Source of the DNA: Methanolinea sp.
GTDB lineage: Archaea > Halobacteriota > Methanomicrobia > Methanomicrobiales > Methanospirillaceae
NCBI GenBank assembly: GCA_030055515.1
Contig: JASFYI010000001.1
Location: 248,001 to 312,000 of the forward strand
Reading direction: 5' to 3'
DNA length: 64,000 nucleotides
Within the stretch, counting starts at the first letter, position 1; each line of letters starts with the position of its first letter. This document shows positions 1 to 64,000 of this stretch, one piece after another. Below the pieces are notes generated by a model that worked only from the letters and a program-made list of their open reading frames with translations, was not told the origin of the DNA and did not search any database. The translations under genes were made by a program, and so were the position numbers.

Positions 1-567
1 GTCGATGAACCTGACGGTCAGGGGAACCGGGCCGGAACGGGGCACCGCGTCGAACGATGCCACGGGGGGCCCGAGCGTGTCGACGGGGATGAAGGTCGGG
101 GGCGTGCGCGGGACCGTCGTCCGGACGGGGGGTGATTCGGGCGTTGCGGGCGCGGGTGTGGGGGTAACGGGCACCTCTTCTGCCGCGGTCACCGCGGGGC
201 GGATCTCGGCGGAGAAGAGTTCGCGCGTCCCCCCTGCCGAGCGGTAGCCTATCGCGAGGGATAGGGGAGATCCCGTCCGGGGCAGGACGAGGGAGATCGT
301 CTCGCCTATCGACCACGGGCAGGCGATCCCGCCGGGGAACGGAACCTCGCTCCCGCCGACCGAGAGGACAATGCCGTCGCACGGGAGGGCGTCGCCGCCC
401 TCGTGCGTGATGGAGGCGACGTTTCCCGTTACCGTGAGGTTGAACTGGGCCGACACCGCGGGGCGGGGGGCAAGGAACGTCGTGTAAACGACGGTCCCGA
501 TGATGAGGATCCAGAGCGCGACGATGGCGTAGATCATCAGTCTCGTTTTTCTCTGGATCCTTTCCAT
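1..567 (-). CDS. Membrane-anchored PKD-domain surface protein (C-terminus outside window)
   Basis: From an ATG at 567 the leftward frame stays open for 189 codons to the window edge, so the C-terminal part is missing. Residues 11-31 form one hydrophobic segment (MIYAIVALWILIIGTVVYT), followed by an extracytoplasmic domain of about 110 residues, a Pro/Thr-rich linker (TPTPAPATPE) and the beginning of a PKD-type beta domain (ASFDAVPRSGPVPLTVRF). PKD domains are common in archaeal envelope proteins. The gene begins 21 bp after the stop of the pilin-like gene upstream, so co-transcription is likely. It lacks the SELVG-type prepilin motif of its neighbours and looks like a plain signal anchor. Exact function unknown. 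Confidence 0.75.
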   Translation of the reverse strand, partial: MERIQRKTRLMIYAIVALWILIIGTVVYTTFLAPRPAVSAQFNLTVTGNVASITHEGGDALPCDGIVLSVGGSEVPFPGGIACPWSIGETISLVLPRTGSPLSLAIGYRSAGGTRELFSAEIRPAVTAAEEVPVTPTPAPATPESPPVRTTVPRTPPTFIPVDTLGPPVASFDAVPRSGPVPLTVRFID

Positions 568-588
568 CGGTCCGCTCCAGGTACCCGG

Positions 589-2184
589 TCAGGTGAGCCG
601 GTAGAATACGGCTGCACCGTCGTAGTAGACTTTGCCCTTCTCCGCGTCGAGGCGCATGAACCCGTCACTGGCCCGCGGGTAGAGCTCGTACAGTTCTATC
701 TGCCTGCCGTCATTTCCGTCGATGATTGTAGTCCCGCCGAACACGAAGCGGGTCCAGACTGCCTTGGAAGACGCGGGGACGGTGAGGGCAAGCGAGGATT
801 TCATTTCGGTATATCCGCTTATCCAGATATCGGTTATCGCCCCGCGGCCGAGCAGGTTGCCATTCCTGTAGACCAACACGTCGGGGAAAGCGAATCTGGA
901 GATCCTGTTTCCGTTCATGTCGATCTCGACATCGGTACTGTCCTCATGGACTGTGAGGGAGACGACATCCTTCTCCTTGAGTTCGTGTTTTGTTGTTCCG
1001 ATCTTGATATAGGAGTACTGACCGGTCACGGTGAACTGCAGCTTGCCGCCGTTCGTCACGTATCCGCCTCTCTTCGTGTTGAGCAGCGCGTCAACTACAC
1101 TTCCATCCATCTTCCAGTTCCCGAAGTCAACGCCTTTCTCATAGCAATGTGGCGGTTCCAGATGGATATCGTCGTAGTAGATGCTCCGGGGTTCTGTCTG
1201 GTGCCAGCCGGCCTTGGAAACCTCCTTCACGGCGTACTGCTGTGCCGGGTCGTACTGGAGTCCTGACGCGGTGTATTCCCCTCCGGGCCCCGTGACGGCG
1301 GTCGCCACCCGTACCAAGTCGTTCCCATCCTTCCTGTAAACCTCGATCGTCCACCCTTCCAGGCCGGGCTCCCCCGCGTCCCGCTTCCCGTTCCCGTTGA
1401 GGTCGTTATACTTTGTCCCGGAGATGGTCCCGCACGAGGGTGTGGGGGTGGGAGTGGGAGAAGTAGTCGGGACAGTTGTTGGTATTGTAGTCGTTGGCGG
1501 AGTCGTCAGCGTGGTTGTGGGCGTTGGGGATGCGGTTGGTGGTGTGGTCACCGTGGGAGTCGGTGTCGTGGTGGGAATCGTCGTCTGCGTAGTCGTTGGC
1601 AGAGTCGTCAGCGTGGTTGTGGGCGTTGGGGATGTGGTTGGCGATGTGGTCACCGTGGGAGTCGGTGTCGTGGTGGGAATCGTCGTCTGCGTAGTCGTTA
1701 AAGAGGGGAGTATGGCCGGTGTCGTCCCGGGGACAAAGGATGCCTGCAGGACGATGGACTGCACCGACGGCCCCCGGTAAATCACCGTGACGCTCTCGGG
1801 TACCGCCGGGGAATCGATGACGAGGGTCCTGCCGACGGACCACGGTGTCCTCGTCTCCGACCAGGGGTGCTCCTCGAGCGTGCCGTCTTCCCGCCGCAGG
1901 AAGATAGTCCCGTGGTCCACGGGGTTGCCGTTGAGGAGGACAGTCGTCATCTCCTCCCTGAGCTCGTCTCCCCCGTTGTGGGAGACCATGACCCTGTCCG
2001 TGGTATTCATCGCGAGGGCACTCACGTGGGGTCTTTCCACGGGCGGGGGACCCGAGAGGACGAGGACCGCGACGATGGCCATCGCGGTGATGACGAGGGC
2101 GACGAGGAGGATAGCCCCGACCAGCTCCGAGACACCTGAACCGGAATTGTCACCCATTGAAACTGCACACCCCGGCGTTTTCAT
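589..2184 (-). CDS. Type IV pilin-like surface protein with Thr/Pro stalk and SdrD B-like domain
   Basis: The N-terminus (GSGVSELVGAILLVALVI) is an archaeal type IV pilin / DUF1628-type class III signal: a short polar leader, then a hydrophobic helix. A first beta-rich domain runs to about residue 150. Then comes a Thr/Pro stalk of about 85 residues with a 34-residue repeat. Next is an SdrD B-like domain of about 100 residues (SGTKYNDLNGNGKRDAGEPG), a Cna_B-type fold. The last 170 residues are unrecognised. The ATG at 2184 was chosen because a TATA-like element lies about 30 bp upstream, giving a near-leaderless transcript; a longer TTG start at 2202 would fall around the expected transcription start. 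Likely a pilus or cell-surface adhesin subunit; partner unknown. Confidence 0.75.
   Translation of the reverse strand: MKTPGCAVSMGDNSGSGVSELVGAILLVALVITAMAIVAVLVLSGPPPVERPHVSALAMNTTDRVMVSHNGGDELREEMTTVLLNGNPVDHGTIFLRREDGTLEEHPWSETRTPWSVGRTLVIDSPAVPESVTVIYRGPSVQSIVLQASFVPGTTPAILPSLTTTQTTIPTTTPTPTVTTSPTTSPTPTTTLTTLPTTTQTTIPTTTPTPTVTTPPTASPTPTTTLTTPPTTTIPTTVPTTSPTPTPTPSCGTISGTKYNDLNGNGKRDAGEPGLEGWTIEVYRKDGNDLVRVATAVTGPGGEYTASGLQYDPAQQYAVKEVSKAGWHQTEPRSIYYDDIHLEPPHCYEKGVDFGNWKMDGSVVDALLNTKRGGYVTNGGKLQFTVTGQYSYIKIGTTKHELKEKDVVSLTVHEDSTDVEIDMNGNRISRFAFPDVLVYRNGNLLGRGAITDIWISGYTEMKSSLALTVPASSKAVWTRFVFGGTTIIDGNDGRQIELYELYPRASDGFMRLDAEKGKVYYDGAAVFYRLT
1487..1690 (-). repeat. Two tandem 102-bp repeats encoding the Thr/Pro stalk
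   Basis: Two nearly identical 102-bp units (1487-1588 and 1589-1690) lie head to tail, followed by a partial third beginning at 1691. Each encodes 34 residues of a stalk starting TTTQTTIPTTTPTP. The unit length is a multiple of three, so gain or loss of copies keeps the frame and changes stalk length. Confidence 0.85.
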
Positions 2185-2207
2185 TTTCTTGTTACTCTGC
2201 AATCTCC

Positions 2208-2224
2208 ATCATATAAATAAATCA
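2208..2224 (-). promoter_or_regulatory. TATA-like element upstream of the SdrD-domain pilin gene
   Basis: Read on the minus strand the stretch is ATTTATTTATAT, standing in GC-rich surroundings. Its centre is about 30 bp before the ATG at 2184, which suggests an internal promoter in the surface-protein cluster. Predicted from position and composition only. Confidence 0.4.
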
Positions 2225-2266
2225 CGAGTGCCACCTCTCCCTTGGACGGGAGGATGCGCGGGACCA

Positions 2267-2665
2267 TCAGGGGAAGTATCTCTGGACGAGGACCGTCTCC
2301 CTCCCGTCGGAACCCCGGGCGACTACGCTGACTACCCGCGGGGGTGAGTCTCCCGTGTACTCGAGGGTCGTCCCTGCCCTGAAAGGTGTCGTCGCCGGCG
2401 GCGGGGAGAACCCTTCTGTCCTGTCGACTCCGTCGACAAGGATCCTGTAGGATCCTGCGGGCAGGGAATCGCCGCCGGCATGGATTATGGTAACATTAGT
2501 ACTGCGGTTCTCGACCGAGAAGGAGACGGCAGGGACCTGCGAGACCTGCATGCCCGAGAGGATCGTGACCCCCACGGTCGCGATCGCGAGGCTCACGATG
2601 GCGACGAGGACCAGTGCGCCGACCAGTTCCGAGACAGCAGGGTCGCGTGACGGCAGGGTCCTCAT
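2267..2665 (-). CDS. Small type IV pilin-like protein
   Basis: A 132-residue protein starting MRTLPSRDPAVSELVGALVL: a polar leader followed by the SELVGALVLVAIVSLAIATV hydrophobic helix typical of archaeal prepilins, then one small beta domain of about 85 residues (VSFSVENRSTNVTIIHAGGD). It overlaps the stop of the upstream pilin-like gene by 4 nt (ATGA), a sign of translational coupling. A longer reading of this frame exists, but only this start places the leader next to the hydrophobic helix. Probably a minor pilin or a pilus-like surface subunit exported by the archaeal type IV machinery. Confidence 0.75.
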   Translation of the reverse strand: MRTLPSRDPAVSELVGALVLVAIVSLAIATVGVTILSGMQVSQVPAVSFSVENRSTNVTIIHAGGDSLPAGSYRILVDGVDRTEGFSPPPATTPFRAGTTLEYTGDSPPRVVSVVARGSDGRETVLVQRYFP

Positions 2666-4107
2666 ACCGGGACCGCCTGGAGGCTGACGGTCATGTTCAC
2701 GCGGGTGTAGTCGAAGAATACCGAGTAATCGGGGGCGGAGACCGTGAACTGGACGGTGTTCCCGGACTGGACGGGCGCGGGAAGCCACGCGGCGGGGAAT
2801 CCCTCCCCGAGAGCCGCGCTCCTGACCCGGGCGAAGGTCTGGTTCCACATCTGGGCCGTGGACTGGTCCTGTGCTTCGACGACGAGCGTCACGCTCCTCG
2901 CGTTGGGGATACCCTTGGCGAGTCTCTGGCCGCCAATCACGTTGTCTTCTATCGACTGCACAGTGGTGATGACCTGCACGGGGGAGGTACCTCCCACGGA
3001 GGCAGAGCCGTCGATAGTTACGTCCACCACCCGGACGGAGGGAATACCTGTTTTATTCGTAACACTGACGAGGGGGATGACTTTTGCGACCTTTCCGTCC
3101 GGCTGCTCGAGGAAGATGCCGCCCTGCTGGAAATAGTAATTCTGCTGGATCCAATAGTTATTCCCGGACCGGAATTCGAGGGATCCCATCGGGTGGTTCT
3201 CACTTACTGTTGAAGAGATGTAACCAAACTGAACAGGATAAAAAACCTCGATATTCGGTGTGGTAGGTATTGGTGTTGAAATGCTGAATGGATAGTCGAG
3301 GGCCGATGCGAGCCCGTATGCATCGTCGAGCAAATCGATGGTGTAGAGTTTATTGTCTATTATTTCGGGAACGATGGTCAAATTCGAAAATGTCGCATTG
3401 TCATTTTTGAGGAGTGTCATTGTCAAAGCCGGTCTTGAGGTTCCAGAACCCTGGACGAGGCGAGTCCAATTAGGTCTTAAAATATTATTTATCCAGTCTT
3501 GAATTGCATTAGCACCCTGATCGCAAAAAGGTAATGTTTCGGGGGCTTGGGAGCTTGTCCCTGTGGAGACCACGATAGGTGTTATGTTGAGATAAATAGT
3601 CCAATTGTCGCTGGGATCGGCTGGAGAGATTTTAATTCCACCCCCTTGGTTTCTATCGGTTGTTTTCAGTTGAATATAGAGATGATCTGGCTTTTGATAT
3701 AGCGGGTTTACATTGGGTAAACTATTCCCCGGAAATCCCAGTGCGAGAATCTGTGCGTTAATCGTAATGTATTCCCCCCTCCCATTCACGACGACCGTCC
3801 CGCTCGAGGGGTAGGGCTGGAAGACGGGGATGACGAACCCACCCTGCGTGAGCCCGGTCACCGTCCCGAGGGTGAAGGTGCTCGATACCGGCACGTTCCT
3901 CTGGTCGTTCAGCCAGAGCGAGTCGACCGTTGCCTTGTACTGGAGGAACTGGTCGTACACCTTCTCCATGTGCTTTATCTCGAGTTCCCTCCCCTGCGCG
4001 GGGACGACGTAGGTGACGTAGAGGGATGCGAGGGCCGCGATGAGGGCGAGGATCAGGATGAACCCGATGACCTCGGAGAGTGCCTCATCGGAGCGTCGGG
4101 GCGGCAT
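2662..4107 (-). CDS. Large type IV pilin-like surface protein
   Basis: A 481-residue protein with N-terminus MPPRRSDEALSEVIGFILIL: short basic leader, SEVIGF motif and a hydrophobic helix, as in archaeal pilin N-terminal domains. The remaining 440 residues have no recognised domain and read as a beta-rich extracellular region. It is first in the surface cluster and overlaps the next pilin by 4 nt. Bases about 3200-3780 are visibly more AT-rich, with different codon choice, than both ends of the gene, so the central part may have been exchanged. The ATG at 4107 was preferred to longer starts because it gives a normal-length leader and follows an AT-rich promoter-like element. Confidence 0.7.
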   Translation of the reverse strand: MPPRRSDEALSEVIGFILILALIAALASLYVTYVVPAQGRELEIKHMEKVYDQFLQYKATVDSLWLNDQRNVPVSSTFTLGTVTGLTQGGFVIPVFQPYPSSGTVVVNGRGEYITINAQILALGFPGNSLPNVNPLYQKPDHLYIQLKTTDRNQGGGIKISPADPSDNWTIYLNITPIVVSTGTSSQAPETLPFCDQGANAIQDWINNILRPNWTRLVQGSGTSRPALTMTLLKNDNATFSNLTIVPEIIDNKLYTIDLLDDAYGLASALDYPFSISTPIPTTPNIEVFYPVQFGYISSTVSENHPMGSLEFRSGNNYWIQQNYYFQQGGIFLEQPDGKVAKVIPLVSVTNKTGIPSVRVVDVTIDGSASVGGTSPVQVITTVQSIEDNVIGGQRLAKGIPNARSVTLVVEAQDQSTAQMWNQTFARVRSAALGEGFPAAWLPAPVQSGNTVQFTVSAPDYSVFFDYTRVNMTVSLQAVPV

Positions 4108-4132
4108 GGGACCATTGGAGTATGTGCACCGG

Positions 4133-4152
4133 TTATTTATTAAATATATCAA
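4133..4152 (-). promoter_or_regulatory. AT-rich promoter element of the surface-protein operon
   Basis: An AT island (minus strand TATATTTAATAAATAA) lies 26-45 bp before the ATG at 4107. It is the only such stretch in the 269-bp gap behind cca and fits a TATA box. The rest of the gap holds GC-rich inverted repeats and no gene. Confidence 0.45.
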
Positions 4153-4376
4153 ACGGTCATCCTCCGGTTTCCACGTGGTTATCCGGTTTTTCTCTCGAGG
4201 ATAGGCCGCGGGAGCCCCGCCGCGAGGCAGCTTGCGGGGTTCGCGGGGAGCAAGCGTTCCGCGCGATACCGTGCACGAGGGCATCCCGGGGAAAAGGGGA
4301 TCCCCGCGTGTTCGTACGGTACCTGCCCGTCCCGGCGGGGAGTTGGGGCGGGTCAGGGAGCGTGGGGACCCCGTCG

Positions 4377-5765
4377 TCAGGCACCTTCCCGCCCGTGCCT
4401 CGCGATCCACGCCATCGGGGAGTACTTCAGGAGGAAACCGGATATGAACGGCGCGAACTCGTCGCGGTAGCACTCGATCCCCCTGTGCACGGTGTAGGAC
4501 CTCTCCATCGCCAGTTTCACGTGCTTCCCGAGCGCGACCTTGAGAACCTCGGGGGACCGCAGGAGGTCCCCGGCCCGCGTGTAGGCGCGCCTCTTCTCGA
4601 CGATGGAGATCCCGTCCTCGATGAACGGCCCGGAGAAGAGATCGTCTGGACCGCAGGCGAGGTACTTCGCGGAGAACCTCGTCGCGTTGACGTAATTCCA
4701 GACGGGGGGGCCCGCGTGCCGGACGACGGCGGGGAGCTCGTCGACGAGCAGCTCAAAGAGGATCATCGAGACCTCCTCGTGCATCTCGCAGTCCGCGCGG
4801 TTCACGGAAAAGCCGTGGCGCTCGAGGAGGTTCCTTATCGCGTCCATGCTCTTCCGCAGCTGGGGCACGACGATGTCCTCTATGTAGGGCGGGGTGGGGA
4901 GCACGATCGCGTACAGCGACGTGCCGCGCCGCGACAGGATGGAGGCGGCCTCCTCGACCGAGAGGACGGGCCGCGGGGGAGGGAAGAAGAACGCCCGACT
5001 GGGTTTCCGGAGGTACCCCCGCGCGAGTTCGATGAACTCGCACATCTTTCCGAGGGAGACGGATGCCGAGACGTTCCGGTTCGGGTCGACCGGGTCGACC
5101 ACGACGAGCGGCTCGGGAAACTCGCGGGCCGCGTGCCCCTCGGGGTCGATGACCGTCCCGGGCCTCCACCGTGACGCGGCCTCGAGGAGCGCGCGGAACC
5201 CGCCGTGCGAGAGGACGAGGAGCTCGCAGAGGTACCCCGCGAACCCTTCCGTCATCTGGTCCGAGCCGTATATCCCCCCCGCCTTCGCGAACTGCTTGAG
5301 GAGGAGGACGTCGTCGATGTACGGCTGGATCCTCTCCCTGATGTACCGTGTGTGGAACGGCGTGCGGTCGACCGCGCTCTTGATCGCGCAGGCCGAATCG
5401 ACGCGGTAGCAGGGGACGAGGTCGACGTCGAGGCCGTCGATGTGCGCGTTGATATAGGGGTGCTCGGCGTACTTCTCGCGGAAACTCTCCGCCTCGGCCG
5501 CGGCGATCTCCCGGGCGAGCGCAAGGCCCCTCTCCTCGAGTTCCTCGCGCGGGAGGGAGGGGTCGAAGAGGAGGAAGACGTCGAGGTCCCTGTCGCCGTG
5601 GATCCACGTCCCCCGCGCGACGGACCCGACGACCATCCCCTCCGCGCGGCCGTCCGCCCTGACCCGCGCGAGGATCCTCTCCGCGACCTCCCAGACGTGC
5701 CGGACTTCCTCGGGCCTTGGCCTGATGAGGGAGAGGACTTCCTCCTCAAGGGGCGTTCTCTTCAA
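4377..5765 (-). CDS. cca: CCA tRNA nucleotidyltransferase (archaeal class I)
   Basis: Adds or repairs the 3'-CCA end of tRNAs using CTP and ATP without a nucleic-acid template. The 462-residue length fits archaeal class I enzymes. The GSVARGT motif (47-53) and DRDLDVF (58-64, with Asp60 and Asp62 as metal ligands) form the nucleotidyltransferase core; LDVDLVPCY (112-120) supplies the third acidic residue. The C-terminal half matches the family's tail and body domains in length. Its 5' end overlaps the 3' end of thpR by 20 nt, so the two are probably one operon. Confidence 0.95.
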   Translation of the reverse strand: MKRTPLEEEVLSLIRPRPEEVRHVWEVAERILARVRADGRAEGMVVGSVARGTWIHGDRDLDVFLLFDPSLPREELEERGLALAREIAAAEAESFREKYAEHPYINAHIDGLDVDLVPCYRVDSACAIKSAVDRTPFHTRYIRERIQPYIDDVLLLKQFAKAGGIYGSDQMTEGFAGYLCELLVLSHGGFRALLEAASRWRPGTVIDPEGHAAREFPEPLVVVDPVDPNRNVSASVSLGKMCEFIELARGYLRKPSRAFFFPPPRPVLSVEEAASILSRRGTSLYAIVLPTPPYIEDIVVPQLRKSMDAIRNLLERHGFSVNRADCEMHEEVSMILFELLVDELPAVVRHAGPPVWNYVNATRFSAKYLACGPDDLFSGPFIEDGISIVEKRRAYTRAGDLLRSPEVLKVALGKHVKLAMERSYTVHRGIECYRDEFAPFISGFLLKYSPMAWIARHGREGA

Positions 5766-6306
5766 GCAGGACCTCCGCGATGTCCCGGTAGATCGGCCCC
5801 CTCGGCGTGAGGGTGCTCTTCTTGAGGGCGACCCTGTCGATCCTCCCCTCGCCGAAGTCGCGGTCGGAGAGCGGCCGCAGGATCCTCGGGAGGTCGGGGT
5901 GGAATTCCCGCACGCGCGCGAGGGTGGCGTGGGGGACGAACGGGCGGTCGTCCCGGGGGATACCGAGGGGGGCGAGGAGATCCTCGATCGCGGCGTGGAG
6001 GAGCCCGCAGTTCCCGCCGTCCTCGACGCGGGCCCATATCACCCTCGGCCGCCTCGGGTCGTTCCCCGCCACCCCGCGGACCCTCACGGTGAAAGGCGCC
6101 GCCCTGAGATCCTTCAGGACACCCGCGATCGCCGCGGTCTTCTCCGGCGGGGTGTCGCCGATGAACTTGAGCGTCACGTGGAGGATGCCGGGATCGACGT
6201 GGGTGAGCCTCGCGCTGCTCCCCTTCAGGATCGCCTGTACTGACCCGAGCGATTCCCTGATCCCCGGCGGGAGATCCACCGCGATGAAGAGACGGTCCAT
6301 GTCCAT
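5746..6306 (-). CDS. thpR: RNA 2',3'-cyclic phosphodiesterase
   Basis: A 2H phosphoesterase that opens 2',3'-cyclic phosphate ends to 2'-phosphates (formerly called 2'-5' RNA ligase). Both catalytic HxT motifs are present: HVTL (43-46) and HATL (126-129). At 186 residues it has the usual size. The ATG at 6306 follows GAGGTTAAGG, a usable ribosome-binding site; a second ATG six bases later is possible. Upstream in-frame codons would add a Pro/Arg-rich extension not typical of the family. It overlaps cca, so tRNA end maturation and cyclic-phosphate processing are encoded together. Confidence 0.92.
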   Translation of the reverse strand: MDMDRLFIAVDLPPGIRESLGSVQAILKGSSARLTHVDPGILHVTLKFIGDTPPEKTAAIAGVLKDLRAAPFTVRVRGVAGNDPRRPRVIWARVEDGGNCGLLHAAIEDLLAPLGIPRDDRPFVPHATLARVREFHPDLPRILRPLSDRDFGEGRIDRVALKKSTLTPRGPIYRDIAEVLLEENAP

Positions 6307-6659
6307 CCTTAACCTCTGGTTTTTCCCCTTGGCACGGCGGCGGGGATCCACTGCGGGAGCCCCGGGTGAACCCCTCGCCTCCGAAAATCCGCGTTCTTCC
6401 CTGAATTCCTCTCCGATTATTTGAAAGGGGAGACGCAAATACCTTTTTGTCCCCGCGGAATACCCCGATTTCCGGGGATGCGGGCTCGCGGCGGGGGATA
6501 GATTGGCGGCGCAGACCCTGCTCCGGGGGGGGAAAAGATGTTGTTTTTATCCCACCGTGACCCATTAGTTCTTCAAATTGTCAAATCATAATTTTAATAA
6601 CGGAAAATCCCGATCAGGAGAGACAAGAAACCAAGGTCAAGGAAAGAGGGGGGAGATTC
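6307..6659. other. 353-bp intergenic region between thpR and the nrd operon
   Basis: No convincing gene was found. Its left part holds the thpR ribosome-binding site. The middle has a 5-bp hairpin (CCCCG, 6463-6467, with CGGGG, 6473-6477). The right part is AT-rich (6570-6600), with ATTTTAATAA at 6591-6600 as a likely TATA box for the nrd genes, giving a leader of about 40 nt that ends in GGGGGGAG before the ATG. Confidence 0.5.
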
Positions 6660-6929
6660 ATGGCCATTTCTCACGATATCACCGTCTATTCACTCGAAAC
6701 GTGCCCTAATTGCGAGATACTGAAGGATTTTTTGAAGGAGAGGGGGCTCTCCTACAGCGAGCAGGACCTCTCGACGGCAGAGGCACTCGCAGAACTCCGC
6801 GTCAACGGCATCTTCGTCCGCGAGGCGCCCGTCCTGCGCCGGGGTGATCGGTTCCTCACCTCCGGCGAGATGTTCTCGCCCGCCGGCCTGCGGAAAGACA
6901 TCGTGCTCGCATTCCTCGAGGGTTCCTGA
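6660..6929 (+). CDS. Glutaredoxin/NrdH-like redoxin
   Basis: An 89-residue thioredoxin-fold protein with a CPNC active site (Cys15, Cys18) and a cis-Pro region (EAPVL). Proteins of this type pass electrons by dithiol-disulfide exchange. Its stop overlaps the nrdD start by 1 nt (TGATG), so it probably reduces NrdD. In methanogens class III ribonucleotide reductase is known to take electrons from a redoxin rather than formate. The ATG is the first in-frame start after the predicted promoter and is preceded by a purine-rich GGGGGGAG. Confidence 0.85.
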   Translation: MAISHDITVYSLETCPNCEILKDFLKERGLSYSEQDLSTAEALAELRVNGIFVREAPVLRRGDRFLTSGEMFSPAGLRKDIVLAFLEGS

Positions 6930-9112
6930 TGGCGAGGCGCGAGACGAGGCAGGCGACCCTCGACGGCATCTTCGTCCCCCCGATGCCGCCCGTACGGACG
7001 TCGGACGGGCACATCCTCGAGTGGGACCGCCAGCGGATCGTCCGGCAGATCGTCGAGGAGACGAAGCTCGTCACCAAGTTCTACGGATACGAGAGCGCGA
7101 GCGAAGAGCTCGCGTCAGAGGTCGCGAGGCTCGTCGAGGAGAGGATACGGGCCCTGAAACTCCGCGCACTGAGCGGGCCCCTCATCAGGGAGATCGTCAA
7201 CATCACCCTGCTCGAGAAGGGGATGGTCCAGTACCGGAACGTCTGCACGCGCGTCGGGACGCCGGTGTACGACGCGCACCTGATCGACGTCGGTCGTGGA
7301 TTCGAGGCAAAGGACAACGCGAACCTCCAGGAGAACGCCGAGACCTCCCACAAGAAGAAGGCAGACAAGATCAGCAAGGAACAGTACCTCCTCCAGCTCC
7401 CGCCCCACCTCGCGGACCACCACCTCTCGGGCGACATCCACATCCACGACCTCGAGTACTTCGGGACGAGGCCGTTCTGCCAGGACTGGGACCTCCGCTA
7501 CTTCTTCTACTACGGCCTGATGCCCGACGGGAACGGGACGAAGGCATCGGTCGCCGGTCCCGCGAAGAGGGCCGAGGTCGCCGTCCTCCACGCCGTGAAG
7601 GCCCTCGGGAGTGCCCAGACGAACTTCGCGGGAGGGCAGGGATACTACAACTTCCTCACTTTCCTCGCGCCGTACTTCGAGGGGATGGACTACGGGCAGA
7701 TCAAGCAGCTCATGCAGATGTTCGTGTACGAGATGACCCAGATGATGGTCGCGAGGGGTGGCCAGCTCGTCTTCTCCTCCGTCCAGCTCAGCCCGGGCGT
7801 GCCCACGCTCTGGAAGGACAAGCCGTGCGTGTACCGCGGGATGGTCTGGGACGGGACGCGCGGGCCCCGCCGCACCTACGGGGAATTCGAGAGGGAGGTC
7901 CGCCTCCTCTTCAAGGCCCTCATGGAGGTGATGCTCGAGGGCGACGCGTGGGGAAAACCATTCTCCTTCCCGAAGCCCGAGATCAGCATCGAGCCTGACT
8001 TCATGGTGGAGGACGAGGCGTTCAACGAGGCGCACCCGGACCTCCCGACGTACCGCGACCTCTACCTCCTCTCGTTCGAGCTCGCGTCCAAGTTCGGCAC
8101 CCCCTACTACGACAACCAGATCCCCCTCTACAGGGGGGCGGGGAAGGGGATCTCGTGCTACCAGTGCTGCGCCTACCAGTTCTCGGCGGTCGCGGACAAG
8201 GACAGCGAATTCGAGGACAAGCTCTACTTCCGGGACGGGAAGCACTTCTCGATGGGCTCGTGGCAGGTCGTCTCCCTCAACTGTCCCCGGGCGGCGTACC
8301 GGGCAGGGGGCGACAACGAGAGGCTTTTTGCAGAGCTCCGTGCCCTGATGGACACCTGCGTGGAGGTCTTCAAGATAAAGCGACGCTGGCTCGAGACGAT
8401 ACGCGCCCAGGGCAGGATGCCGTTCGCGATGCAGCGTCCCCGGGACCCGGTCACCGGCGAGCGGGGGGCCGTCGCGGTCGACCTCGACAACCTCGTCTAC
8501 ACGATTGGGGTCGTCGGCGTGAACGAGATGGTCCAGCACCACACCGGTGCCCAGATGCACGAGTCGCGCGAGGCGTTCTCCCTCGCGGTCCTCGCGATGA
8601 CGAAGATGGAACTCTACGCAAAGGAGCTCTCCGAGCGGCACGGGATGACGATCGCGCTCGCGCGCACACCCGCGGAGACGACGGGCCAGAGGTTCGCGGT
8701 GGCCGACCTCCTCAACCCCGAGTTCAGGGAACACGCAAAGCGGGTCATCAAGGGGAACCTTGAAAAGGCGCTGTCGGAGCTCGGGAAGACGAGGGACCTC
8801 CCCATCTACTACACGAACGGGACGCACGTCGCACCGAACGCGCCGATCTCGCTCGCCGAGAGGATCGCGATAGAGCACGTCTTCTTCCCCATCGTCGACG
8901 GGGGGAACATCTTCCACATATGGCTCGGGGAATCGCGCCCTGACCCGCGGGGGCTCATGGAGATGGCCTTCAATCTCTGCAGGACGACGCAGATCGGGTA
9001 CTTCGCGTTCACCCGCGACCTCACGGTCTCCCTCCACCAGTTCAAGGAGTACCGCGGGGAGAAGGAAAGGGTTCAAGGCTGGGTCCCCGCGGGGTCACGC
9101 ATCAGCGCGTGA
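6929..9112 (+). CDS. nrdD: Anaerobic (class III) ribonucleoside-triphosphate reductase
   Basis: Makes deoxyribonucleotides from NTPs with a glycyl radical under anaerobic conditions. The 727 residues comprise an N-terminal ATP-cone-like region (about 15-100) and the 10-stranded barrel. Cys410, Cys413 and Cys414 (ISCYQCCAYQ) lie in the active-site region. The C-terminus carries RVQGW (714-718), whose Gly717 fits the radical glycine. The Cys-x2-Cys pairs of the zinc site that normally precedes this loop are not visible; the corresponding stretch reads TVSLHQFKEYRGEKE. The activase NrdG is not encoded in this window. Translation is coupled to the redoxin upstream. Confidence 0.93.
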   Translation: MARRETRQATLDGIFVPPMPPVRTSDGHILEWDRQRIVRQIVEETKLVTKFYGYESASEELASEVARLVEERIRALKLRALSGPLIREIVNITLLEKGMVQYRNVCTRVGTPVYDAHLIDVGRGFEAKDNANLQENAETSHKKKADKISKEQYLLQLPPHLADHHLSGDIHIHDLEYFGTRPFCQDWDLRYFFYYGLMPDGNGTKASVAGPAKRAEVAVLHAVKALGSAQTNFAGGQGYYNFLTFLAPYFEGMDYGQIKQLMQMFVYEMTQMMVARGGQLVFSSVQLSPGVPTLWKDKPCVYRGMVWDGTRGPRRTYGEFEREVRLLFKALMEVMLEGDAWGKPFSFPKPEISIEPDFMVEDEAFNEAHPDLPTYRDLYLLSFELASKFGTPYYDNQIPLYRGAGKGISCYQCCAYQFSAVADKDSEFEDKLYFRDGKHFSMGSWQVVSLNCPRAAYRAGGDNERLFAELRALMDTCVEVFKIKRRWLETIRAQGRMPFAMQRPRDPVTGERGAVAVDLDNLVYTIGVVGVNEMVQHHTGAQMHESREAFSLAVLAMTKMELYAKELSERHGMTIALARTPAETTGQRFAVADLLNPEFREHAKRVIKGNLEKALSELGKTRDLPIYYTNGTHVAPNAPISLAERIAIEHVFFPIVDGGNIFHIWLGESRPDPRGLMEMAFNLCRTTQIGYFAFTRDLTVSLHQFKEYRGEKERVQGWVPAGSRISA

Positions 9113-9178
9113 GGACACGCGCGGGGGAACGGGGATTGAGTTCCCGCACCCGCGGTGCTTCCCCCCCCCGGTGCTGTC

Positions 9179-9772
9179 TTACCCGCGGCCGCCGCGGGGG
9201 ACGAGCGCGTCGAGGATCCTGCCGACATCCGCTGCCGAAACGATCCTCGTCCCGATCCCCTCCATGTCCCTCACGTTATACCTGTGGATCTCCTCTGTCT
9301 GGGCAGCCACGGCGTCGTCGACGAGGTACACCTCGTAGTTGTACGCTGCCGCGTCAAAGACGGTCGTCCTCACGCAGTTTGGCGTCTGTATCCCGGTGAC
9401 GAAGATACAGGTGACCCCGAGCGACCGGAGGAGGAGGTCGAGGTCTGTCCCGAGGAATGCACTCATCCTCGTCTTCTCGATGGTGTATTCGCCGGGCGCG
9501 GGCTGTAGCTCGTCGATGACGGCGGCACCCCACGAGCCCCTGACCGCGAACGGGTGCTTGGAGAAGAGTTCACGCCTGAAGATCTCGACGTCCGAGCCAT
9601 CGCCCCTGTGCACCCGCAGGACGTGGATGACCGGGAATTGCCTCTCCCTGAAGGCACCGAGTACCTCACGCACTCGGGGGACGATAGCTTGCGCGCCCGC
9701 GATGCGGAGCGGCGACCCCTCCCGCACGAAGTCGTTCTGCATGTCTATCACGAGGAGCGCGGGGAGAACCAT
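9179..9772 (-). CDS. Isochorismatase-family cysteine hydrolase
   Basis: Rossmann-like hydrolase of the isochorismatase/nicotinamidase superfamily, 197 residues. The catalytic triad is visible: Asp10 (LLVIDMQNDF), Lys100 (IEKTRMSAF) and Cys133 (QTPNCVRTT), with the cis-peptide region VTGIQTPN before the nucleophile. Substrate cannot be fixed; nicotinamide or another small amide is plausible. The ATG at 9772 (preceded by GTGAG) is favoured over a GTG three codons upstream. It converges on nrdD and is divergent from the TauE-like permease. Confidence 0.85.
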   Translation of the reverse strand: MVLPALLVIDMQNDFVREGSPLRIAGAQAIVPRVREVLGAFRERQFPVIHVLRVHRGDGSDVEIFRRELFSKHPFAVRGSWGAAVIDELQPAPGEYTIEKTRMSAFLGTDLDLLLRSLGVTCIFVTGIQTPNCVRTTVFDAAAYNYEVYLVDDAVAAQTEEIHRYNVRDMEGIGTRIVSAADVGRILDALVPRGGRG

Positions 9773-9845
9773 GGATCTCACGTACCTGTGATATACCCCG
9801 CCGGTGAAAATAATGTGAGCTCATGGACCGCGCGGGGGACCCGGG

Positions 9846-10649
9846 ATGGAGCCTGCCGTAGAACTGGCGATCCTCGCACTGACCGGTCTCTTCGCGGGGC
9901 TCTGCTCCGGCCTCCTCGGTGTGGGTGGGGGGTTCCTCATGACCCCCGTCCTCTACTGGCTCTTTTCCGCCGGCGGGACAGGAGAGACACTCGCGACCCG
10001 CGTCGCGTTCGGGACCTCCCTTGCGGTGATGGTCCCCACGATGGTGAGCGGGACTCTTGGCCACCACGGGAAGGGCGCGGTCGACTGGGGTGCCGCGGTC
10101 CCCCTCGCTGCCGGCGCGGTCCTTGGGGGCCTTGCGGGTGGGACCCTCGCTGCGCACCTGCCGGGCAGCATCCTGCGCGGGATCTTCGGGATCCTCGTCA
10201 TCGCGATGGCGGTCAGGATGGCGTGGCACGGGGGAGGGGAAACGCGCCAGGCGCGCGCGGGCTCGGGGGTGACGTACGCCGTTGTGGGCGTGTGCATCGG
10301 GACCGTGTCGGGCCTCGCGGGGATAGGGGGCGGGGTCCTCCTCGTCCCCGTCCTCGTCACCGCCTTTGGGTTCCCGATTCACGTCGCGGTCGGGACTTCG
10401 TCCGCCTGCCTCGTCTTCTCGTCCTCCGCGGCGGTGATAGCATACATCTTCCACGGGCTCGGCGTGCAGGGCCTGCCCGCGGGGTCTCTTGGGTACGTCT
10501 ACCTCCCCGCGTGGGCGGTGCTCGCCGCGGTGACGGTCCCGCTCTCGCGGCTCGGCGTCCGCGTCGCGCACGCGTGCCGCCCCGGCCTTCTCCGGGGAAT
10601 CTTTGCAATCGTGTTGGTCGCGATCGGCCTGTCGATGCTGTGCAGCTGA
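9846..10649 (+). CDS. TauE/SafE-family permease
   Basis: A 267-residue integral membrane protein with about eight hydrophobic segments in two repeats of four. It contains the family's glycine-rich GLCSGLLGVGGGFLMTPVL near the N-terminus and its echo GLAGIGGGVLLVPVL at the start of the second half. The family exports sulfite, sulfoacetate or related anions across the cytoplasmic membrane; this member's substrate is unknown. An AAAATAAT promoter-like sequence lies about 35 bp before the ATG. No partner gene clarifies the role. Confidence 0.85.
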   Translation: MEPAVELAILALTGLFAGLCSGLLGVGGGFLMTPVLYWLFSAGGTGETLATRVAFGTSLAVMVPTMVSGTLGHHGKGAVDWGAAVPLAAGAVLGGLAGGTLAAHLPGSILRGIFGILVIAMAVRMAWHGGGETRQARAGSGVTYAVVGVCIGTVSGLAGIGGGVLLVPVLVTAFGFPIHVAVGTSSACLVFSSSAAVIAYIFHGLGVQGLPAGSLGYVYLPAWAVLAAVTVPLSRLGVRVAHACRPGLLRGIFAIVLVAIGLSMLCS

Positions 10650-10751
10650 CTTCCCACTGCGATTCCCGCGGCTCCGGGCGTTGGAAGAGCAAAAATGCAT
10701 GGTGCGCGGACCCGGCCCGGCCGGCTCCCTCTAACGGGAACATGCTCGAGC

Positions 10752-10761
10752 AAAAAAAGAA
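10752..10761 (-). terminator. U-tract terminator of the Hsp20-like gene
   Basis: On the minus strand the RNA reads CUUCUUUUUUUG about 35 nt after the Hsp20-like stop. A seven-U run after the stop matches the oligo-U termination signal of archaeal RNA polymerase. The 144-bp convergent gap contains no gene. Confidence 0.5.
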
Positions 10762-10793
10762 GGTGCGTGGTATCCTTTGAGGATTTCCCGGTC

Positions 10794-11228
10794 CTAGCTT
10801 GCGCCCGGCGCCGCGCTCTTCCTCGGCGCTTTCTTCTTCAGGATGACGTCGAGGACACCGTGCCGTACCTGGTAGAAGCTGTGGACGACGTCGATGCTGC
10901 ACGGGAGGGGGACGTGGATGCGCCTCTCGTTCACGACGATGTGGAGGGAATCGGTCGATATGTCTGCGTACGGGGCGGTGTGGAGCGTGGGGGGGAGCCT
11001 CGCGGTGACGAAGAGGACATCGGGGGAATCGATGACCTCGATCGGGACGTGGGAATCTTCCACCGTGATCTTTGGATTCTTCGCGAAGAACGGCGTCCCC
11101 CCGTGCGTGATGATGGTGCAGCCTATGATGCGGGCATTCTCCTCCTGGGGGAGGTTGTGGAGGAGGTCCTCGACCATCTTCGCGATCTTCTTGATCATCT
11201 CGTCGTACGGATTCTCAGTACTGGGCAT
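10794..11228 (-). CDS. Hsp20/alpha-crystallin-like protein
   Basis: A 144-residue protein with an N-terminal amphipathic region (about 1-50) and a beta-sandwich ending VRHGVLDVILKKK, which corresponds to the G-V-L-x-V-x-L strand motif of small heat-shock proteins. It is more divergent than the second Hsp20 in this window. The start ATG lies inside the end of the upstream winged-helix gene (14-nt overlap), so the pair is translationally coupled and the regulator may sense or control this chaperone. An in-frame GTG three codons earlier is the alternative start. Confidence 0.7.
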   Translation of the reverse strand: MPSTENPYDEMIKKIAKMVEDLLHNLPQEENARIIGCTIITHGGTPFFAKNPKITVEDSHVPIEVIDSPDVLFVTARLPPTLHTAPYADISTDSLHIVVNERRIHVPLPCSIDVVHSFYQVRHGVLDVILKKKAPRKSAAPGAS

Positions 11229-11835
11229 TGGAACCACACAGGCGGTACGTCTCTCCGGCCTGCTCGATGATATGTTTCCCCTTCAGTATCTCAAGGTTAT
11301 CGGACACGGCATCGGGCGGGGCGTCCGTGAGGTCAGAGAGCTCCTCGCGGGAGAGGTCGCAGTGGGCGAGGCTTATGAGGATGTCTGTCTGGAGGTCGTT
11401 CCCGAGCGTTGCCTTGCCGAGGAGGCTGATCTCCCTGATCTGCCTGTCGATGTCTTCCTCGAGGTTCTTTAGGTTTTCCACGAGCTCCTCGCGCGTCTCG
11501 ATCATCTTGCGCAGCTGCAGGAGGGCCGACCGGAGTTTCTGGAACTCGTCCTTCGCGGTGACCGGCGCGTGGTCACGCTTGAGGAGGCGGATCATCACGT
11601 CGATGTCGTTTGCGAGGTAGTAGTACTTCCGCCGCCTCTCGTCCATCCGGAAGGAGAGTATCTCCTCCCTCTCCATTATCTGGAGGTGCTCGATGACCGC
11701 TTTCGGCGAGAGCATCAACCTGTCGGAAATCTCCGTCACAAAACAGGGTTTCTGCCTCAGGAGATCGATGATCCGCCTCCGGTTCCGGTTTCCAAGGATG
11801 TCGAGGAGCCTTGCGACCTCTACCCGGTCGAGCAT
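11215..11835 (-). CDS. ArsR-like winged-helix transcriptional regulator
   Basis: A 206-residue DNA-binding protein. The N-terminal winged helix (about 3-70) contains ILGNRNRRRIIDLL and the recognition segment LSPKAVIEHLQIME. A long charged helix (about 90-135) is probably a coiled-coil dimerisation element, and a C-terminal region (145-200) resembles a second small helix-turn-helix (LSDLTDAPPDAVSDNLEIL). The ATG at 11835 is preferred because TTTAAATA lies about 27 bp upstream, giving a leaderless mRNA; an ATG at 11856 would fall upstream of that start. A short inverted repeat TAAC-N5-GTTA overlaps the start, a possible autoregulatory site. Confidence 0.8.
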   Translation of the reverse strand: MLDRVEVARLLDILGNRNRRRIIDLLRQKPCFVTEISDRLMLSPKAVIEHLQIMEREEILSFRMDERRRKYYYLANDIDVMIRLLKRDHAPVTAKDEFQKLRSALLQLRKMIETREELVENLKNLEEDIDRQIREISLLGKATLGNDLQTDILISLAHCDLSREELSDLTDAPPDAVSDNLEILKGKHIIEQAGETYRLCGSNAQY

Positions 11836-11855
11836 TATTAACTTTATGTTAGTCA

Positions 11856-11872
11856 TCCCTATATTTAAATTA
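11856..11872 (-). promoter_or_regulatory. TATA box of the winged-helix/Hsp20 operon
   Basis: Minus strand AATTTAAATATAG, centred about 27 bp from the ATG at 11835, the spacing expected for leaderless archaeal transcription. It decides the start chosen for the regulator. Confidence 0.5.
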
Positions 11873-11961
11873 TCCCCACGCGGCGGCGACCATCGGCCAT
11901 TCGGGAAGCCCGTGGAATAGCGGGAGGAAGGGAGGAAAAGGGGAGTGCAGGGAGTCCTCTT

Positions 11962-13428
11962 TCAGTCCGTTATCCGGTAGTTCGGGGCCTCGTCGGTGAT
12001 GAGGATGTTGTGGGGGTGGCTCTCGGTGTGACCCGCGGCCGTGATTCTGACGAAGGTCGTCTTCTCGTGCATCTCCCGTATCGTCTGGGAGCCGGTGTAG
12101 CCCATCGCTGCCTTCAGCCCCCCGACGAGCTGGTACACGACCTCCGAGACGCTCCCCACGTACGGGGTCACGCCCTCGACACCCTCGGGGACGAACTTCG
12201 TCTTCCCGATCTCCCTCTTCTGGAAGTACCTGTCACTCGAGACACCGCCGCTCATCGCGCCGAGTGACCCCATCCCCCTGTACTGCTTGTACCGCCGTCC
12301 CTTCATCGTGATGATCCGCCCGGGGGACTCGTCGGTTCCCGCAAAGAGGCTCCCTATCATCACCGAGTCCGCGCCGGCAGCGATGGCCTTCGCGACGTCA
12401 CCGCTGTACCGGATCCCGCCGTCCGCGATGAGGGGGATGCCCGTTCCCCTGATCGCGTCCGCGACCGTCGCGATCGCGGTCACCTGCGGGATCCCCACGC
12501 CCGCGACGATGCGGGTCGTGCAGATCGACCCGGGGCCAATCCCGACCTTGAGGCCGTCCACGGTGTCCATCAGGTCCTCCGCGGCGCGGGCGGTCGCGAT
12601 GTTCCCCGCGATCACGTCTGCCTTCACGCTCCCCTTGATGTCCCTAACGGACCTGACCACGTTCTGGTTGTGCCCGTGGGCGCAGTCGACGACGAGGGCA
12701 TCCGCACCGCACTCGTCGAGCCTGATTGCCCTCTCGAAGTCGAACGGGCCGACGGCCGCGGCCACCCGGAGCCTCTTTTCCCTGTCGCGGGTCGCGTTGG
12801 GGTACTGCTTCTTCTCGAGGATGTCCTGCATCGTGATGATCCCGATGAGCCGCCCCGAAGAATCGACCACCGGGAGGCGTTCGACCTTGTTCGTGTACAT
12901 GATCTCGAGGGCCTGCTCCATGGAGATGTCCTCGCTCGCCGTGATGGGTTCCCTCGTCATGATGGCCCGCACGCTCTCGCTCCCGCGGCGCGCCGCGATC
13001 CCCCGCACGTCCCTCCTGCTCACGATCCCCACGATCTTCCCGTCCTCGACGACGGGGACACCACCGATCCCGTGCTCGACCATGAGGCGCTCGACCTCTG
13101 CGACGCTCATCTCAGGGCCGACGGAGAGGACCTTCCTCTCGATGAGCTGCTCTGACTCCTTGACGCGGAGGACCTCGGCGACCTCCTGCTCGGGGGACAT
13201 GTTCCTGTGGATGACGCCTATCCCCCCCTCCCTCGCGAGTGCGATCGCCATCGCGGACTCCGTCACGGTATCCATCGCCGCGCTCACGAGGGGGATGTTC
13301 ATCGGGATATTGCGGGAGAAAAACGTCCGCGTGTCTGCCTCGTTTGGCTCGACGCGGGACGATGCCGGGACGAGCAGGACGTCGTCGAACGTGAGGGCGA
13401 GGGGCGCATCGAGCTTCTCCGTGAACAT
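11962..13428 (-). CDS. guaB: Inosine-5'-monophosphate dehydrogenase
   Basis: Oxidises IMP to XMP with NAD+, the committed step of GMP synthesis. The 488 residues comprise a TIM barrel split by two CBS domains at about 95-205 (for example RRDVRGIA and GRLIGIITMQDIL). The phosphate/active-site loop is GPGSICTTRIVAGVG with catalytic Cys303, and the flap YRGMGSLGAM follows. CBS domains in this enzyme bind purine nucleotides and tune activity. It starts 3 bp after the stop of mfnB, so the two are probably co-transcribed. Confidence 0.96.
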   Translation of the reverse strand: MFTEKLDAPLALTFDDVLLVPASSRVEPNEADTRTFFSRNIPMNIPLVSAAMDTVTESAMAIALAREGGIGVIHRNMSPEQEVAEVLRVKESEQLIERKVLSVGPEMSVAEVERLMVEHGIGGVPVVEDGKIVGIVSRRDVRGIAARRGSESVRAIMTREPITASEDISMEQALEIMYTNKVERLPVVDSSGRLIGIITMQDILEKKQYPNATRDREKRLRVAAAVGPFDFERAIRLDECGADALVVDCAHGHNQNVVRSVRDIKGSVKADVIAGNIATARAAEDLMDTVDGLKVGIGPGSICTTRIVAGVGIPQVTAIATVADAIRGTGIPLIADGGIRYSGDVAKAIAAGADSVMIGSLFAGTDESPGRIITMKGRRYKQYRGMGSLGAMSGGVSSDRYFQKREIGKTKFVPEGVEGVTPYVGSVSEVVYQLVGGLKAAMGYTGSQTIREMHEKTTFVRITAAGHTESHPHNILITDEAPNYRITD

Positions 13429-13431
13429 GGG

Positions 13432-14118
13432 TCAGTGCACCATCCGCGCAAGTCTCTCCACGAGTTCTTCCCTTATCCCAGACGACCGATCCCCGCCACA
13501 GACCATCCCCCTGACACCGATGATGTCCGGGCCGATTCGCCTGATGGCCGGGAGGTCGTCGAAGGAAAGCGATCCCGCGATTGCCGTCTGGAGACCGGAT
13601 CTCCTGTTCACCGCGCAGAACTCCGCGAGTTCCCCCTCGCCCATGAAGGAGAGGGTGCTCTTCCCGTCCTTTATCCCCGTGTCGACCATGGCCACGTCGG
13701 CCCCCTCCCTCGCGGCGAGGGGTGCGACCTCGAGGGGGGAGATGGTCCCGAGGCGGGAGTAATCGGAGTAGCTCGCGACGACGACCTTCTTTTCGGGGAA
13801 TTCGTCCTTGACGGCCCTGACAACGGCCCTGATGAGCTCTGCGGCCCGCGACGCGCCGTCGAACATCAGCCCCACTTTCACGTAGTCGGCGCCGGCGCAC
13901 GCGGCCCCGTACGCGGCAAGCGCGGCACAGCCGGGTTTGAAATCGAAGTCTCCTATCGCTGCACTGACTGGCTTTGCCGCGAGTGCCTTGATGGTCCTGA
14001 TAACCCAGGGGAAGTTCGCTCCGAGTGATCCTTCTGCGGGATTTTTCACGTCGATGATATCAGCGGCAAGAGAACGTTTCGCTTCGTCGATGTCCCTCGG
14101 GCTGACCAGCAATTGCAT
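13432..14118 (-). CDS. mfnB: (5-formylfuran-3-yl)methyl phosphate synthase (methanofuran biosynthesis)
   Basis: Condenses two glyceraldehyde-3-phosphate molecules into the furan precursor of methanofuran, the C1 carrier of the first methanogenesis step. The 228-residue TIM-barrel protein shows the conserved lysines in DIIDVKNPAEGSLGA (Lys25) and VDTGIKDGKS (Lys150). It marks the organism as a methanogen or close relative. It is divergent from the HisA-like gene across a 44-bp AT-rich spacer and is followed immediately by guaB. Confidence 0.93.
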   Translation of the reverse strand: MQLLVSPRDIDEAKRSLAADIIDVKNPAEGSLGANFPWVIRTIKALAAKPVSAAIGDFDFKPGCAALAAYGAACAGADYVKVGLMFDGASRAAELIRAVVRAVKDEFPEKKVVVASYSDYSRLGTISPLEVAPLAAREGADVAMVDTGIKDGKSTLSFMGEGELAEFCAVNRRSGLQTAIAGSLSFDDLPAIRRIGPDIIGVRGMVCGGDRSSGIREELVERLARMVH

Positions 14119-14162
14119 AGGATTTAATGATTCTGCTATCTAATAGTGATTACGTTTCCCCC

Positions 14163-14834
14163 ATGGACCTGTTCCTCGCGATTGACCTGAAGGGTGGACT
14201 CGTGGTCCACGGGTCATCCGGCCAAAGGGAGAAGTACCGTCCCCTCACGTGGGGGCTCTCCCCGACGGCGGAACCCGAAGGCTACGTGAGGAACCTCTCC
14301 CCGCGGAAAATCTACGTCGCGGACCTCGACAGGATCGCGGGGACCGGCGACAACACGGGGACGGCGCTCGCGCTCGCGAGGATGGTCCGCGGGTGCCTCC
14401 TCGACCGCGGGGCTCACGGCCCCGGGGACTTCCTGCACGATCCCTTCGTGACCGACGTCGCGTCGACGGAGTCGTCGCGGGTCGACCTCTCCCTGTACCC
14501 TTCGGGATTCCTCTCGGTCGACATCCGGGAGGGGAGGGTGATCCCCTCCGGGGCAGATCCGCGGACCATACTCTCGGAGGCCGATTCGTGGAACTTCTCG
14601 GGCGCGATCGTCCTTGACGTCGGCGCTGTCGGGACGGGGAGGGGCCTTGACCTCCCGCTGCTCGGGAGGCTCCGCGGAGCGTATGGGAGGACACTCCTTT
14701 ACGGCGGGGGCATCGCCGGAGCGGCAGACCTCGACACACTCGCCTCAATCGGTTTCGACGGGGCGATCGTCTCCACCGCGGTCCACAGGGGGCAGGTCCC
14801 GGTCGGTGCGGTGAGGAGGGGCAGATGGTCCTAG
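14163..14834 (+). CDS. HisA/HisF-like TIM-barrel protein
   Basis: A 223-residue protein with the HisA-type opening MDLFLAIDLKGGLVVHG and the late barrel glycine motif LLYGGGIAGAADL. It belongs to the HisA/HisF-like family of methanogens rather than being the ProFAR isomerase itself, since the central catalytic region is divergent. The ATG at 14163 begins the conserved first strand; a start 12 codons earlier would add a tail from within the divergent promoter. It faces mfnB, which may hint at a role near methanofuran synthesis, but this is inference. Its end overlaps tmk by 10 nt. Confidence 0.75.
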   Translation: MDLFLAIDLKGGLVVHGSSGQREKYRPLTWGLSPTAEPEGYVRNLSPRKIYVADLDRIAGTGDNTGTALALARMVRGCLLDRGAHGPGDFLHDPFVTDVASTESSRVDLSLYPSGFLSVDIREGRVIPSGADPRTILSEADSWNFSGAIVLDVGAVGTGRGLDLPLLGRLRGAYGRTLLYGGGIAGAADLDTLASIGFDGAIVSTAVHRGQVPVGAVRRGRWS

Positions 14835-15448
14835 TCACGCTCGAGGGGATCGACGGGAGCGGCAAGACCACCCTCCTCTCCGCGCTCGAAAAGTCCCTCT
14901 CGGACCTCTCCCCCGTGATCACCCGGGAGCCGGGGGCGACCTGGATCGGGGACCAGGTGAGGAGGGCAATCGCCGAGAGGATCGACCCCGTCGCCGAGGC
15001 CCTCCTCTTTGCCGCGGACCACGCCGCCCACCTCGCGTCGGTCATCCGCCCCGCCCTCGCGGAAGGGCGCCTCGTCATCTCCGACAGGTACACGGACAGC
15101 AGGTACGCGTACCAGTCCGCGACGCTCGAGGGAATCGTCCCGGACCCGCTGGGGTGGCTCAAGTCCGTCCACGACGGCTGGACTGTACCGCCCGACAGGA
15201 CGGTCCTCCTCGTCCTTCCGGTCAGGGAAGCGCTCGCCCGGAAGGCGGGCGCGGGCAGGCGGGAACACTTCGAGGATTCCGCCCTCCTCGAGCGCGTGCA
15301 GGAGAATTACCTAGAGCTCGCGCAACGGGAACCTTCCCGGTTCCTCGTCGTCGACGCCGCGCAACCGGCGGAAAAGATCCACTCCCTCGTCTCTGCCGCG
15401 GTCAGGGAGTGGCATGGATCGTCACGATCACGCCGTCGACGACCCTGA
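14825..15448 (+). CDS. tmk: Thymidylate kinase
   Basis: Phosphorylates dTMP to dTDP. The 207-residue protein has the P-loop GIDGSGKTT (8-16), the DR motif [12 protein letters not shown] with the family's thymidine-contacting residues, and an Arg-rich LID region ([11 protein letters not shown]). The start overlaps the HisA-like gene by 10 nt. The 3' end overlaps the convergent valS by 47 bp; the last residues (SRSRRRRP) are read from that shared stretch and are probably a lineage-specific tail. Confidence 0.93.
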
Positions 15449-17996
15449 CGTCGACCTGTTCTCCCTCGAGCCGGTACGTGCACTGGACCGAGAATGAATT
15501 TTCAGGGACGGGGATCTCCCGGCCATCGACCGTGACAGTCCTTGGAGGGTCGAAGAGGCGTTCCCGCGGCAGTTCCCGTATCGCCCTCATGAACGCCGCC
15601 GCGTCCTTGCGGAGCGCAGGACCGATCACCGCCATGTTGAACTGGATCTCGCCGGCGGTCTTCTCGAGGTGGGGCTGGCCCGTGTGCCATTCCACGGGTG
15701 CATTCAGCGTCCGCGACGCGTCTCCCGCGTCGTCTGAGAACGGCGCGAGGAAGACCGACACGCGGCCCATCGGTGCATTGAGGGCCAACCCCTTCTCGTG
15801 CTTGTAGCGCCGGACCTCGGCAACGACCTTCGCGAGGACGTCGCCGTTCCGTCGTGCCTCGGGGTCCCGGGGGAGGGGTGCGGGCCAAGGCTGCGCGTGG
15901 ACACTCCCCCTGCCGAGGTGCGCGTAGCACTCCTCCGCAAAGAACGGGGTGAAGGGGGCCATGAGCCTGCAGAGGGTGTCGATTGCGGTTTCGAGGACCC
16001 TGCACGCGCTGTCCCTCGCGGGGTCATCGGAGTAGAGCCTCCCCTTGACGAGCTCGATGTAGTGGTCGGCGAGGACGTCCCACGCGAACTCGCGGATGAC
16101 CTTGAGGGCACGGTCGAACTGGTACGCGTCCATCGCCGCCGTGACCTCTTCCACGGTCTCCGCGAGGCAGTCGAGGAGCCACCGGTCTGCAAGGACGGAT
16201 GGCGTCGCGTCGCGGTCGTAGGGCTTGCGCCGGAGCTGGAGGATGACGAACCGGGCGATGTTCCAGAGCTTCGTCTGGAACCGCGACGCCGCGATGACGT
16301 CGTTCCAGCTGAACATGATGTCGGACCCGGTTGCCGCACCTGCCGCGGCCCACTGGCGGAGTGCATCTGCTCCGTACTTCTCGATGATCTCCTCTGGGGT
16401 GATCACGTTCCCGCGGCTCTTGCTCATCTTGAACCCGTCTTCCCCGAGGACCATCCCGTTGATGAGTATCGTGTCCCACGGGCGCCGGCCCGTGAGGGCG
16501 ACTGACCGGAGGATCGTGTAGAATGCCCACGTCCTGATGATATCGTGCCCCTGGGGGCGGAGTTCGGCGGGGAAGAGGGGGGGATCGTTCTTCCCGTCCC
16601 ACCCCGTGACGTTCAGGACGGAGATGGAGGAGTCCATCCACGTGTCGAGGACGTCTTCTTCCCCGGTGAAGTCCGTCGAGCCGCACCTTGGGCACGGCCG
16701 CGAGGGCCGGTCGACGGTGGGATCCACCGGGAGTTCGTCCTCCCGCGGGACGACGATCTCCCCGCACGAGTTGCAGAACCATACGGGGATAGGGGTCGCA
16801 AAGATGCGCTGGCGGGAGATGCACCAGTCCCACTCCATCTGCGAGACCCAGTTCTCCATCCGCAGGAACATGTGCTCGGGGATCCACCTTATCTCCCGCG
16901 CGGCCTTCATGATTGCATCCGGGTCGATCTTCACGAACCACTGCCGCTCGCTCATTATCTCGATCGGCGTCTTGCACCTCCAGCACGTGCCGACCCGCTG
17001 CTCGAGGGGTTCCTGCCGGGTGAGGATCTCCATCCTCTTCATGTCCTCGAGGATGGCCTTCCGGCACTCCGTCGTCTTCATCCCCGCGTATCTCCCCGCG
17101 ATGTGCGTCATCCGCCCCTGCCTGTCGATTGCCTTCCGCAGGTCGAGCCCGTGCTGCTTCCACCAGTGCACGTCCTGCTTGTCGCCGAACGTGCATATCA
17201 TCACCGCCCCCGACCCGAACGTGGGATCCACGGCGGGATCCGTGATGAGGGGGACGCTGTGGCCGAATATCGGGACTGTCAGGCGCCTGCCTGCCATGCC
17301 CCTGTACCGCTCGTCGTCCGGGTGCACCGCCACTGCCACGCATGCCGCGAGCAGCTCGGGTCGGGTCGTCGCGATCTCCAGCCCGTCGAAGTCAAAGTAG
17401 TTGAGGGTGGTCTCCCTCGGCTCGTAGTGGACCTCGGCGAAAGCGATCGCCGTCTCGCAGCGGGTGCAGAAATTGACGGGGTGCTCGCTCTGGTAGATGT
17501 ACCCCGCGGCGAGCATGCGCAGGAACGAGAGCTGGGTCTTCCCGTAGTACTCGGGGAACATCGTGATGTACTCGTGGCTCCAGTCCACGGAGAAACCCAT
17601 CCGCCGGAGTGTCCGCCTCATCTTCTCGATGTTTTCGAGGGTGAGCTCGCGGCACATCCTCCTGAACTCCTCGCGGGGAACGTCGTTCTTCGTGATCCCG
17701 TGGATCTCTTCGACCTTCACCTCGGTGGGGAGACCGTGGCAGTCCCAGCCCTGCGGGAACATGACGTTGTCGCCCCTCATCCTCCTGTACCGGGCGATGA
17801 AATCGATGTAGCACCAGTTGAATGCATTGCCGATGTGGAACGTGCCCGTCGGGTAGGGGGGCGGCGTGTCGATGACAAATTTCGGGCGGCTGGGGTCATG
17901 GACGAAGTAGTTTGCCTCGTCCCGCCATGCGCCCATCCAGCGCCTTTCCACCTCGGAATGATCGTAGTTCTTCGGGAGATCCAGAGACGACGACAT
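15402..17996 (-). CDS. valS: Valyl-tRNA synthetase
   Basis: Charges tRNA-Val. This class I synthetase of 864 residues has the ATP-binding HIGN motif in [13 protein letters not shown] near residue 50, a CP1 editing domain, a zinc-knuckle region (CNSCGEIVV and CPRCGSTDF) and the KMSKSRGN loop. The C-terminal anticodon-binding domain follows. A GTG two codons upstream also exists, but the ATG at 17996 fits the TATA-like TAGGTATATC located about 30 bp upstream. Its 3' end overlaps tmk tail to tail by 47 bp. Confidence 0.96.
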
Positions 17997-18159
17997 TCTC
18001 ACAGTATTGGAACTTTCAGGAGATATACCTAATCTTGCGCGATTCTCCCCTTTTCAAGCCCCAACGCGAAAATTTGCCCCTCCCGTGGGTTTCCCGGCGA
18101 CGCACCCGCCACGCGACGCCGGGGAAAACTCTTATCCTCGGGAGACAAAGGGAAATGGG

Positions 18160-19368
18160 ATGCTCAACCGGATGGGAGAGCGGCTCGCGACCGTGCTCGT
18201 CCTCTCCTTCATTCTCCTCGCACCCTTCATCCAGCCCCCGTGGCTCCTCGCCGTCATGGTGGTGCTGTGCGCCTTCGTGATGTACCTCATACCGCGAACG
18301 AGGCTCCTTTCGGTCGCCCTCGTCCCCATCGCCATCCTCTTCGGCCTCTCCATCCTCTCCCTCTTCGTGTTCTCATGCACGCTCGCCATCCTCGTGACGG
18401 GCGAGGTGGTATTCCACGGGAGCAGCAACAGGATCCGCCCCTACATCGCCCAGGTAGTCTCCGGCCTCGCGGCGTGCCTCCTCGTCTCGGCGTACCTCGG
18501 CACGTGGGCACCACTCGTCGTCATCTTCGGGATAGTGGTCGCGGTCCTCCTCAAGGCGATCCTGCGCAGGAGGGAAGACACCCTCATGATAGAGGCGCTC
18601 GGTGTCGCGATGACGATGTTCCTCATCGACGAGCTCAACTACAGCGCGGACCTCGCGCTCATCGCGTTCGCGGTGGTCATCGCGTTCAGTTTCGGGTACT
18701 TCTCCTACAGGACAGGGACGGCGGACGTGAGCGGCCTCTTCTCCGGCGCACTCATCGGGATCATCCTCATCGTCTTTGGGGACATCCGGTGGTTCATCGT
18801 GATGCTCGCCTTCTTCATCCTCGGCTCCGCGAGCACGAAGTACATGTGGGATTACAAGCTCCAGCTCGGGATCGAGCAGCCGCGCGGGGGTGCGAGGGGA
18901 TACCTCAACGTCTTTGCCAATGGGAGCGTCTCGGCCGCGTCCGCGGTCCTCTGGGGGGTGAGCGGGTCGCCGGTCTTCCTCGCGCTCTTCCTCGGGAGCG
19001 TAGCGACGGCCGCGGCAGACACGGTCGCAAGCGAGATAGGCGTGACGGGTGGCGAGCCGTACCTCATCACGACGTTTGAAAAGGTGAGTCCCGGGACCAA
19101 CGGGGGCGTCTCGCTCAAGGGGGAGCTCGTCTCCCTCGCGAGTGCGCTTACAATCTCGCTGACCGCGCTCGCCCTCGGCATCGTCGACGTCCCTGTCGCG
19201 CTTGCGGGAACACTCGGGGGTTTCATAGGGACGAACATCGACAGCCTCGTCGGAGCGCTCCTCGAGAACCCAGGGTACGTCGGGAACGCGGGGACGAACT
19301 TCATCGCGACGCTCGGCGGCGGGGTCGCCTCGGTCGCGATCGCGGTCGTCCTCTGGAGCCTCGCGTAG
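18160..19368 (+). CDS. DUF92-family integral membrane protein
   Basis: A 402-residue membrane protein with roughly ten hydrophobic segments. The C-terminal half carries the DUF92 signature (SEIGVTGGEPYLITTFEKV, and GFIGTNIDSLVGALLENPG). Related proteins include phytyl-phosphate and dolichol kinases, so a prenyl-phosphate role is possible but unproven. The ATG at 18160 was chosen because upstream in-frame sequence is not membrane-like and a TATA-like CTCTTATC lies about 27 bp before it, suggesting a leaderless transcript. It is divergent from valS. Confidence 0.8.
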   Translation: MLNRMGERLATVLVLSFILLAPFIQPPWLLAVMVVLCAFVMYLIPRTRLLSVALVPIAILFGLSILSLFVFSCTLAILVTGEVVFHGSSNRIRPYIAQVVSGLAACLLVSAYLGTWAPLVVIFGIVVAVLLKAILRRREDTLMIEALGVAMTMFLIDELNYSADLALIAFAVVIAFSFGYFSYRTGTADVSGLFSGALIGIILIVFGDIRWFIVMLAFFILGSASTKYMWDYKLQLGIEQPRGGARGYLNVFANGSVSAASAVLWGVSGSPVFLALFLGSVATAAADTVASEIGVTGGEPYLITTFEKVSPGTNGGVSLKGELVSLASALTISLTALALGIVDVPVALAGTLGGFIGTNIDSLVGALLENPGYVGNAGTNFIATLGGGVASVAIAVVLWSLA

Positions 19369-19392
19369 GTTGGCCATGGAGGTGCCCTGAAC

Positions 19393-19974
19393 ATGGGAGG
19401 GGAGATCGAGACATACTGCCCGGAATGTTCCTGCGAAACGGTGCACGAGATCCTCGCGGGGGGCAGGAACCCCGTGGGGAGGTGCACCGAGTGCGGCGAC
19501 GTCCACCCGGTGAGCCCGGGCAGGGAGAAGAAGAAGCTCCTCGTGAAGGCGATCGTGAGCGACGGCGCGACCTCCCGCCCGGGCACGGTCGGGATGGAGG
19601 AGGGGGAGGTCTGCAGGGTCGGGGACACCTTCGTCGCGGAATGCGGGGACGAGTACACCGGCGTCGAGGTCACGTCCATAGAGGCGGGCGGGACCCGCAC
19701 GCGGAAGGCGAGGGCAGAGGAGATATCAACGCTATGGACGCGAAAGGTCGAGGAGGTCCCGCTGCGCATCGCGGTCCACGCGGGGAAGACCACGGTACCC
19801 CTCCGCGTCACCGTGCCGGGAGAGGACGAGTTTGCCGTGGGAGAGACGTATTCGTTCGGCAAGAAGAGGATCCGGATATCCCGGATAAAAATCCGGAACG
19901 GCGGGATGCTCAAGAAATCCGGCGAGAAGGCGGAAGCAAAGAGGATCAGGAGGATCTTTGGGTACCCGGCGTGA
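19393..19974 (+). CDS. HVO_0476-type zinc-finger protein
   Basis: A 193-residue protein whose N-terminus holds two Cys-x2-Cys pairs (TYCPECSCETVH and GRCTECGDVHPV), a treble-clef-like zinc site, followed by a beta-rich domain and a basic C-terminal tail (KRIRISRIKIRNGG). The architecture matches an archaeal family of unknown function, probably RNA-binding. It lies 24 bp after the DUF92 gene and may be co-transcribed. The last 29 bp overlap the convergent thioredoxin-like gene. Confidence 0.75.
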   Translation: MGGEIETYCPECSCETVHEILAGGRNPVGRCTECGDVHPVSPGREKKKLLVKAIVSDGATSRPGTVGMEEGEVCRVGDTFVAECGDEYTGVEVTSIEAGGTRTRKARAEEISTLWTRKVEEVPLRIAVHAGKTTVPLRVTVPGEDEFAVGETYSFGKKRIRISRIKIRNGGMLKKSGEKAEAKRIRRIFGYPA

Positions 19975-20227
19975 CTTTCCGGATCGCCTCCTCGAGCTGT
20001 TCCCTGTGCACGAGCCCCTCGAACCGGGCGACCTCCTGTCCGTCCCGCTCGATCACGATCGTGGGGGTCACCGAGAGCCGGTACTTGGAGATGTACGCCC
20101 TGTCTCTTAAGGGGTTTATCCGGTCAGCACGGAGATTCGTGGCCGATTCGACCTCCGCGAGGATGGGCTCCTGCTCGTGGCAGGCCATGCACCCTTCCTG
20201 AAAAAAGTAGAGGATCCGAGTTGTCAT
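19946..20227 (-). CDS. Thioredoxin-like protein
   Basis: A 93-residue thioredoxin-fold protein with redox motif CMAC (Cys13, Cys16), a cis-Pro (VTPTIVI) and the compact length of archaeal mini-thioredoxins. It probably reduces or isomerises cytosolic disulfides; the partner is unknown. CTTTTTA about 27 bp upstream of the ATG suggests a leaderless transcript. It lies just downstream of the FKBP-like gene on the same strand, and the two could share a folding function. Confidence 0.85.
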   Translation of the reverse strand: MTTRILYFFQEGCMACHEQEPILAEVESATNLRADRINPLRDRAYISKYRLSVTPTIVIERDGQEVARFEGLVHREQLEEAIRKVTPGTQRSS

Positions 20228-20266
20228 GGAGGAGAAATGTGAGAGCGACCGGTAAAAAGTTGTCCA

Positions 20267-20968
20267 CTAAGCCTTCGAAAGCTCGCGGAGTGTCACCTCT
20301 GCGTGGCTGTGGGCATAGTTCACCCTCACGGCGTCGCCCGTCTTCGCCGTCACGTACCCCGTCCTGACCACGAAGGATTGCGTCTCGTTCGCGTCTCCCT
20401 TCGCGTCCTGTCCGTAGGGAATCCCGAGTATCACCTGGTCGCCCGGGACGACCCTCGTGAAGTTCCCGCCGTACTCTTCGTACTCCTCTGCGCTCATCTC
20501 CCTCTCCAGGCCCGCCGACCCCGGGAGCGGGATCTTCCTGATCTCTCCCTGGCGCATCCCCGCGATCCCCTGGGCAATCGCATTGTACTCCGCGGGGAGA
20601 ATACCGTACCGGGATTCACCGAGGACGTAATTGTAGGCGGCCACGGGGACGATCTCCCTTGTCTCCGTTTCTCCCACCGTGAACGGGATAGGCCCGCACA
20701 ACCAGACGATGTTCCCGGCATCGTGGGTCTGGTTGAATTTCCTCAGGTCTCCTGTCAGGACGGGGCGCCCCGTCTGGTCGTACAGCGTGAGGAAAACCAC
20801 GGCACGGTCGCCGGCGGCCGCAGAGTGCAGGGAGACGAGCCACCCCATGCCGAGCGAGCTTACCACCATGATGACCGCAAAGCTCACTCCTATCACGACG
20901 AGACCGACCTTGCGGAGATCCCAGCCGGAATTACCGTCCTTTTTCCTTGTTCCTTGTGCCTTTGTCAT
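20267..20968 (-). CDS. Membrane-anchored FKBP-like protein
   Basis: A 233-residue protein with a basic N-terminus, one transmembrane segment (about 23-48, VGLVVIGVSFAVIMVVSSLG) and an extracytoplasmic domain. The domain has FKBP-type features: GDRAVVFLTLYD in place of the usual G-D-x-V-x-V start, and ALPxx-like LPAEYNAIAQGIAGMRQGE, which matches the G-M-x-x-G-E core. It may be a peptidyl-prolyl isomerase or an inactive scaffold for secreted proteins. A TTTATTTTT sequence about 27 bp upstream suggests leaderless transcription. Confidence 0.65.
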   Translation of the reverse strand: MTKAQGTRKKDGNSGWDLRKVGLVVIGVSFAVIMVVSSLGMGWLVSLHSAAAGDRAVVFLTLYDQTGRPVLTGDLRKFNQTHDAGNIVWLCGPIPFTVGETETREIVPVAAYNYVLGESRYGILPAEYNAIAQGIAGMRQGEIRKIPLPGSAGLEREMSAEEYEEYGGNFTRVVPGDQVILGIPYGQDAKGDANETQSFVVRTGYVTAKTGDAVRVNYAHSHAEVTLRELSKA

Positions 20969-21072
20969 TCATCCATGGTTAACCCGGCGAAAAATAAACG
21001 TTTCATGGGACGCGGGAAGAGGCCGGGCGCGGGGGGGGAGAGGTCACCGCACGACACCCGCGTGCCCTTATA

Positions 21073-21090
21073 GAAAATTTTATATAGAAC
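21073..21090 (+). promoter_or_regulatory. TATA box upstream of hsp20
   Basis: AGAAAATTTTATATAGAA stands at the left of a 185-bp gap. A start about 26 bp downstream gives a leader of about 45 nt that carries a full Shine-Dalgarno sequence. Any heat-shock operator could not be identified by eye. Confidence 0.5.
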
Positions 21091-21139
21091 TACTACTCAC
21101 ATGAAGTTAGTCAGCGTCGCACAACGCTGGTGCACGATG

Positions 21140-21148
21140 AAGGAGGTG
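21140..21148 (+). promoter_or_regulatory. Strong ribosome-binding site deciding the hsp20 start
   Basis: AAGGAGGTG lies 5 nt before the ATG at 21154. It fixes this start over an upstream in-frame ATG at 21130 and is one of the strongest Shine-Dalgarno sequences in the window. Confidence 0.75.
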
Positions 21149-21153
21149 TTCGC

Positions 21154-21624
21154 ATGGTATTCAGAAGGAGGTATCCGTTCAGCTGGATGCTCCGGGACTT
21201 TGAAGAGATGCTCGCGGAGATGGAGAACCGGTTCTGGGGGACCGGTGGACGTTTCCTCCCGTCGGCAGGGGTTGCTGACAGGTTCCTCCCCGCCATCAGG
21301 GGAGAATTCAGGGTCGACGTGCGGGAGCACGATGACGAGATCATGGTCGTCGCCGACCTCCCGGGCGTGGACAAGGAGGACATTTCAATTACGCTCCTGA
21401 GCCCGAACCTCCTCGAGATCGCCTGCGAGAGGCGGTCTGACAAGGAGGAGAAGGACGAGGGGTACTATGTCCGGGAGAGGCTGTACGGTTCCATGTCCCG
21501 TACCGTTGCCCTGCCCCACGACGTGACGGACAAGGGGGCGACCGCGAGCTTCAAGAACGGTGTCCTCGAGGTCCGGCTGAAGAAATCCAAGGAGGAGAGG
21601 GGGAGCCGGATCAAGATCGAGTGA
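21154..21624 (+). CDS. Small heat-shock protein Hsp20
   Basis: A 156-residue ATP-independent chaperone that binds unfolded proteins. It has a short aromatic N-terminal arm (FRRRYPFSWMLRDFEEML), a full alpha-crystallin domain (about 50-145) with VVADLPGVDKEDISI, and the FKNGVLEVRLKK motif near the end. The C-terminal IxI motif appears as RIKIE. It has its own promoter and a U-tract terminator, so it is probably monocistronic and separately regulated from the Hsp20-like gene at 10794-11228. Confidence 0.92.
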   Translation: MVFRRRYPFSWMLRDFEEMLAEMENRFWGTGGRFLPSAGVADRFLPAIRGEFRVDVREHDDEIMVVADLPGVDKEDISITLLSPNLLEIACERRSDKEEKDEGYYVRERLYGSMSRTVALPHDVTDKGATASFKNGVLEVRLKKSKEERGSRIKIE

Positions 21625-21654
21625 GGACGGCCGTTCGACTCCATATCAGCCCAC

Positions 21655-21661
21655 TTTTTTT
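21655..21661 (+). terminator. T7-tract terminator after hsp20
   Basis: Seven consecutive T residues 31 nt after the hsp20 stop match an archaeal oligo-U termination signal. Confidence 0.5.
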
Positions 21662-21701
21662 CCCGATGGTTTTTAGTGAATGGACCTTTAAATGAGATGG
21701 G

Positions 21702-22487
21702 ATGGACAAGAAGAAGGTCCGGGACTACATGACCTACGACGTCGTGACCGTCGACGCGGGGGGTACCGTGAGCGAGGTCATGGAGAAGATCCGCGATACC
21801 GGTCACGACGGTTTTCCCGTGGTGGAAGGGAAGGAAGTGGTCGGATACGTGGCGGCCCGCGACATCCTCTTCAGTTCCCCTGACACCCCCGTCCGGGAAG
21901 TCATGTCAAAGAGGCTCATCGTCGCGGACCCCGACATGAGCATCAACGATGCAGCCCGGGTCATCTTCAGGTCGGGGATCCAGAAACTCCCCGTCGTCGA
22001 CGAACACAACCACCTCCTCGGGATCATCTCGAACACGGACGTGATCCGGTCCCAGATCGAGCACGTCTCCCCGGAGAAAGTCTTCAATTTCATCTCCACC
22101 TTGCGGACACTCCACGGCGTTGTGCCCGAGCTGAAGAGGGAGGTCGTCCAGATAGAGAAACTCCTCCCCACGCAGTCCCGGATCTACGAGGACGAGCTCG
22201 AGGGGAGAATATACGAGATAAAGAAGGGCCTCGCGGAACCCCTCATCGTCGTGAGGAAACCCGGTCGCCTCATCCTCGTGGACGGACACCACCGCGCGAT
22301 CGCCGCGCGGAAGCTGGGAATAAAGGCCCTCGACGCGTACGTTATCGAGATAAACGAGGACATAGAGCTCGGGATGGAGAGGACGGCGAGGGCGATGAAC
22401 CTCCGGTCCCTCGATGACATCCAGATACTCGACTACGCGCGCCACCCGCTCGTCGCGATCACTCACCGCCTCGTCCGGAGGGGCTAG
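21702..22487 (+). CDS. CBS-pair protein with ParB-like nuclease-fold domain
   Basis: 261 residues. Two CBS motifs occupy about 1-125 (VRDYMTYDVVTVDAG and LLGIISNTDVIRSQ), forming an adenosyl-ligand-sensing Bateman module. The C-terminal 110 residues resemble a ParB/Srx-fold domain (GLAEPLIVVRKPGRLILVDG, then HHRAIAARKLG). The combination suggests a regulator that senses adenylate state and binds DNA or a nucleotide; the target is unknown. It ends in a CTAG palindrome in which its own TAG and the TAG of the convergent nucleotidyltransferase gene are complementary. Confidence 0.85.
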   Translation: MDKKKVRDYMTYDVVTVDAGGTVSEVMEKIRDTGHDGFPVVEGKEVVGYVAARDILFSSPDTPVREVMSKRLIVADPDMSINDAARVIFRSGIQKLPVVDEHNHLLGIISNTDVIRSQIEHVSPEKVFNFISTLRTLHGVVPELKREVVQIEKLLPTQSRIYEDELEGRIYEIKKGLAEPLIVVRKPGRLILVDGHHRAIAARKLGIKALDAYVIEINEDIELGMERTARAMNLRSLDDIQILDYARHPLVAITHRLVRRG

Positions 22488-23662
22488 GAGCCATCGTACC
22501 GGACCTCGTACGCGTCGTTGAGGAGGTGCTCGCGGATGGCCGATCCCGCCGGGATGTGGACCTCGGGCCAGACGCGCGTGCGCGAGTGGACGACCACCCC
22601 TTCCTCCATGACGACCCGGGGACCGATCACCGTGTCGTTCTCGAGGCTGCAGTCGTCCCCGATCACCGTGTCGTTGTCGATGATGCTCCCCGAGACAGTC
22701 GTGTTCTTCCCGACCGTCACCCTGTCGTAGAGGGACGACGAGAATACCTTCGCGTGGCTCTCTATGAGGCACCCTTCGCCGATGGACGTGTACGGCCCGA
22801 TGATGACGTTGTCCTCGATCCTCGTTCCCGCACCGATCGCGACGGGCCCGATGATGCGCGAATTCGTCCCCATCGAGAACGAGCTCCCTATCTGGACCGG
22901 CCCGAGGATCTGGCCGGACTTCACCGTGATGTCGCCACTGATGCTCGTGTAGGGTAACTCCTGGAGTTTCCACCTCTCCGCCTGCCGGAGGGACGCGGGG
23001 TTCCCGACGTCAGTCCAGTTCCCCCTCGCGAGCCACGCCTTGAGCGTGTGGCCTCCCTCCATCAGGCGGGGGAAGAGATCGCGGGCAAAGTCGAACTTGG
23101 TGTGCGGCGGTATCTCGTCGAAGATCTCCGGCGAGCACACGTAGATCCCCGTGCTCGCGAGGTTCGAGAATATCTCCCCGGGGGACGGTTTCTCCTTGAA
23201 GCGGAGGACGCGGAAGTCCGCGTCGATCTCGGCGATCCCGTAGTCTCCCGGGTCGTCGATGCTGATGAGCCCGATCGATACCATCGACTTGCGCGGATCG
23301 TGGCTGCGGGAAAACTCGAGGAGGTTGAGGTCGGTGACGTGGTCTCCCCCGACGACGAGGAAGCACCCGTCCTCGAGGTACCGCTGCGCGTTCTTGACGC
23401 TCCCAGCCGTTCCGAGCTTCGTCTCCTCCCGCACGTACGTGATGCTCACGCCGAAGAGCGAGCCGTCACCGAGTGCGTCCTCGATGGCCGAACCCATGTA
23501 CCCCAGCGTGATGACGATGTCGCAGAAACCGAGGTTGGAGAGGTGGGAGACGAGGTGCTGGATCGAGGGACGGCCGACGATCGGGATGCACGGCTTTGGT
23601 CTCTCGAAGGTGAGCGGCCGGAGCCGGGTGCCCTCCCCGCCGCACATGATGCACACCTTCAT
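22484..23662 (-). CDS. Sugar-1-phosphate nucleotidyltransferase with left-handed beta-helix
   Basis: Transfers a nucleotide from an NTP to a sugar-1-phosphate to make an activated sugar for glycan synthesis. The 392 residues have the signature GGEGTRLRPLT (8-18) and RPKPCIPI, the metal-site VVGGDHVTD and ESTGIY-like ASTGIYVC. A C-terminal hexapeptide-repeat helix follows (IGPVAIGAGTRIEDNVIIGP). The closest types are mannose-1-phosphate guanylyltransferase and GlmU-like enzymes; the sugar is not determinable. The ATG at 23662 directly precedes the catalytic domain, so a far longer reading of the frame was rejected. Confidence 0.88.
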   Translation of the reverse strand: MKVCIMCGGEGTRLRPLTFERPKPCIPIVGRPSIQHLVSHLSNLGFCDIVITLGYMGSAIEDALGDGSLFGVSITYVREETKLGTAGSVKNAQRYLEDGCFLVVGGDHVTDLNLLEFSRSHDPRKSMVSIGLISIDDPGDYGIAEIDADFRVLRFKEKPSPGEIFSNLASTGIYVCSPEIFDEIPPHTKFDFARDLFPRLMEGGHTLKAWLARGNWTDVGNPASLRQAERWKLQELPYTSISGDITVKSGQILGPVQIGSSFSMGTNSRIIGPVAIGAGTRIEDNVIIGPYTSIGEGCLIESHAKVFSSSLYDRVTVGKNTTVSGSIIDNDTVIGDDCSLENDTVIGPRVVMEEGVVVHSRTRVWPEVHIPAGSAIREHLLNDAYEVRYDGS

Positions 23663-23771
23663 GGGAAGAATGTGATACGCAGGGGCGCATAAAACAAGCG
23701 AGAACACCCCTCCCATTCTCCCGCCGTCGAAATACCCATTGAAATCTTTTTCTCGTCTTCTCCCCACATTC

Positions 23772-24638
23772 ATGTGGTTGGCTGTGATACCCCGGGGAAT
23801 ACGAGATATCCATGGGAACTGGCTCGGGGCAGGGCTCCTCGTCCTCGTCCCGGTGCTCTCACTCGGAGGGTTGCTGCTCGCGGTGGTGCTGCAGGGCGCG
23901 GGACTCATCGGCGACGCGGCCGACTTCTTCTGGGGGAGCGTCCTTGGATCGTTCGTGCTCGCGATCGTCGCCCTCCAAAAGCCGCGGAAGGACATCGTCT
24001 CTCTCTGCGCCCCGATATTTGCCATCTTCGTCTTCGTCGTGCCCCTCGAGACGAAACCGTCCCTCCTCCTGCAGGCCCTGTATGCCGCGAGCCTCACTGC
24101 CCTTTCCGCGAGACTCCACCTCCGGTTCAGTACCCCCGGTCCCGCCGACAGGGAGGAAATCACGATGGAAAAGTACCTCTACGATTACATCGACAGGATA
24201 GGACCGTTCTTTTCGTGGGTTCAGAAGGACTGCGCCCATGACATCGCGTCCACCGTCCTCTCCTTCAAGTTCGGGCTCTACACGAAGGCCGCGTCCGACG
24301 CGGCCCGCGCGATCGCGAAACTCGGGAAGGCAGACAACAGTGGCGTGCTCAGCCGCGCCCTGAGTATCGTGAGGGACAGGGCAGAAGCACTCGGCCAGTC
24401 GAAGCCGGGCGAATTCTCTCCCGTCACGTTCGAGGCCGACGACCACCCGTTCCTCGCCCTCCACGTCTCCCCCGAGAATATAGAAGCCCCCCAGATATAC
24501 GACCTCGACAACGCCCTCCTCCTCCTCTACGCAGTCGCGTACCTCCGGTCGCCCGATGACGGACAGTCGCTCGACGAGCACCAGAACTTCGTCATCCAGA
24601 TACTGGAAGGGTACAAGAAGCTCATCTCCCCGGGATGA
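23772..24638 (+). CDS. Membrane protein of unknown function
   Basis: I do not recognise a family. The 288-residue protein has three or four hydrophobic segments in the first 110 residues (LLVLVPVLSLGGLLLAVVL, GSVLGSFVLAIVAL, APIFAIFVFVVPL), then a soluble, helix-rich C-terminal domain of about 175 residues. The ATG at 23772 follows a T-rich AATCTTTTTCTC element by about 27 bp. It is divergent from the nucleotidyltransferase gene, so a link with envelope glycans is possible but only from position. Confidence 0.7.
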   Translation: MWLAVIPRGIRDIHGNWLGAGLLVLVPVLSLGGLLLAVVLQGAGLIGDAADFFWGSVLGSFVLAIVALQKPRKDIVSLCAPIFAIFVFVVPLETKPSLLLQALYAASLTALSARLHLRFSTPGPADREEITMEKYLYDYIDRIGPFFSWVQKDCAHDIASTVLSFKFGLYTKAASDAARAIAKLGKADNSGVLSRALSIVRDRAEALGQSKPGEFSPVTFEADDHPFLALHVSPENIEAPQIYDLDNALLLLYAVAYLRSPDDGQSLDEHQNFVIQILEGYKKLISPG

Positions 24639-24683
24639 GAAGGGGGAGGGGAAAAGGGATCAGGGCGGGACCATGGCAGTGCA

Positions 24684-24705
24684 TGCCGGTGGGAATGCAC
24701 CGGCA
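24684..24705. terminator. 8-bp hairpin between convergent genes
   Basis: TGCCGGTG (24684-24691) pairs perfectly with CACCGGCA (24698-24705) around a 6-nt loop in the 90-bp space between convergent gene ends. It may act in both directions as a 3'-end structure. No U-run follows on either strand, so intrinsic termination is uncertain. Confidence 0.35.
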
Positions 24706-24728
24706 CGGGTCCCGGGTTCTCTTCGGGC

Positions 24729-25049
24729 TCAAAGGCTGTCCAGGCTGACCCCGCGGAAATCCTCGGCGATCTCGCCGATCTCCTTGACACCGAACGCGGT
24801 CTGGACAGCAGTGATATCGAGCTGCGCCGCGACGTCGCACATGTAGTCGAGGATGTCGACCGAGAGCTCCTTGTGCTGCTTGCTCTTGCGGAGCTGGTCT
24901 ATCAGGAACGCGAGTTTCTCGGGGGGTTCCATCCGTATCTTCGCGAGGCTGATCACGCACATGAAGATCCGCGTGAGGTTCCTGTCCGTCCCCGTGATGG
25001 TATCGAAGAAATTCTTCAGTATCTGCGCCTGGTAAATCTCGCCACCCAT
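24729..25049 (-). CDS. Conserved-looking small protein of unknown function
   Basis: A 106-residue, mostly helical acidic protein starting MGGEIYQAQILKNFFDTITG. No known motif is visible; the Cys residues are not paired as in metal sites. It is supported as a gene by normal codon use, its own TATA box (TTTATATA, about 31 bp upstream) and clean flanking signals. The chosen ATG at 25049 lies downstream of that TATA, while an earlier one would be inside it. Confidence 0.7.
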   Translation of the reverse strand: MGGEIYQAQILKNFFDTITGTDRNLTRIFMCVISLAKIRMEPPEKLAFLIDQLRKSKQHKELSVDILDYMCDVAAQLDITAVQTAFGVKEIGEIAEDFRGVSLDSL

Positions 25050-25073
25050 CGGTACAGAGCGGTTACAATTCCT

Positions 25074-25088
25074 AGTATATAAATTTAC
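25074..25088 (-). promoter_or_regulatory. TATA box of the small unknown gene
   Basis: The minus strand reads TAAATTTATATACTA, centred about 31 bp from the ATG at 25049. Confidence 0.5.
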
Positions 25089-25114
25089 CTCCCGCAAACC
25101 TGGCAAATCACAGG

Positions 25115-25128
25115 TTTTTCCGAAAAAA
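25115..25128 (-). terminator. U-tract terminator after the YchF-like gene
   Basis: TTTTTCCGAAAAAA is symmetric. On the minus strand it gives a six-U run within 12 nt of the GTPase stop. Confidence 0.45.
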
Positions 25129-25133
25129 GTGGG

Positions 25134-26303
25134 TTATCTCGCGGTACTCACGATCCGGATGATGTCCCCGTCTTTCAGCGGGTGGGTGTCCTTCACGCGC
25201 ATGTGGGTCCTCGCGTCCACCGCGTAGAGGAATCCCTTCCCAATCTCGGTGTGGACCTGGAACGCGAGGTCCCGGGGGGTCGATCCCTCCTTCATGAGGA
25301 ACGCGTCGGGGAGGACGTTCCCCCGCGAGTCCGAGTACTTGTGCTCGTCCTCGACCGGGTACACGACCACCATCTTCAGGAGGTCTTTCACCGCGCGGTT
25401 GATTGCCTGCTGGACGCCGGTCCCGCCGAACTTCTCCATGACCTGCGCGATCGTCTTCAACCCTGCCTTCTGGGCGGGGGTGAGCCCGTCCTCGCGGACG
25501 ACAGAAAAGGACGGGTCGCCGGGGTGGTACTTCACGAGCCCGGCGGAGACCGCGTTCCGGAGCGCAAGCTCTCCCGCGGCCGTCGCGAAGGTGAGGCCAG
25601 CAGCCCGGAGGCGCGCCACCACGTGTTCCGGCGCGAGGTCGACGCGGTTCCCGACGTGCAGCATGGGCTTGCTCAGTCGCACGAGCTCCCCGCAGAACCG
25701 GACGAGCGCGGGCCCGTCGGCGTGCGCGAGGTCGATTCCCGCGGACCTCTCCGCATCCATGACGTCCTCGGGGGTGACCTTGAGGCCGGTCAAGATCTCG
25801 GCGAGCCCCCTGTGGATCGGGTAGGTCTTTGACTGCGCCTGCCTCTGGAGTTTCTGCCAGTGTTTCTCGATGATTCCGTGTATCCACATCGTCATCTCGG
25901 TCTTCACGAACTCGATGTCCTCGAGGGGATCGTGGCTGCCCGGCTCGACGGGGTTTCCCTCCGCGTCGGTCGACCCGCTCGCGTCCACGACGTGGATGAT
26001 GGCATCTGCCTGCCGGAGGTTGTCGAGGAACTGGTTCCCAAGGCCCCTCCCCTTGTGGGCCTCGGGGACGAGACCGGCGACATCGATGAGGTTCACGGGG
26101 ACGTACCGGATGCCGTCCGTGCAGTGGCCGCAGGACAGCCCGAGCGAGCGGCAGGGGCACTCCGTCCTGTAGTACGCCACGCCGAAGTTCGCGTCGATGG
26201 TGGTGAAGGGGTAGCCGGCGATCTCCGCGGGGGCCATCGTCGCCGCCCGGAAGAAAGTGGACTTCCCGCAGTTCGGCTTTCCCGCGAGGGCAAGCGTTAT
26301 CAT
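25134..26303 (-). CDS. YchF/Obg-family GTPase with TGS domain
   Basis: A 389-residue translation-associated GTPase. P-loop GKPNCGKST (8-16), switch II DVAGLVPEAHKGRGLGN, and NRVD in the place of the NKxD base-specificity motif (MLHVGNRVD). It has a helical insertion and a C-terminal TGS domain (PRDLAFQVHTEIGKGFLYAV) that usually contacts ribosomes or tRNA. The archaeal form carries a Cys-rich CPCRSLGLSCGHC segment near residues 50-62, possibly a metal or redox site. It is divergent from the pyruvate-kinase-like gene. Confidence 0.88.
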   Translation of the reverse strand: MITLALAGKPNCGKSTFFRAATMAPAEIAGYPFTTIDANFGVAYYRTECPCRSLGLSCGHCTDGIRYVPVNLIDVAGLVPEAHKGRGLGNQFLDNLRQADAIIHVVDASGSTDAEGNPVEPGSHDPLEDIEFVKTEMTMWIHGIIEKHWQKLQRQAQSKTYPIHRGLAEILTGLKVTPEDVMDAERSAGIDLAHADGPALVRFCGELVRLSKPMLHVGNRVDLAPEHVVARLRAAGLTFATAAGELALRNAVSAGLVKYHPGDPSFSVVREDGLTPAQKAGLKTIAQVMEKFGGTGVQQAINRAVKDLLKMVVVYPVEDEHKYSDSRGNVLPDAFLMKEGSTPRDLAFQVHTEIGKGFLYAVDARTHMRVKDTHPLKDGDIIRIVSTAR

Positions 26304-26345
26304 AGCAATTCCCTTTACCTTTCACCACCTAAAACATAGTGCCCT

Positions 26346-26936
26346 ATGTCTTACCAGAAGAAGGCCATCTATTACTTCGATGCTCCGGGTCCCGGGAATA
26401 CGAAGGACTGCGCGGAGATCGCACTCGAGAGGGCAAGGGAACTTGCAATAAAGAAAGTGGTTGTCGCGAGCACGACCGGAGAGACGGCAGAAGTGTTCCA
26501 CAGGGTCTTCCGGGGGACGGGGATCTCCCTCGTCGTCGTCACCCACGTCGTGGGTTTCTCGCAGCCTGGCGTGTGGGAATTCTCGAGGGAGACGGCCGAG
26601 AGGCTCCGGCGGGAAGGGGTCACGATCGTCACGGGAACGCACGCCCTCTCCGGGCTCGAGCGGGCATTCTCGCGGTCGGCAAAGGTGGGCGGGGGTTCCC
26701 GGACGGAGGCGGTCGCCGAGGCATTCCGCCGGGTCATCGCGGTGGGGCTCAAGGTCGCGGTGGAGTGCACGCTCATCGCCGCCGACCAGGGCGTAATCTC
26801 CCCTGACGAGGAGGTAATCGCCGTGGGAGGCACGGCGAGCGGTGCAGACACGGTCTGCGTCATCCGCCCCGCGCACACGGCTTCGTTCTTCGACCTCCAG
26901 GTCAGGGAGATCGTCGCGATGCCGAGGAACCGGTGA
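26346..26936 (+). CDS. Stand-alone pyruvate kinase C-terminal-domain protein
   Basis: The 196 residues correspond to the alpha/beta C-terminal (allosteric) domain of pyruvate kinase: KKVVVASTTGETAEVF at the N-terminus and GGTASGADTVCVIRPAHT near the end. No catalytic barrel is present, and no complete pyruvate kinase is seen nearby. Such isolated domains occur in methanogens and are of unknown function; a ligand-binding role is likely. The gene precedes the membrane protein at 26940 by 3 bp. Confidence 0.8.
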   Translation: MSYQKKAIYYFDAPGPGNTKDCAEIALERARELAIKKVVVASTTGETAEVFHRVFRGTGISLVVVTHVVGFSQPGVWEFSRETAERLRREGVTIVTGTHALSGLERAFSRSAKVGGGSRTEAVAEAFRRVIAVGLKVAVECTLIAADQGVISPDEEVIAVGGTASGADTVCVIRPAHTASFFDLQVREIVAMPRNR

Positions 26937-26939
26937 AGC

Positions 26940-27779
26940 ATGGTCCTCTCTGCCCTCGCGGAGGCGATCTCCGCGCTCGCGAGGAACCCCGTCCTCTGGA
27001 TTCCCGGGACGGTCATGGGGGGGCTCGCCGCGGCCGACCTCCTCCTCCAGTACTACCTCGACCCGTTCCTCGTGACGAGGCTGTGGCTCGTCCAGGCACT
27101 CTGCGTCCCCTTCCTCGTCGGGGGAGCGTATTCTGCGGTGAAGGAGGGCGGGGGGACGCCGGGTTCCTTCGTGGCCGGGGGAGCCCGCACTTTCTTCAGG
27201 GTCCTGCTTCCCCTCCTTGTCGTCGCGTTCGCGGTCCTCGCGACGATCGTCCTCCTCGCGATCCCGCTCTCGTTCCTTGGGAACCCCGCGGCATTTCTCC
27301 CCCTCGTCACCCTCGGCACCGCGGTTCCCATCGTGTTCTTCACGTTCTTCTCCGACTGCGCCGCAGTGTTCGAGGAGAAGGGGGTCTTTGAGAGCATCAG
27401 GAGGAGCATCGAGGTCGTCCTGAACCGCCCGGGAGCGGTCGTCGGGTTCTCCATCGCGGCTGCAGGTGTTGCCCTGCTCGTCTCCATTCCCCTCATGGTC
27501 CTGTGGACGGGAATCCTCTACGACCGCCTCCTCCCCCTCGCGACGATGCAGCATGCGGAACTCCAGTCGATCTCCATGGAGACCGTGAACGCGATGCTCG
27601 GGGAAGCGGGAATTATCATCACCGCCCTCGTCGCATTTTTCTGGTTCGCACTCGCCGCCAACGTCGTCCTCGCATTCAAGGCCTTTTTCTACCGCGAGGT
27701 GGTCGGGGGGTTGCCGGGAGGAGAGCAATTCCCGCGCGGGGGAGTGTACGACGAGAAGGGGAGATGGTACAAATACTGA
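26940..27779 (+). CDS. Multi-pass membrane protein of DUF7847 type
   Basis: A 279-residue protein with about six hydrophobic segments (for example LLVVAFAVLATIVLLAIPLS and AGIIITALVAFFWFALAANV) and an amphipathic FEEKGVFESIRRSIEVV-like helix (AAVFEEKGVFESIRRSIEVV) between them. This layout is shared with archaeal DUF7847-type and related membrane proteins, function unknown. It is sandwiched between the pyruvate-kinase-domain gene (3 bp upstream) and DUF371 (16-nt overlap), so all three are probably one transcript. Confidence 0.75.
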   Translation: MVLSALAEAISALARNPVLWIPGTVMGGLAAADLLLQYYLDPFLVTRLWLVQALCVPFLVGGAYSAVKEGGGTPGSFVAGGARTFFRVLLPLLVVAFAVLATIVLLAIPLSFLGNPAAFLPLVTLGTAVPIVFFTFFSDCAAVFEEKGVFESIRRSIEVVLNRPGAVVGFSIAAAGVALLVSIPLMVLWTGILYDRLLPLATMQHAELQSISMETVNAMLGEAGIIITALVAFFWFALAANVVLAFKAFFYREVVGGLPGGEQFPRGGVYDEKGRWYKY

Positions 27780-28201
27780 CGAGGAGGATCGCGATCCACT
27801 GCAGGGGCCACCGGAACGTGTCCGCGCGCCACCCGACGACCCTCGAGATCACGAGGGAGGAGTTCCTCACGCCGGCCGGGGACTGCATCATCGGGATCTG
27901 CGCGGACACGGCGGCACGCGACATCCCGCGGGACATGCGGGAAATCCTCTGCCGGGACGACGCGACCGTCACCGCCACGTTCTCCTGCGGCGACCAGTCG
28001 TTTGCGGTCCGGGGGAGGGGGAGCGCGAGGATGACGCTCTCGCACCCCACCGACATGGTCTTCCGGAAGAGCACGTACGTGTGCGACAGGACGGTCGCGA
28101 TCTGCGCCGATACCGCTGCCCGGGACGTTCCCCGGGGTTTCGTGGAGAGGGCGGCGGGAGGGATGGATATCCTCGTGGTACTCGAGGTGAGCGTGCCCTG
28201 A
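27764..28201 (+). CDS. DUF371-family protein
   Basis: A 145-residue beta-rich archaeal protein. The family pattern is visible as HPTTLEITREEFLTPAGDCI and two copies of ICADTAARD(I/V)PR, an internal near-repeat at about 41-50 and 105-115. Function is unknown. The start ATG is inside the end of the DUF7847-type gene; a longer in-frame reading upstream is only its shadow. Confidence 0.8.
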   Translation: MVQILTRRIAIHCRGHRNVSARHPTTLEITREEFLTPAGDCIIGICADTAARDIPRDMREILCRDDATVTATFSCGDQSFAVRGRGSARMTLSHPTDMVFRKSTYVCDRTVAICADTAARDVPRGFVERAAGGMDILVVLEVSVP

Positions 28202-28243
28202 CCCGCGGGGGGGGGAATTGTGGGTGAATAATCGCCCGGGGTC

Positions 28244-28426
28244 TCACTCCCTCCCGAGCATCGTGATCTTCAATTCCGCGTTCGCGAGGATCTCCTCTGC
28301 CTTCCGGATGAGGACCGATCCCCTCTCGTAGAGCGCGATCGACTCGTCGAGCCCGGTCTGGCTGTCCTCGATCTTCTCGATTATCTCTTTAATCTCCTTC
28401 ATTAGGTCTTCGAATCTCTCCGTCAT
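28244..28426 (-). CDS. xseB: Exodeoxyribonuclease VII small subunit
   Basis: A 60-residue helical protein, MTERFEDLMKEIKEIIEKIE, with the family's LDESIALYERG motif. XseB binds XseA to form the enzyme that degrades single-stranded DNA from both ends. It overlaps xseA by 38 nt, so synthesis is coupled. The enzyme is typically bacterial; its presence as an intact pair here points to ancient transfer into this methanogen lineage. Confidence 0.9.
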   Translation of the reverse strand: MTERFEDLMKEIKEIIEKIEDSQTGLDESIALYERGSVLIRKAEEILANAELKITMLGRE

Positions 28427-29663
28427 GGACCACGTCCTCCACGCGTGCGCCCGCGCGTCCCCCCGCCATCCGTATCGCGATCCTGTCTCCCGGCAAGAGC
28501 TCTCCTATGGACCGGATAACCCTGTCCCCCCTCTCGACGATGCAGTACCCCCTCCCGAGCAGGTGGAGAGGGTTCCTCGCCTCGAGGATGCTGCGGAACG
28601 CGGCGAGGCGTTCCTTCTCCCGCGCGATGCGGACATCCTGCGCCCTCCTCATCCTCGCCTCGAGGACAGAGAGGTCTTCCCGCCGGAGGGTCAGGCGTTG
28701 CCCCATGCGCCGCGGGGAGAGCCTCTCCCGGAGGTCCGCGAGGTCGGATGCAGCCCGGTCGAGCTTCGCGAGGAGACGCCCCGCGAGGATCTTCCTCATC
28801 GCGCCGAGGTCCTCGAGTATCTTCACCCTGTCGGGGACCACGAGCTCCGCGGCAGCCGATGGTGTCGGTGCCCTGACGTCCGCGGCATGGTCCGCGAGGG
28901 TGACGTCCACCTCGTGCCCGATTGCACTGACGACCGGCACGGGGGAGGACGCGATTGCCCGCACGACATCCGGGTGGTTGAAGGGGAAGAGGTCCTCGAA
29001 GCTCCCGCCACCGCGCGCGATGATGATGACCTCCACGAGCCCCGCAAGCCTCCTGATCGCGCGCGCGATCTCGATGTGGGCCGTGTCGCCCTGCACGGCA
29101 GTGGGCGAGACGATGAGCTCGGTGGGGTACCTCCGCGCGATGATGTTGCGGATGTCGTGGATGACTGCCCCCGTCTCGGACGTGACGATCCCCACCCTCG
29201 CGGGAAACTGCGGGAGCGGACGTTTCCGGGCGATGTCAAAGCACCCTTCCTGCTGGAGCTGCGCCTTCCATTGCTCGACGACGAGGTACTTCTCGCCCCT
29301 GCCCGCGGGCAGAATCTCCTTGATGTAGAACTGGTACCTCCCCTGGGGCGCGTAGTGGCCCACGGAGCCGAACGCGAGAACGTCCATCCCGTCCGCGAGC
29401 TCGAAGGAAAGCCTCGCGGCGTCCGATCTCCAGATGACGCAGGAGATGAGGGCATTTCTCTCCCCGTTCCTCTCCCCGAGGGAGAAGTACCGGTGGCCCG
29501 AGGTGTGGTTCTTGTAGTTCGTGATCTCCCCCCGTATCCAGATGTCCTGCAGGCGCGGGTCGTCGAGGAGGGATTCGATGAGGGAGGAGATCTCCGAGAC
29601 CGAGTGGATGCCCCTTGGCTCGGCCTGGGTGGTGGTGCGGGGATACCACGGGGCGGAGGCCAT
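28389..29663 (-). CDS. xseA: Exodeoxyribonuclease VII large subunit
   Basis: 424 residues: an N-terminal OB-fold (about 20-115, IWIRGEITNYKNHTSGHRYF), the catalytic domain (GIVTSETGAVIHDI, ARGGGSFEDLFPFN, SAIGHEVDVTLADHAADVRA) and long coiled-coil arms (about 275-370) before the C-terminal NPLHLLGRGYCIVE segment. All regions seen in bacterial XseA are present, so it is probably active. The ATG at 29663 was preferred to a GTG one codon upstream. It is divergent from the isomerase-like gene across 38 bp. Confidence 0.92.
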   Translation of the reverse strand: MASAPWYPRTTTQAEPRGIHSVSEISSLIESLLDDPRLQDIWIRGEITNYKNHTSGHRYFSLGERNGERNALISCVIWRSDAARLSFELADGMDVLAFGSVGHYAPQGRYQFYIKEILPAGRGEKYLVVEQWKAQLQQEGCFDIARKRPLPQFPARVGIVTSETGAVIHDIRNIIARRYPTELIVSPTAVQGDTAHIEIARAIRRLAGLVEVIIIARGGGSFEDLFPFNHPDVVRAIASSPVPVVSAIGHEVDVTLADHAADVRAPTPSAAAELVVPDRVKILEDLGAMRKILAGRLLAKLDRAASDLADLRERLSPRRMGQRLTLRREDLSVLEARMRRAQDVRIAREKERLAAFRSILEARNPLHLLGRGYCIVERGDRVIRSIGELLPGDRIAIRMAGGRAGARVEDVVHDGEIRRPNEGD

Positions 29664-29701
29664 CACACATAATTATGGACAGGTCTTTATGAAATAGGAT
29701 C

Positions 29702-30538
29702 ATGGTCGTTTTCGCGGTCTCCACGATGTTTTTCCACGAGTACACCATCGAGGAGATCCTGTCCGCTGCAACCAGGGCCGGGCTCGACGCCGTCGAATTC
29801 TGGGTCGAGACACCCTCTTTCTGGCTCGCGGGGCGACCGGAGGGCGAGATTTGGCGTGCGAGGCAGGTTTTTCCCCTGATGGAGAGGGCGACCCTCCACG
29901 CGCCCGTCCTCGACCTGAACCCCGTCTCCATCAATCCCGAGATCGCCGATGTGTCCCGGAGGCACGTCTGCGACTCCGTCCGGCTCGCGGGGAGGACGGG
30001 TTTTTCGCTCGTCACGGTGCACCCGGGGAGGCGGACAGCGAAGAGACCCCCGGGGCCCGACGACCTCGCGCGGTTCGACCTCTACGTCCGCGACCTCCAC
30101 GAAGTCTCCGAGGAGACGGGCGTGAAGATCGCCATGGAGAACATGGAGAACAGGGTAAACAGCCTCGTCTCTACCCCGGAGAGCATGAGTTCCCTCCTCG
30201 ACCGCGAGGGGTGGCTCTCCTTCACGCTGGATCTCTGCCACGCGATGGCAGGCGGGCGCGACGTTGCGCGCCGGTACGTGGAACTCTGCGGTGACCGCCT
30301 CGTGAATGTCCACGTGAGCGCGGGGAAGGACGGGAAGAAGCACCTCCCGCCGTCCGGAGACCCGGGTGTGACGGCCATCCTCGAGCAGCTCTCCGCCGAG
30401 GGGTACGACGGGCACCTGACACTCGAAATAGAGGACCTCTGCCTCCCGCGGGCACTCTCGTGCGAGGAGAAGATATCCCTCGTCTCGCGGGAATTGAACC
30501 ACGTGAAGAAAATTTTCGGGGAATCGACGAATTTATAA
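29702..30538 (+). CDS. Sugar phosphate isomerase/epimerase-like TIM-barrel protein
   Basis: A 278-residue protein of the xylose-isomerase-like / endonuclease IV barrel superfamily. Visible features are FFHEYTIEEILSAATRAGLD at the start, ATLHAPVLDLNP and VTVHPGRR strand ends with histidine ligands, AMENMENR and TLDLCHAM, which supply Glu and Asp/His metal ligands, and LEIED at the end. Substrate unknown; both sugar isomerase and AP-endonuclease-like activities occur in this fold. Confidence 0.82.
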   Translation: MVVFAVSTMFFHEYTIEEILSAATRAGLDAVEFWVETPSFWLAGRPEGEIWRARQVFPLMERATLHAPVLDLNPVSINPEIADVSRRHVCDSVRLAGRTGFSLVTVHPGRRTAKRPPGPDDLARFDLYVRDLHEVSEETGVKIAMENMENRVNSLVSTPESMSSLLDREGWLSFTLDLCHAMAGGRDVARRYVELCGDRLVNVHVSAGKDGKKHLPPSGDPGVTAILEQLSAEGYDGHLTLEIEDLCLPRALSCEEKISLVSRELNHVKKIFGESTNL

Positions 30539-30573
30539 AATGTCAGCGCGATAGTTAGAGTGTCAACGACCAC

Positions 30574-30618
30574 ATGGAAAAGATGAGAATTGCCGCTTGG
30601 TCGGCGTGGACTCGATGA
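30574..30618 (+). CDS. Possible 14-residue leader peptide upstream of the CorC-like gene
   Basis: An ATG at 30574 begins a 14-codon frame (MEKMRIAAWSAWTR) whose TGA overlaps the ATG of the next gene as ATGA. It sits about 12 nt after the start predicted from TTTATAAAA near 30535, and no strong ribosome-binding site precedes the main gene. Translation of the short frame could therefore deliver ribosomes to the main start. This is inference; chance is possible for a frame this short. Confidence 0.25.
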   Translation: MEKMRIAAWSAWTR

Positions 30619-31892
30619 TCCAGGACTTTTTGTTCCTTTTGCTCTTCATCATATGCCTCGTGCTGTCCGCGTTCTTCTCTGCCTCTGAAGTCGCACTCAT
30701 CTCCATCTCGCGGGCGAAGGTACGCACGCTCGTGAACGAGCGAAGGCCGGGTGCAGAGATGCTCTCGCGCTTGAAAGAGGACCCGCACAAGTTCCTCGTG
30801 ACGATCCTCATCGGCAACAACATCGTGAACGTCGCCGCGGCATCCATCGCGACCGCGCTGACGATATCCCTGTTCGGGAACATCGGTGTGGGGATCGCGA
30901 CCGGCGTCGTGGTCATCCTCCTCCTCGTCTTCGGAGAGATAGGGCCCAAGATGTACGCGACGCACAACGCCGAGAAGCTCTCCCTCGCGGTGGCACGGCC
31001 CATCTACGTCCTTTCCATCGTCCTCTCGCCCCTCATCTGGCTCGTCTCGAAGGTGAACCTGCGGGGCACGTCCGCCGCGGGGATCGCGGAGCCCGCGGTG
31101 ACCGAGGAGGAGATCAAGGAGTGGATAGAGGTCGGCAAGGAGGAAGGAGCGATCGAGCAGGAAGAACGCGAGATGCTCTACTCCGTGCTCGAGTTTGGGG
31201 ACACGACTGCCCGCGAGATCATGACGCCCCGCGTGGACGTGGCCATGATCGACGACGAGAGGAGCATAGAGGAGGCACTCCAGCTCTTCAACGAGACGGG
31301 ATTCTCGCGCCTCCCGGTCTACCACGAGAACATGGACAACATCGTGGGGATCCTCAACATAAAGGACGTCTTTGCGAGCATGGTCACGGGAAAGAAGAAC
31401 GTGGGCATCAAGGACCTCATGTACGACCCGTTCTTCGTCCCCGAGAGCAAGAAGATCGACGATCTCCTGCGCGAGCTCCAGCTGCGCAAGGTCCAGATGG
31501 CAATAGTTCTCGACGAGTACGGGAGCTTCGCTGGCATCGTGACCGTGGAGGACATCCTCGAGGAGATCGTCGGCGACATCCTCGACGAATTCGACAGGGA
31601 AGAGCCCTCTATCCAGAAAGTGGGGGAGGGAATCTACCTCGTCGACGCGAAGGTGTGGGTGGAAGAGATCAACGACGAGCTCGACCTCTCCCTCCCCGTC
31701 TCCGAGTCCTACGAGAGCATCGGAGGATTGGTCATCGATCGCCTCGGCAGGATCCCGCACCCCGGCGAGAGCGTCTACATAAAGGAGTGCCACACGACGC
31801 TCGTCGTGACCCAGATGCTCGGGAGGCGCATCGTCAAGGTCAAGGTGATCCAGCACCCCCCGGGCGAGGAGAAAGGGGAACAGGGACGATGA
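30615..31892 (+). CDS. CNNM/CorC-type membrane protein with CBS pair
   Basis: 425 residues: a DUF21/CNNM membrane domain with four hydrophobic segments (about 1-165), a CBS pair (about 180-305, ITMPRVDVA-like IMTPRVDVAMIDDERS and FAGIVTVEDILEEIVGD) and a C-terminal CorC_HlyC domain (about 325-400). Relatives export or sense divalent cations such as Mg2+. The ATG at 30615 starts directly at the first hydrophobic helix; GTG and TTG codons a few positions upstream would add only charged residues. Its stop overlaps purN by ATGA. Confidence 0.9.
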   Translation: MIQDFLFLLLFIICLVLSAFFSASEVALISISRAKVRTLVNERRPGAEMLSRLKEDPHKFLVTILIGNNIVNVAAASIATALTISLFGNIGVGIATGVVVILLLVFGEIGPKMYATHNAEKLSLAVARPIYVLSIVLSPLIWLVSKVNLRGTSAAGIAEPAVTEEEIKEWIEVGKEEGAIEQEEREMLYSVLEFGDTTAREIMTPRVDVAMIDDERSIEEALQLFNETGFSRLPVYHENMDNIVGILNIKDVFASMVTGKKNVGIKDLMYDPFFVPESKKIDDLLRELQLRKVQMAIVLDEYGSFAGIVTVEDILEEIVGDILDEFDREEPSIQKVGEGIYLVDAKVWVEEINDELDLSLPVSESYESIGGLVIDRLGRIPHPGESVYIKECHTTLVVTQMLGRRIVKVKVIQHPPGEEKGEQGR

Positions 31893-32512
31893 AGCGGATC
31901 GCGGTCCTCGCATCGGGGAGGGGATCCAATTTCCAGGCAGTCATCGACGCGATCAGGGAAGGATACATACCCGCAACGTGCGTCGGCCTCGTCTCCGACA
32001 ATCCCGCCGCGTACGCGATCGAGAGGGCGAGGAATGCGGGAATCCCTGTCCACGTCGTGGACTACGCGAGGTATCCCTCGAAGGACGCGTACGAGGATGA
32101 CCTCCTGCAGGCCATGCGCGCGCTCGGCGCGGATCTCTTCGTCCTTGCCGGGTACATGCGCATCCTCGGTCCGCGGATCGTGAGGGAATTCCAGGGGAAG
32201 ATCATCAACATCCACCCCGCGCTCCTCCCGAGTTTCCCCGGCCTGCATGCCCAGCGCCAGGCCATCGAGTACGGCGTCCGGGTCTCCGGGTGCACGGTCC
32301 ACTTCGTGGACGAGGGGATGGACACGGGCCCCATCATCGTCCAGTCGTGCGTCCCCGTGTACCCGGAGGACGACGAGGAGTCGCTCTCGGAGAGGATCCT
32401 CGAGAGGGAACACAAGTGCCTCCCGTGGGCGATACGCGCGTTCTGCGAGGACCGCATCAGGATCGACGGGAGGAAGGTCATCGTCACCGGGGGGCCCCCC
32501 GTCCCCCCCTGA
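31889..32512 (+). CDS. purN: Phosphoribosylglycinamide formyltransferase
   Basis: Transfers formyl from a folate-type C1 donor to GAR in purine synthesis. The 207-residue protein has the Rossmann opening AVLASGRGSNFQAVI, the catalytic Asn-His-Asp set in KIINIHPALLPSFPG (Asn and His) and FVDEGMDTGPIIVQ (Asp). The start overlaps the CorC-like gene by 4 nt. Methanogens also use the formate-dependent PurT type or other routes, so its presence suggests access to a formyl carrier. Confidence 0.93.
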   Translation: MKRIAVLASGRGSNFQAVIDAIREGYIPATCVGLVSDNPAAYAIERARNAGIPVHVVDYARYPSKDAYEDDLLQAMRALGADLFVLAGYMRILGPRIVREFQGKIINIHPALLPSFPGLHAQRQAIEYGVRVSGCTVHFVDEGMDTGPIIVQSCVPVYPEDDEESLSERILEREHKCLPWAIRAFCEDRIRIDGRKVIVTGGPPVPP

Positions 32513-32570
32513 GATCCGGGGGTCCATCGCCCCCCGGCGGAGGATACCCGGGAGATCCCGTTCCACGCGC

Positions 32571-32885
32571 ATGACGAAGAGATCGCCAAGATCCGATGCA
32601 CGGCGCATTGCCCGGGAGAGGATTGCGATCCTCTTTGCGCGGGCAAGGGAGGTGTTCCACGCGGAGCCGCACCTCTCGGACCGCTACGTCTCCCTCGCGC
32701 GGAGGATCGCGATGAAACTCCGCGTACGGCTCGACAGGGAGTACCGGAGACAGTTCTGCCACCGCTGCTACCGGTACCTCGTCCCCGGCGTCAACGCGAG
32801 GGTGCGGATCGCACGCGGGAAAGTGACGGTCACCTGCCTTGCGTGCGGGCACCGCGCGAGGTTCCCGACCCGCAGGAGGTGCTAG
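32571..32885 (+). CDS. rnp4: RNase P protein subunit Rpr2 (Rnp4)
   Basis: A 104-residue protein component of archaeal RNase P, which trims tRNA 5' leaders. Two zinc-binding Cys pairs are present, FCHRCYRYLVPG and VTCLACGHRARFP, in the usual spacing, after a basic helical N-terminus. The chosen ATG starts at the conserved basic helix. Its TAG overlaps the GTG start of the YhbY-like gene by 1 nt. Confidence 0.9.
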   Translation: MTKRSPRSDARRIARERIAILFARAREVFHAEPHLSDRYVSLARRIAMKLRVRLDREYRRQFCHRCYRYLVPGVNARVRIARGKVTVTCLACGHRARFPTRRRC

Positions 32886-33139
32886 TGGTGGGAGACAGGC
32901 GCGGGACGGCGGCGGAGCTCCGGGCGACTGTCTGGATAGGGAAACAGGGGCTCACGGATTCCGTGGTCGGCGAGGTGGTCCTCCAGCTCGAGAAGAGGCA
33001 GAGGGTGAAGGTGAAGTGGCTGCGGAACACCGAGTTCGATCCCGTTGCGCTCGCGCAGAGGGCGGGGGCGAGGCTCGCCATGGTGAGGGGCCGGACAGCG
33101 GTGCTCGAGAAACGGGATCTGGGGGAGAATCGGGGATAA
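32885..33139 (+). CDS. YhbY/CRS1-YhbY-family RNA-binding protein
   Basis: An 84-residue CRM-domain protein, with the family's WIGKQGLTDSVVGEVVLQLE and KVKWLRN regions; the GxxG-type loop is IGKQG. YhbY-like proteins bind pre-ribosomal particles. It starts with GTG inside the rnp4 stop (TAGTG); a second GTG follows immediately. The coupling with an RNase P subunit suits a shared RNA-processing role. Confidence 0.85.
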   Translation: MVGDRRGTAAELRATVWIGKQGLTDSVVGEVVLQLEKRQRVKVKWLRNTEFDPVALAQRAGARLAMVRGRTAVLEKRDLGENRG

Positions 33140-33171
33140 TCCGGGGAGATACAGGGAATAGGGCGCACTAC

Positions 33172-33190
33172 TCGAAATATATAAAAGTGT
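33172..33190 (+). promoter_or_regulatory. Promoter of the S19e-SRP-Pus10-Rpo4 gene string
   Basis: AAATATATAAAAG stands in a 108-bp spacer. A start about 26 bp later leaves a leader of about 40 nt before the S19e ATG. It is the only strong promoter-like signal before a gene run continuing to about 43164. Confidence 0.55.
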
Positions 33191-33247
33191 AGCACACAAA
33201 TAAGTAAAGACCGTTCATTCCAATCGGTGAGAGAGGTTTTACGAGGT

Positions 33248-33691
33248 ATGACGACCGTCTACGACGTTCCTCCGGACAAGTTCATCCGCACGCTTGCCGA
33301 GGAACTGAAGAAGAGACCGGAGATAAAACCGCCGGAGTGGGCACTGTTCGTCAAGACCGGCGTGCACAAGGAGAATCCCCCCCACGACCCCGACTGGTGG
33401 TTCGTGAGGGCGGCATCCCTCTTGAGGAGGGTCTACATCGACGGGCCGATCGGTGTCCAGAGGCTGCGCACCATCTACGGCGGTAAGAAGGACCGCGGAT
33501 CGCGCCCGAAGCAGTTCAGGAAGGGGAGCGGCTCGATCCTGAGGAAGGCCCTCCAGCAGCTCGAGACAGCAGGACTCGTCCAGAAGGAAAAGACAGGGAG
33601 GAGACTGACGCCGGGGGGAATATCCTACCTGGACAACCTCGCGGAGAGGATCTCGAAAGGGGAAAAGGCGGGAGAACCAAGCGGGGCATGA
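33248..33691 (+). CDS. rps19e: Ribosomal protein S19e (eS19)
   Basis: 147-residue small-subunit protein. Family hallmarks: [40 protein letters not shown] and [20 protein letters not shown], then a winged-helix end. The ATG follows GAGGT. It opens the long plus-strand operon and is 3 bp from the PDCD5-like gene. Confidence 0.97.
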
Positions 33692-33694
33692 GGG

Positions 33695-34033
33695 ATGGGT
33701 GACGACGAGCTCGCAGAATTGAGGCGCAGGAGACTGGCTCAGCTCCAGCAGCAGGCGTACGAGCAGCAGCTGCTCCAGGAGGAGGCCGAGAGGCAGAGGC
33801 AGCTCGAATCCCAGATCCACCTCATCCTGCTCCAGATACTCGAGCCCGAGGCACGGGAACGCCTCAATACCATCAAGTTGACGCGCCCGGAGTTTGCGAG
33901 GGCCGTCGAACAGCAGCTCGTCCTCCTCGCAAAGAGTGGTCGCATCACGAAGAAGATCACGGATGAACAGCTGAAGGCCCTGCTGCAGCAGATCCAACCC
34001 GCGAAGAGGGATTTCAGGATTACAAGGAAATGA
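33695..34033 (+). CDS. PDCD5-related DNA/ribosome-associated protein
   Basis: 112 residues with a Gln-rich N-terminal helix ([14 protein letters not shown]) and the compact triple-helix core ending [20 protein letters not shown], characteristic of archaeal PDCD5/TFAR19 homologues. They bind nucleic acid and may accompany translation. The order S19e-PDCD5 is conserved in archaea. Its end overlaps the next gene by 4 nt. Confidence 0.92.
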
Positions 34034-34626
34034 CGAAGGTGGGAGTCCTCTACAGCGGCGGGAAAGACAGTTCCCTCGCGGCGATCCTCCTCTCGCGCGA
34101 CTACGAGGTGGAACTGAACACCTACGTGTTCAGCGAGGAACCGGCGCACCTGTCCGGCGTGGAGAGGGCGGCAACGTCCCTTGGGTTTCCCTGGAGGGTG
34201 AGGGTGTTTTCGCGTGAACTCCTCTCCGCGGCGATCGATTCCATACTCGCCCGCGGGAACCCGTCGGAGGCGATCTCGATGGTGCACAAGTCCGCTCTGC
34301 ACGACCTCGCAATCCACTACGGGGTCGTCGCGGATGGGACGCGGTTCGACGACCGCGTCCCCATGCTCTCGAGGGACGAGGCCCAGTCGCTGCAGGACAC
34401 CCGGCACTGCTCGTACGTCCGGCCCCTCCTCGGGTATCCCCGCAGGGAGGTCGACCGCCTCGCGGCCCTCCACCTCAGGGTAATCCTCGGGGAAACCGGC
34501 ACACTGGAGAACGGTGACTACGAGGTGGAACTGAGGGAAGCGATCCGCTCGAGGGGCATGGACGTCTCCCGGTTTTTCCCCCGGTTCCACGAGCAGTCCC
34601 TCGTCGTCGGGCTGGCAGGACCATGA
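34030..34626 (+). CDS. PP-loop ATP pyrophosphatase-like protein
   Basis: A 198-residue alpha-hydrolase-fold protein with the PP-loop SGGKDSS (9-15), placing it in the adenine-nucleotide alpha hydrolase group with asparagine synthase and tRNA thiolation enzymes. Further motifs are [12 protein letters not shown] and [19 protein letters not shown]. Substrate is unknown; a role in tRNA or ribosome modification is suggested by the operon. Confidence 0.8.
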
Positions 34627-34638
34627 GGAGAGTATACC

Positions 34639-34791
34639 ATGAGTAAATCGACGAAAGGGTACAAGATACGCCTCGCGAAGGCGTGCGAACAGAACAGGAG
34701 GGTACCTGCGTGGGTGATGGCCCGGACCAAGAGGCGCGTCGTGAGCCATCCACGCAGGCGGAACTGGAGACGGAGCACGTTGAAGGTGTGA
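34639..34791 (+). CDS. rpl39e: Ribosomal protein L39e (eL39)
   Basis: A 50-residue, very basic large-subunit protein, [20 protein letters not shown], with the family's [14 protein letters not shown] and [13 protein letters not shown]. It lines the exit tunnel. The gene is short but exact in length for L39e and lies 12 bp after the PP-loop gene. Confidence 0.95.
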
Positions 34792-34797
34792 GAAGCC

Positions 34798-35061
34798 ATG
34801 GCGGAGAAAGTCCAGGAGCAGATCTACGTGATCCCGCTCCGCGACGCGAAGAGGGCGCCGCGGTGGAAGAGGAGCAACACGGCGATCAAGGACATCAGGA
34901 AGTTCCTCTCGAAGCACTTGAAGAGCAGTGACGTCAGGCTCGACCGGACCATCAACGAACGGGTCTGGGAGAGGGGCGCGGAGAAACCACCGACACGGAT
35001 AAGGGTCCGCGCCATGAAGTTCGACGACGGCCAGGTCCAGGCAGAACTCGCCGAGGAATGA
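34798..35061 (+). CDS. rpl31e: Ribosomal protein L31e (eL31)
   Basis: 87 residues, with [36 protein letters not shown] and [15 protein letters not shown]31e sits by the peptide exit. The L39e-L31e-eIF6-LX order is a conserved archaeal cluster; here it lies 6 bp after L39e and 1 bp before eif6. Confidence 0.96.
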
Positions 35062-35062
35062 G

Positions 35063-35728
35063 ATGGAAAGGACGATCTCGTACGGGGGAATACCCCACAT
35101 AGGGGTGTTTTCCCGCGTCCTGGAGGATGTCGCGGTCGTCGCCCCGTCGGCTCCCGCGGATTTCCGGGAGGCACTCACCGAGCTGCTCGACGTGGAGGTA
35201 ATCCAGACCACCATCCAGGGGAGCGAGATCGTCGGGTCGCTGCTGTCGGGGAACTCGAGGGGTTTTGTCGTGAGCGGGTTGGCGACGGAGGAGGAGATAG
35301 CGGTCCTGCGCGAGTACCGCGACGAGATCCTCACGCTCGGCCACATGATGAACGCCGCGGGGAATGTCATCCTCGCGAACGACTCGTGCGCTGCCGTCCA
35401 CCCCGACATGCCCGAGGACATGGCGAGGGAGATAGGGGAATTCCTCGGCGTGCGCGTCGCGCCGCTCACACTCGGGGGCGTCAAGACAGTCGGAATGGCC
35501 GGAGTGGCCACGAACAGGGGCGTGCTCGTCCACCCCCGGAGCACGAGGGTCGAGATACAGAAGGCAGAGGAGCTCTTCGGCCTGCCTGTCGGGACAGGGT
35601 CGGTGAACGGCGGCACCGGCCTCGTGGGGACCGGGCTCCTCGCCACGTCGCGGGGGTACGCTGCCGGGCTCGCGACGACGGGTTTTGAACTGGGAAGGAT
35701 AGAGGACGTTTTTGGATTTCTGGAGTGA
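35063..35728 (+). CDS. eif6: Translation initiation factor 6 (aIF6)
   Basis: A 221-residue pentein-fold protein that binds the large ribosomal subunit and prevents early joining with the small one. Repeated segments are visible ([50 protein letters not shown]). Full length with no unusual insertion. Confidence 0.96.
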
Positions 35729-35734
35729 GGGGCA

Positions 35735-35926
35735 ATGGAAGGACAGAAGTTCGAGGTGAAGGGTTCATTCAAGATGGGCCGCGAGGTCCACCCATTCGTG
35801 AAGGTCATCGAGGCACCGAACGAGAAACAGGCGAAGGAACGGACGTACGCGCTGTTCGGGAGCAAGCACCGGACGAAGAGGAGGGACATTTCCATCGACT
35901 CGGTCAACCCGCTCAAGGGTGAGTAG
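35735..35926 (+). CDS. rpl18a: Ribosomal protein LX (L18a/eL20-like)
   Basis: 63 residues, with FEVKGSFKMGREVHPFVKVI and RTYALFGSKHRTKRRDISI typical of archaeal LX. It lies 6 bp after eif6. Its end carries the ribosome-binding site of the prefoldin gene. Confidence 0.94.
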   Translation: MEGQKFEVKGSFKMGREVHPFVKVIEAPNEKQAKERTYALFGSKHRTKRRDISIDSVNPLKGE

Positions 35927-35927
35927 C

Positions 35928-36389
35928 GTGGATGCGATCGACCCGAGGGAACTGCAGTCCCTGCAGATCTACCTGAACGAGTACAGGCAACAGGCAGAGA
36001 TATTCTCGCAGCAACTCGCGATCCTCGAGGAGGGGAGGGTCGAGGCGATGTCCGCGATCGAGGCCATCAAGGGAATCGCCGAGTCTCCCGAGAGCACGGT
36101 CCTCCTCCAGCTCGGCGGCGGCATCAGTGTCCGGGCCCGCGTCCAGGATCCGGGCCGGTTCCTCGTCAACATAGGGTCCGAGGTCGTCGTGGAACGCTCG
36201 GGCGAGGAGGCGATCGAGTACCTGAAGGACCGGATCACCGAGATGGAAGCGTCGGCAAAGAAGGTGGTGGAGACCCTCGAGCAGATCCGCCAGCAGATGA
36301 CGGACATTGCCCGGAGGCTCGAGGCAGGGTACCACCAGTACCAGATGCAGCAGGCGCAGGTCTCGCGCGGCGCGGAGAAGAGCGACTGA
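35928..36389 (+). CDS. pfdA: Prefoldin alpha subunit
   Basis: A 153-residue subunit of the hexameric co-chaperone that hands unfolded proteins to the thermosome. Two coiled-coil arms (about 8-45 and 95-140) flank a beta-hairpin with GGGISVRARVQDPGRFLVNI. The GTG at 35928 is preceded by GGTGAGTAGC, giving GGTGA at proper spacing; another GTG three codons earlier would overlap that site. Confidence 0.92.
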   Translation: MDAIDPRELQSLQIYLNEYRQQAEIFSQQLAILEEGRVEAMSAIEAIKGIAESPESTVLLQLGGGISVRARVQDPGRFLVNIGSEVVVERSGEEAIEYLKDRITEMEASAKKVVETLEQIRQQMTDIARRLEAGYHQYQMQQAQVSRGAEKSD

Positions 36390-36409
36390 CGGTTCCGCGG
36401 GAGGGGAGG

Positions 36410-37444
36410 ATGTTCGAGGGGCTCCGGTCCAGGCTCCAGAAGATCACGGGGTCGCTGGAAGAGCGGATTGGCAGGAGTGTCACCGGGGAACAGAAAGTCG
36501 CGGGGAGTCCGGCCCCTTCCCCGGAGACCGGGAGAGAAACGGGGGGAAAGGACCCCTCGCTCCTCTCGCGGGTCAAGGTCCTCATCGCGGACGGGGAGTT
36601 CTACATCTCCGAGAAAGACATCGAGGAACCGCTCGCCGAGCTCCAGATCACCCTCCTCGAGAACGACGTCGCCCTCCCGGTCGCAGAGGAGATTATCCGG
36701 AAGGTAAGGGAAGACCTCACGGGGAAACGGAGGAAGATCGGGGAATCCATCCACGGGATAGTGGCCGGCGCGCTCCGGAACGCGTTGCTCGGGGTCCTCG
36801 GGGACGGGTTTGACCTCGTCTCCTACGTGAAGGGGCACGAGAGACCGGTGAAGATCCTCTTCACGGGCGTGAACGGCACGGGCAAGACGACGACCATCGC
36901 CAAGGTCGCAGCGTTCCTCAAGAAGAACGGTTTTTCGGTCGTCATCGGGGCAGGGGATACCTTCCGTGCCGGTGCACTCGAACAAATAGACGTCCACGCG
37001 GAGAGGCTCGGGATAAAGGTCATCCAGCACCAGCCGGGGGCCGATCCCTCCGCCGTGCTCTTCGACGCGGTCCAGTACGCGAAGGCGCACAGGATAGACG
37101 CGGTCCTCGCCGACACGGCCGGGAGATTCCACAACCGCGCGAACCTCATGAACCAGCTCGCGAAGATAAAGAGGGTGATGAACCCGGACATCGTGGTATA
37201 CGTGGACGAGGCGGTCGCGGGCAACGACGCGGTCGTGAGGGCCGAAGAATTCGAGAAGACCGTGGGTGCGGACGCGGTGATCCTCACGAAGGCAGACATG
37301 GACGCGAAGGGCGGCGCCGCGATCTCCATCGCGCACACCATAGGAAAACCGGTCATGTTCCTCGGCGTGGGACAGGGCTACGAGGACCTCGTCCCCTTCT
37401 CTCCGGGGGCAATCGTGGACGAACTCATCGGGGTGGGTGCCTGA
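36410..37444 (+). CDS. ftsY: Signal recognition particle receptor FtsY
   Basis: A 344-residue SRP GTPase. A short acidic/charged N-terminal region (about 1-55), the four-helix N domain, and a G domain with P-loop [26 protein letters not shown] and [10 protein letters not shown] are all present. It docks SRP-ribosome complexes at the membrane. Its stop overlaps the ffh start (TGATG). Confidence 0.96.
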
Positions 37445-38766
37445 TGCTCGACCGCCTCGGGACGTCGCTCCGGGACGCGATGAAGAAGCTCGCGGGGAAG
37501 ACCGTCGTGGACAGGGCGGCCGTCGAGGAGCTGGTACGCGACCTCCAGCGGGCCCTCATCCAGGCGGACGTGAACGTCCGGCTCGTGATGCAGCTCTCCG
37601 AGACTATCAAGAGGCGTGCCCTCGAGGAGCAGCCGCCGAAGGGAATGACGGTCCGGGAACACGTGCTCCGGATCGTCTACCAGGAACTCGTGAGGCTGGT
37701 GGGATCGGCAGGAGAAGTCAGGCTCGAACCCCAGACCATCCTGATGGCCGGCCTCCAGGGGAGCGGGAAGACGACGACGACCGCGAAACTCGCCCGGTAC
37801 TTCCAGCGGAAGGGACTGCGGGTAGGGGTCATCTGCGCGGACACGTTCCGGCCCGGGGCCTTCGACCAGCTCAACACGCTTTGCGCGAAAATCCACGTCC
37901 CCTGCTTCGGCGACCAAAACGAGAAGGACGCGCTCAAGATCGTGAGGGACGGCCTGCGGGAGATGGCACCGGCAGAGGTCATCATCATCGACACACAGGG
38001 ACGCCACGCCCTCGAGAGCGACCTCATCCGGGAGATCATCGAGATACAGGCGATCGCGTCCGCCAAGCACCGCTGGCTCGTCATCGACGCGGCCCTCGGG
38101 CAGCAGGCCGCGGAACAGGCGAGGAAGTTCCACGAGGCGATCAACATCGACGGCGTCATCGTCACCAAGATGGACGGGACGGCGAAGGGAGGGGGCGCCC
38201 TCTCGGCGGTCGCGGAGACCAAGGCGGGAATCGTCTTCATCGGGAGCGGGGAGACGGTCGACGACCTCGAGCGGTTCGACCCGGACGGCTTCATCTCCCG
38301 CCTCCTCGGGATGGGAGACCTGAGGGCCCTCGTGGAGAAGGCGGAGGAGACGCTCGCGACGACCGAGGTCGACGTCAATGCCATGCTGCGGGGCAAGTTC
38401 TCGCTCCGCGACATGTACGCCCAGCTCGAGGCCGTGAACCGGATGGGCCCCCTCAAGCAGATCATGAGCATGCTCCCCCTCGGGAACCTCCAGATTCCCG
38501 AGGAGGCATACGACATCACGAGCGCGAAGATGCAGAGGTACCGCGTCATCATGGATTCCATGACGGCCGCGGAACTCGACGATCCCTCCCTGATAGGGAG
38601 CTCGCGCATCCAGCGCATCGCGAGGGGTGCGGGGGTGTCCCCCGACGAGGTACGCGACCTCCTCCGCTACTACAAGTCGATGAAGAGGGCGCTCAAGGGG
38701 TTCAGGGGCGGGCAGGGCAGGTTCGCCATGCAGCGGATGCTGAAGAAGTTTGGCGGTGGACCATAG
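37444..38766 (+). CDS. ffh: Signal recognition particle 54 kDa protein
   Basis: 440 residues. N domain, G domain ([43 protein letters not shown]) and a C-terminal M domain rich in methionine ([31 protein letters not shown]) that binds 7S RNA and signal peptides. The paired ftsY-ffh order allows matched production of receptor and SRP54. The 7S RNA itself was not found in the window. Confidence 0.96.
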
Positions 38767-38772
38767 TTCCCC

Positions 38773-39351
38773 ATGATCCGCATCGCTGTCATCGGGCACA
38801 CCGCCCGGACCGCCGGTGACTTCTCGCTCTCGGACATGCCAGGAGGTGCAGGGCGGATGGACGTCCTCTGCAGGTGCGTCAACGCCTCCCTCTTCCTCTC
38901 CCACGGGATGAGGAGGGACGTCGAGTGCTACCTCGTCCTCCGCGGCCCTCCGGGGCCCGAGAAGATCGTCCGGTTCTCGGGCGCGCACCTGCGCTCGCTC
39001 AACCCGGACGAGAGGAGTGCCGGGTCCCTGATAAAAAAGGCGCTCGCCATCCCCGCAGGGTCGGAGTTCCGCAAGTCGACGCCGGGGGTGGAGGTGAGGA
39101 AGGGTGGTCTTCCGGACCTCCTCGCCATGTTCCCCTTCGCGGTGCTCGACGAATCGGGCGCGGACATCAGGGCGTGCCGCGCGCTCCCCGAAAATTTCCT
39201 CCTAAGCGACCACCTCGATTTCACGCCCGACGAGGTGGAACTCATCGCGGGGAGGGAGCGGTACTCGGTGGGGCCGGCCACGCTCCACGCCGACCACGCC
39301 ATCGTCGTCCTCCATAACGAGCTCGACAGGAGGCGGGCAGGATGGACGTGA
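38773..39351 (+). CDS. trmY: tRNA (pseudouridine(54)-N1)-methyltransferase
   Basis: A 192-residue SPOUT-type methyltransferase that methylates pseudouridine 54 of the T loop to m1-pseudouridine. Features: TARTAGDFSLSDMPGGAGRM, GMRRDVECYLVLRGPPGPEK and the knot region near LSDHLDFTPDEVELI. It overlaps pus10 by 10 nt. Confidence 0.92.
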   Translation: MIRIAVIGHTARTAGDFSLSDMPGGAGRMDVLCRCVNASLFLSHGMRRDVECYLVLRGPPGPEKIVRFSGAHLRSLNPDERSAGSLIKKALAIPAGSEFRKSTPGVEVRKGGLPDLLAMFPFAVLDESGADIRACRALPENFLLSDHLDFTPDEVELIAGRERYSVGPATLHADHAIVVLHNELDRRRAGWT

Positions 39352-40571
39352 CGGGGCTCGCCCTGCGCATCCTCTCGTACGGGGAGATCTGCGACAGGTG
39401 CCTCGGGCGGTTCTTTGGGAAGCTCTCCCACGGCCTCACGAACGAGGAGAGGGGGCGCGCCCTCCGGGTCGCGGTTGCCCTGCAGGAGAACAGGCCCGTC
39501 GTCCCGCGGGGAGGGTGCTTCGTGTGCGGCGGACTCCTCGACCGCGTCCCCGAGTGGGCAGGGAGGGTGTGCGACGCCCTCTCAGGCGTGGAGTTCACGA
39601 GATTCGCGATCGGGACGAGGGTCCCGCCCCTCGTCGCGGAGAGCGAGGAGATAGTGTGGAGCGACCTTGGCCTCACCCACGCCGAGCCCTTCAAGTCGGA
39701 GATGAACAGGGAGGTGGGCAAGCACGTCGCGAGGCTCACGGGAAAGACGGCAGACCCTGCGCACCCCGAGGTCGTCGCGATCCTCGACATCCCGGCAGAC
39801 AGGGTCGAGGTCCAGATAAACCCCGTCTTCTTCTGCGGGCGGTACCGCAAGCTCGAGAGGGGGATTCCCCAGACGCACTGGTACTGCAGGGCGTGCCGGG
39901 GTGCGGGGTGCGAGAGGTGCGGGCAGACCGGGAAGCAGTACCCGGACTCGGTCGAGGAGATCATCGGGAGGCCGGCGATCCGCCTTTTTTCCGCAGAGAA
40001 CGCGATCCTCCACGGGGCGGGACGCGAGGACATCGATGCCCTCATGGTAGGGACGGGCAGGCCGTTCGTGATGGAGATTGTGTCCCCGAGGGTCCGCACC
40101 GTGGACCTCGGGCTCCTCGAGGAGGAGATCAACAGGGAGGCGGGGGGCAGGGTGACCGTGACCCTCGAGCGGTACGGGACGAGGGAAGACGTGGAAATCA
40201 TTAAATTGGCCAAGGGGTATAAAAAATACAGGATCCTCGTCGAGATAGAGGGCCCGTACACTCAGGACGAGCTTGAATCCGCGATCAGAGCCCTGAAAGG
40301 GGCGAAAGTGAACCAGCGCACCCCGCTGCGGGTCGCACACCGCCGTGCAGACCGCGTGCGGGAGAGACGGGTCATCGATATCCGTGAACTGGGGAAAGAG
40401 GATGGCAGGGTGATCCTGGAGGTCACCGGGGAGGCGGGACTCTACGTGAAAGAGCTCATCTCCGGTGACCAGGGACGTACATCCCCGAGCTTCTCCGCCG
40501 TCCTGGGGAGACCAGCCAGGGTATGCCAGCTCGACGTGATAGAGGTCCAGGGTCACGAGGAAGGTGAGTGA
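39342..40571 (+). CDS. pus10: tRNA pseudouridine synthase Pus10
   Basis: 409 residues. An N-terminal Cys-rich part (CDRCLGRFFG, CFVCGGLL, CRACRGAGCERCG) with THUMP-like features, and the catalytic domain with GREDIDALMVGTGRPFVMEI, in which the acidic residue of the GRED-x-D motif is the catalytic Asp. It makes pseudouridine 54 and 55 in archaeal tRNA. Its product is the substrate of TrmY, encoded immediately upstream with a 10-nt overlap. Confidence 0.95.
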   Translation: MDVTGLALRILSYGEICDRCLGRFFGKLSHGLTNEERGRALRVAVALQENRPVVPRGGCFVCGGLLDRVPEWAGRVCDALSGVEFTRFAIGTRVPPLVAESEEIVWSDLGLTHAEPFKSEMNREVGKHVARLTGKTADPAHPEVVAILDIPADRVEVQINPVFFCGRYRKLERGIPQTHWYCRACRGAGCERCGQTGKQYPDSVEEIIGRPAIRLFSAENAILHGAGREDIDALMVGTGRPFVMEIVSPRVRTVDLGLLEEEINREAGGRVTVTLERYGTREDVEIIKLAKGYKKYRILVEIEGPYTQDELESAIRALKGAKVNQRTPLRVAHRRADRVRERRVIDIRELGKEDGRVILEVTGEAGLYVKELISGDQGRTSPSFSAVLGRPARVCQLDVIEVQGHEEGE

Positions 40572-40575
40572 GGAC

Positions 40576-40866
40576 ATGGCACATCACAACGGACCGCGCA
40601 AGAAGACTCGGTACAAGTTCAAGAAAGAGATCCGCAGGCGGGGAATCGTCCCGGTGACGTCCCTCATCCAGCAGTTCGAGATCGGGCAGAAGGTTCACGT
40701 GGTCATCGAGCCGAGCGTCCAGAAGGGGATGCCCCACCGGAGGTTCCACGGGATGACGGGGACCGTCATTGGCCAGAGGGGCAGGGCATGGCTCCTCTCC
40801 ATTCGCGACGGCGGCAAGGAGAAGATCCTCATCGCGAGACCACAACATCTAAAAGCTCAAAGGTGA
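40576..40866 (+). CDS. rpl21e: Ribosomal protein L21e (eL21)
   Basis: 96 residues, MAHHNGPRKKTRYKFKKEIR, then VVIEPSVQKGMPHRRFHGMT and GQRGRAWLLSIRDG, all typical. The ATG at 40576 gives the normal N-terminus; GTG codons just upstream lie in the AAGGTGAGTGAGG ribosome-binding stretch. Confidence 0.95.
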   Translation: MAHHNGPRKKTRYKFKKEIRRRGIVPVTSLIQQFEIGQKVHVVIEPSVQKGMPHRRFHGMTGTVIGQRGRAWLLSIRDGGKEKILIARPQHLKAQR

Positions 40867-40909
40867 ACAATCCAGAAGAGCGAGGCCCCGAGAGGGGAGG
40901 AGGCGTGGC

Positions 40910-41260
40910 ATGAAGGTCAAGGCGATTATCCGGGAGGAGAGGATCACCCTCCCCGAACTCCGCGAGATCCTCCACAAGGTGGAGGCGGAGCGGATTGAGG
41001 CGGGCAGGGAGATGTCATACGAGCTGCGCAGGAGCATTGAACATGCCAACCTCCTCTCCAAGACAACGAGCGAGAAATCCCGTCTTCTGGTGGCCGAACT
41101 GCAGAAACTCGAGAAGATGAAACCAGACATCGCGTTCCGGATCGCAAATATCATGCCGCGGACGCGGGACGAACTGAGGGCAATCTACGCGAAAGAGAAA
41201 TTCACCCTCCAGCCCGAGGAACTGGACACCATCATCGAGTTGGTGAAAGCCCATCTCTGA
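40910..41260 (+). CDS. rpoF: RNA polymerase subunit Rpo4 (RpoF)
   Basis: A 116-residue homologue of eukaryotic Rpb4, which with Rpo7 forms the stalk of archaeal RNA polymerase. LPELREILHKVEAERIEAG, ELRRSIEHANLLSKT and PRTRDELRAIYAKEKFTL mark the family. A 43-bp spacer with GAGGAGG precedes the ATG. The L21e-Rpo4-DUF655-KsgA order is conserved in archaea. Confidence 0.93.
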   Translation: MKVKAIIREERITLPELREILHKVEAERIEAGREMSYELRRSIEHANLLSKTTSEKSRLLVAELQKLEKMKPDIAFRIANIMPRTRDELRAIYAKEKFTLQPEELDTIIELVKAHL

Positions 41261-41270
41261 AGGTGGCCCG

Positions 41271-41831
41271 ATGAAGACGGAGAAGAAAGAGGTCAACGCG
41301 ATAGTGCTGGATGTCCTTCTGAAGGGCCACCCTGATGACCCAAGACCGGTTTTCAAGCGGGAACCCCTCGTGCAGGCCGTGGGCGTCGCCCAGTTCAAGC
41401 TGCTGGAGCTCGTCCCGAAGACGACCGACATCCAGATCCACGAGAACGTGTACATCGGGGACGGCGAGCGGGACAAGATCGAGCGTGTGAAGCGCCGCAT
41501 CAGCTACGAGGATCTCACCCAGACGGCAAAGCTCGAGCTCCCCTACGCGGTGGAACGGATTGTCAAGGAGAAGGAGAGCGAGTTCGTCCAGTTCTTCAAC
41601 AAGTCCATCTCCCTCAGCCCAAAGCTCCACATGCTCCATCTCCTCCCCGGGATAGGGAAGAAGCTCATGTGGGAGATCCTCGAGGAGAGGGAGAAGAAAC
41701 CCTTCGAGAGCTTCGCCGAGATCAGCCAGCGGATAAAGTCCATTCCCCACCCCGAGAAGATGATCATCGCGCGCGTGCTGGAAGAATTGCAGGATCCGTC
41801 CGTGAAGTACCACCTTTTCACGTCCCGATGA
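41271..41831 (+). CDS. DUF655-family nucleic-acid-binding protein
   Basis: 186 residues. An N-terminal OB-like domain (EVNAIVLDVLLKGHPDDPRP, HENVYIGDGERDKIERV) and a helix-hairpin-helix end (LHMLHLLPGIGKKLMWEIL) suggest RNA or DNA binding. The family is fixed in this position between Rpo4 and KsgA in many archaea; function uncharacterised. The stop overlaps ksgA by ATGA. Confidence 0.88.
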   Translation: MKTEKKEVNAIVLDVLLKGHPDDPRPVFKREPLVQAVGVAQFKLLELVPKTTDIQIHENVYIGDGERDKIERVKRRISYEDLTQTAKLELPYAVERIVKEKESEFVQFFNKSISLSPKLHMLHLLPGIGKKLMWEILEEREKKPFESFAEISQRIKSIPHPEKMIIARVLEELQDPSVKYHLFTSR

Positions 41832-42598
41832 GCGCCCCGTTTGACCAGCACTTCCTCGTGGACAAGAAGGCAATCGAGCGCATCGCGGGGATCATCAGGG
41901 TCGGAGGCAGGCGTGTCCTCGAGATAGGGCCCGGGCACGGGGAACTCACCGCGGCCCTCCTAGGGCGGGGGGCGACGGTCGTCGCCGTGGAGATCGACCC
42001 GCACCTCGCGGAGGGACTCGCGGAGAGGTTTGCGAGCGAGGTCGCGGAGGGGAGGCTCGTCGTCGTGCGCGGGAATGCAGTCACGTGCCCCCTGCCCGCA
42101 TTCGACGTCGTCGTCTCGAACCTCCCCTACTCGGCCTCCTCGAGGATCACGTTCCGCCTCCTCGAGCTCGGGTTCGAGGAAGCGGTCCTGATGTACCAGA
42201 GCGAGTTTGCAGAAAGGATGCTCGCCCCTGCAGGGACGCCGGGGTGCGGGAGGCTCTCGGTGATGGTCCAGACGTACTGCGCGGCGCGGAGGGTCTTTGA
42301 CCTCCCTCCCCAGGCATTCTCCCCGCGGCCGAAGGTCAGGTCGACGGTCGTCCACGTCGTCCCCCGGGGACCGCTCTTCCCCATCAGGGACGAGGCCCTC
42401 TACGCGCGGGTGGTAAAGGCCCTCTTCTCCCACAGGCGCAAGACCGTTCGGAACTCTCTTCGCAGCGCGGGATCCATGCTCGAGAAGGACTTCGTCGACC
42501 ACCTCCTCGCGAACCTCCCCGAGGAGATCCTCTCCGCGAGGCCCGAGGAGCTCTACCTAGAGGATTTCGCGACGATCGCGAACATGGGGAAGGCGTGA
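41828..42598 (+). CDS. rsmA: 16S rRNA dimethyladenosine transferase
   Basis: 256 residues of the KsgA/Dim1 family, which dimethylates two adjacent adenines near the 3' end of 16S rRNA. SAM motif LEIGPGHGELTAAL, acidic VAVEIDPHLA, catalytic SNLPYSASSRIT (N-L-P-Y) and FSHRRKTVRNSLR in the C-terminal domain. The start overlaps DUF655 by 4 nt and its end overlaps the next gene by 4 nt. Confidence 0.94.
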   Translation: MSAPFDQHFLVDKKAIERIAGIIRVGGRRVLEIGPGHGELTAALLGRGATVVAVEIDPHLAEGLAERFASEVAEGRLVVVRGNAVTCPLPAFDVVVSNLPYSASSRITFRLLELGFEEAVLMYQSEFAERMLAPAGTPGCGRLSVMVQTYCAARRVFDLPPQAFSPRPKVRSTVVHVVPRGPLFPIRDEALYARVVKALFSHRRKTVRNSLRSAGSMLEKDFVDHLLANLPEEILSARPEELYLEDFATIANMGKA

Positions 42599-43164
42599 GG
42601 GACTGGAAGGTTTACCCCCCGGACGACGACACGTTCCTCCTCCTCGGGGCTGCCCTCGCCCTCGTCTCCCCCGGGGAACGCGTCCTCGAGGTAGGGTGCG
42701 GGAGCGGATTCATCTCGACCGGGTTGCTCTCCCGGGCGAACGTCGTGGGGACCGACATCAATCCCCACGCGCTGCGGCAGTCGCGGGAGGCGGGAATCGA
42801 GGTGGTGCGGGCCGACCTCCTCTCCGGGATCAGGGGGCCCTTCGATACCGTCATCTTCAACCCCCCGTACCTCCCCACGCGTGGAGGGGAGCGGACGGGG
42901 GACTGGCTCGATTATGCCCTCGACGGCGGGGAGGACGGCCTTCGCGTGATCTCGAGGTTCATCGCGCAGGCCGGACGGGTCCTCGCACCCGGCGGGCGAA
43001 TCCTCCTCCTCGTCTCGTCCCTCGTGGACGTCCCGAAACTGAAGGAGACCATCAGGGAGCACGGGTTCTCGTGCACCGTCTTCTCGAGGTACCGGATGGA
43101 GGGGGAGACGCTCTCCGTCCTCGTCCTCTCCCGGGGAGGGGGTCCCGGCGAGGGACTCCCCTGA
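42595..43164 (+). CDS. HemK2/Mtq2-like class I methyltransferase
   Basis: A 189-residue SAM methyltransferase with LEVGCGSGFISTGL, VGTDINPHAL and the NPPY motif (FNPPYLPT) that methylates a planar amide or amine nitrogen. It resembles the archaeal homologue of Mtq2/PrmC that modifies the GGQ glutamine of release factor aRF1. It starts with GTG inside the end of rsmA and closes the operon that began at S19e. Confidence 0.88.
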   Translation: MRDWKVYPPDDDTFLLLGAALALVSPGERVLEVGCGSGFISTGLLSRANVVGTDINPHALRQSREAGIEVVRADLLSGIRGPFDTVIFNPPYLPTRGGERTGDWLDYALDGGEDGLRVISRFIAQAGRVLAPGGRILLLVSSLVDVPKLKETIREHGFSCTVFSRYRMEGETLSVLVLSRGGGPGEGLP

Positions 43165-43192
43165 CCACGCCCCGACTGCCAATCTCCCGCGG

Positions 43193-43327
43193 CTATTTCG
43201 GGCGGAATGTGCGGGAGGGGCACCTCTCCGCGTCCCTGTCGGGAGGCGCGGGGCCGTTGATCCGGCATTCCCCCCCGCGACCGCCCTTCCCGGGGACGTA
43301 GAGCATGCAGTCGCTGCACGTCGGCAT
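43193..43327 (-). CDS. Small cysteine-motif protein (benzylsuccinate-synthase small-subunit-like)
   Basis: A 44-residue protein, MPTCSDCMLYVPGKGGRGGE, containing C-x2-C, then a third and fourth Cys (GECRINGP and AERCPSRTFRPK). The spacing C-x2-C...C...CP-x3-F-x-PK resembles small [4Fe-4S] subunits annotated as benzylsuccinate synthase beta/gamma-like, which also occur in methanogens without benzylsuccinate metabolism. It may be a small redox or metal protein. It follows the ECF T gene on the same strand, but a U-tract lies between them. Recognition is from memory of the motif only. Confidence 0.55.
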   Translation of the reverse strand: MPTCSDCMLYVPGKGGRGGECRINGPAPPDRDAERCPSRTFRPK

Positions 43328-43352
43328 GGACGAATGGTGACCGGCATGGCCC

Positions 43353-43358
43353 AAAAAA
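43353..43358 (-). terminator. U-tract after the ECF operon
   Basis: The minus strand gives a six-U run about 40 nt after the ecfT stop. It probably ends the ECF transcript before the small cysteine-motif gene, although the same T-rich stretch could be part of that gene's promoter. Confidence 0.4.
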
Positions 43359-43396
43359 GTAGTGGGGGAGGTCACCTGCCGGCCCGCTTCGCCCGG

Positions 43397-44176
43397 TCAC
43401 CCTCCCCCGTGCGGGCACGCGAGGGAGAGGATGTAGACTGCGAGGGTGACCCCCGCTATCCCGCTGGTTATCCAGTCGGGGCGCGCGAATCTCACCTCCC
43501 TGACCGGTGTCCTCGCCCGCGTGCGGTACCCGCGCATGTCGATCGTGAGCCCGAGCGTGTGTGCCCGGCCGAGGGCATTCGAGACGAGGGGGACGAGCAC
43601 GGGAGCGATGCTCCTCACCTTCCCCACGGGCCCCTTCCCGGGAGAGTAGCCCCTCGCGAGCTGTGCCTCGTGGATCCTCCTCGCCTCGGCCTGCAGGGTG
43701 GGGATGAACCGGAGGGCGATCAGGAACATCAGGGTGTAATCCACGGGGACCCCCGCCCTCTCCAGCGCGTTGACGAGGTCCCTCGGCTGCGTCGTGGCCA
43801 CGAATATCTGGAAGGACATGATGAGGATGGCAAACCGGAGCGTGAGGACGACCCCCGCGTCGAGTGCCCCCGTCGTGACAGGGAGGAGCCCTCCCGGGAG
43901 GGAAAAGAGGGTATCTCCCCCCGGCATGGTGACGAGGGTGACGAGGATGAAGACCGCGCCCATCGCGAGGATCAGCTTCAGCTGGTCCAGGATCTCCCGG
44001 AGTATCCCTCCCACGAACGCGAGGGAGACGACCGCCCCCAGCAACAGGAGGAGGAACGGGACGGAGACGGAGAGGATGGCCATGACGCCGAGGGCAAGGA
44101 CGATCAGGCCCTTCGCGGCGGGGTGCATCCGGTGGAAAATGCCGTTCCCGTGGATGTAGCTCAGGATCTCGCCCAC
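43397..44176 (-). CDS. ECF transporter T component
   Basis: A 259-residue CbiQ/EcfT-family membrane protein with about six hydrophobic segments and the coupling helices that contact the ATPases, here EARRIHEAQLARGYSPGKGP (A-R-G motif) and TIDMRGYRTRARTP. It couples ATP hydrolysis to toppling of the substrate-binding S component. It lies 6 bp downstream of the fused ATPase gene. Confidence 0.92.
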   Translation of the reverse strand: MGEILSYIHGNGIFHRMHPAAKGLIVLALGVMAILSVSVPFLLLLLGAVVSLAFVGGILREILDQLKLILAMGAVFILVTLVTMPGGDTLFSLPGGLLPVTTGALDAGVVLTLRFAILIMSFQIFVATTQPRDLVNALERAGVPVDYTLMFLIALRFIPTLQAEARRIHEAQLARGYSPGKGPVGKVRSIAPVLVPLVSNALGRAHTLGLTIDMRGYRTRARTPVREVRFARPDWITSGIAGVTLAVYILSLACPHGGG

Positions 44177-44182
44177 GCGCGA

Positions 44183-45619
44183 TCACCCTGCCGTGCGGGT
44201 ATCCGAGACGATCTTGCCCCCCTCCATCCTCACGATCCTGTCGGCGCACTGCCCGGCCATCCGGTGGTCGTGGGTCACCACCACGACCGCCCGCCCCTCC
44301 GCGCGGAGGGAGAGGAGTATCTCCATGATCTCCCGTGCCTCGTTCCCGTCGAGCCCCGTCGTCGGCTCGTCGAGCACGAGGACGCGGGGTTGCATGGCAA
44401 GCACGCAGGCGATCGCGAGCCGCTGCCTCTCGCCGCGGGAGAGCCACCGCGGGTAGAGGTCCCTTGCGCCCGAGAGCCTGCACCTCGAGAGAACCTCCCC
44501 TAGGACCCTCTCCGGCTCCGGGATACCGAGGTTCTTGATCCCGAACATGATCTCCCCGGCCACGGTGTCGGCGAAGAACATGTGGTCGGGATTCTGGAAT
44601 ACCAGTCCCACTGACCGCGCGAGCTCGTGGACCGGGGCTCTGCTCGCGTCCTTCCCGTCGACGACCACGGTGCCCCGCGCGGGGCGCAGGAGCCCGACGA
44701 AGTGCTTGACCAGCGTCGTCTTCCCCGAACCGTTCTCCCCCACGATGGCGACGAGCTCTCCCGGGTAGATGTCGAGGGTGATGCCACAGAGGGCCGGGAT
44801 ATCACCGTACGCGTACTCGAGGTCGCGCACCGAGACGACCGGCCCCCCCTCTCCCCGTGCACGGGACGGGAACTTCCCGCGCAGGTCGGAGAAATCGGGG
44901 GCGACGATGCGGGAGACGGAGCCGTCCCTGAACAGCTCGGAGGGCGACCCGTCCGCGAGGATCGCACCGTCCCCCAACACCACGAGGCGGTCGACTATAC
45001 CGTCGAAGGGCAGGAATTTGTGCTCGGCGAGCAGGATTGTCTTCCCCCCTGCCTTCAGGTCCCGGAGGAGGGAGGCGATCCCCGCGGTCCCCCCGACGTC
45101 GAGTTCCGCCGTCGGCTCGTCGAGGATGATGACGTCTGTACCCGGCGCGAGTGCCGCGGCGAGGGCGACCCTCTGTCGCTGTCCCCCGGAGAGTGCGTGC
45201 GGGGCCCTGTCCTTCAGGGCGGAAAGCCCCGTGACCTCGAGGATCGAGGCGAGCCTCTCCTCGACCTCAGACGGCGAGAGCCCACGGCGCTCGAGCGCGG
45301 AGAGGACCTCCTCCTCCACGGTGGAGAATATCAGCTGTGCCTCGGGGTCGTCGAAGACGAGGCTGACGCGGGACGCGATGTCGGGGAGTCCGCCGTACTC
45401 CCCCGCGTCCCTCCCGCAGATGACCACGCGTCCCCCCTTCTCTCCCCCGTACTCGTGCTCGAGGATGCCGGATGCTGCCATGCAGAGCGTCGTCTTCCCT
45501 GCTCCGGAGGGACCCGTGACCATGGTGCACTCGCCGGGCCGGACAAAGAGCGTGATGCCGGAGAGAGCGTCCCTCGTGCCCGCCGGGTACCTGTACCTCA
45601 CGTTCTCGAGCGCGATCAT
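44183..45619 (-). CDS. ECF transporter fused A1-A2 ATPase
   Basis: 478 residues with two complete ABC domains in one chain. Walker A at 36-43 (GPSGAGKT) and 294-301 (GENGSGKT); signatures LSGGQRQR (143-150) and LSRGERQR (393-400); Walker B IILDEPT and VLVLDEPT. In most ECF systems these are two separate subunits; a fused form is known in archaea. Both sites look intact. The S gene is 3 bp upstream and the T gene 6 bp downstream, so all parts of a dedicated transporter are together. Confidence 0.93.
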   Translation of the reverse strand: MIALENVRYRYPAGTRDALSGITLFVRPGECTMVTGPSGAGKTTLCMAASGILEHEYGGEKGGRVVICGRDAGEYGGLPDIASRVSLVFDDPEAQLIFSTVEEEVLSALERRGLSPSEVEERLASILEVTGLSALKDRAPHALSGGQRQRVALAAALAPGTDVIILDEPTAELDVGGTAGIASLLRDLKAGGKTILLAEHKFLPFDGIVDRLVVLGDGAILADGSPSELFRDGSVSRIVAPDFSDLRGKFPSRARGEGGPVVSVRDLEYAYGDIPALCGITLDIYPGELVAIVGENGSGKTTLVKHFVGLLRPARGTVVVDGKDASRAPVHELARSVGLVFQNPDHMFFADTVAGEIMFGIKNLGIPEPERVLGEVLSRCRLSGARDLYPRWLSRGERQRLAIACVLAMQPRVLVLDEPTTGLDGNEAREIMEILLSLRAEGRAVVVVTHDHRMAGQCADRIVRMEGGKIVSDTRTAG

Positions 45620-45622
45620 CCC

Positions 45623-46138
45623 CTACACCCTCGAGAGGACCCTCCGTGCAGGATAGAAGAGGATCTGGACGACGAGAGCGTTGAATACCGCGGTGACAAC
45701 CACGATGGGCACGAAGACGAGGACGAACCCGAAGACCGTCGAGTACTTGGCGAGGATCTTCGGGGCCACCGCGACCAGCGCGACCGCGGCGAAGGTGAAA
45801 CCGCTCGCGAGGGTCGAGACGAATGTCGTTGCCGCGGGCGATCCCGTCCTCTCCCCGAGGAGGCGGTACAGGCCGAAGCAGACCAGCGCCCCCACCGGCT
45901 CGCTGACGAGGTTGGCCGGGGGGAATATCGAGCTCGAGATGAGCATCGAGAGCAGGCCGGCGACGATCCCGATCCCGAGGGCTTCCCCCACGCGCGGGCG
46001 CACGAGGATGATCCCGAGGCAGTAGAAGGCGATGATCATGTTGGGCGTCAGGGGCGTGTGGAGCATCGCGAGGAAGTAGCGCAGGATGGCGCCCACCGCG
46101 AGGAGTATGCCGACGATTGCGATGTCTCTCGACTTCAT
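45623..46138 (-). CDS. ECF transporter S component (TrpP-like)
   Basis: A 171-residue protein with five or six membrane segments and the N-terminal AAxxA-like interface helix (IVGILLAVGAILRYFLA). The segment LTPNMIIAFYCLGIILV-RP followed by GIGIVAGLLSMLISS resembles TrpP-type tryptophan S components, but the substrate is not proven. As first gene of the operon it is under the long, palindrome-containing upstream region. Confidence 0.8.
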   Translation of the reverse strand: MKSRDIAIVGILLAVGAILRYFLAMLHTPLTPNMIIAFYCLGIILVRPRVGEALGIGIVAGLLSMLISSSIFPPANLVSEPVGALVCFGLYRLLGERTGSPAATTFVSTLASGFTFAAVALVAVAPKILAKYSTVFGFVLVFVPIVVVTAVFNALVVQILFYPARRVLSRV

Positions 46139-46622
46139 CGCTGCATCAGCTCCCCAGAGGACGAGGGAGGAATCCGCGCGCTTGTTCCGGGGAACCCGGG
46201 AGATGTCCCCGTCCCGGGCGGTGGGTCTGCAGTTTCGTGCAGGGGCAGCAGCACGGGGAGGGTGGCCGGGAATTCATCCCGGATCTTCCCGCGATCCTGT
46301 CAACGGTCGATTCGCACTCCATTGTTCTCTCACCAGTAAGAATGAATTATTACGTGTAATAATGCATATTAATATGCATTATTGTATAAAAAGTTAGTCA
46401 CGGTGGGGGGGTGTTCGTGGCAGCGCGCGGCTGCCGCGGTTTCCCTTGCCGCCGTTCCATTTCCCGCGGCACCGCGCAGGGCACGATCGCCACCTGGAGA
46501 GCCCCGATCGAAAAAAAGTCCGCGCAATTCTCTCCCCGTGCACCCGGCGGGTGGGCACCGATCCCACTTTCACACCGCGTGCTCCCCACCCTTATGGGGG
46601 TGTGCGTGCGAGGGGAGGTGGC
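46139..46622. other. 484-bp non-coding region between the ECF and PolB2-like operons
   Basis: No convincing gene. The minus-strand side (46139-46335) is GC-rich and can form hairpins: CCCGGGA (46195-46201) with TCCCGGG (46212-46218), and CTGCA (46227-46231) with TGCAG (46238-46242). If transcription starts near 46335 this is a structured leader of about 200 nt for the ECF operon. The middle (46340-46395) is AT-rich with two overlapping palindromes. The right side (46400-46622) is GC-rich, ending in CTTATGGG about 27 bp before, and GGAGGTG just before, the next ATG. Confidence 0.6.
46346..46383. promoter_or_regulatory. Overlapping AT-rich palindromes, candidate operator
   Basis: Two overlapping dyads. 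ATTATTAC-GT-GTAATAAT spans 46346-46363; a perfect 26-bp palindrome spans 46358-46383 with centre between 46370 and 46371. They share the half-site AATAAT. A further ATTATTGTA continues to 46386, and GTATAAAAAG follows on the plus strand as a possible TATA. Such a nested dyad in GC-rich DNA is typical of a dimeric repressor site, probably regulating the ECF operon. The regulator is not known. Confidence 0.6.
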
Positions 46623-47153
46623 ATGGAGCTTGCGCTGCACCCCTCGGTGACCCTGCGGAGCGGGACCTTCTCGGCGGTCGTCGCGCCCGAGGAGGTGATC
46701 CTCGCCGGCCTGAACGGCAACCCGGTCCTCTCGCGCTTCCTCTTCCTCTTCGTGAGCGGGAACTACTCGCGCCTCCTCTCGGGGATGGACAGGAGGGCGG
46801 TCAGCATCGAGGTGAGGCGCGCGTTCACCGCGTTCCAGCTCCTCCAGATCCTGCGGGAGTCGTACCACACGGTCGTCTTCGTGGAGCACGATCCCACCCT
46901 GTACGAGGATGCCGGCGGGGACCTCGCGTACCAGGTGGGAGAGGATCTCCGGCAGCTCGGACAGGGGGCGCTCGTCGTCCTGTACACCCCGTTCCCCGAT
47001 CCCGCATTCGAGACGATGGCAGGGCTCGCCGACCGCGTCTTCTACCTCGCGAGTCCCACGGCAGGATCGCCCGCTCCGCGCGCGAGGGGACGGGGGAAGG
47101 TCAGGTTCCCGGGCGGACTCCCGCGCGGGCAGCAGACGCTGGAGGGGGTGTGA
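46623..47153 (+). CDS. Unknown protein, possible degenerate RecA-fold partner of the PolB2-like protein
   Basis: 176 residues. The N-terminal part is unrecognised. The central stretch has two hydrophobic strands ending in acidic or polar residues, YHTVVFVEHDPTLYED and GALVVLYTPFPDPAFE, then LADRVFYLAS, in an order like Walker B and later strands of RecA/RadA ATPases. No Walker A (GxxGxGK[ST]) is present, so it would not bind ATP normally. The C-terminus is basic and Gly-rich. It is first of three tightly packed genes ending in the PolB2-like gene, 1 bp before the second. The RecA-fold suggestion is inference. Confidence 0.6.
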   Translation: MELALHPSVTLRSGTFSAVVAPEEVILAGLNGNPVLSRFLFLFVSGNYSRLLSGMDRRAVSIEVRRAFTAFQLLQILRESYHTVVFVEHDPTLYEDAGGDLAYQVGEDLRQLGQGALVVLYTPFPDPAFETMAGLADRVFYLASPTAGSPAPRARGRGKVRFPGGLPRGQQTLEGV

Positions 47154-47154
47154 G

Positions 47155-47397
47155 ATGGGGAGGAGCTTTGCGAGCGTCCGGCAGGGAGTGACGGTGCTCA
47201 CGGACCGGTGGGAGAGGACCGCGCGCACCCTTCCCGGCCGCGACAGGGAGTGCGCCCTGCGCGCTGTCCGGATGGCGAGGGTACACGCGAGCGAGTGTTT
47301 CTACGCGTTCGACGACCCCCTCGAGGCCGCGATCTTCTCCTTCCTCGTCGAGCTCGGGAGGAGCGGGGAGGGGGGGAGGTGCCGTGTGGATCCTTGA
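47155..47397 (+). CDS. Small helical protein of unknown function in the PolB2-like operon
   Basis: 80 residues, MGRSFASVRQGVTVLTDRWE, Arg-rich and predicted helical, with no recognised motif. It lies 1 bp after the preceding gene and overlaps the polymerase-like gene by 14 nt, so it is part of the same translational unit. It may be an accessory factor of that protein. Confidence 0.6.
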   Translation: MGRSFASVRQGVTVLTDRWERTARTLPGRDRECALRAVRMARVHASECFYAFDDPLEAAIFSFLVELGRSGEGGRCRVDP

Positions 47398-49420
47398 CTC
47401 GTGCACCCGCGGCGGGATGGTCGAGTTCTGGGAGAAGGGGCGTGGAGGCAGGCACCTCGTCCAGCCCGCGCCCCCCTCCTTCCTCCTCCGCCTCCCCGAT
47501 TCCCACTGGTTCTGCGACCTCCTCGCCGACCTCGAGAGCCGGTACCGCGTGGAGGAGTGCGAGATCCGGACGATACGCGGGGTTTTCCCGGGGTACCGCG
47601 TCATGGCGGGGAAGGACGTGGCGGCCCGGATCGAGGAACAGACGCACTACGCTGCAGAGATCTACGATGCCGACGTCCGCCCCGACCTCCTCCTCATGGC
47701 AGAGGCAGGCATCTCCCCCTGCGGCGGCGAGGGGGAGTCGCGGTTCTCTCCCGATATCTCCCCCGATCTCTCGACCGTGGAGATATCGGCTGATGGAAAC
47801 CCGTTCCGCCGCGACACGCTCCCGCCCCTCGAGGTCACCGTCGACGGGAGGCGGGAGAGGCTCGGCGGGGACGAGGGGACGATTCTCTCGGACCTCTCGG
47901 GGATCCTCTCGTCCGCCGACCCGGACGTCGTCCTCTTCCCCCACGCCGACCTCTGGGTGCCGAGGATGGTCGCGCGGGCCCGTTCCCTCGGGATCGATAC
48001 CGCCCTCTCCCGCTCCGGGAAGTTCCGCAGGCTGCCGGGCAAGTCGTACTGGAGCTACGGGAGGACGGAGTTCCGCGCGGGGGCCCTGATCCCCGACGGC
48101 CGGCTGCTCGTGGACACCGCGGGGAGCTTCCACTACAGGGAGGGGGGCCTTGCCGGCATCCTCCTCGGGTCGCGGCTCTCATGTCTCCCCCCCAACCTCG
48201 TCGCGCGCTTCTCGCCGGGGACGCTCATCTCCTCCTACGAGGTGTACGAGGCGAAGAGGAGGGGGATCGCGGTCCCGTGGAGGAAGGCGGACGCAGAGTG
48301 CGCGCGGCGTCTCCCGGCGCTCCGCGCGGCAGACCGAGGAGGGATGATCTTCCAGCCTGTCCCCGGGATCTACCCCCTCGTCCACGGGATTGATTTCACC
48401 TCGCTGTACCCCTCCCTCATCGTGAGGGACAACCTCTCCCCCGAGACCATTGATACCCCGGGGAAGAAGGGTTTCCTCCCCGAGGTGCTGGAACCCCTCC
48501 TCTCCCTCCGCCGCAGGACGAAGGAGCTGAAGGCGGCCGACCCGGGGTACGCGGGCCACGATGCCGTGCTCAAGTGGATGCTCGTCACGTGCTTCGGGTA
48601 CACCGGTTACCGGAACGCGAAGTTCGGGCAGATCGAGGTCCACGAGGCGATCACGGCGGCGGCGAGGGAGGTCCTTTTGCAAGCGCGGGACATCGCGGAA
48701 GGGATGGGATTCTCGGTCCTCCACGGGATCGTGGACTGCCTCTGGGTGAGGGGGGGTGACATCGGCGCGCTCCGGGAGCGCATCGAGCGCGAGACCCGGC
48801 TCCACGCCGTCACGGACACGTACGACTGGATCGTCTTCCTCCCCATGGCGGACGGGTCCGGCGCGTACAACAGGTACTACGGGAGGCTCGGGGACGGGAG
48901 GATGAAGGCACGGGGGATCGCGGCCCGGCGGGGAGACATGCCGCCCTACGTGAGGAGGGTGCAGCACCGGATGCTGGAGGTACTCGGGGGAGCCGCGACC
49001 ATTCCCGGTGTCGCGGCGCTGCGGGAGACCCTCCGCGCACTCTACAGGGAGGCCGCGGACGCCCTCCCCTCTGCCCACCCGTCCGAGATGGCCGTCACCC
49101 GGCGGATAAGTACCCTCAGGTACCGCCGCGCGTGCGCGGAGGCCTCGGCCGTCGAGGCCTGCCGGGCAGAGGGCATCGATCTCTCCCCCGGGATGGAGGT
49201 GCGCTTCGTGGTGAGGGATGCCCGCACGTGGGAAGTGGACCTCGACTGGAAGGCCGCGCGGTTCGACGTGGGGTACTACCGGGGACTCCTCGCGAAGGCG
49301 TGGGAGGAGGTCGTCTTCGCAGTGGACGAGGCAGGGAAGCACGCGCGCGGGGAAGCGCGGGGTGCGGGTGCACCCGCGGGGAGCGCGCCGGCGACCTCTG
49401 CCCCGGAGACCCGGGCGTAG
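47384..49420 (+). CDS. Inactivated-type B-family DNA polymerase homologue (PolB2-like)
   Basis: 678 residues. Polymerase motif A is intact (DFTSLYPS, 337-344). Motif B is altered: [13 protein letters not shown] (397-409) lacks the Asn-Ser of the usual KxxxNSxYG. Motif C reads HGIVDC (447-452) where active enzymes have YGDTDS, so the first catalytic Asp is Ile449 while Asp451 remains. The exonuclease motif I region reads LSTVEIS (129-135) instead of a DIE-type motif. Downstream, [18 protein letters not shown] matches the KKRY/RGI region. The family of inactivated archaeal PolB homologues is known; some crenarchaeal members are linked to DNA damage tolerance. It starts with GTG overlapping the preceding gene. 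Confidence 0.85.
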
Positions 49421-49487
49421 GCGCGGCCCGGCGGGACGCCGCTCACCCGGATGGCGGTTTTATGAGGCGACGCGTCCACGAGCGATC

Positions 49488-50696
49488 ATGGAGCCCGACC
49501 GGGAAGAGATATACAGGGAGGCGCTGGAACTCCACGCTGCGCACCGGGGGAAGCTCGAGATACGGTCGAAGGTCCCGCTCGAGACCCGCCGCGACCTCGC
49601 CCGCGCGTACACGCCGGGCGTCGCCGAGGTGTGCAGGGCGATCGCGAGGAACCGAGACCTCGCCTACAAGTACACCCTCAAGGGGAACTCGGTTGCCATC
49701 GTGACCGATGGGTCCGCGGTACTCGGCCTTGGGGACATCGGGGGGCTCGCGGCGATACCCGTGATGGAGGGGAAGGCGATCCTCTTCAAGAAGTTCGCGG
49801 GGATCGACGCGTTCCCGATCTGCTTCGAGAGGTACGAGACCGACTTCGTCGACCAGGTGAGGAACATCGCCCCCTGCTTTGGCGGCATCAATCTCGAGGA
49901 CATCGCGGCTCCCCGCTGTTTCGAGGTGGAGGACGCACTCCAGGACATCGGCATCCCCGTCATGCACGACGACCAGCACGGCACCGCGATCGTCGTCCTC
50001 GCCGCCCTCCTGAACGCCTGCAAGGTGACGGGAAAGACCTTCGAGGACCTCCGGATCGTGGTCTGCGGGGCGGGTGCCGCGGGGTACGCGATCACGAGGC
50101 TCCTGCGCTGCATAGGGTACAGCCCCGACGTCTGCCGGTCCGTGAAGGACATCGTGGTCTGCGACAGGCAGGGCATCATCCACAGGGGCCGCGAGGGGCT
50201 CTACAGGAACAAGTACAAGTTCATCATCGCGGACGAGACCAACCGCGCGGGCAGGACCGGGACGCTCGCCGACGCGATGGAAGGCGCAGATGTCTTCATC
50301 GGTGTCTCCGCGCCGGGCATCGTGACGGAAGAGATGGTCCGGAGGATGAACGACGACCCGATAGTCTTTGCAATGGCAAACCCCGTCCCCGAGATAATGC
50401 CCGCGGAGGCGAGGAGGGCGGGTGCAGCGGTCGTGGGGACCGGCAGGAGCGATTTCCCCAACCAGATCAACAATGCCCTCGCGTTCCCCGGCGTCTTCCG
50501 CGGGGCGCTGGATGCCTACGCGACGCGGATATCCGACGAGATGAAGGTGGCCGCGGCCCACGCGCTCGCGGCCTACGTGGAGAAACCCCAGAAGGACCAC
50601 ATCCTGCCTACGGTCCTTGACAGGGACGTGACCCGCGCGATCGCGAGGGCAGTGCGGCAGGCCGCGATAGATTCCGGGTGCGCAAGGGACCTCTGA
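49488..50696 (+). CDS. Malic enzyme (NAD(P)-dependent malate dehydrogenase, decarboxylating)
   Basis: 402 residues. Converts malate to pyruvate and CO2 with NAD(P). Motifs: KVPLETRRDLARAYTPGVAE, the Lys in YKYTLKGNSVAIVTDGSAVL, metal-site FEVEDALQD and HDDQHGTAIVVLAAL, and the dinucleotide fold VVCGAGAAGYAI. It lacks the C-terminal phosphotransacetylase domain of longer bacterial forms. The ATG follows GGTTTTATGA by about 28 bp, suggesting a leaderless transcript. In methanogens it can link the partial citrate branch to pyruvate. Confidence 0.93.
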   Translation: MEPDREEIYREALELHAAHRGKLEIRSKVPLETRRDLARAYTPGVAEVCRAIARNRDLAYKYTLKGNSVAIVTDGSAVLGLGDIGGLAAIPVMEGKAILFKKFAGIDAFPICFERYETDFVDQVRNIAPCFGGINLEDIAAPRCFEVEDALQDIGIPVMHDDQHGTAIVVLAALLNACKVTGKTFEDLRIVVCGAGAAGYAITRLLRCIGYSPDVCRSVKDIVVCDRQGIIHRGREGLYRNKYKFIIADETNRAGRTGTLADAMEGADVFIGVSAPGIVTEEMVRRMNDDPIVFAMANPVPEIMPAEARRAGAAVVGTGRSDFPNQINNALAFPGVFRGALDAYATRISDEMKVAAAHALAAYVEKPQKDHILPTVLDRDVTRAIARAVRQAAIDSGCARDL

Positions 50697-50775
50697 AATC
50701 CTTAAAGACCTTTTTCCCGGGGATGGATCCTTGAGGCGTGGCGGGTGCGATTCTCGCGCGGGTGGACAGGGGCTT

Positions 50776-51501
50776 ATGGAACCGCGGGCCTCCACCCGGT
50801 GGTCCGGCGCGGGGGGACTCCTCGCGGCAGGGATGCGTGCGGCGTTCGGCACGCTGAAAGATACCATCTCGCGCCTCGGCATCCCCGCGCTGCATGCGCT
50901 CTTTTCCCCCCTCGGGGGGGAGAAGCGGCGGATATTCCTCGTCGCCGACCTCCACTTCAACCACGCCCGGATCATCGGGTACTGCAGGAGACCCTACCGT
51001 TCGGTCTCCGAGATGAACCGGGACCTCGTGCGCAGGTGGAACGCGGTGGTGGGGCCGGGCGATACCGTGTATTGCCTAGGGGATTTCTGCATGAGGGGGG
51101 ATCCCCTCCGCTTCATCCGCGCGCTCAACGGGAGGAAGGTGTTTATCCGGGGCAACCACGATACCCCCCTCCTGAAGGCGCGCCACCACTCCGTCCTGTC
51201 GTACGGCGGGATCGACTTTTACCTCGTCCACGATCCCGCGACGGTGCCCGCTTCGTGGAACGGGTGGGTGATCCACGGGCACACCCACAACAACAGGATG
51301 GACACCTACCCGTTCATCAACGGGGTGACACGCACGATCAACGTCTCGTGCGAGTGCACGGGGTTTTCCCCCGTTTCGCTCGACTATCTCCTCTCGCTCG
51401 ACCTCCTCTCGGTGGAGAGGATGGAGACTATCCTCGATTCACCCACGAGGCGGAGGGTTGCGGGCAGGCCTTCGCGGACCGTGCCGGCCGCAGCCCCCTG
51501 A
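50776..51501 (+). CDS. Calcineurin-like metallophosphoesterase
   Basis: 241 residues from the chosen ATG. The catalytic domain begins at RRIFLVADLHFNHARII (D-x-H), then GDTVYCLGDFC (G-D-x-x), FIRGNHDTPL (G-N-H-D), and VHDPA / IHGHTHNN (G-H-x-H), so all five metal-site blocks are present. It may hydrolyse a phosphodiester or a phosphoprotein; substrate unknown. Start is uncertain: an ATG at 50833 would remove a 19-residue low-complexity tail. Confidence 0.85.
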   Translation: MEPRASTRWSGAGGLLAAGMRAAFGTLKDTISRLGIPALHALFSPLGGEKRRIFLVADLHFNHARIIGYCRRPYRSVSEMNRDLVRRWNAVVGPGDTVYCLGDFCMRGDPLRFIRALNGRKVFIRGNHDTPLLKARHHSVLSYGGIDFYLVHDPATVPASWNGWVIHGHTHNNRMDTYPFINGVTRTINVSCECTGFSPVSLDYLLSLDLLSVERMETILDSPTRRRVAGRPSRTVPAAAP

Positions 51502-51532
51502 CCGCCGCAGCGGCGCGCAGGACCCCCCCACG

Positions 51533-52087
51533 TCAGAACTTGAGCTTCTGGAGGAAGAACACCCCGATGCAGAGTGCCGCGATGGAGAGTGCCATGAAGA
51601 GCATGTCCGTCCCGTTCAGCATCTGGAGTGCGAGGACGCGCTGGAAGAAGCTCACGATGAGGACCATGATGATGACCTTGATGATCTTGTTCTTCAGGTC
51701 ATCGAGGTTCGATATCTCGAGGATGTTGTGGAAGACCTGCCCCCTCCTCGCGACATCGATCTCGGAGATGAAGAGCTCGTAGATGCCGAAGGAGAAGATG
51801 AGGAGGACCATGCCGATGAGGTAAAAGTCCACTGCCCCGATGATCCCTATCAGGATGTTCGTGTGCTCGACCTCGAGGGTAGACAGGTCGATCGCGTGGT
51901 TGAGCGTGTTGAGGATCTCGAGCGATCCCGAGACGAAGAGGACGATCGCCGAGAACGTGCCGAACGCGACGGCGAGAATGACGACGAGCCGGGACGTCCA
52001 CAGTCCGGACTCAAAGAAACTCTCGATGATGCCTTGTTCACCCTTTGGCCCGTGCGGACCGGCCGGAACCTGCGTGTCCATCACCAT
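51533..52087 (-). CDS. YqhA-family (UPF0114) membrane protein
   Basis: A 184-residue protein with four membrane segments (LVVILAVAFGTFSAIVLFVS, ILIGIIGAVDFYLIGMVLLI, KIIKVIIMVLIVSFFQRVLA, FMALSIAALCIGVFFLQKL) and the family motif FGIYELFISEID. Function unknown, possibly an ion-conducting or stress membrane protein. Two ATGs (52087 and 52081) open the frame. It is divergent from the kinase-GNAT gene. Confidence 0.85.
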   Translation of the reverse strand: MVMDTQVPAGPHGPKGEQGIIESFFESGLWTSRLVVILAVAFGTFSAIVLFVSGSLEILNTLNHAIDLSTLEVEHTNILIGIIGAVDFYLIGMVLLIFSFGIYELFISEIDVARRGQVFHNILEISNLDDLKNKIIKVIIMVLIVSFFQRVLALQMLNGTDMLFMALSIAALCIGVFFLQKLKF

Positions 52088-52336
52088 AGGGTGTGGGGCG
52101 GAAGGAGGAAAAACATGGTGGTTCCCGTCGCGCGCATGACTGCGGGGAGATTGGGCTCCCGCTCCCCGGCGGTGGCGTGGCGTGGAATCGCGCGGACGAT
52201 CTCCTAATATCCTGCTCCGGTGAGTATTACAGGGTACGCACGAGGTACGCGCGGGGTCACGCGGGGATCCCGCCGGTGGGACCCGGGCGGGAGCCTCAGC
52301 GCGATTACGCGGTGCGGAGAGGAGAGAGGTACGGGG

Positions 52337-54160
52337 ATGCATTTGCGCGGCATCACGATGGCAAGGGAGACGAGGTGGAAGGTCACGCTGGGACTCGCAA
52401 CGGTGACGGTGCTCGCTCTCAACGGTGCAGGACTCCTCGTGGGCATCACCAACGTGATCCCCCACCTCCTCTACATCCCCGTGGTCATGGGCGCCTACCG
52501 GTATCCACGGCACGGGCCGTACATTGCCCTCGGGATAGGGGGCACCTACTGCGCGATGGTCTTTTTCCTCTACGGTCCCGGCGAGACACTGGGGGAAGCC
52601 CTCGCCCGCGCTGTCGTCGTCTTCTCGGTCGGGTGGCTCATCGCGTACCTCTCGTCCCGGCTGCGCGAGAGCGAGGAACTCTACAGGGGAATCTTCGACA
52701 ACTCGGAGGCGGGAATGCTCGTCGTCGCGAGGGCAGGGGAAGACGCGACGATCCTCGAGGCAAACTGGAATGCGGCCCGGCTGTGCGGAACAGAATTCGT
52801 TAAGCTCCCGGGCACACCGCTCTCGCGGTTCCTCGGGAGCGAGGTGACAAGGGACCTCGCGGGGAGGCTCGACCGCGAGGGGAAGGTGTACGGCCGCGAA
52901 CTCGAACTCCAGTGCCCCGGGGGAAAGAAGCGCAACGCGATCCTCTCGGCGGTGACGCTCCCCGGAAACAGGGCTGCACTCTCCCTCGTGGACATCACGG
53001 CGAGGGTGACAGCGGAGGAAGCACTCCGGAACGCGAACAGGAAACTCCACCACCTCTCCCGGATATCCTCGGAGCACCTGCAGGGGACCGTGACCGAGAT
53101 CGGGGGTCTCGTGCAGCGCCTCCTCGGCGTGCTCCCGGCCGAAGGAGACAGGGCCCTCGCCTCCGAGATCCTCGAAAAGGTGGAGACGCTCGCGCGCCAG
53201 ATACGGCTCTCGGAGACGTACAGGAACCTCGGCACGAGCCCGCCGCGGTGGATCAGGATACAGGAAGTCTTGCGGGAGAGGTACCCCGAGGGGAAGGCCG
53301 ACGGGGTCTCCGTCAGGTACTGGGCCGAGAGGCTCTGTGTCTACGCGGACCCCCTCTTTGGCGAAGTCATCCTCCACCTCGTGGACAACGCCGTCCGCCA
53401 CGGGAGGACCGCGAAAAACGTGGTCGTGTCCTACCGCGAGACGCCCGAGAGCGCAGAGATCTACGTCGAGGACGACGGGGTGGGAATACCGCCCGGGCAA
53501 AAGGAGGAGATCTTCGCGTACGACTCGGGGAAACACCCCGGCCTCGGCCTCTTCGTCTGCCGCCAGATCGCGTCCGTCACGGGGATGACGATCGAGGAGA
53601 CCGGACGCGAGGGAAGCGGCGCGCGGTTCGTGATCCATGTCCCCAGGGGGAACTACAGGATCGAGGGGACGAGCGAGGAATCGCCCCCCGTCCCCGCCCC
53701 GCGGATGGAGGAATCCGGGGATGACGGGGAACCCGAGACGCGGGAGCTCCTCTCCGTTGAATTCCCGCTCGCGGACGAGGTGTGGATGGATTACCACCAG
53801 GCGAAGGGAGACCCGGTGACGGACAGGATCTTCGCGACGTTTTCCGGGGGAAGGATCGTCTCGCTCGCGCGGTGCCGCCGGCACCCCGACGGGTTCGAGG
53901 TGGACGCCGTCTTCACGCCCCCCGCGCACAGGGGGAAGGGATACGCGAGGAGGACGGTGGGTGCACTCGTGGAGGCATGCGGGCACGAGACACTCTACAT
54001 GCATTCCGTTCTGAATCTCACGGAGTTTTACGGGAAGTTCGGTTTCCGGAGGATCCGCGAGGACGAGCTCCCCCCCACAATAAGGGAGCGGTTCGCGTTC
54101 GCGGGCGGGGAGCTCGAGATGGCAAACGTCTGCCCCATGATGCGCACGCCGCCGCCCTGA
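52337..54160 (+). CDS. Membrane sensor histidine kinase fused to a GNAT acetyltransferase
   Basis: 607 residues: four N-terminal membrane helices (about 14-108), a PAS domain (about 115-225), a dimerisation region (235-295), HATPase_c (335-437; N box HLVDNAVRHG, G1 VEDDGVGIP, G2 GLGLFVC) and a C-terminal GNAT domain (about 470-575, acetyl-CoA loop HRGKGYARRT). In methanogen kinases the phospho-acceptor His sits in a LLSSITRHDI-type motif; here it reads HLSRISSEHL, with Glu246 at that place and His247 after it. Phosphotransfer to acetylation in one chain would be unusual. GAGAGAGGT before the ATG at 52337 decides the start. Confidence 0.85.
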   Translation: MHLRGITMARETRWKVTLGLATVTVLALNGAGLLVGITNVIPHLLYIPVVMGAYRYPRHGPYIALGIGGTYCAMVFFLYGPGETLGEALARAVVVFSVGWLIAYLSSRLRESEELYRGIFDNSEAGMLVVARAGEDATILEANWNAARLCGTEFVKLPGTPLSRFLGSEVTRDLAGRLDREGKVYGRELELQCPGGKKRNAILSAVTLPGNRAALSLVDITARVTAEEALRNANRKLHHLSRISSEHLQGTVTEIGGLVQRLLGVLPAEGDRALASEILEKVETLARQIRLSETYRNLGTSPPRWIRIQEVLRERYPEGKADGVSVRYWAERLCVYADPLFGEVILHLVDNAVRHGRTAKNVVVSYRETPESAEIYVEDDGVGIPPGQKEEIFAYDSGKHPGLGLFVCRQIASVTGMTIEETGREGSGARFVIHVPRGNYRIEGTSEESPPVPAPRMEESGDDGEPETRELLSVEFPLADEVWMDYHQAKGDPVTDRIFATFSGGRIVSLARCRRHPDGFEVDAVFTPPAHRGKGYARRTVGALVEACGHETLYMHSVLNLTEFYGKFGFRRIREDELPPTIRERFAFAGGELEMANVCPMMRTPPP

Positions 54161-54231
54161 ACCCGGGATATGCAGCAGCGCGGAAGGGACCCGGAGAGGG
54201 CACCGGTCCCCGGGAACTCACGGCGAACCGG

Positions 54232-54738
54232 TCATTCCCAGTACTTCGGTGCCGCGGCGTAGCCCCAGCCGCACTTCTCGTAGAACTGCTGGTGGTGGTC
54301 CTCGGCCTTCCAGAACGTCCCGGCGGGGAGGATCTCCGTCACGATCTCCTTCCCCTTCATCCGCGGGGAATTCTGGAGCCTTTCCCGGGACGCGAGAGCT
54401 TTTACCCTCTGCTCATCGGAATGGTAGAATATCGCGGACCGGTAGTTCGTCCCCACGTCAGGGCCCTGCCCGTCCTTCTGGGTGGGATCGTGGATCTCCC
54501 AGAAAACCTCGAGGAGCTGGTCGTACGTGACGACGCGGGGATCGAAGACGACCCTCACCGCCTCCGCGTGGCCCGTCGTGCCCGAGCACACCTGTTCGTA
54601 CGTCGGGTCAGGGACATTCCCTCCCGTGTACCCGACCCACGTCTCGACAACGCCCTTCACGCGGCGGAATGCGGCCTCGACGCCCCAGAAACACCCCGCG
54701 GCGAACGTTGCCTGTTCGAGATCTCCCTCTGTCCGCAT
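54232..54738 (-). CDS. msrA: Peptide methionine sulfoxide reductase MsrA
   Basis: 168 residues. Reduces methionine-S-sulfoxide in proteins. The catalytic motif is AGCFWG (Cys near residue 15), followed by [26 protein letters not shown] and [18 protein letters not shown]. The C-terminal resolving Cys is in [10 protein letters not shown]. The ATG at 54738 starts close before the catalytic Cys, as in other MsrA; a longer reading upstream enters the next gene's 3' end region. It is 49 bp downstream of the CBS gene end by overlap of frames and on the same strand. Confidence 0.93.
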
Positions 54739-54787
54739 GGTATCCCGTCTCTGAACGCGACTGGAGAGCAGGCGGCCGGCCCGCCTC

Positions 54788-55612
54788 CTAGCGGGCATAT
54801 GCCTCGACGAGGTCCCTTGCCGTGACGATGCCCGCGATTCTCTTGCGCCGGACGAGCGGGAGCCTTTTTATGTGGTTCTGGGCCATGATCTGCGCGGCCT
54901 TGTGGATGCTGATCCCCGCGGGGGCCGTGATGAGGGGAGACCTCGCGACATCGCCGACGGGGATATCGAGCGCCGCGCCCCTCGCGAGGAGCGTGGTGAG
55001 GAGGTCCCTCTCCGTGAATATCCCCTTCGGGTTCCCGTCGCTCGTGACGAGAACGCTCCCTATCCTCTCCGTGCCCATGATCCGGACGACCTCTGAAATC
55101 TTCTCGTCTTCCGGGACGTAAACCACGTCCTTCGTCATGAAGTCATTCACGTTCATCGACGTCTCCTTTGCCTCGGGCATCTCGCGGATGAGGTCGGACG
55201 CGGTGATTATCCCGCACAGTTCGCCGCACGAGAAGACCGTCAGTCTCCCCTTCTTCCGTATCATCGTCCGTGCAGCCTCCCGGATCTCGAGGTCGGGGCA
55301 GATCCTGATGAGCGGGTACGACATGACATCCTCGACGAGGACGTCGGAAGGATCCCTGCCGGCGGCAAAGACGTTCGAGAGGAGGTCCCTCTCTGTCACG
55401 ATCGCAACCGGGGTGCCGTAACGGACGACGACGAGGCTCCCTATGCGCCGCTCCCCCATTATCCGTGCTGCATCGGACATCGACGTCTGGGGCGTCGTGA
55501 TCGCGACCCCCGTGCTCATGATATCGGCCACTTTCCGGTGCCTCTTGTACTCCTCATACGCGCGGTCCACGACGGTGGGAAAGGATACGTGTGTCTTTCC
55601 TGACGTGCCCAT
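54788..55612 (-). CDS. Four-CBS-domain protein
   Basis: 274 residues with four CBS motifs in two Bateman pairs (about 25-85, 90-150, 155-215, 220-274), for example [42 protein letters not shown] and [14 protein letters not shown]. No other domain is attached, so it is a ligand-binding regulator of adenosyl compounds acting on an unknown partner. The ATG at 55612 begins just before the first domain. A 9-bp inverted repeat lies 2 bp upstream. Confidence 0.9.
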
Positions 55613-55613
55613 G

Positions 55614-55639
55614 GACTTCCCCCCAGATGTGGGGAAGTC
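55614..55639. promoter_or_regulatory. 9-bp inverted repeat at the start of the four-CBS gene
   Basis: GACTTCCCC (55614-55622) and GGGGAAGTC (55631-55639) form a perfect inverted repeat with an 8-nt spacer. It lies between the start codon and the T-rich promoter-like TTTTTTACC, so it covers the likely transcription start. It could be an operator or a 5' hairpin in the mRNA. Confidence 0.45.
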
Positions 55640-55707
55640 ATCGGGAGGTAAAAAAGTTTGTCCTCGCCGGGGGATAGGAGAGCGCTCGGTCGCGGGAGAT
55701 CGGTCTC

Positions 55708-56133
55708 TCAGCGTATTCGGGAGAGGGCTTCCCTCGCCATGATCCGGACGAAGCAATTCTCGTCGGAGCATGCTCTCGAGAGTGCCTCCCGTGCGCGAGG
55801 GTCCCCTATCTTCCCGAGGAGGGACGCGGAGATGAACCTGAGATCCTTGTCGCCGTCCGCGAGGAGGTTTATCAGCGCGTCGATGCTCCGGGAATCCCCA
55901 ATCTCCCCAAGGGCATTTGCAGCGGCGATCCTCACCCTCTTATCCTCGTCCTTTAGGGCGAGGAGGAGGAAATCAACTGCCGGCTCTCCCTTCCGTCCCA
56001 GTTCCTCGATTGACTGGATGATGTCGTACCTGGTCTTCTCTGCCACCGCATCCACGTGGCTGGCCATTCCGGACAACCCCCATTTCCCTCTCTCAAGGGC
56101 AGAACGGATGTCGGTCAGACGTCCTAAAATCAT
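55708..56133 (-). CDS. HEAT-repeat protein
   Basis: 141 residues. At least three HEAT/PBS-lyase-type repeats are visible: EPAVDFLLLALKDEDKRVRI, SIDALINLLADGDKDLRFIS and AREALSRACSDENCFVRIMA, each with AAANALGEIGD- or ASLLGKIGD-like helices. A protein-protein scaffold; partner unknown. The ATG at 56133 was chosen because TTATATAC lies about 32 bp before it; an in-frame ATG at 56172 falls in the TATA region. Confidence 0.85.
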   Translation of the reverse strand: MILGRLTDIRSALERGKWGLSGMASHVDAVAEKTRYDIIQSIEELGRKGEPAVDFLLLALKDEDKRVRIAAANALGEIGDSRSIDALINLLADGDKDLRFISASLLGKIGDPRAREALSRACSDENCFVRIMAREALSRIR

Positions 56134-56159
56134 TGTGCCATCCAGCAATGCATGGCATA

Positions 56160-56175
56160 CTCTTATATACATGAA
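56160..56175 (-). promoter_or_regulatory. TATA box of the HEAT-repeat gene
   Basis: Minus strand GTATATAAGAGTA-like sequence around 56160-56173, about 32 bp upstream of the ATG at 56133. Confidence 0.45.
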
Positions 56176-56299
56176 TCCCTTGCCGGCGCGAACGGGGCAG
56201 CGAAATGTGCGAGAAAAGTGAGATGCCACCTTGATTGAGCGATTGCTGCTCCCCTACGCCGCTGTGAGAACCCGCGTGAGACCCGGGAAAAGGATAGGT

Positions 56300-56506
56300 T
56301 TATGCGGACTTTGCCGCAAGTTCCACGTCCTCTTCTTTTATGGTTTTCCTTCCCGCGTGGAGGGCGAGGCGGTTTGCCTCCCTTGTCAGGTTCGCGATGT
56401 ATTCCTCAGCCTTTGCGACGAGAGCCGCTGCAGCATCGCTGCCTACCCTCTCAGCACCGTTCTTCTTTGCAATTCTCACAACTGCAGCAATGGGTAAATC
56501 TGCCAT
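56300..56506 (-). CDS. Archaeal histone
   Basis: A 68-residue histone-fold protein: MADLPIAAVVRIAKKNGAER, VGSDAAAALVAKAEEYIANL and a final TIKEEDVELAAKSA. The single histone fold forms dimers that wrap DNA. A GAGGT ribosome-binding site 8 nt before the ATG and an ATATTTAAATAT promoter about 40 bp upstream support the start. It is monocistronic. Confidence 0.96.
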   Translation of the reverse strand: MADLPIAAVVRIAKKNGAERVGSDAAAALVAKAEEYIANLTREANRLALHAGRKTIKEEDVELAAKSA

Positions 56507-56537
56507 TTATTTTACCTCAATTCAAAAAGTGTTTGAG

Positions 56538-56553
56538 GATATATTTAAATATT
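56538..56553 (-). promoter_or_regulatory. TATA box of the histone gene
   Basis: ATATATTTAAATATTT, symmetric in part, is centred about 40 bp from the histone ATG and leaves a short leader that carries the GAGGT site. Confidence 0.55.
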
Positions 56554-56569
56554 TCGCGATTCTTGCTCT

Positions 56570-56634
56570 TTGGAAGCCCGAATGCCGCTTTGCGGTTCTC
56601 ACGGGAGTGATCGCGGGAAAACTCCACCGGGCTG
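56570..56634 (-). ncRNA. Candidate structured small RNA upstream of the histone gene
   Basis: On the minus strand the segment begins AGCCCG and ends CGGGCT (56633-56628 pairs with 56580-56575), closing a domain with two internal hairpins: GGAGT/ACTCC (56625-56621 with 56608-56604) and CCGC/GCGG (56595-56592 with 56588-56585) with an AAA loop. ATTTTAAAAT at 56655-56664 is 26-27 bp upstream of the outer stem, the spacing of an archaeal TATA box to its start. No homologous RNA family was recognised. It could instead be the 3' part of the mtxX transcript. Confidence 0.3.
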
Positions 56635-56686
56635 AAAACCGTCTCCCAAATTACATTTTAAAATTGATATTTTCGGAAATAAGCGA

Positions 56687-57454
56687 TTAATTACCACTCG
56701 TTATCGTCCCCGCGAGAAACTCGGCGAGGCGGAGGGCATTTGCATAATCGGGCGAGGCGCGCGAGGTATCGATGAAAACGCGGTCGATATTCAGGACTGG
56801 AGCGCCGCACCCCCTCCCTCCCCCGACGAGCACGAGCGTGCGGAAGATGAGGTTGCCGCAAATCCCGTCGGGGGCGATGACGACGGAACATCTCTCCACC
56901 GCGTCCTCGATCAGGATCTCGAGGTGGGGGAACCCAGTCAGGCGCGAGACGAGCTCTGCGTGGGAGAGGCTCTCGTCAACCCTCGGGTGCCTCCCCGCGT
57001 CCGAGAGCCTCCCGCCTGAGAGGATCGCGACTTCCCCGGCAAGGCCGAGCCGGCACGCGAGGTCCCTTGCCCTCTTCGCGATTCCGACTTTCTCGACGAC
57101 GGTCCACCCCTCGTCGATTCCCACCGGGGCAAGGAGGAACCTGTGGCCCTTGTTGTCTTCGAGGAGGGCGGCACGCTCGAGGTGGTCCACCGCGGCGACC
57201 CTCTTCAACGACCGGAGGGCCGCACCGGAGGGGAGAGTCCCCCGCACCGCGGCGTCGATCTTCCCCGCGTAGAGATCCTGCGCGAGGGCATCCCACGGGT
57301 TTGCGCTCTCCTCGACGGGGATGCCGCGGGGCGCGTCCCCCGTCCCGGTCTTCGCGTAAGCGACGATGCGCGACCGGACGCGTGCCCGCCCGATGCTCTC
57401 CCAGACTTTCTGCGCGTCGGAAAGGACGCCGATTCCTATCCGGCCCTGTGGCAT
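56687..57454 (-). CDS. mtxX: Methanogenesis marker protein MtxX (Mmp4)
   Basis: A 255-residue protein of the methanogen-specific MtxX family, related to phosphotransacetylase/phosphate acyltransferases. Signature regions: DLYAGKIDAAVRGTLPSGA, LLAPVGIDEGWTV, AILSGGRLSDAGRHP and VVIAPDGICGNLIFRTLVL. It has been annotated as a putative methyltransferase subunit, but no activity is established. It lies 3 bp after the marker-2 gene, and the pair is conserved in methanogens. Confidence 0.9.
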   Translation of the reverse strand: MPQGRIGIGVLSDAQKVWESIGRARVRSRIVAYAKTGTGDAPRGIPVEESANPWDALAQDLYAGKIDAAVRGTLPSGAALRSLKRVAAVDHLERAALLEDNKGHRFLLAPVGIDEGWTVVEKVGIAKRARDLACRLGLAGEVAILSGGRLSDAGRHPRVDESLSHAELVSRLTGFPHLEILIEDAVERCSVVIAPDGICGNLIFRTLVLVGGGRGCGAPVLNIDRVFIDTSRASPDYANALRLAEFLAGTITSGN

Positions 57455-57457
57455 AGG

Positions 57458-58456
57458 TCACCGTGGGAAAAAAAGTCGCATGATCCCCGCGCGGTCGAGC
57501 GAGAAGACGGGGGCCCGGTCGTCGTCGAGGGTGATGCAGAGGACCCTCTCGTCGGTGACGACACCGACCTCGGCTGCCGTGAGCCCTGCCGCCGAGAACC
57601 TGCGGCAGACCTCGCCGACCGACGCGGCAGGTACGGTCAGGACAAATCCCATCCCCGGGTACACCCTCACCCACTGCTCGAATGTCATCCCGTGGAGACC
57701 GAGGTCGGGGACCGGCAGCCTGTCGAGCGCAATCGTTGCCCCCTTCCCGCTCACCTCGAGCAGCATCCCGAGGGTCCCGATGACGCCTGGGTTGCTGATG
57801 TCTTTCCCGGCGGTGACGAGGTGATCCCGGCCGAGGGATTCCATGACCCTGACCTGTTCCCTCACCCTGGATGGCGATTTCATGGTGACAGAGTCCCAGT
57901 TGAGGCAGCAGGAAGGGTGGACGCGGCCGTCGAGGTCGACGGCCACGACAACCGAGTCTCCCGTGCGGGCGGTGTGGGAGTAGATGACGGCGTCCTTCGC
58001 CGCGATGCCGAGGATTGCCACGTCTATGACGCTGTAAGGGGTATCGGGGTGGAGGTGTCCCCCCACGATGGGCACTCCGAACTGGAGGGAGGCGTCGCGC
58101 ATCCCCGCGATGACCTTCTCCTGTATCTGCGGGTCGGAGATGGAGAGGACGTCCACCATCGCGACCGGCCTTCCGCCCATCGCGGCGATGTCGTGGATAT
58201 TGACGAGGACGGCACAGTAGCCGGCCCAGTAGGGATCTGCCTCCATGAGCCGGCTCCATATCCCGTCCGCGGCGAGGAGGAGGACCTCGTCACCGTGCTC
58301 GATCACGGCAGCGTCCTCACCGAAGGAGGCGAGGACCCCCGGTGAATCTGTCCAGAAAGCCCTGACCATCTCGCCGATGGCATGCTTCCGCCTGACGCCC
58401 TCGTACTCCCTGACTGCGCGTGCAATCTCTGCAGTGGACACACCGTTCAATTCCAT
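57458..58456 (-). CDS. Methanogenesis marker 2 protein (AIR-synthase-like)
   Basis: 332 residues of the PurM/ThiL/SelD-like ATP-binding superfamily, in the methanogen-specific marker-2 group. Motifs: FGEDAAVIEHGDEVLLLAAD (ATP/metal site), NIHDIAAMGGRPVAMVDVLS, VVGGHLHPDTPYSVIDVAIL and KDISNPGVIGTLGMLLEVSG. Substrate unknown. The ATG at 58456 is preferred over a GTG three codons earlier. It is divergent from rfcL and leads mtxX. Confidence 0.9.
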   Translation of the reverse strand: MELNGVSTAEIARAVREYEGVRRKHAIGEMVRAFWTDSPGVLASFGEDAAVIEHGDEVLLLAADGIWSRLMEADPYWAGYCAVLVNIHDIAAMGGRPVAMVDVLSISDPQIQEKVIAGMRDASLQFGVPIVGGHLHPDTPYSVIDVAILGIAAKDAVIYSHTARTGDSVVVAVDLDGRVHPSCCLNWDSVTMKSPSRVREQVRVMESLGRDHLVTAGKDISNPGVIGTLGMLLEVSGKGATIALDRLPVPDLGLHGMTFEQWVRVYPGMGFVLTVPAASVGEVCRRFSAAGLTAAEVGVVTDERVLCITLDDDRAPVFSLDRAGIMRLFFPR

Positions 58457-58465
58457 ATGACCCAC

Positions 58466-58537
58466 GGTGGCGGTTGTGATATCTCATTGGAGCATCATCA
58501 GTGATAATTTATTTGATAACGTGTCGAATGTCTGGGC
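58466..58537. promoter_or_regulatory. Divergent promoter of marker-2/mtxX and rfcL
   Basis: The 72-bp spacer has an AT-rich core (58499-58520, GTGATAATTTATTTGATAAC) that can serve as TATA box on both strands: about 27 bp from the rfcL ATG and about 45 bp from the marker-2 ATG. Confidence 0.45.
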
Positions 58538-59935
58538 ATGGACTGGGCGGAGAAATACCGGCCTGTTCACCTGCGCGACGTCGTGGGGAACACGGCCGCC
58601 CTCCACCAGATGCTCGAGTGGGCAAGGGACTGGAACCCGCGGAAGAAACCGCTGATCCTCTACGGGAAACCGGGTACCGGGAAGACGTCGAGTGCCCACG
58701 CGCTCGCCCGCGACATGGGATGGGACGCGATAGAGCTGAACGCGAGTGACCAGAGGACGCGGTCCGTGATAGAGAGGGTCGCGGGGAGTGGGGGCACGAC
58801 CGCGAGCTTCACGGGGAAGCACCGGCTCATCATCATCGACGAGGCGGACAACCTCCATGGGACGGCTGACCGCGGGGGAGCCCGCGCGATCCTCGAGCTC
58901 CTACAGGTCGCCCGGCAGCCCGTCATCCTCATCGCAAACGATCTCTACGGGGTGGCCCCGGAGATAAGGAGCCGCTGCGAGCCGGTCCAGTTCAGGGCGA
59001 TCCAGGCCCGTGCAATCGCGCCGAGACTCCGGTACATCTGCAGCGCGGAGAAGATATCCTGCAGCGAGACGGCGATTATGAAGATCGCGGAAGCCGCGGG
59101 GGGAGACATGCGGGCCGCGATCCACATGCTCCACGCGTCCGCGGCGGGAAAGGACAGGCTCGACGAGGAGATCGTCTTCTCGGCGAAGGACACGCGTGCG
59201 ACGGTATTCGACGTCGTGGGTGCCCTGTACGGGAGGACCGACCCCGAAACCCTGCTGCGGCTCGCCTACGACGCGGACGAGTCACCCGAGACGCTCATCC
59301 AGTGGATCGAGGCAAACCTCGCGGGCATCGAGAGTCCCCGCGACCTCGAGGCCGCGTACTTTGCCCTCGCGAAGGCCGACATGTACATCGGCGATACCTA
59401 CCGCCTCCAGTACTACACCCTCTGGCGGTATGCCCACGCCCTCATGCTCCTCGGTGTCGCGCGCGTGACCGCGGGGAAAGGGATCCGCTCGCGCATCAAT
59501 CCCCCCGCGAGGTGGAAGAAGATCTCCTCGTACCAGAGGCAGAAGGCGGTGAGGGCCTCGTTCCTCAGGAAACTCGCCTCCGCACTCCACATGCCCGAGC
59601 ACACCCTCCTTGAGGAGTACATGGATCCCCTCTGCCTCATCATCGAGCACGACCCGCTCCCGTACGCGAGGGAGTTTGCCCTCGATGCAGACGAGCTCGC
59701 CCTCGCGATCCACGACCGGGAGAGGGCCGCGGCCATCATCAAGGAGATTGCAGCCGCGGAGAAGGAGACAAAGAGGGAGAGAGAGAAGCGTTCTGCCGGG
59801 AAAGGCGAATCGCGCAGGAGGGAGGAATCGGCGAAGCAGGCCCCGGGAACGCCGGCAGAGAGCATCCCGCAGGACGCAGAACACGTGGAGAGGTCGCGGG
59901 CGAAGAATCAGAGGACCCTCTTTGACGGGTTCTGA
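58538..59935 (+). CDS. rfcL: Replication factor C large subunit
   Basis: 465 residues. Clamp-loader AAA+ subunit: P-loop GKPGTGKTS (43-51), Walker B LIIIDEADN (97-105), sensor and collar helices, then a charged C-terminal tail (about 400-450). The last residues NQRTLFDGF form a PIP-like box for binding PCNA. The gene has its own divergent promoter. The 3' end overlaps the convergent UPF0146 gene by 28 bp. Confidence 0.95.
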   Translation: MDWAEKYRPVHLRDVVGNTAALHQMLEWARDWNPRKKPLILYGKPGTGKTSSAHALARDMGWDAIELNASDQRTRSVIERVAGSGGTTASFTGKHRLIIIDEADNLHGTADRGGARAILELLQVARQPVILIANDLYGVAPEIRSRCEPVQFRAIQARAIAPRLRYICSAEKISCSETAIMKIAEAAGGDMRAAIHMLHASAAGKDRLDEEIVFSAKDTRATVFDVVGALYGRTDPETLLRLAYDADESPETLIQWIEANLAGIESPRDLEAAYFALAKADMYIGDTYRLQYYTLWRYAHALMLLGVARVTAGKGIRSRINPPARWKKISSYQRQKAVRASFLRKLASALHMPEHTLLEEYMDPLCLIIEHDPLPYAREFALDADELALAIHDRERAAAIIKEIAAAEKETKREREKRSAGKGESRRREESAKQAPGTPAESIPQDAEHVERSRAKNQRTLFDGF

Positions 59936-60336
59936 CACCTGTGGTACCTGTGCAGGATAACCCCGCAATCGACGAGTTCGCCCCCCCTCCCGTACCCCTC
60001 GAATCCGAGGTGGTAGACGAGGAGGTCGCAGTCGACTTCGCGGGCAAGGGCGATGAGGGGGGGAACCATCTCCTCGTGGGGCCGGATCGAGTAGATGAGG
60101 TCGCGGTCCCTGTAGAGGCTGACTGAAGGGGAGAACACGTCGTCCCGGAAGAACGGGATGCCGCCGTCCGTGGGCCCGGGGCGGATGTCGGTGCAGAAGA
60201 CATCGAGTCCCGCGCGCGCGAGCAGCCGGGCGCAGGCAACGTTCTCCCCGACCCCCACCTCCGCCACCCTCCTGTAGTTCTTCGCGATGTGGGAGGCAAT
60301 CAGGCTCTCAATACGTTTATACGTGCCAGTCACCAT
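59908..60336 (-). CDS. UPF0146-family protein
   Basis: 142 residues with a Rossmann-like, methyltransferase-type core: RVAEVGVGENVACARLLARA in the place of the SAM-binding strand and VFCTDIRPGPTDGGIPFFRD next. The family is archaeal with unknown activity. The ATG at 60336 is about 27 bp from AAAAAATAAG on the minus strand, which itself lies in the neighbouring amzA gene. It overlaps the rfcL end. Confidence 0.85.
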   Translation of the reverse strand: MVTGTYKRIESLIASHIAKNYRRVAEVGVGENVACARLLARAGLDVFCTDIRPGPTDGGIPFFRDDVFSPSVSLYRDRDLIYSIRPHEEMVPPLIALAREVDCDLLVYHLGFEGYGRGGELVDCGVILHRYHRCQNPSKRVL

Positions 60337-60348
60337 GAATAGTGAAGA

Positions 60349-60879
60349 ATGGAACTCCTTATTTTTTGGGATACGGGAGCACCTTCCGGCATCCAGGCAT
60401 CCTTCTGCAGGCAGATCGCATCGGTCCTCCCGGTCGTGCCACGGCTGCGCGAAAATCCCATCCTCGTGACGGGCTTCCTCCCCGCGAGGAGGCAGACCGA
60501 CGCGACAGCCCTCCTCGACTCGCTCGACCTCTACAAGAGGCGGACGGGCTGCAGGGACCTCATCCTGCTCGTCGTGGGCGGGGACCTCTGCAGGGAGGGG
60601 GACGAGTACCTCTTTGGGCTCGCGAGGCCCGAGACGGGGACTGCCGTGGTATCCACGTGCCGGCTTGCCAACGACCACTACGGCCTCCCGCCCGACGACG
60701 GCGAACTCGTCGAGAGGCTCGTTAAGGAATCGGCCCACGAGGTGGGCCACCTCCTCTTTCTCCCCCACTGCTCCCGGGGAGAGTGCATCATGCACAACCC
60801 GCTCACCCTCGATGACATCGCCCGGCAGAAGAGGTGGTTCTGCCCCGAGTGCAGGTCCCGCCTCGAGGGTACCGCGTGA
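60349..60879 (+). CDS. amzA: Archaemetzincin
   Basis: A 176-residue zinc metallopeptidase. The extended catalytic motif HEVGHLLFLPHC spans 130-141 (His130, His134, His140; Glu131 general base). A second zinc site uses Cys141, Cys146, Cys165 and Cys168 (SRGECIMHN, FCPECRS). Both are complete. The ATG is only 13 bp from the start of the divergent UPF0146 gene; its TATA-like CGTTTATACG lies inside that gene. Its peptide substrate is unknown. Confidence 0.94.
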   Translation: MELLIFWDTGAPSGIQASFCRQIASVLPVVPRLRENPILVTGFLPARRQTDATALLDSLDLYKRRTGCRDLILLVVGGDLCREGDEYLFGLARPETGTAVVSTCRLANDHYGLPPDDGELVERLVKESAHEVGHLLFLPHCSRGECIMHNPLTLDDIARQKRWFCPECRSRLEGTA

Positions 60880-60929
60880 ACCCTCCCCCCGCAATCGAAT
60901 CCTTTTAATCGCATCCCGCGGGAACACTC

Positions 60930-61484
60930 ATGGGAGGGAGGAGACGGTTGAGCACGCGGAGGGGGAACCGCGGAATGGCAGTGGGCGACGGGGACGCGGA
61001 CCCGGCGCGCAGTCTCGACGTGCCCGTGGGCGAGATCATGGAGGGGGAGTTTCCCCGCGTTGGCCCATCCACTCCGATCGCGGCGTGCATCTCCCTGATG
61101 TCGCGCACGGGATGCAGGGGCCTGTACGTGACGGGAGAAGACGGCCGGTTTCTCGGCGTGGTCACGCCGGGCGATATCCTCGCGCACGTTCTCCCCGAGG
61201 TGGGGATGGGTGCAAGGAGGAAGGCGCACCACCTCGGGACGCTCCTCTCGGGGGCACCCCTCGTCGCGGCGGACGTGATGTCGCACAGGCACGCGAGCGT
61301 TCCGCGGGACGCTCCCCTCTCGGAGGCGGTCCGCCTGCTCGAGAAACACCCCTGCCCCGGGCTCGTCGTCACCGGGGATGGGGGTGTCGCAGTGGGCGTC
61401 GTCGATCCCTGCGCGGTACTCACGCACCTCTTTTCCCCGGGCGGGCCCCGCTGTGGGCAGCAAGGGAATAACCGTACGTCATGA
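60930..61484 (+). CDS. CBS-pair protein
   Basis: 184 residues. After a basic N-terminal 30 residues there are two CBS motifs: GEIMEGEFPRVGPSTPIAAC with FLGVVTPGDILAHV, and ADVMSHRHASVPRDAPLSEA with AVGVVDPCAVLTHL. No effector domain. The start is supported by TCCTTTTAATC about 27 bp upstream (leaderless). Its last 65 bp overlap the end of the convergent antiporter gene, giving the tail GGPRCGQQGNNRTS. Confidence 0.8.
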   Translation: MGGRRRLSTRRGNRGMAVGDGDADPARSLDVPVGEIMEGEFPRVGPSTPIAACISLMSRTGCRGLYVTGEDGRFLGVVTPGDILAHVLPEVGMGARRKAHHLGTLLSGAPLVAADVMSHRHASVPRDAPLSEAVRLLEKHPCPGLVVTGDGGVAVGVVDPCAVLTHLFSPGGPRCGQQGNNRTS

Positions 61485-62598
61485 GGAACGGCGAGAGGAG
61501 GACCGTCACGATCACGACGAGCGCGAGCGTCGAGAAGAGGGTCGCCGAGATGAGCCCCGCGGCAAGGGCTGTCTTTACCACGACGAGTGCCAGTTCCCCC
61601 CGCGGGCAGAGGCCCAACCCCACGACGAGCGCCCTGCCGTGGTCCCGGAGCGTGAGAACCGAACCCGCGAATCCCCCGAGTGTCTTTGAGGCCAGTGCAA
61701 CGGCAACGAGGCAGAGGAGGAGCGTGACGGAGAATCCCGGGAGGTCGACGGGGAAGAGGAGCCCGATGGAGGCGAAGAAGAACGTCACGAAGAGGCCGAA
61801 CGCGATGTCGGAGAGGCTGTCGTAGAGCGTCCTGTCGTTCCTCACGCTGTCTCCGAGGATGAGGCCCGAGAGGAAAGCCCCGATCGCGTAGTGGAGTCCC
61901 ACGCGGTCCGCGAGGACCGCGCACGCGAGGCCGGCGATGAGGGCGACGGAGTAGGGCATCTCGTTCGTGTGGGCCCTGTGGGAGACGGAAAAGACCCAGA
62001 GTATCAGCCTCTTGCCGGGGAACAGGAGGATGGCGAGGAATAGCGCCGCGGAGAGCGCGCCGAGCAACGCGTCGCCGGTTTTGCCCCCGCCCGAGACGAG
62101 GGCAGGGAGGCTCCCGAGGAGCACGATGCCGAGGACATCGTCGATCACCGCTGCATTCACGATGACGAGGCCGATGTCTGTCTTCAGCTTGCGGAGATCG
62201 ACGAGGGTCCTCAAGGAGACGCCGATGGAGGTGATCGAGAGGGTGATGCCGGTGACGAGCGACGCGGCAAGGTCAAAACCCCACGCGACCCCCACGGCGA
62301 TCCCGGAGAGGAGGGGGATGGCGATACCCGCGACGGCAGCGTATATTCCCGTCTTCAGGGATCTCTGGAGGGCGCGCTGGTTGAGCTGGAGCCCGCTCGC
62401 GAAGAGGAGCAGTATGAGGCCGATGTCGGCGAACGTCCCCGTGACGGCATCCACCGAGACGAGGCCGAGAACCGCGGGCCCGAGGAGTATCCCCCCGCCG
62501 ATCTCCCCCACGAGCGAGGGATACCCTGCCCGTTCGACGAGTTCGCCGAGGACCTTTGCGACCGCGAGGACGAGGAGCACCGAGATGAGGGGATCCAT
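61420..62598 (-). CDS. CPA2-type Na+/H+ antiporter or Kef-like cation exchanger
   Basis: 392 residues, about 12 hydrophobic segments, with the family's EIGGGILLGPAVLG near the N-terminus and the mid-membrane VNAAVIDDVLGIVLL, where the Asp pair is the ion-binding DD motif. A C-terminal RCK or TrkA domain is absent. It probably exchanges Na+ or K+ for H+. The ATG at 62598 begins the first helix; TTAATATTG lies about 27 bp upstream (leaderless). Confidence 0.9.
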   Translation of the reverse strand: MDPLISVLLVLAVAKVLGELVERAGYPSLVGEIGGGILLGPAVLGLVSVDAVTGTFADIGLILLLFASGLQLNQRALQRSLKTGIYAAVAGIAIPLLSGIAVGVAWGFDLAASLVTGITLSITSIGVSLRTLVDLRKLKTDIGLVIVNAAVIDDVLGIVLLGSLPALVSGGGKTGDALLGALSAALFLAILLFPGKRLILWVFSVSHRAHTNEMPYSVALIAGLACAVLADRVGLHYAIGAFLSGLILGDSVRNDRTLYDSLSDIAFGLFVTFFFASIGLLFPVDLPGFSVTLLLCLVAVALASKTLGGFAGSVLTLRDHGRALVVGLGLCPRGELALVVVKTALAAGLISATLFSTLALVVIVTVLLSPFLMTYGYSLAAHSGARPGKRGA

Positions 62599-62771
62599 CG
62601 AGAGGTGGTTGCAGGGAGGCAATATTAAGGGGAGTGGTCACGTGCCGGGAGTGGCCGGCACCGGGGAGTGGGCGGTGGACCCGCGAAACGCGTGACTATC
62701 CCCGGATTTGCAGAACGGCGGGTGACCTATGGGGAATTACTGCGGGGAGAAAAAAGGGGAGAGGCGCGGGA
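62599..62771. other. Spacer between antiporter and rpl operon, with hairpin and U-tract
   Basis: 173 bp without a gene. GTGCCGG (62642-62648) and CCGGCAC (62655-62661) form a 7-bp stem with a 6-nt loop. AAAAAA at 62750-62755 gives a six-U run on the minus strand 17 nt after the rpl12 stop, the likely terminator of the ribosomal operon. The antiporter promoter (TTAATATTG) is at the left end. Confidence 0.5.
62750..62755 (-). terminator. U-tract terminator of the rpl1-rpl10-rpl12 operon
   Basis: Six U residues in the minus-strand RNA, 17 nt beyond the rpl12 stop. Confidence 0.5.
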
Positions 62772-63089
62772 TTACCCGAAGAGGGCACCGAGGCCCGCCA
62801 TCCCGCTCTCTTCTTCTTCCTTCTTCTCTTCCTTGCTCGGCTCGGCGGCAGCAGCGGAGGCAGCGGCCGGGGTTGCCGCGGCGGGTGCGGGTGCTGCGGC
62901 AACGACGGGTGCGGCGGCGGCCTTCGCGATGGCCTCCTCGATGTTTATCCCCTCGAGGGCGGCAACCATCGCCTTCACCCGGGCGTCGTCGACTGCGATA
63001 CCGGCAGCGCTCAGGACTGCCTTCACGTTCTCTTCCTTGATCTCCTTTCCCGCCTTGTGCAGGAGGAGGGCTGCGTAGATATACTCCAT
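62772..63089 (-). CDS. rpl12: Ribosomal protein L12 (P1 stalk protein)
   Basis: 105 residues: helical dimerisation and P0-binding N-terminus ([20 protein letters not shown]), an Ala-rich hinge (about 58-88) and the acidic tail ending [15 protein letters not shown], which recruits translation GTPases. GAGAGGT lies 7 nt before the ATG. It is 27 bp after rpl10. Confidence 0.97.
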
Positions 63090-63116
63090 CTCAATTACCT
63101 CTCTTTCTCGTTTTCT

Positions 63117-63971
63117 TCAGTGCTCTCCGGTCACTGCCATGAGAGCGAGGGATTCTCTGTAGGCTTTCCCAATGATCGCATCAATGACGTCTTTAGAGTA
63201 GACGCCGGCTTCGATCGCGAGTGCGCGGGCATCGCTCGCGGCCTTCGCGAGGATGTGCGCGGCAGTGTCCCTCGTCGGGATGACCGCGTTCACCGAGAGG
63301 TTGAACGCCTCGATTGCCGCGCGTTGCAGCTGGCTGTAGATCGCGTCCTCGTCGATCGCGAGGATCGACGGCTCGTAGACAGACCCCTCGTAGAGTGCTG
63401 CCTGGAGCGAGAGTCCCACGTCCATGGGTTTTATCCCGAGCTTCGCGAGGACGTCGGCGAGTTTCGCACTGATGACGTCGCCCTTCTTCGCGACGGTACG
63501 GGTCTCCCGGATCTTGACCTTCCCCGCCTCTATCGCGGCAGGGATACCCACCTGCTGCAGTTCACCGACGATCGGGCCGGGCTTGAAACTCGTGGGTCCC
63601 TTCTCCACCACGATGTCTGCCGGCGCAATCTCCCCCGGTTTTGCGGCCATCTTCGTCTTCGTCTTCTCCAGCGCCTTGAAAAGCCTGAAGGGGTTCATGT
63701 TGGTGAAGATGAGGGCCGACTGGCCGGAGATGTGCGGTTTCAGCTGCGCGATCGGTCCTCCCAGCTCGTCGAAGGCGCAGCGGATGAGCGTGTTGCGGGT
63801 CATCCGGATCTTCGCCTCCGACCGGAGGTTGCGCCTGATCTGCTGGAGCTGGCTCGCGGGGATACCGTACATGTCGACGAGGCCGACGAGCGAGTACTTC
63901 TTCGCGTCGGACTTGATCTCCTCGACTTCTCTCCTCTTCCACTCGGGGAGGTGGTGGGTGTACAACGGCAT
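63117..63971 (-). CDS. rpl10: Ribosomal protein L10 (P0), lacking the acidic tail
   Basis: 284 residues, MPLYTHHLPEWKRREVEEIK at the start, the rRNA-binding domain (RMTRNTLIRCAFDELG) and the long helical spine for L12 dimers at the C-terminus (AHILAKAASDARALAIEAGV, DVIDAIIGKAYRES). It stops at ALMAVTGEH, without the Ala-rich hinge and the GLGALFG-type tail found in most archaeal P0 (about 330-350 residues). The stalk would then rely on L12 tails alone. The ATG directly follows the stop of the preceding gene. Confidence 0.95.
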   Translation of the reverse strand: MPLYTHHLPEWKRREVEEIKSDAKKYSLVGLVDMYGIPASQLQQIRRNLRSEAKIRMTRNTLIRCAFDELGGPIAQLKPHISGQSALIFTNMNPFRLFKALEKTKTKMAAKPGEIAPADIVVEKGPTSFKPGPIVGELQQVGIPAAIEAGKVKIRETRTVAKKGDVISAKLADVLAKLGIKPMDVGLSLQAALYEGSVYEPSILAIDEDAIYSQLQRAAIEAFNLSVNAVIPTRDTAAHILAKAASDARALAIEAGVYSKDVIDAIIGKAYRESLALMAVTGEH

Positions 63972-64000
63972 CTACACCACCCTCTGGGGGGGCCCCATCG
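63972..64000 (-). CDS. rpl1: Ribosomal protein L1, last codons only
   Basis: The frame enters from the right edge and ends MGPPQRVV-stop just before the rpl10 ATG. MGPP plus a short basic/hydrophobic end fits the C-terminus of archaeal L1, and L1-L10-L12 is the standard order. Only eight residues are visible, so the call rests on motif and position. Confidence 0.6.

Follow-up and report, generated by a model that had tools for sequence, protein, structure and literature searches.

The genome of a Methanolinea species (1.76 Mb, 99% complete) carries three tightly packed plus-strand genes around a B-family DNA polymerase with altered active-site motifs, and this raises the question of what the three products do together and when they are made. 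An initial annotation had read them as an inactivated polymerase with two small partner proteins, a reading that we followed up within a window of 64,000 nucleotides (the whole stretch of DNA analyzed, positions 248001-312000 of contig 1). Our analysis indicates that the genes very probably form a PolB2 mutasome operon encoding a damage-induced lesion-bypass complex. Re-derivation of the open reading frames across 46623-49420 returned the coordinates first given, including a 14-nt overlap between the second and third genes; the second gene begins 1 nt after the stop codon of the first.

46623..47153, + strand: iRadA, 176 aa, ATG start; inactive RadA/RecA-fold subunit without Walker A
47155..47397, + strand: PPB2 (arCOG07300-type), 80 aa, ATG start; helical partner with an MGRS...R9 N-terminal arm
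47384..49420, + strand: PolB2, 678 aa, GTG start; B-family extender/translesion-type polymerase with a degenerate exonuclease domain

The cassette belongs to a known system

An operon of polB2, arCOG07300 and an inactivated radA was described in 2014 (Makarova 2014, PMC4104785), and its product was modelled in 2025 as a heteropentamer with a PPB2 trimer and compared explicitly with the Pol V mutasome (Timinskas 2025, PMC11791011). The initial view that such an arrangement is little described is thus out of date, and since both operon and complex have been published, the Methanolinea cassette is a further member of a known system. By family match, fold, the MGRS...R9 arm and gene order, its three genes are the published iRadA-PPB2-PolB2 operon. 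The order and the protein lengths are those of the published mutasome (arCOG07763/04294/08101, arCOG07300 and PolB2), and the two also share the MGR(S/T) arm of PPB2 with R3 and R9, the lost first aspartate of motif C, a RecA fold without Walker A and possibly a clamp-type motif at the C-terminus of iRadA; a clamp-binding motif, in iRadA or at the PolB2 C-terminus, is an optional feature of the family. They differ in that the Methanolinea arm reads MGRS for MGRT and the iRadA tail, QQTLEGV, has no aromatic pair. Furthermore, the Orc1-type gene is not adjacent to the operon in Methanolinea, yet carries the same promoter box elsewhere in the genome, and some relatives have no PPB2 beside PolB2.

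A survey of related genomes, in which iRadA homologues were found in 47 of 61, bore out the expectation that both small genes accompany PolB2 in relatives. iRadA adjoins PolB2 in 36 loci, on the same strand in every case, although this 36/36 adjacency comes partly from selection because the loci were fetched through their iRadA match; an independent search with PolB2 led to the same places for most genomes. PPB2 lies between the two genes in 28 of the 36 loci, one of the iRadA-PolB2 loci has a further PPB2 upstream, and no recognisable PPB2 was found within the fetched stretch in the other eight (L087, L092-L096, L098 and L099), so that PPB2 is not universal. One genome has PPB2 and PolB2 without iRadA alongside. 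The Methanolinea genome also encodes a separate ordinary PolB (E 2e-46, in a frame of 980 codons) and an ordinary RadA (E 8e-150).

The altered polymerase motifs are family-wide

A match to the NCBIfam type-B polymerase equivalog NF004416 (E 8.3e-263) covers almost the entire polymerase, which also matches PF00136 (E 1e-12) and whose named close relatives are from Methanolinea and Methanoregulaceae archaea. Alignment with 20 relatives confirmed the motifs as first read: motif A is preserved, motif B has diverged and motif C is spelled HGIVDC. In motif A (DFTSLYPS), residues D337, F338, S340, Y342 and P343 are invariant or nearly so, as are H447 and D451 in motif C, where the first aspartate of YGDTDS is replaced in 20/20 relatives. 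Motif B is altered throughout the family, with K397 invariant or nearly so and a signature ending in [KR]NA[KR]FG. Ahead of motif A there is a D(K/R)-type motif, with D317 present in 16/20 and R318 in 18/20 relatives, of the kind described for PolB2 (PMC11791011). Judged by this alignment, the substitutions are family-wide features under strong conservation and reflect no local decay.

Sulfolobus, in which an ANTTTC-type element has been published for UV-inducible promoters, has a damage-inducible extender polymerase of the same family, Dpo2, that also lacks the first aspartate of motif C. It nevertheless incorporates nucleotides robustly, has no exonuclease activity and, as a purified enzyme, extends mispaired ends efficiently (PMC8764526). 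The description of PolB2 as inactivated is thus not supported, and because Dpo2 is a robust extender polymerase without the same aspartate, it is probably wrong for the methanogen protein too; in this comparison Dpo2 has a measured activity, whereas the methanogen PolB2 is known here from its sequence.

The two small subunits

Pfam and NCBIfam scans of iRadA and PPB2 gave no usable family, and the DUF982 and FANCA_interact matches of the small proteins were below the cut-off and were taken as chance. The 176-residue protein had been suggested to be a RecA-type core without Walker A, and structure prediction proved this right: an AlphaFold model built with 35 homologues (mean pLDDT 85.4) matched FlaH, RecA, Rad51 and KaiC in a Foldseek search of the PDB (E 1e-5 to 1e-3, probability 1.00), and Walker A (GxxxxGK[ST]) is absent from the sequence. 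A profile comparison of iRadA with RadA gave nothing (0.2%), so that the homology of iRadA to RadA rests on the fold, and a comparison of the iRadA profile with the sequences of solved structures gave chance matches only. The most diverged inactive RadA proteins have been reported to be linkable to RadA by very sensitive methods only (PMC4104785). At the C-terminus, Q170 and L173 are nearly invariant in the alignment, and the tails of relatives read QTTLEGF, QITLEGFF or QKTLEGLW, the aromatic pair being present in some of them and not in Methanolinea. The tail appears to resemble the PCNA-binding motifs that have been described in iRadA proteins (PMC11791011), except that their aromatic pair is missing.

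PPB2 begins with MGRSFASVR, and the MGRS, R3, R9 and a FYAFDDPLEAA core are conserved in relatives. The PPB2 family is characterized by a conserved N-terminal MGRT arm and arginines at positions 3 and 9 (PMC11791011), features that the Methanolinea protein has save for the conservative change of T to S. A second, standalone PPB2 copy in the same genome (E 3e-12; L121:1570-1821, G000 contig 3, ~164.1 kb) has no MGRS arm and is preceded by its own damage box. It is reminiscent of the published PPB2 duplicates, only one of which keeps the arm (PMC11791011).

A promoter box shared with DNA repair genes

Upstream of 46623, and hence outside the segment originally delimited, the operon is preceded by two promoter elements.

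46565..46578, + strand: promoter box CACTTTCACACCGC, a putative ANTTTC-type damage-response element, upstream of iRadA
46592..46595, + strand: TATA-like TTAT, 27-30 nt past the start of the box and ~30 nt before the ATG

The hexanucleotide core of the box, ACTTTC, lies at 46566-46571, upstream of the TATA-like element. When the upstream DNA was aligned, the core YACTTTCR was found to start 55-61 nt before the iRadA ATG in 37/40 loci, compared with a chance level of 1.0% of such windows under a first-order Markov null and 1.2% of real 130-nt windows from the same loci. In the 37 aligned promoters, the TTAT is conserved position by position (T.76 T.78 A.73 T.81). Since it lies at +27 to +30 of the box, the transcription start site is predicted near the ATG, and the operon mRNA would be leaderless or have a short leader. 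Farther upstream, a 26-bp perfect palindrome (AATAATGCATATTAATATGCATTATT, 46358-46383) separates the PolB2 operon from divergent genes for an ECF-type transporter and is possibly an operator. It was set aside as the operator of this operon, since among the compared loci it occurs only in this genome and it adjoins the divergent transporter gene.

Genome-wide scans, carried out with patterns and not with a weight matrix, found the 14-mer CACTTTCRCNCCGC at 157 exact sites in 61 order-level genomes, compared with 3 for the backwards pattern; the sites, ~0-9 per genome, include genomes without PolB2. The core precedes radA in 29/29 relatives, mostly ~73 nt ahead of the ATG, and was found before the universal NF001624 Orc1 paralogue in 0/29, the relatives in both counts being non-independent but drawn from several families. 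In the Methanolinea genome itself, boxes with at most one mismatch lie at promoter distance from the genes for RadA, an Orc1/Cdc6-type ATPase and the Nre repair protein, as well as before an RNase H-like protein, the standalone PPB2 and a 143-aa protein of unknown function; the remaining one-mismatch matches, which have no clear target, probably arose by chance (control 6 of 14).

The genes that follow the sites retrieved from relatives, which were picked by the 14-mer alone and with those of the Methanolinea genome included, were grouped by BLAST linkage. They most often encode a 139-aa protein of unknown function (21), in the largest cluster, which may contain a few loosely linked members, followed by RadA (10), Orc1/Cdc6 (9), RNase H_2 (9) and a ~51-aa protein (9). 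RPA (6), PPB2 (6), a repair-type radical SAM protein (4), Nre (4) and Mre11 (3) come next, and UvrA (2), the RFC small subunit (2, at +125 nt) and DinB (1) are rarer. The box also precedes Methanothrix PolB2 operons, and in distant genomes of the phylum it stands before RPA, Hef, Top6B and a Hel308-like helicase, several of the sites there being intracoding or without a clear target.

Proposed mechanism and alternative explanations

By analogy with the published homologues, DNA damage would turn the promoter on through the CACTTTCRC box. The products would be PolB2, an enzyme predicted to lack proofreading, iRadA, with a RadA fold and no ATP-binding Walker A, and the small helical protein PPB2, whose MGRS arm would enter the cleft between PolB2 and iRadA as in the modelled complex. 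Acting as one complex, the three proteins would extend distorted or mispaired primer ends past lesions, with a catalytic activity like that of Dpo2, and iRadA might tether them to PCNA through its QxxL tail. The comparison with mutagenic cassettes that use RecA-like accessory factors, put forward in the initial annotation, has been published for PolB2 and Pol V (PMC11791011). The Escherichia coli Pol V mutasome (UmuD'2C-RecA) and the bacterial ImuA/ImuB/DnaE2 cassettes likewise combine a polymerase, a RecA-fold accessory and a small subunit under a damage-linked promoter. However, they are built on Y- or C-family polymerases and are not homologous as systems; the Methanolinea polymerase is B-family (PF00136, NF004416) and neither a Y-family enzyme (ImuB/UmuC) nor DnaE2, and its accessory has no Walker A. 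The likeness to the ImuA and Pol V systems would thus be an analogy of function only.

An older alternative, put forward in 2014, is that PolB2 is catalytically dead and that the trio acts at stalled forks as a complex with a structural or regulatory role (PMC4104785). The replaced aspartate of motif C and the altered motif B, both found in 20/20 aligned PolB2 proteins, speak for this. Against it, D451, D337 of motif A, K397 and many core residues are invariant in the alignment, which argues that selection on the active site persists, and Dpo2 is robustly active with the same kind of substitution (PMC8764526); we therefore regard a dead polymerase as unlikely. The operon could also be a three-gene remnant or a selfish or mobile cassette rather than a housekeeping repair operon, given its patchy presence, with several order-level genomes having no PolB2, and the additional copies of iRadA and PPB2 found dispersed in some genomes. 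Its intact frames, strong sequence conservation, conserved order and a promoter box in common with radA make this the least probable of the readings weighed here, and no mobile genes were recognised beside the operon.

The box, for its part, might be a BRE-like core-promoter element in general use in these methanogens and carry no information on DNA damage, as its position directly upstream of the TATA-like element at a fixed distance would allow. A general element is difficult to reconcile with the few exact sites per genome, the enrichment at repair genes and the contrast between radA and the universal Orc1 gene. Nor does it fit well with the findings in Halobacterium (PMC2556686) and Sulfolobus (PMC5817253), where this core has been tied to UV. 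This explanation is largely refuted and, in our judgement, very improbable. Damage-induced lesion bypass remains the preferred reading. The cassette is a clear methanogen example of the PolB2 mutasome, through which archaea carry out mutagenic lesion bypass, and the promoter box makes the idea of a damage response directly testable.

Box relatives in other archaea and a candidate regulator

Halobacterium genes that are induced by UV-B, among them radA1 and top6B, have the motif TTTCACTTTCA in common ahead of TATA (Boubriak 2008, PMC2556686). The same study pointed it out at radA in other haloarchaea and in Methanospirillum hungatei, so the presence of the box at haloarchaeal radA is already known. 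UV-inducible promoters of Sulfolobus need an ACTTTC or ATTTTC element upstream of BRE/TATA for their activity (PMC5817253), and the ANTTTC element is bound by Orc1-2 (PMC9738581). The Halobacterium motif and the methanogen box have the core CACTTTCA upstream of TATA in common, as well as radA and Top6B as targets, and the methanogen box contains the Sulfolobus ANTTTC element in the ACTTTC form seen at upsE and upsA. Unlike the elements of Halobacterium and Sulfolobus, it has a GC-rich 3' extension, CNCCGC, and a wider list of repair genes. The spacing between box and TATA is ~10 nt, about one helical turn, longer in the methanogen than in Sulfolobus, which is compatible with a shared mechanism without proving one.

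Taken together, these observations raise the possibility, to which we give slightly less than an even chance, of an SOS-like damage regulon in Halobacteriota including methanogens, marked by YACTTTCRC(NCCGC) just upstream of TATA and written in the same code as the Sulfolobus ANTTTC element that Orc1-2 reads. Its members would be RadA, RPA, the PolB2 mutasome, DinB, UvrA, Mre11, Nre, Hef, Top6B, standalone iRadA and PPB2 paralogues, an Orc1/Cdc6 paralogue and the ~139-aa protein of unknown function. A 2017 review held that an SOS response is thought to be absent from halophilic archaea (PMC5626843); a box common to genes of recombination, single-strand binding, excision and translesion synthesis speaks against such an absence. 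If such a regulon exists, an Orc1/Cdc6-controlled damage response would be ancestral to, or widely shared among, archaea. The box ties together three bodies of work: that on the UV-B motif of Halobacterium (2008), that on Orc1-2 and the damage element of Sulfolobus (2017-2022) and that on the PolB2 operon. In the literature searched, we found neither this link nor a report of the box at the PolB2 operon, its reach across repair genes or its tie to the Sulfolobus element, although most subscription papers were outside the scope of the search, which makes this weak evidence.

Among possible regulators of the box, the leading candidate is an Orc1/Cdc6 paralogue, and regulation by a boxed paralogue would mirror the autoregulation of Orc1-2. 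We did not adopt the boxed paralogue as a universal regulator because it is missing in several genomes that have the box; the universal paralogue is present almost everywhere and is unboxed. The two kinds, neither of them initiator-like, are distinct: the universal, unboxed proteins (L360-L389) show 76% mutual identity, whereas the boxed paralogues (L111:276-1457) are variable and faster-evolving, with 43% identity among themselves and ~42% to the universal kind.

Some of the less familiar genes behind the box also merit description. The ~139-aa family, the commonest of them, is represented at L109:1026-1454 (G000 contig 1, ~476.8 kb) and by 17 relatives in the alignment; its AlphaFold model is beta-rich and confident (pLDDT 84), and Foldseek gave no PDB match. 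The conserved ~51-aa proteins (MERSEFTTFASLAERAARYPTVVRRSQM...) begin 56-57 nt after the box at L146, L150, L156, L159, L168, L174, L180 and L181. Finally, the box is found at the UvrA genes of two genomes (L185 and L187), a promoter arrangement that suggests damage control of excision repair in methanogens.
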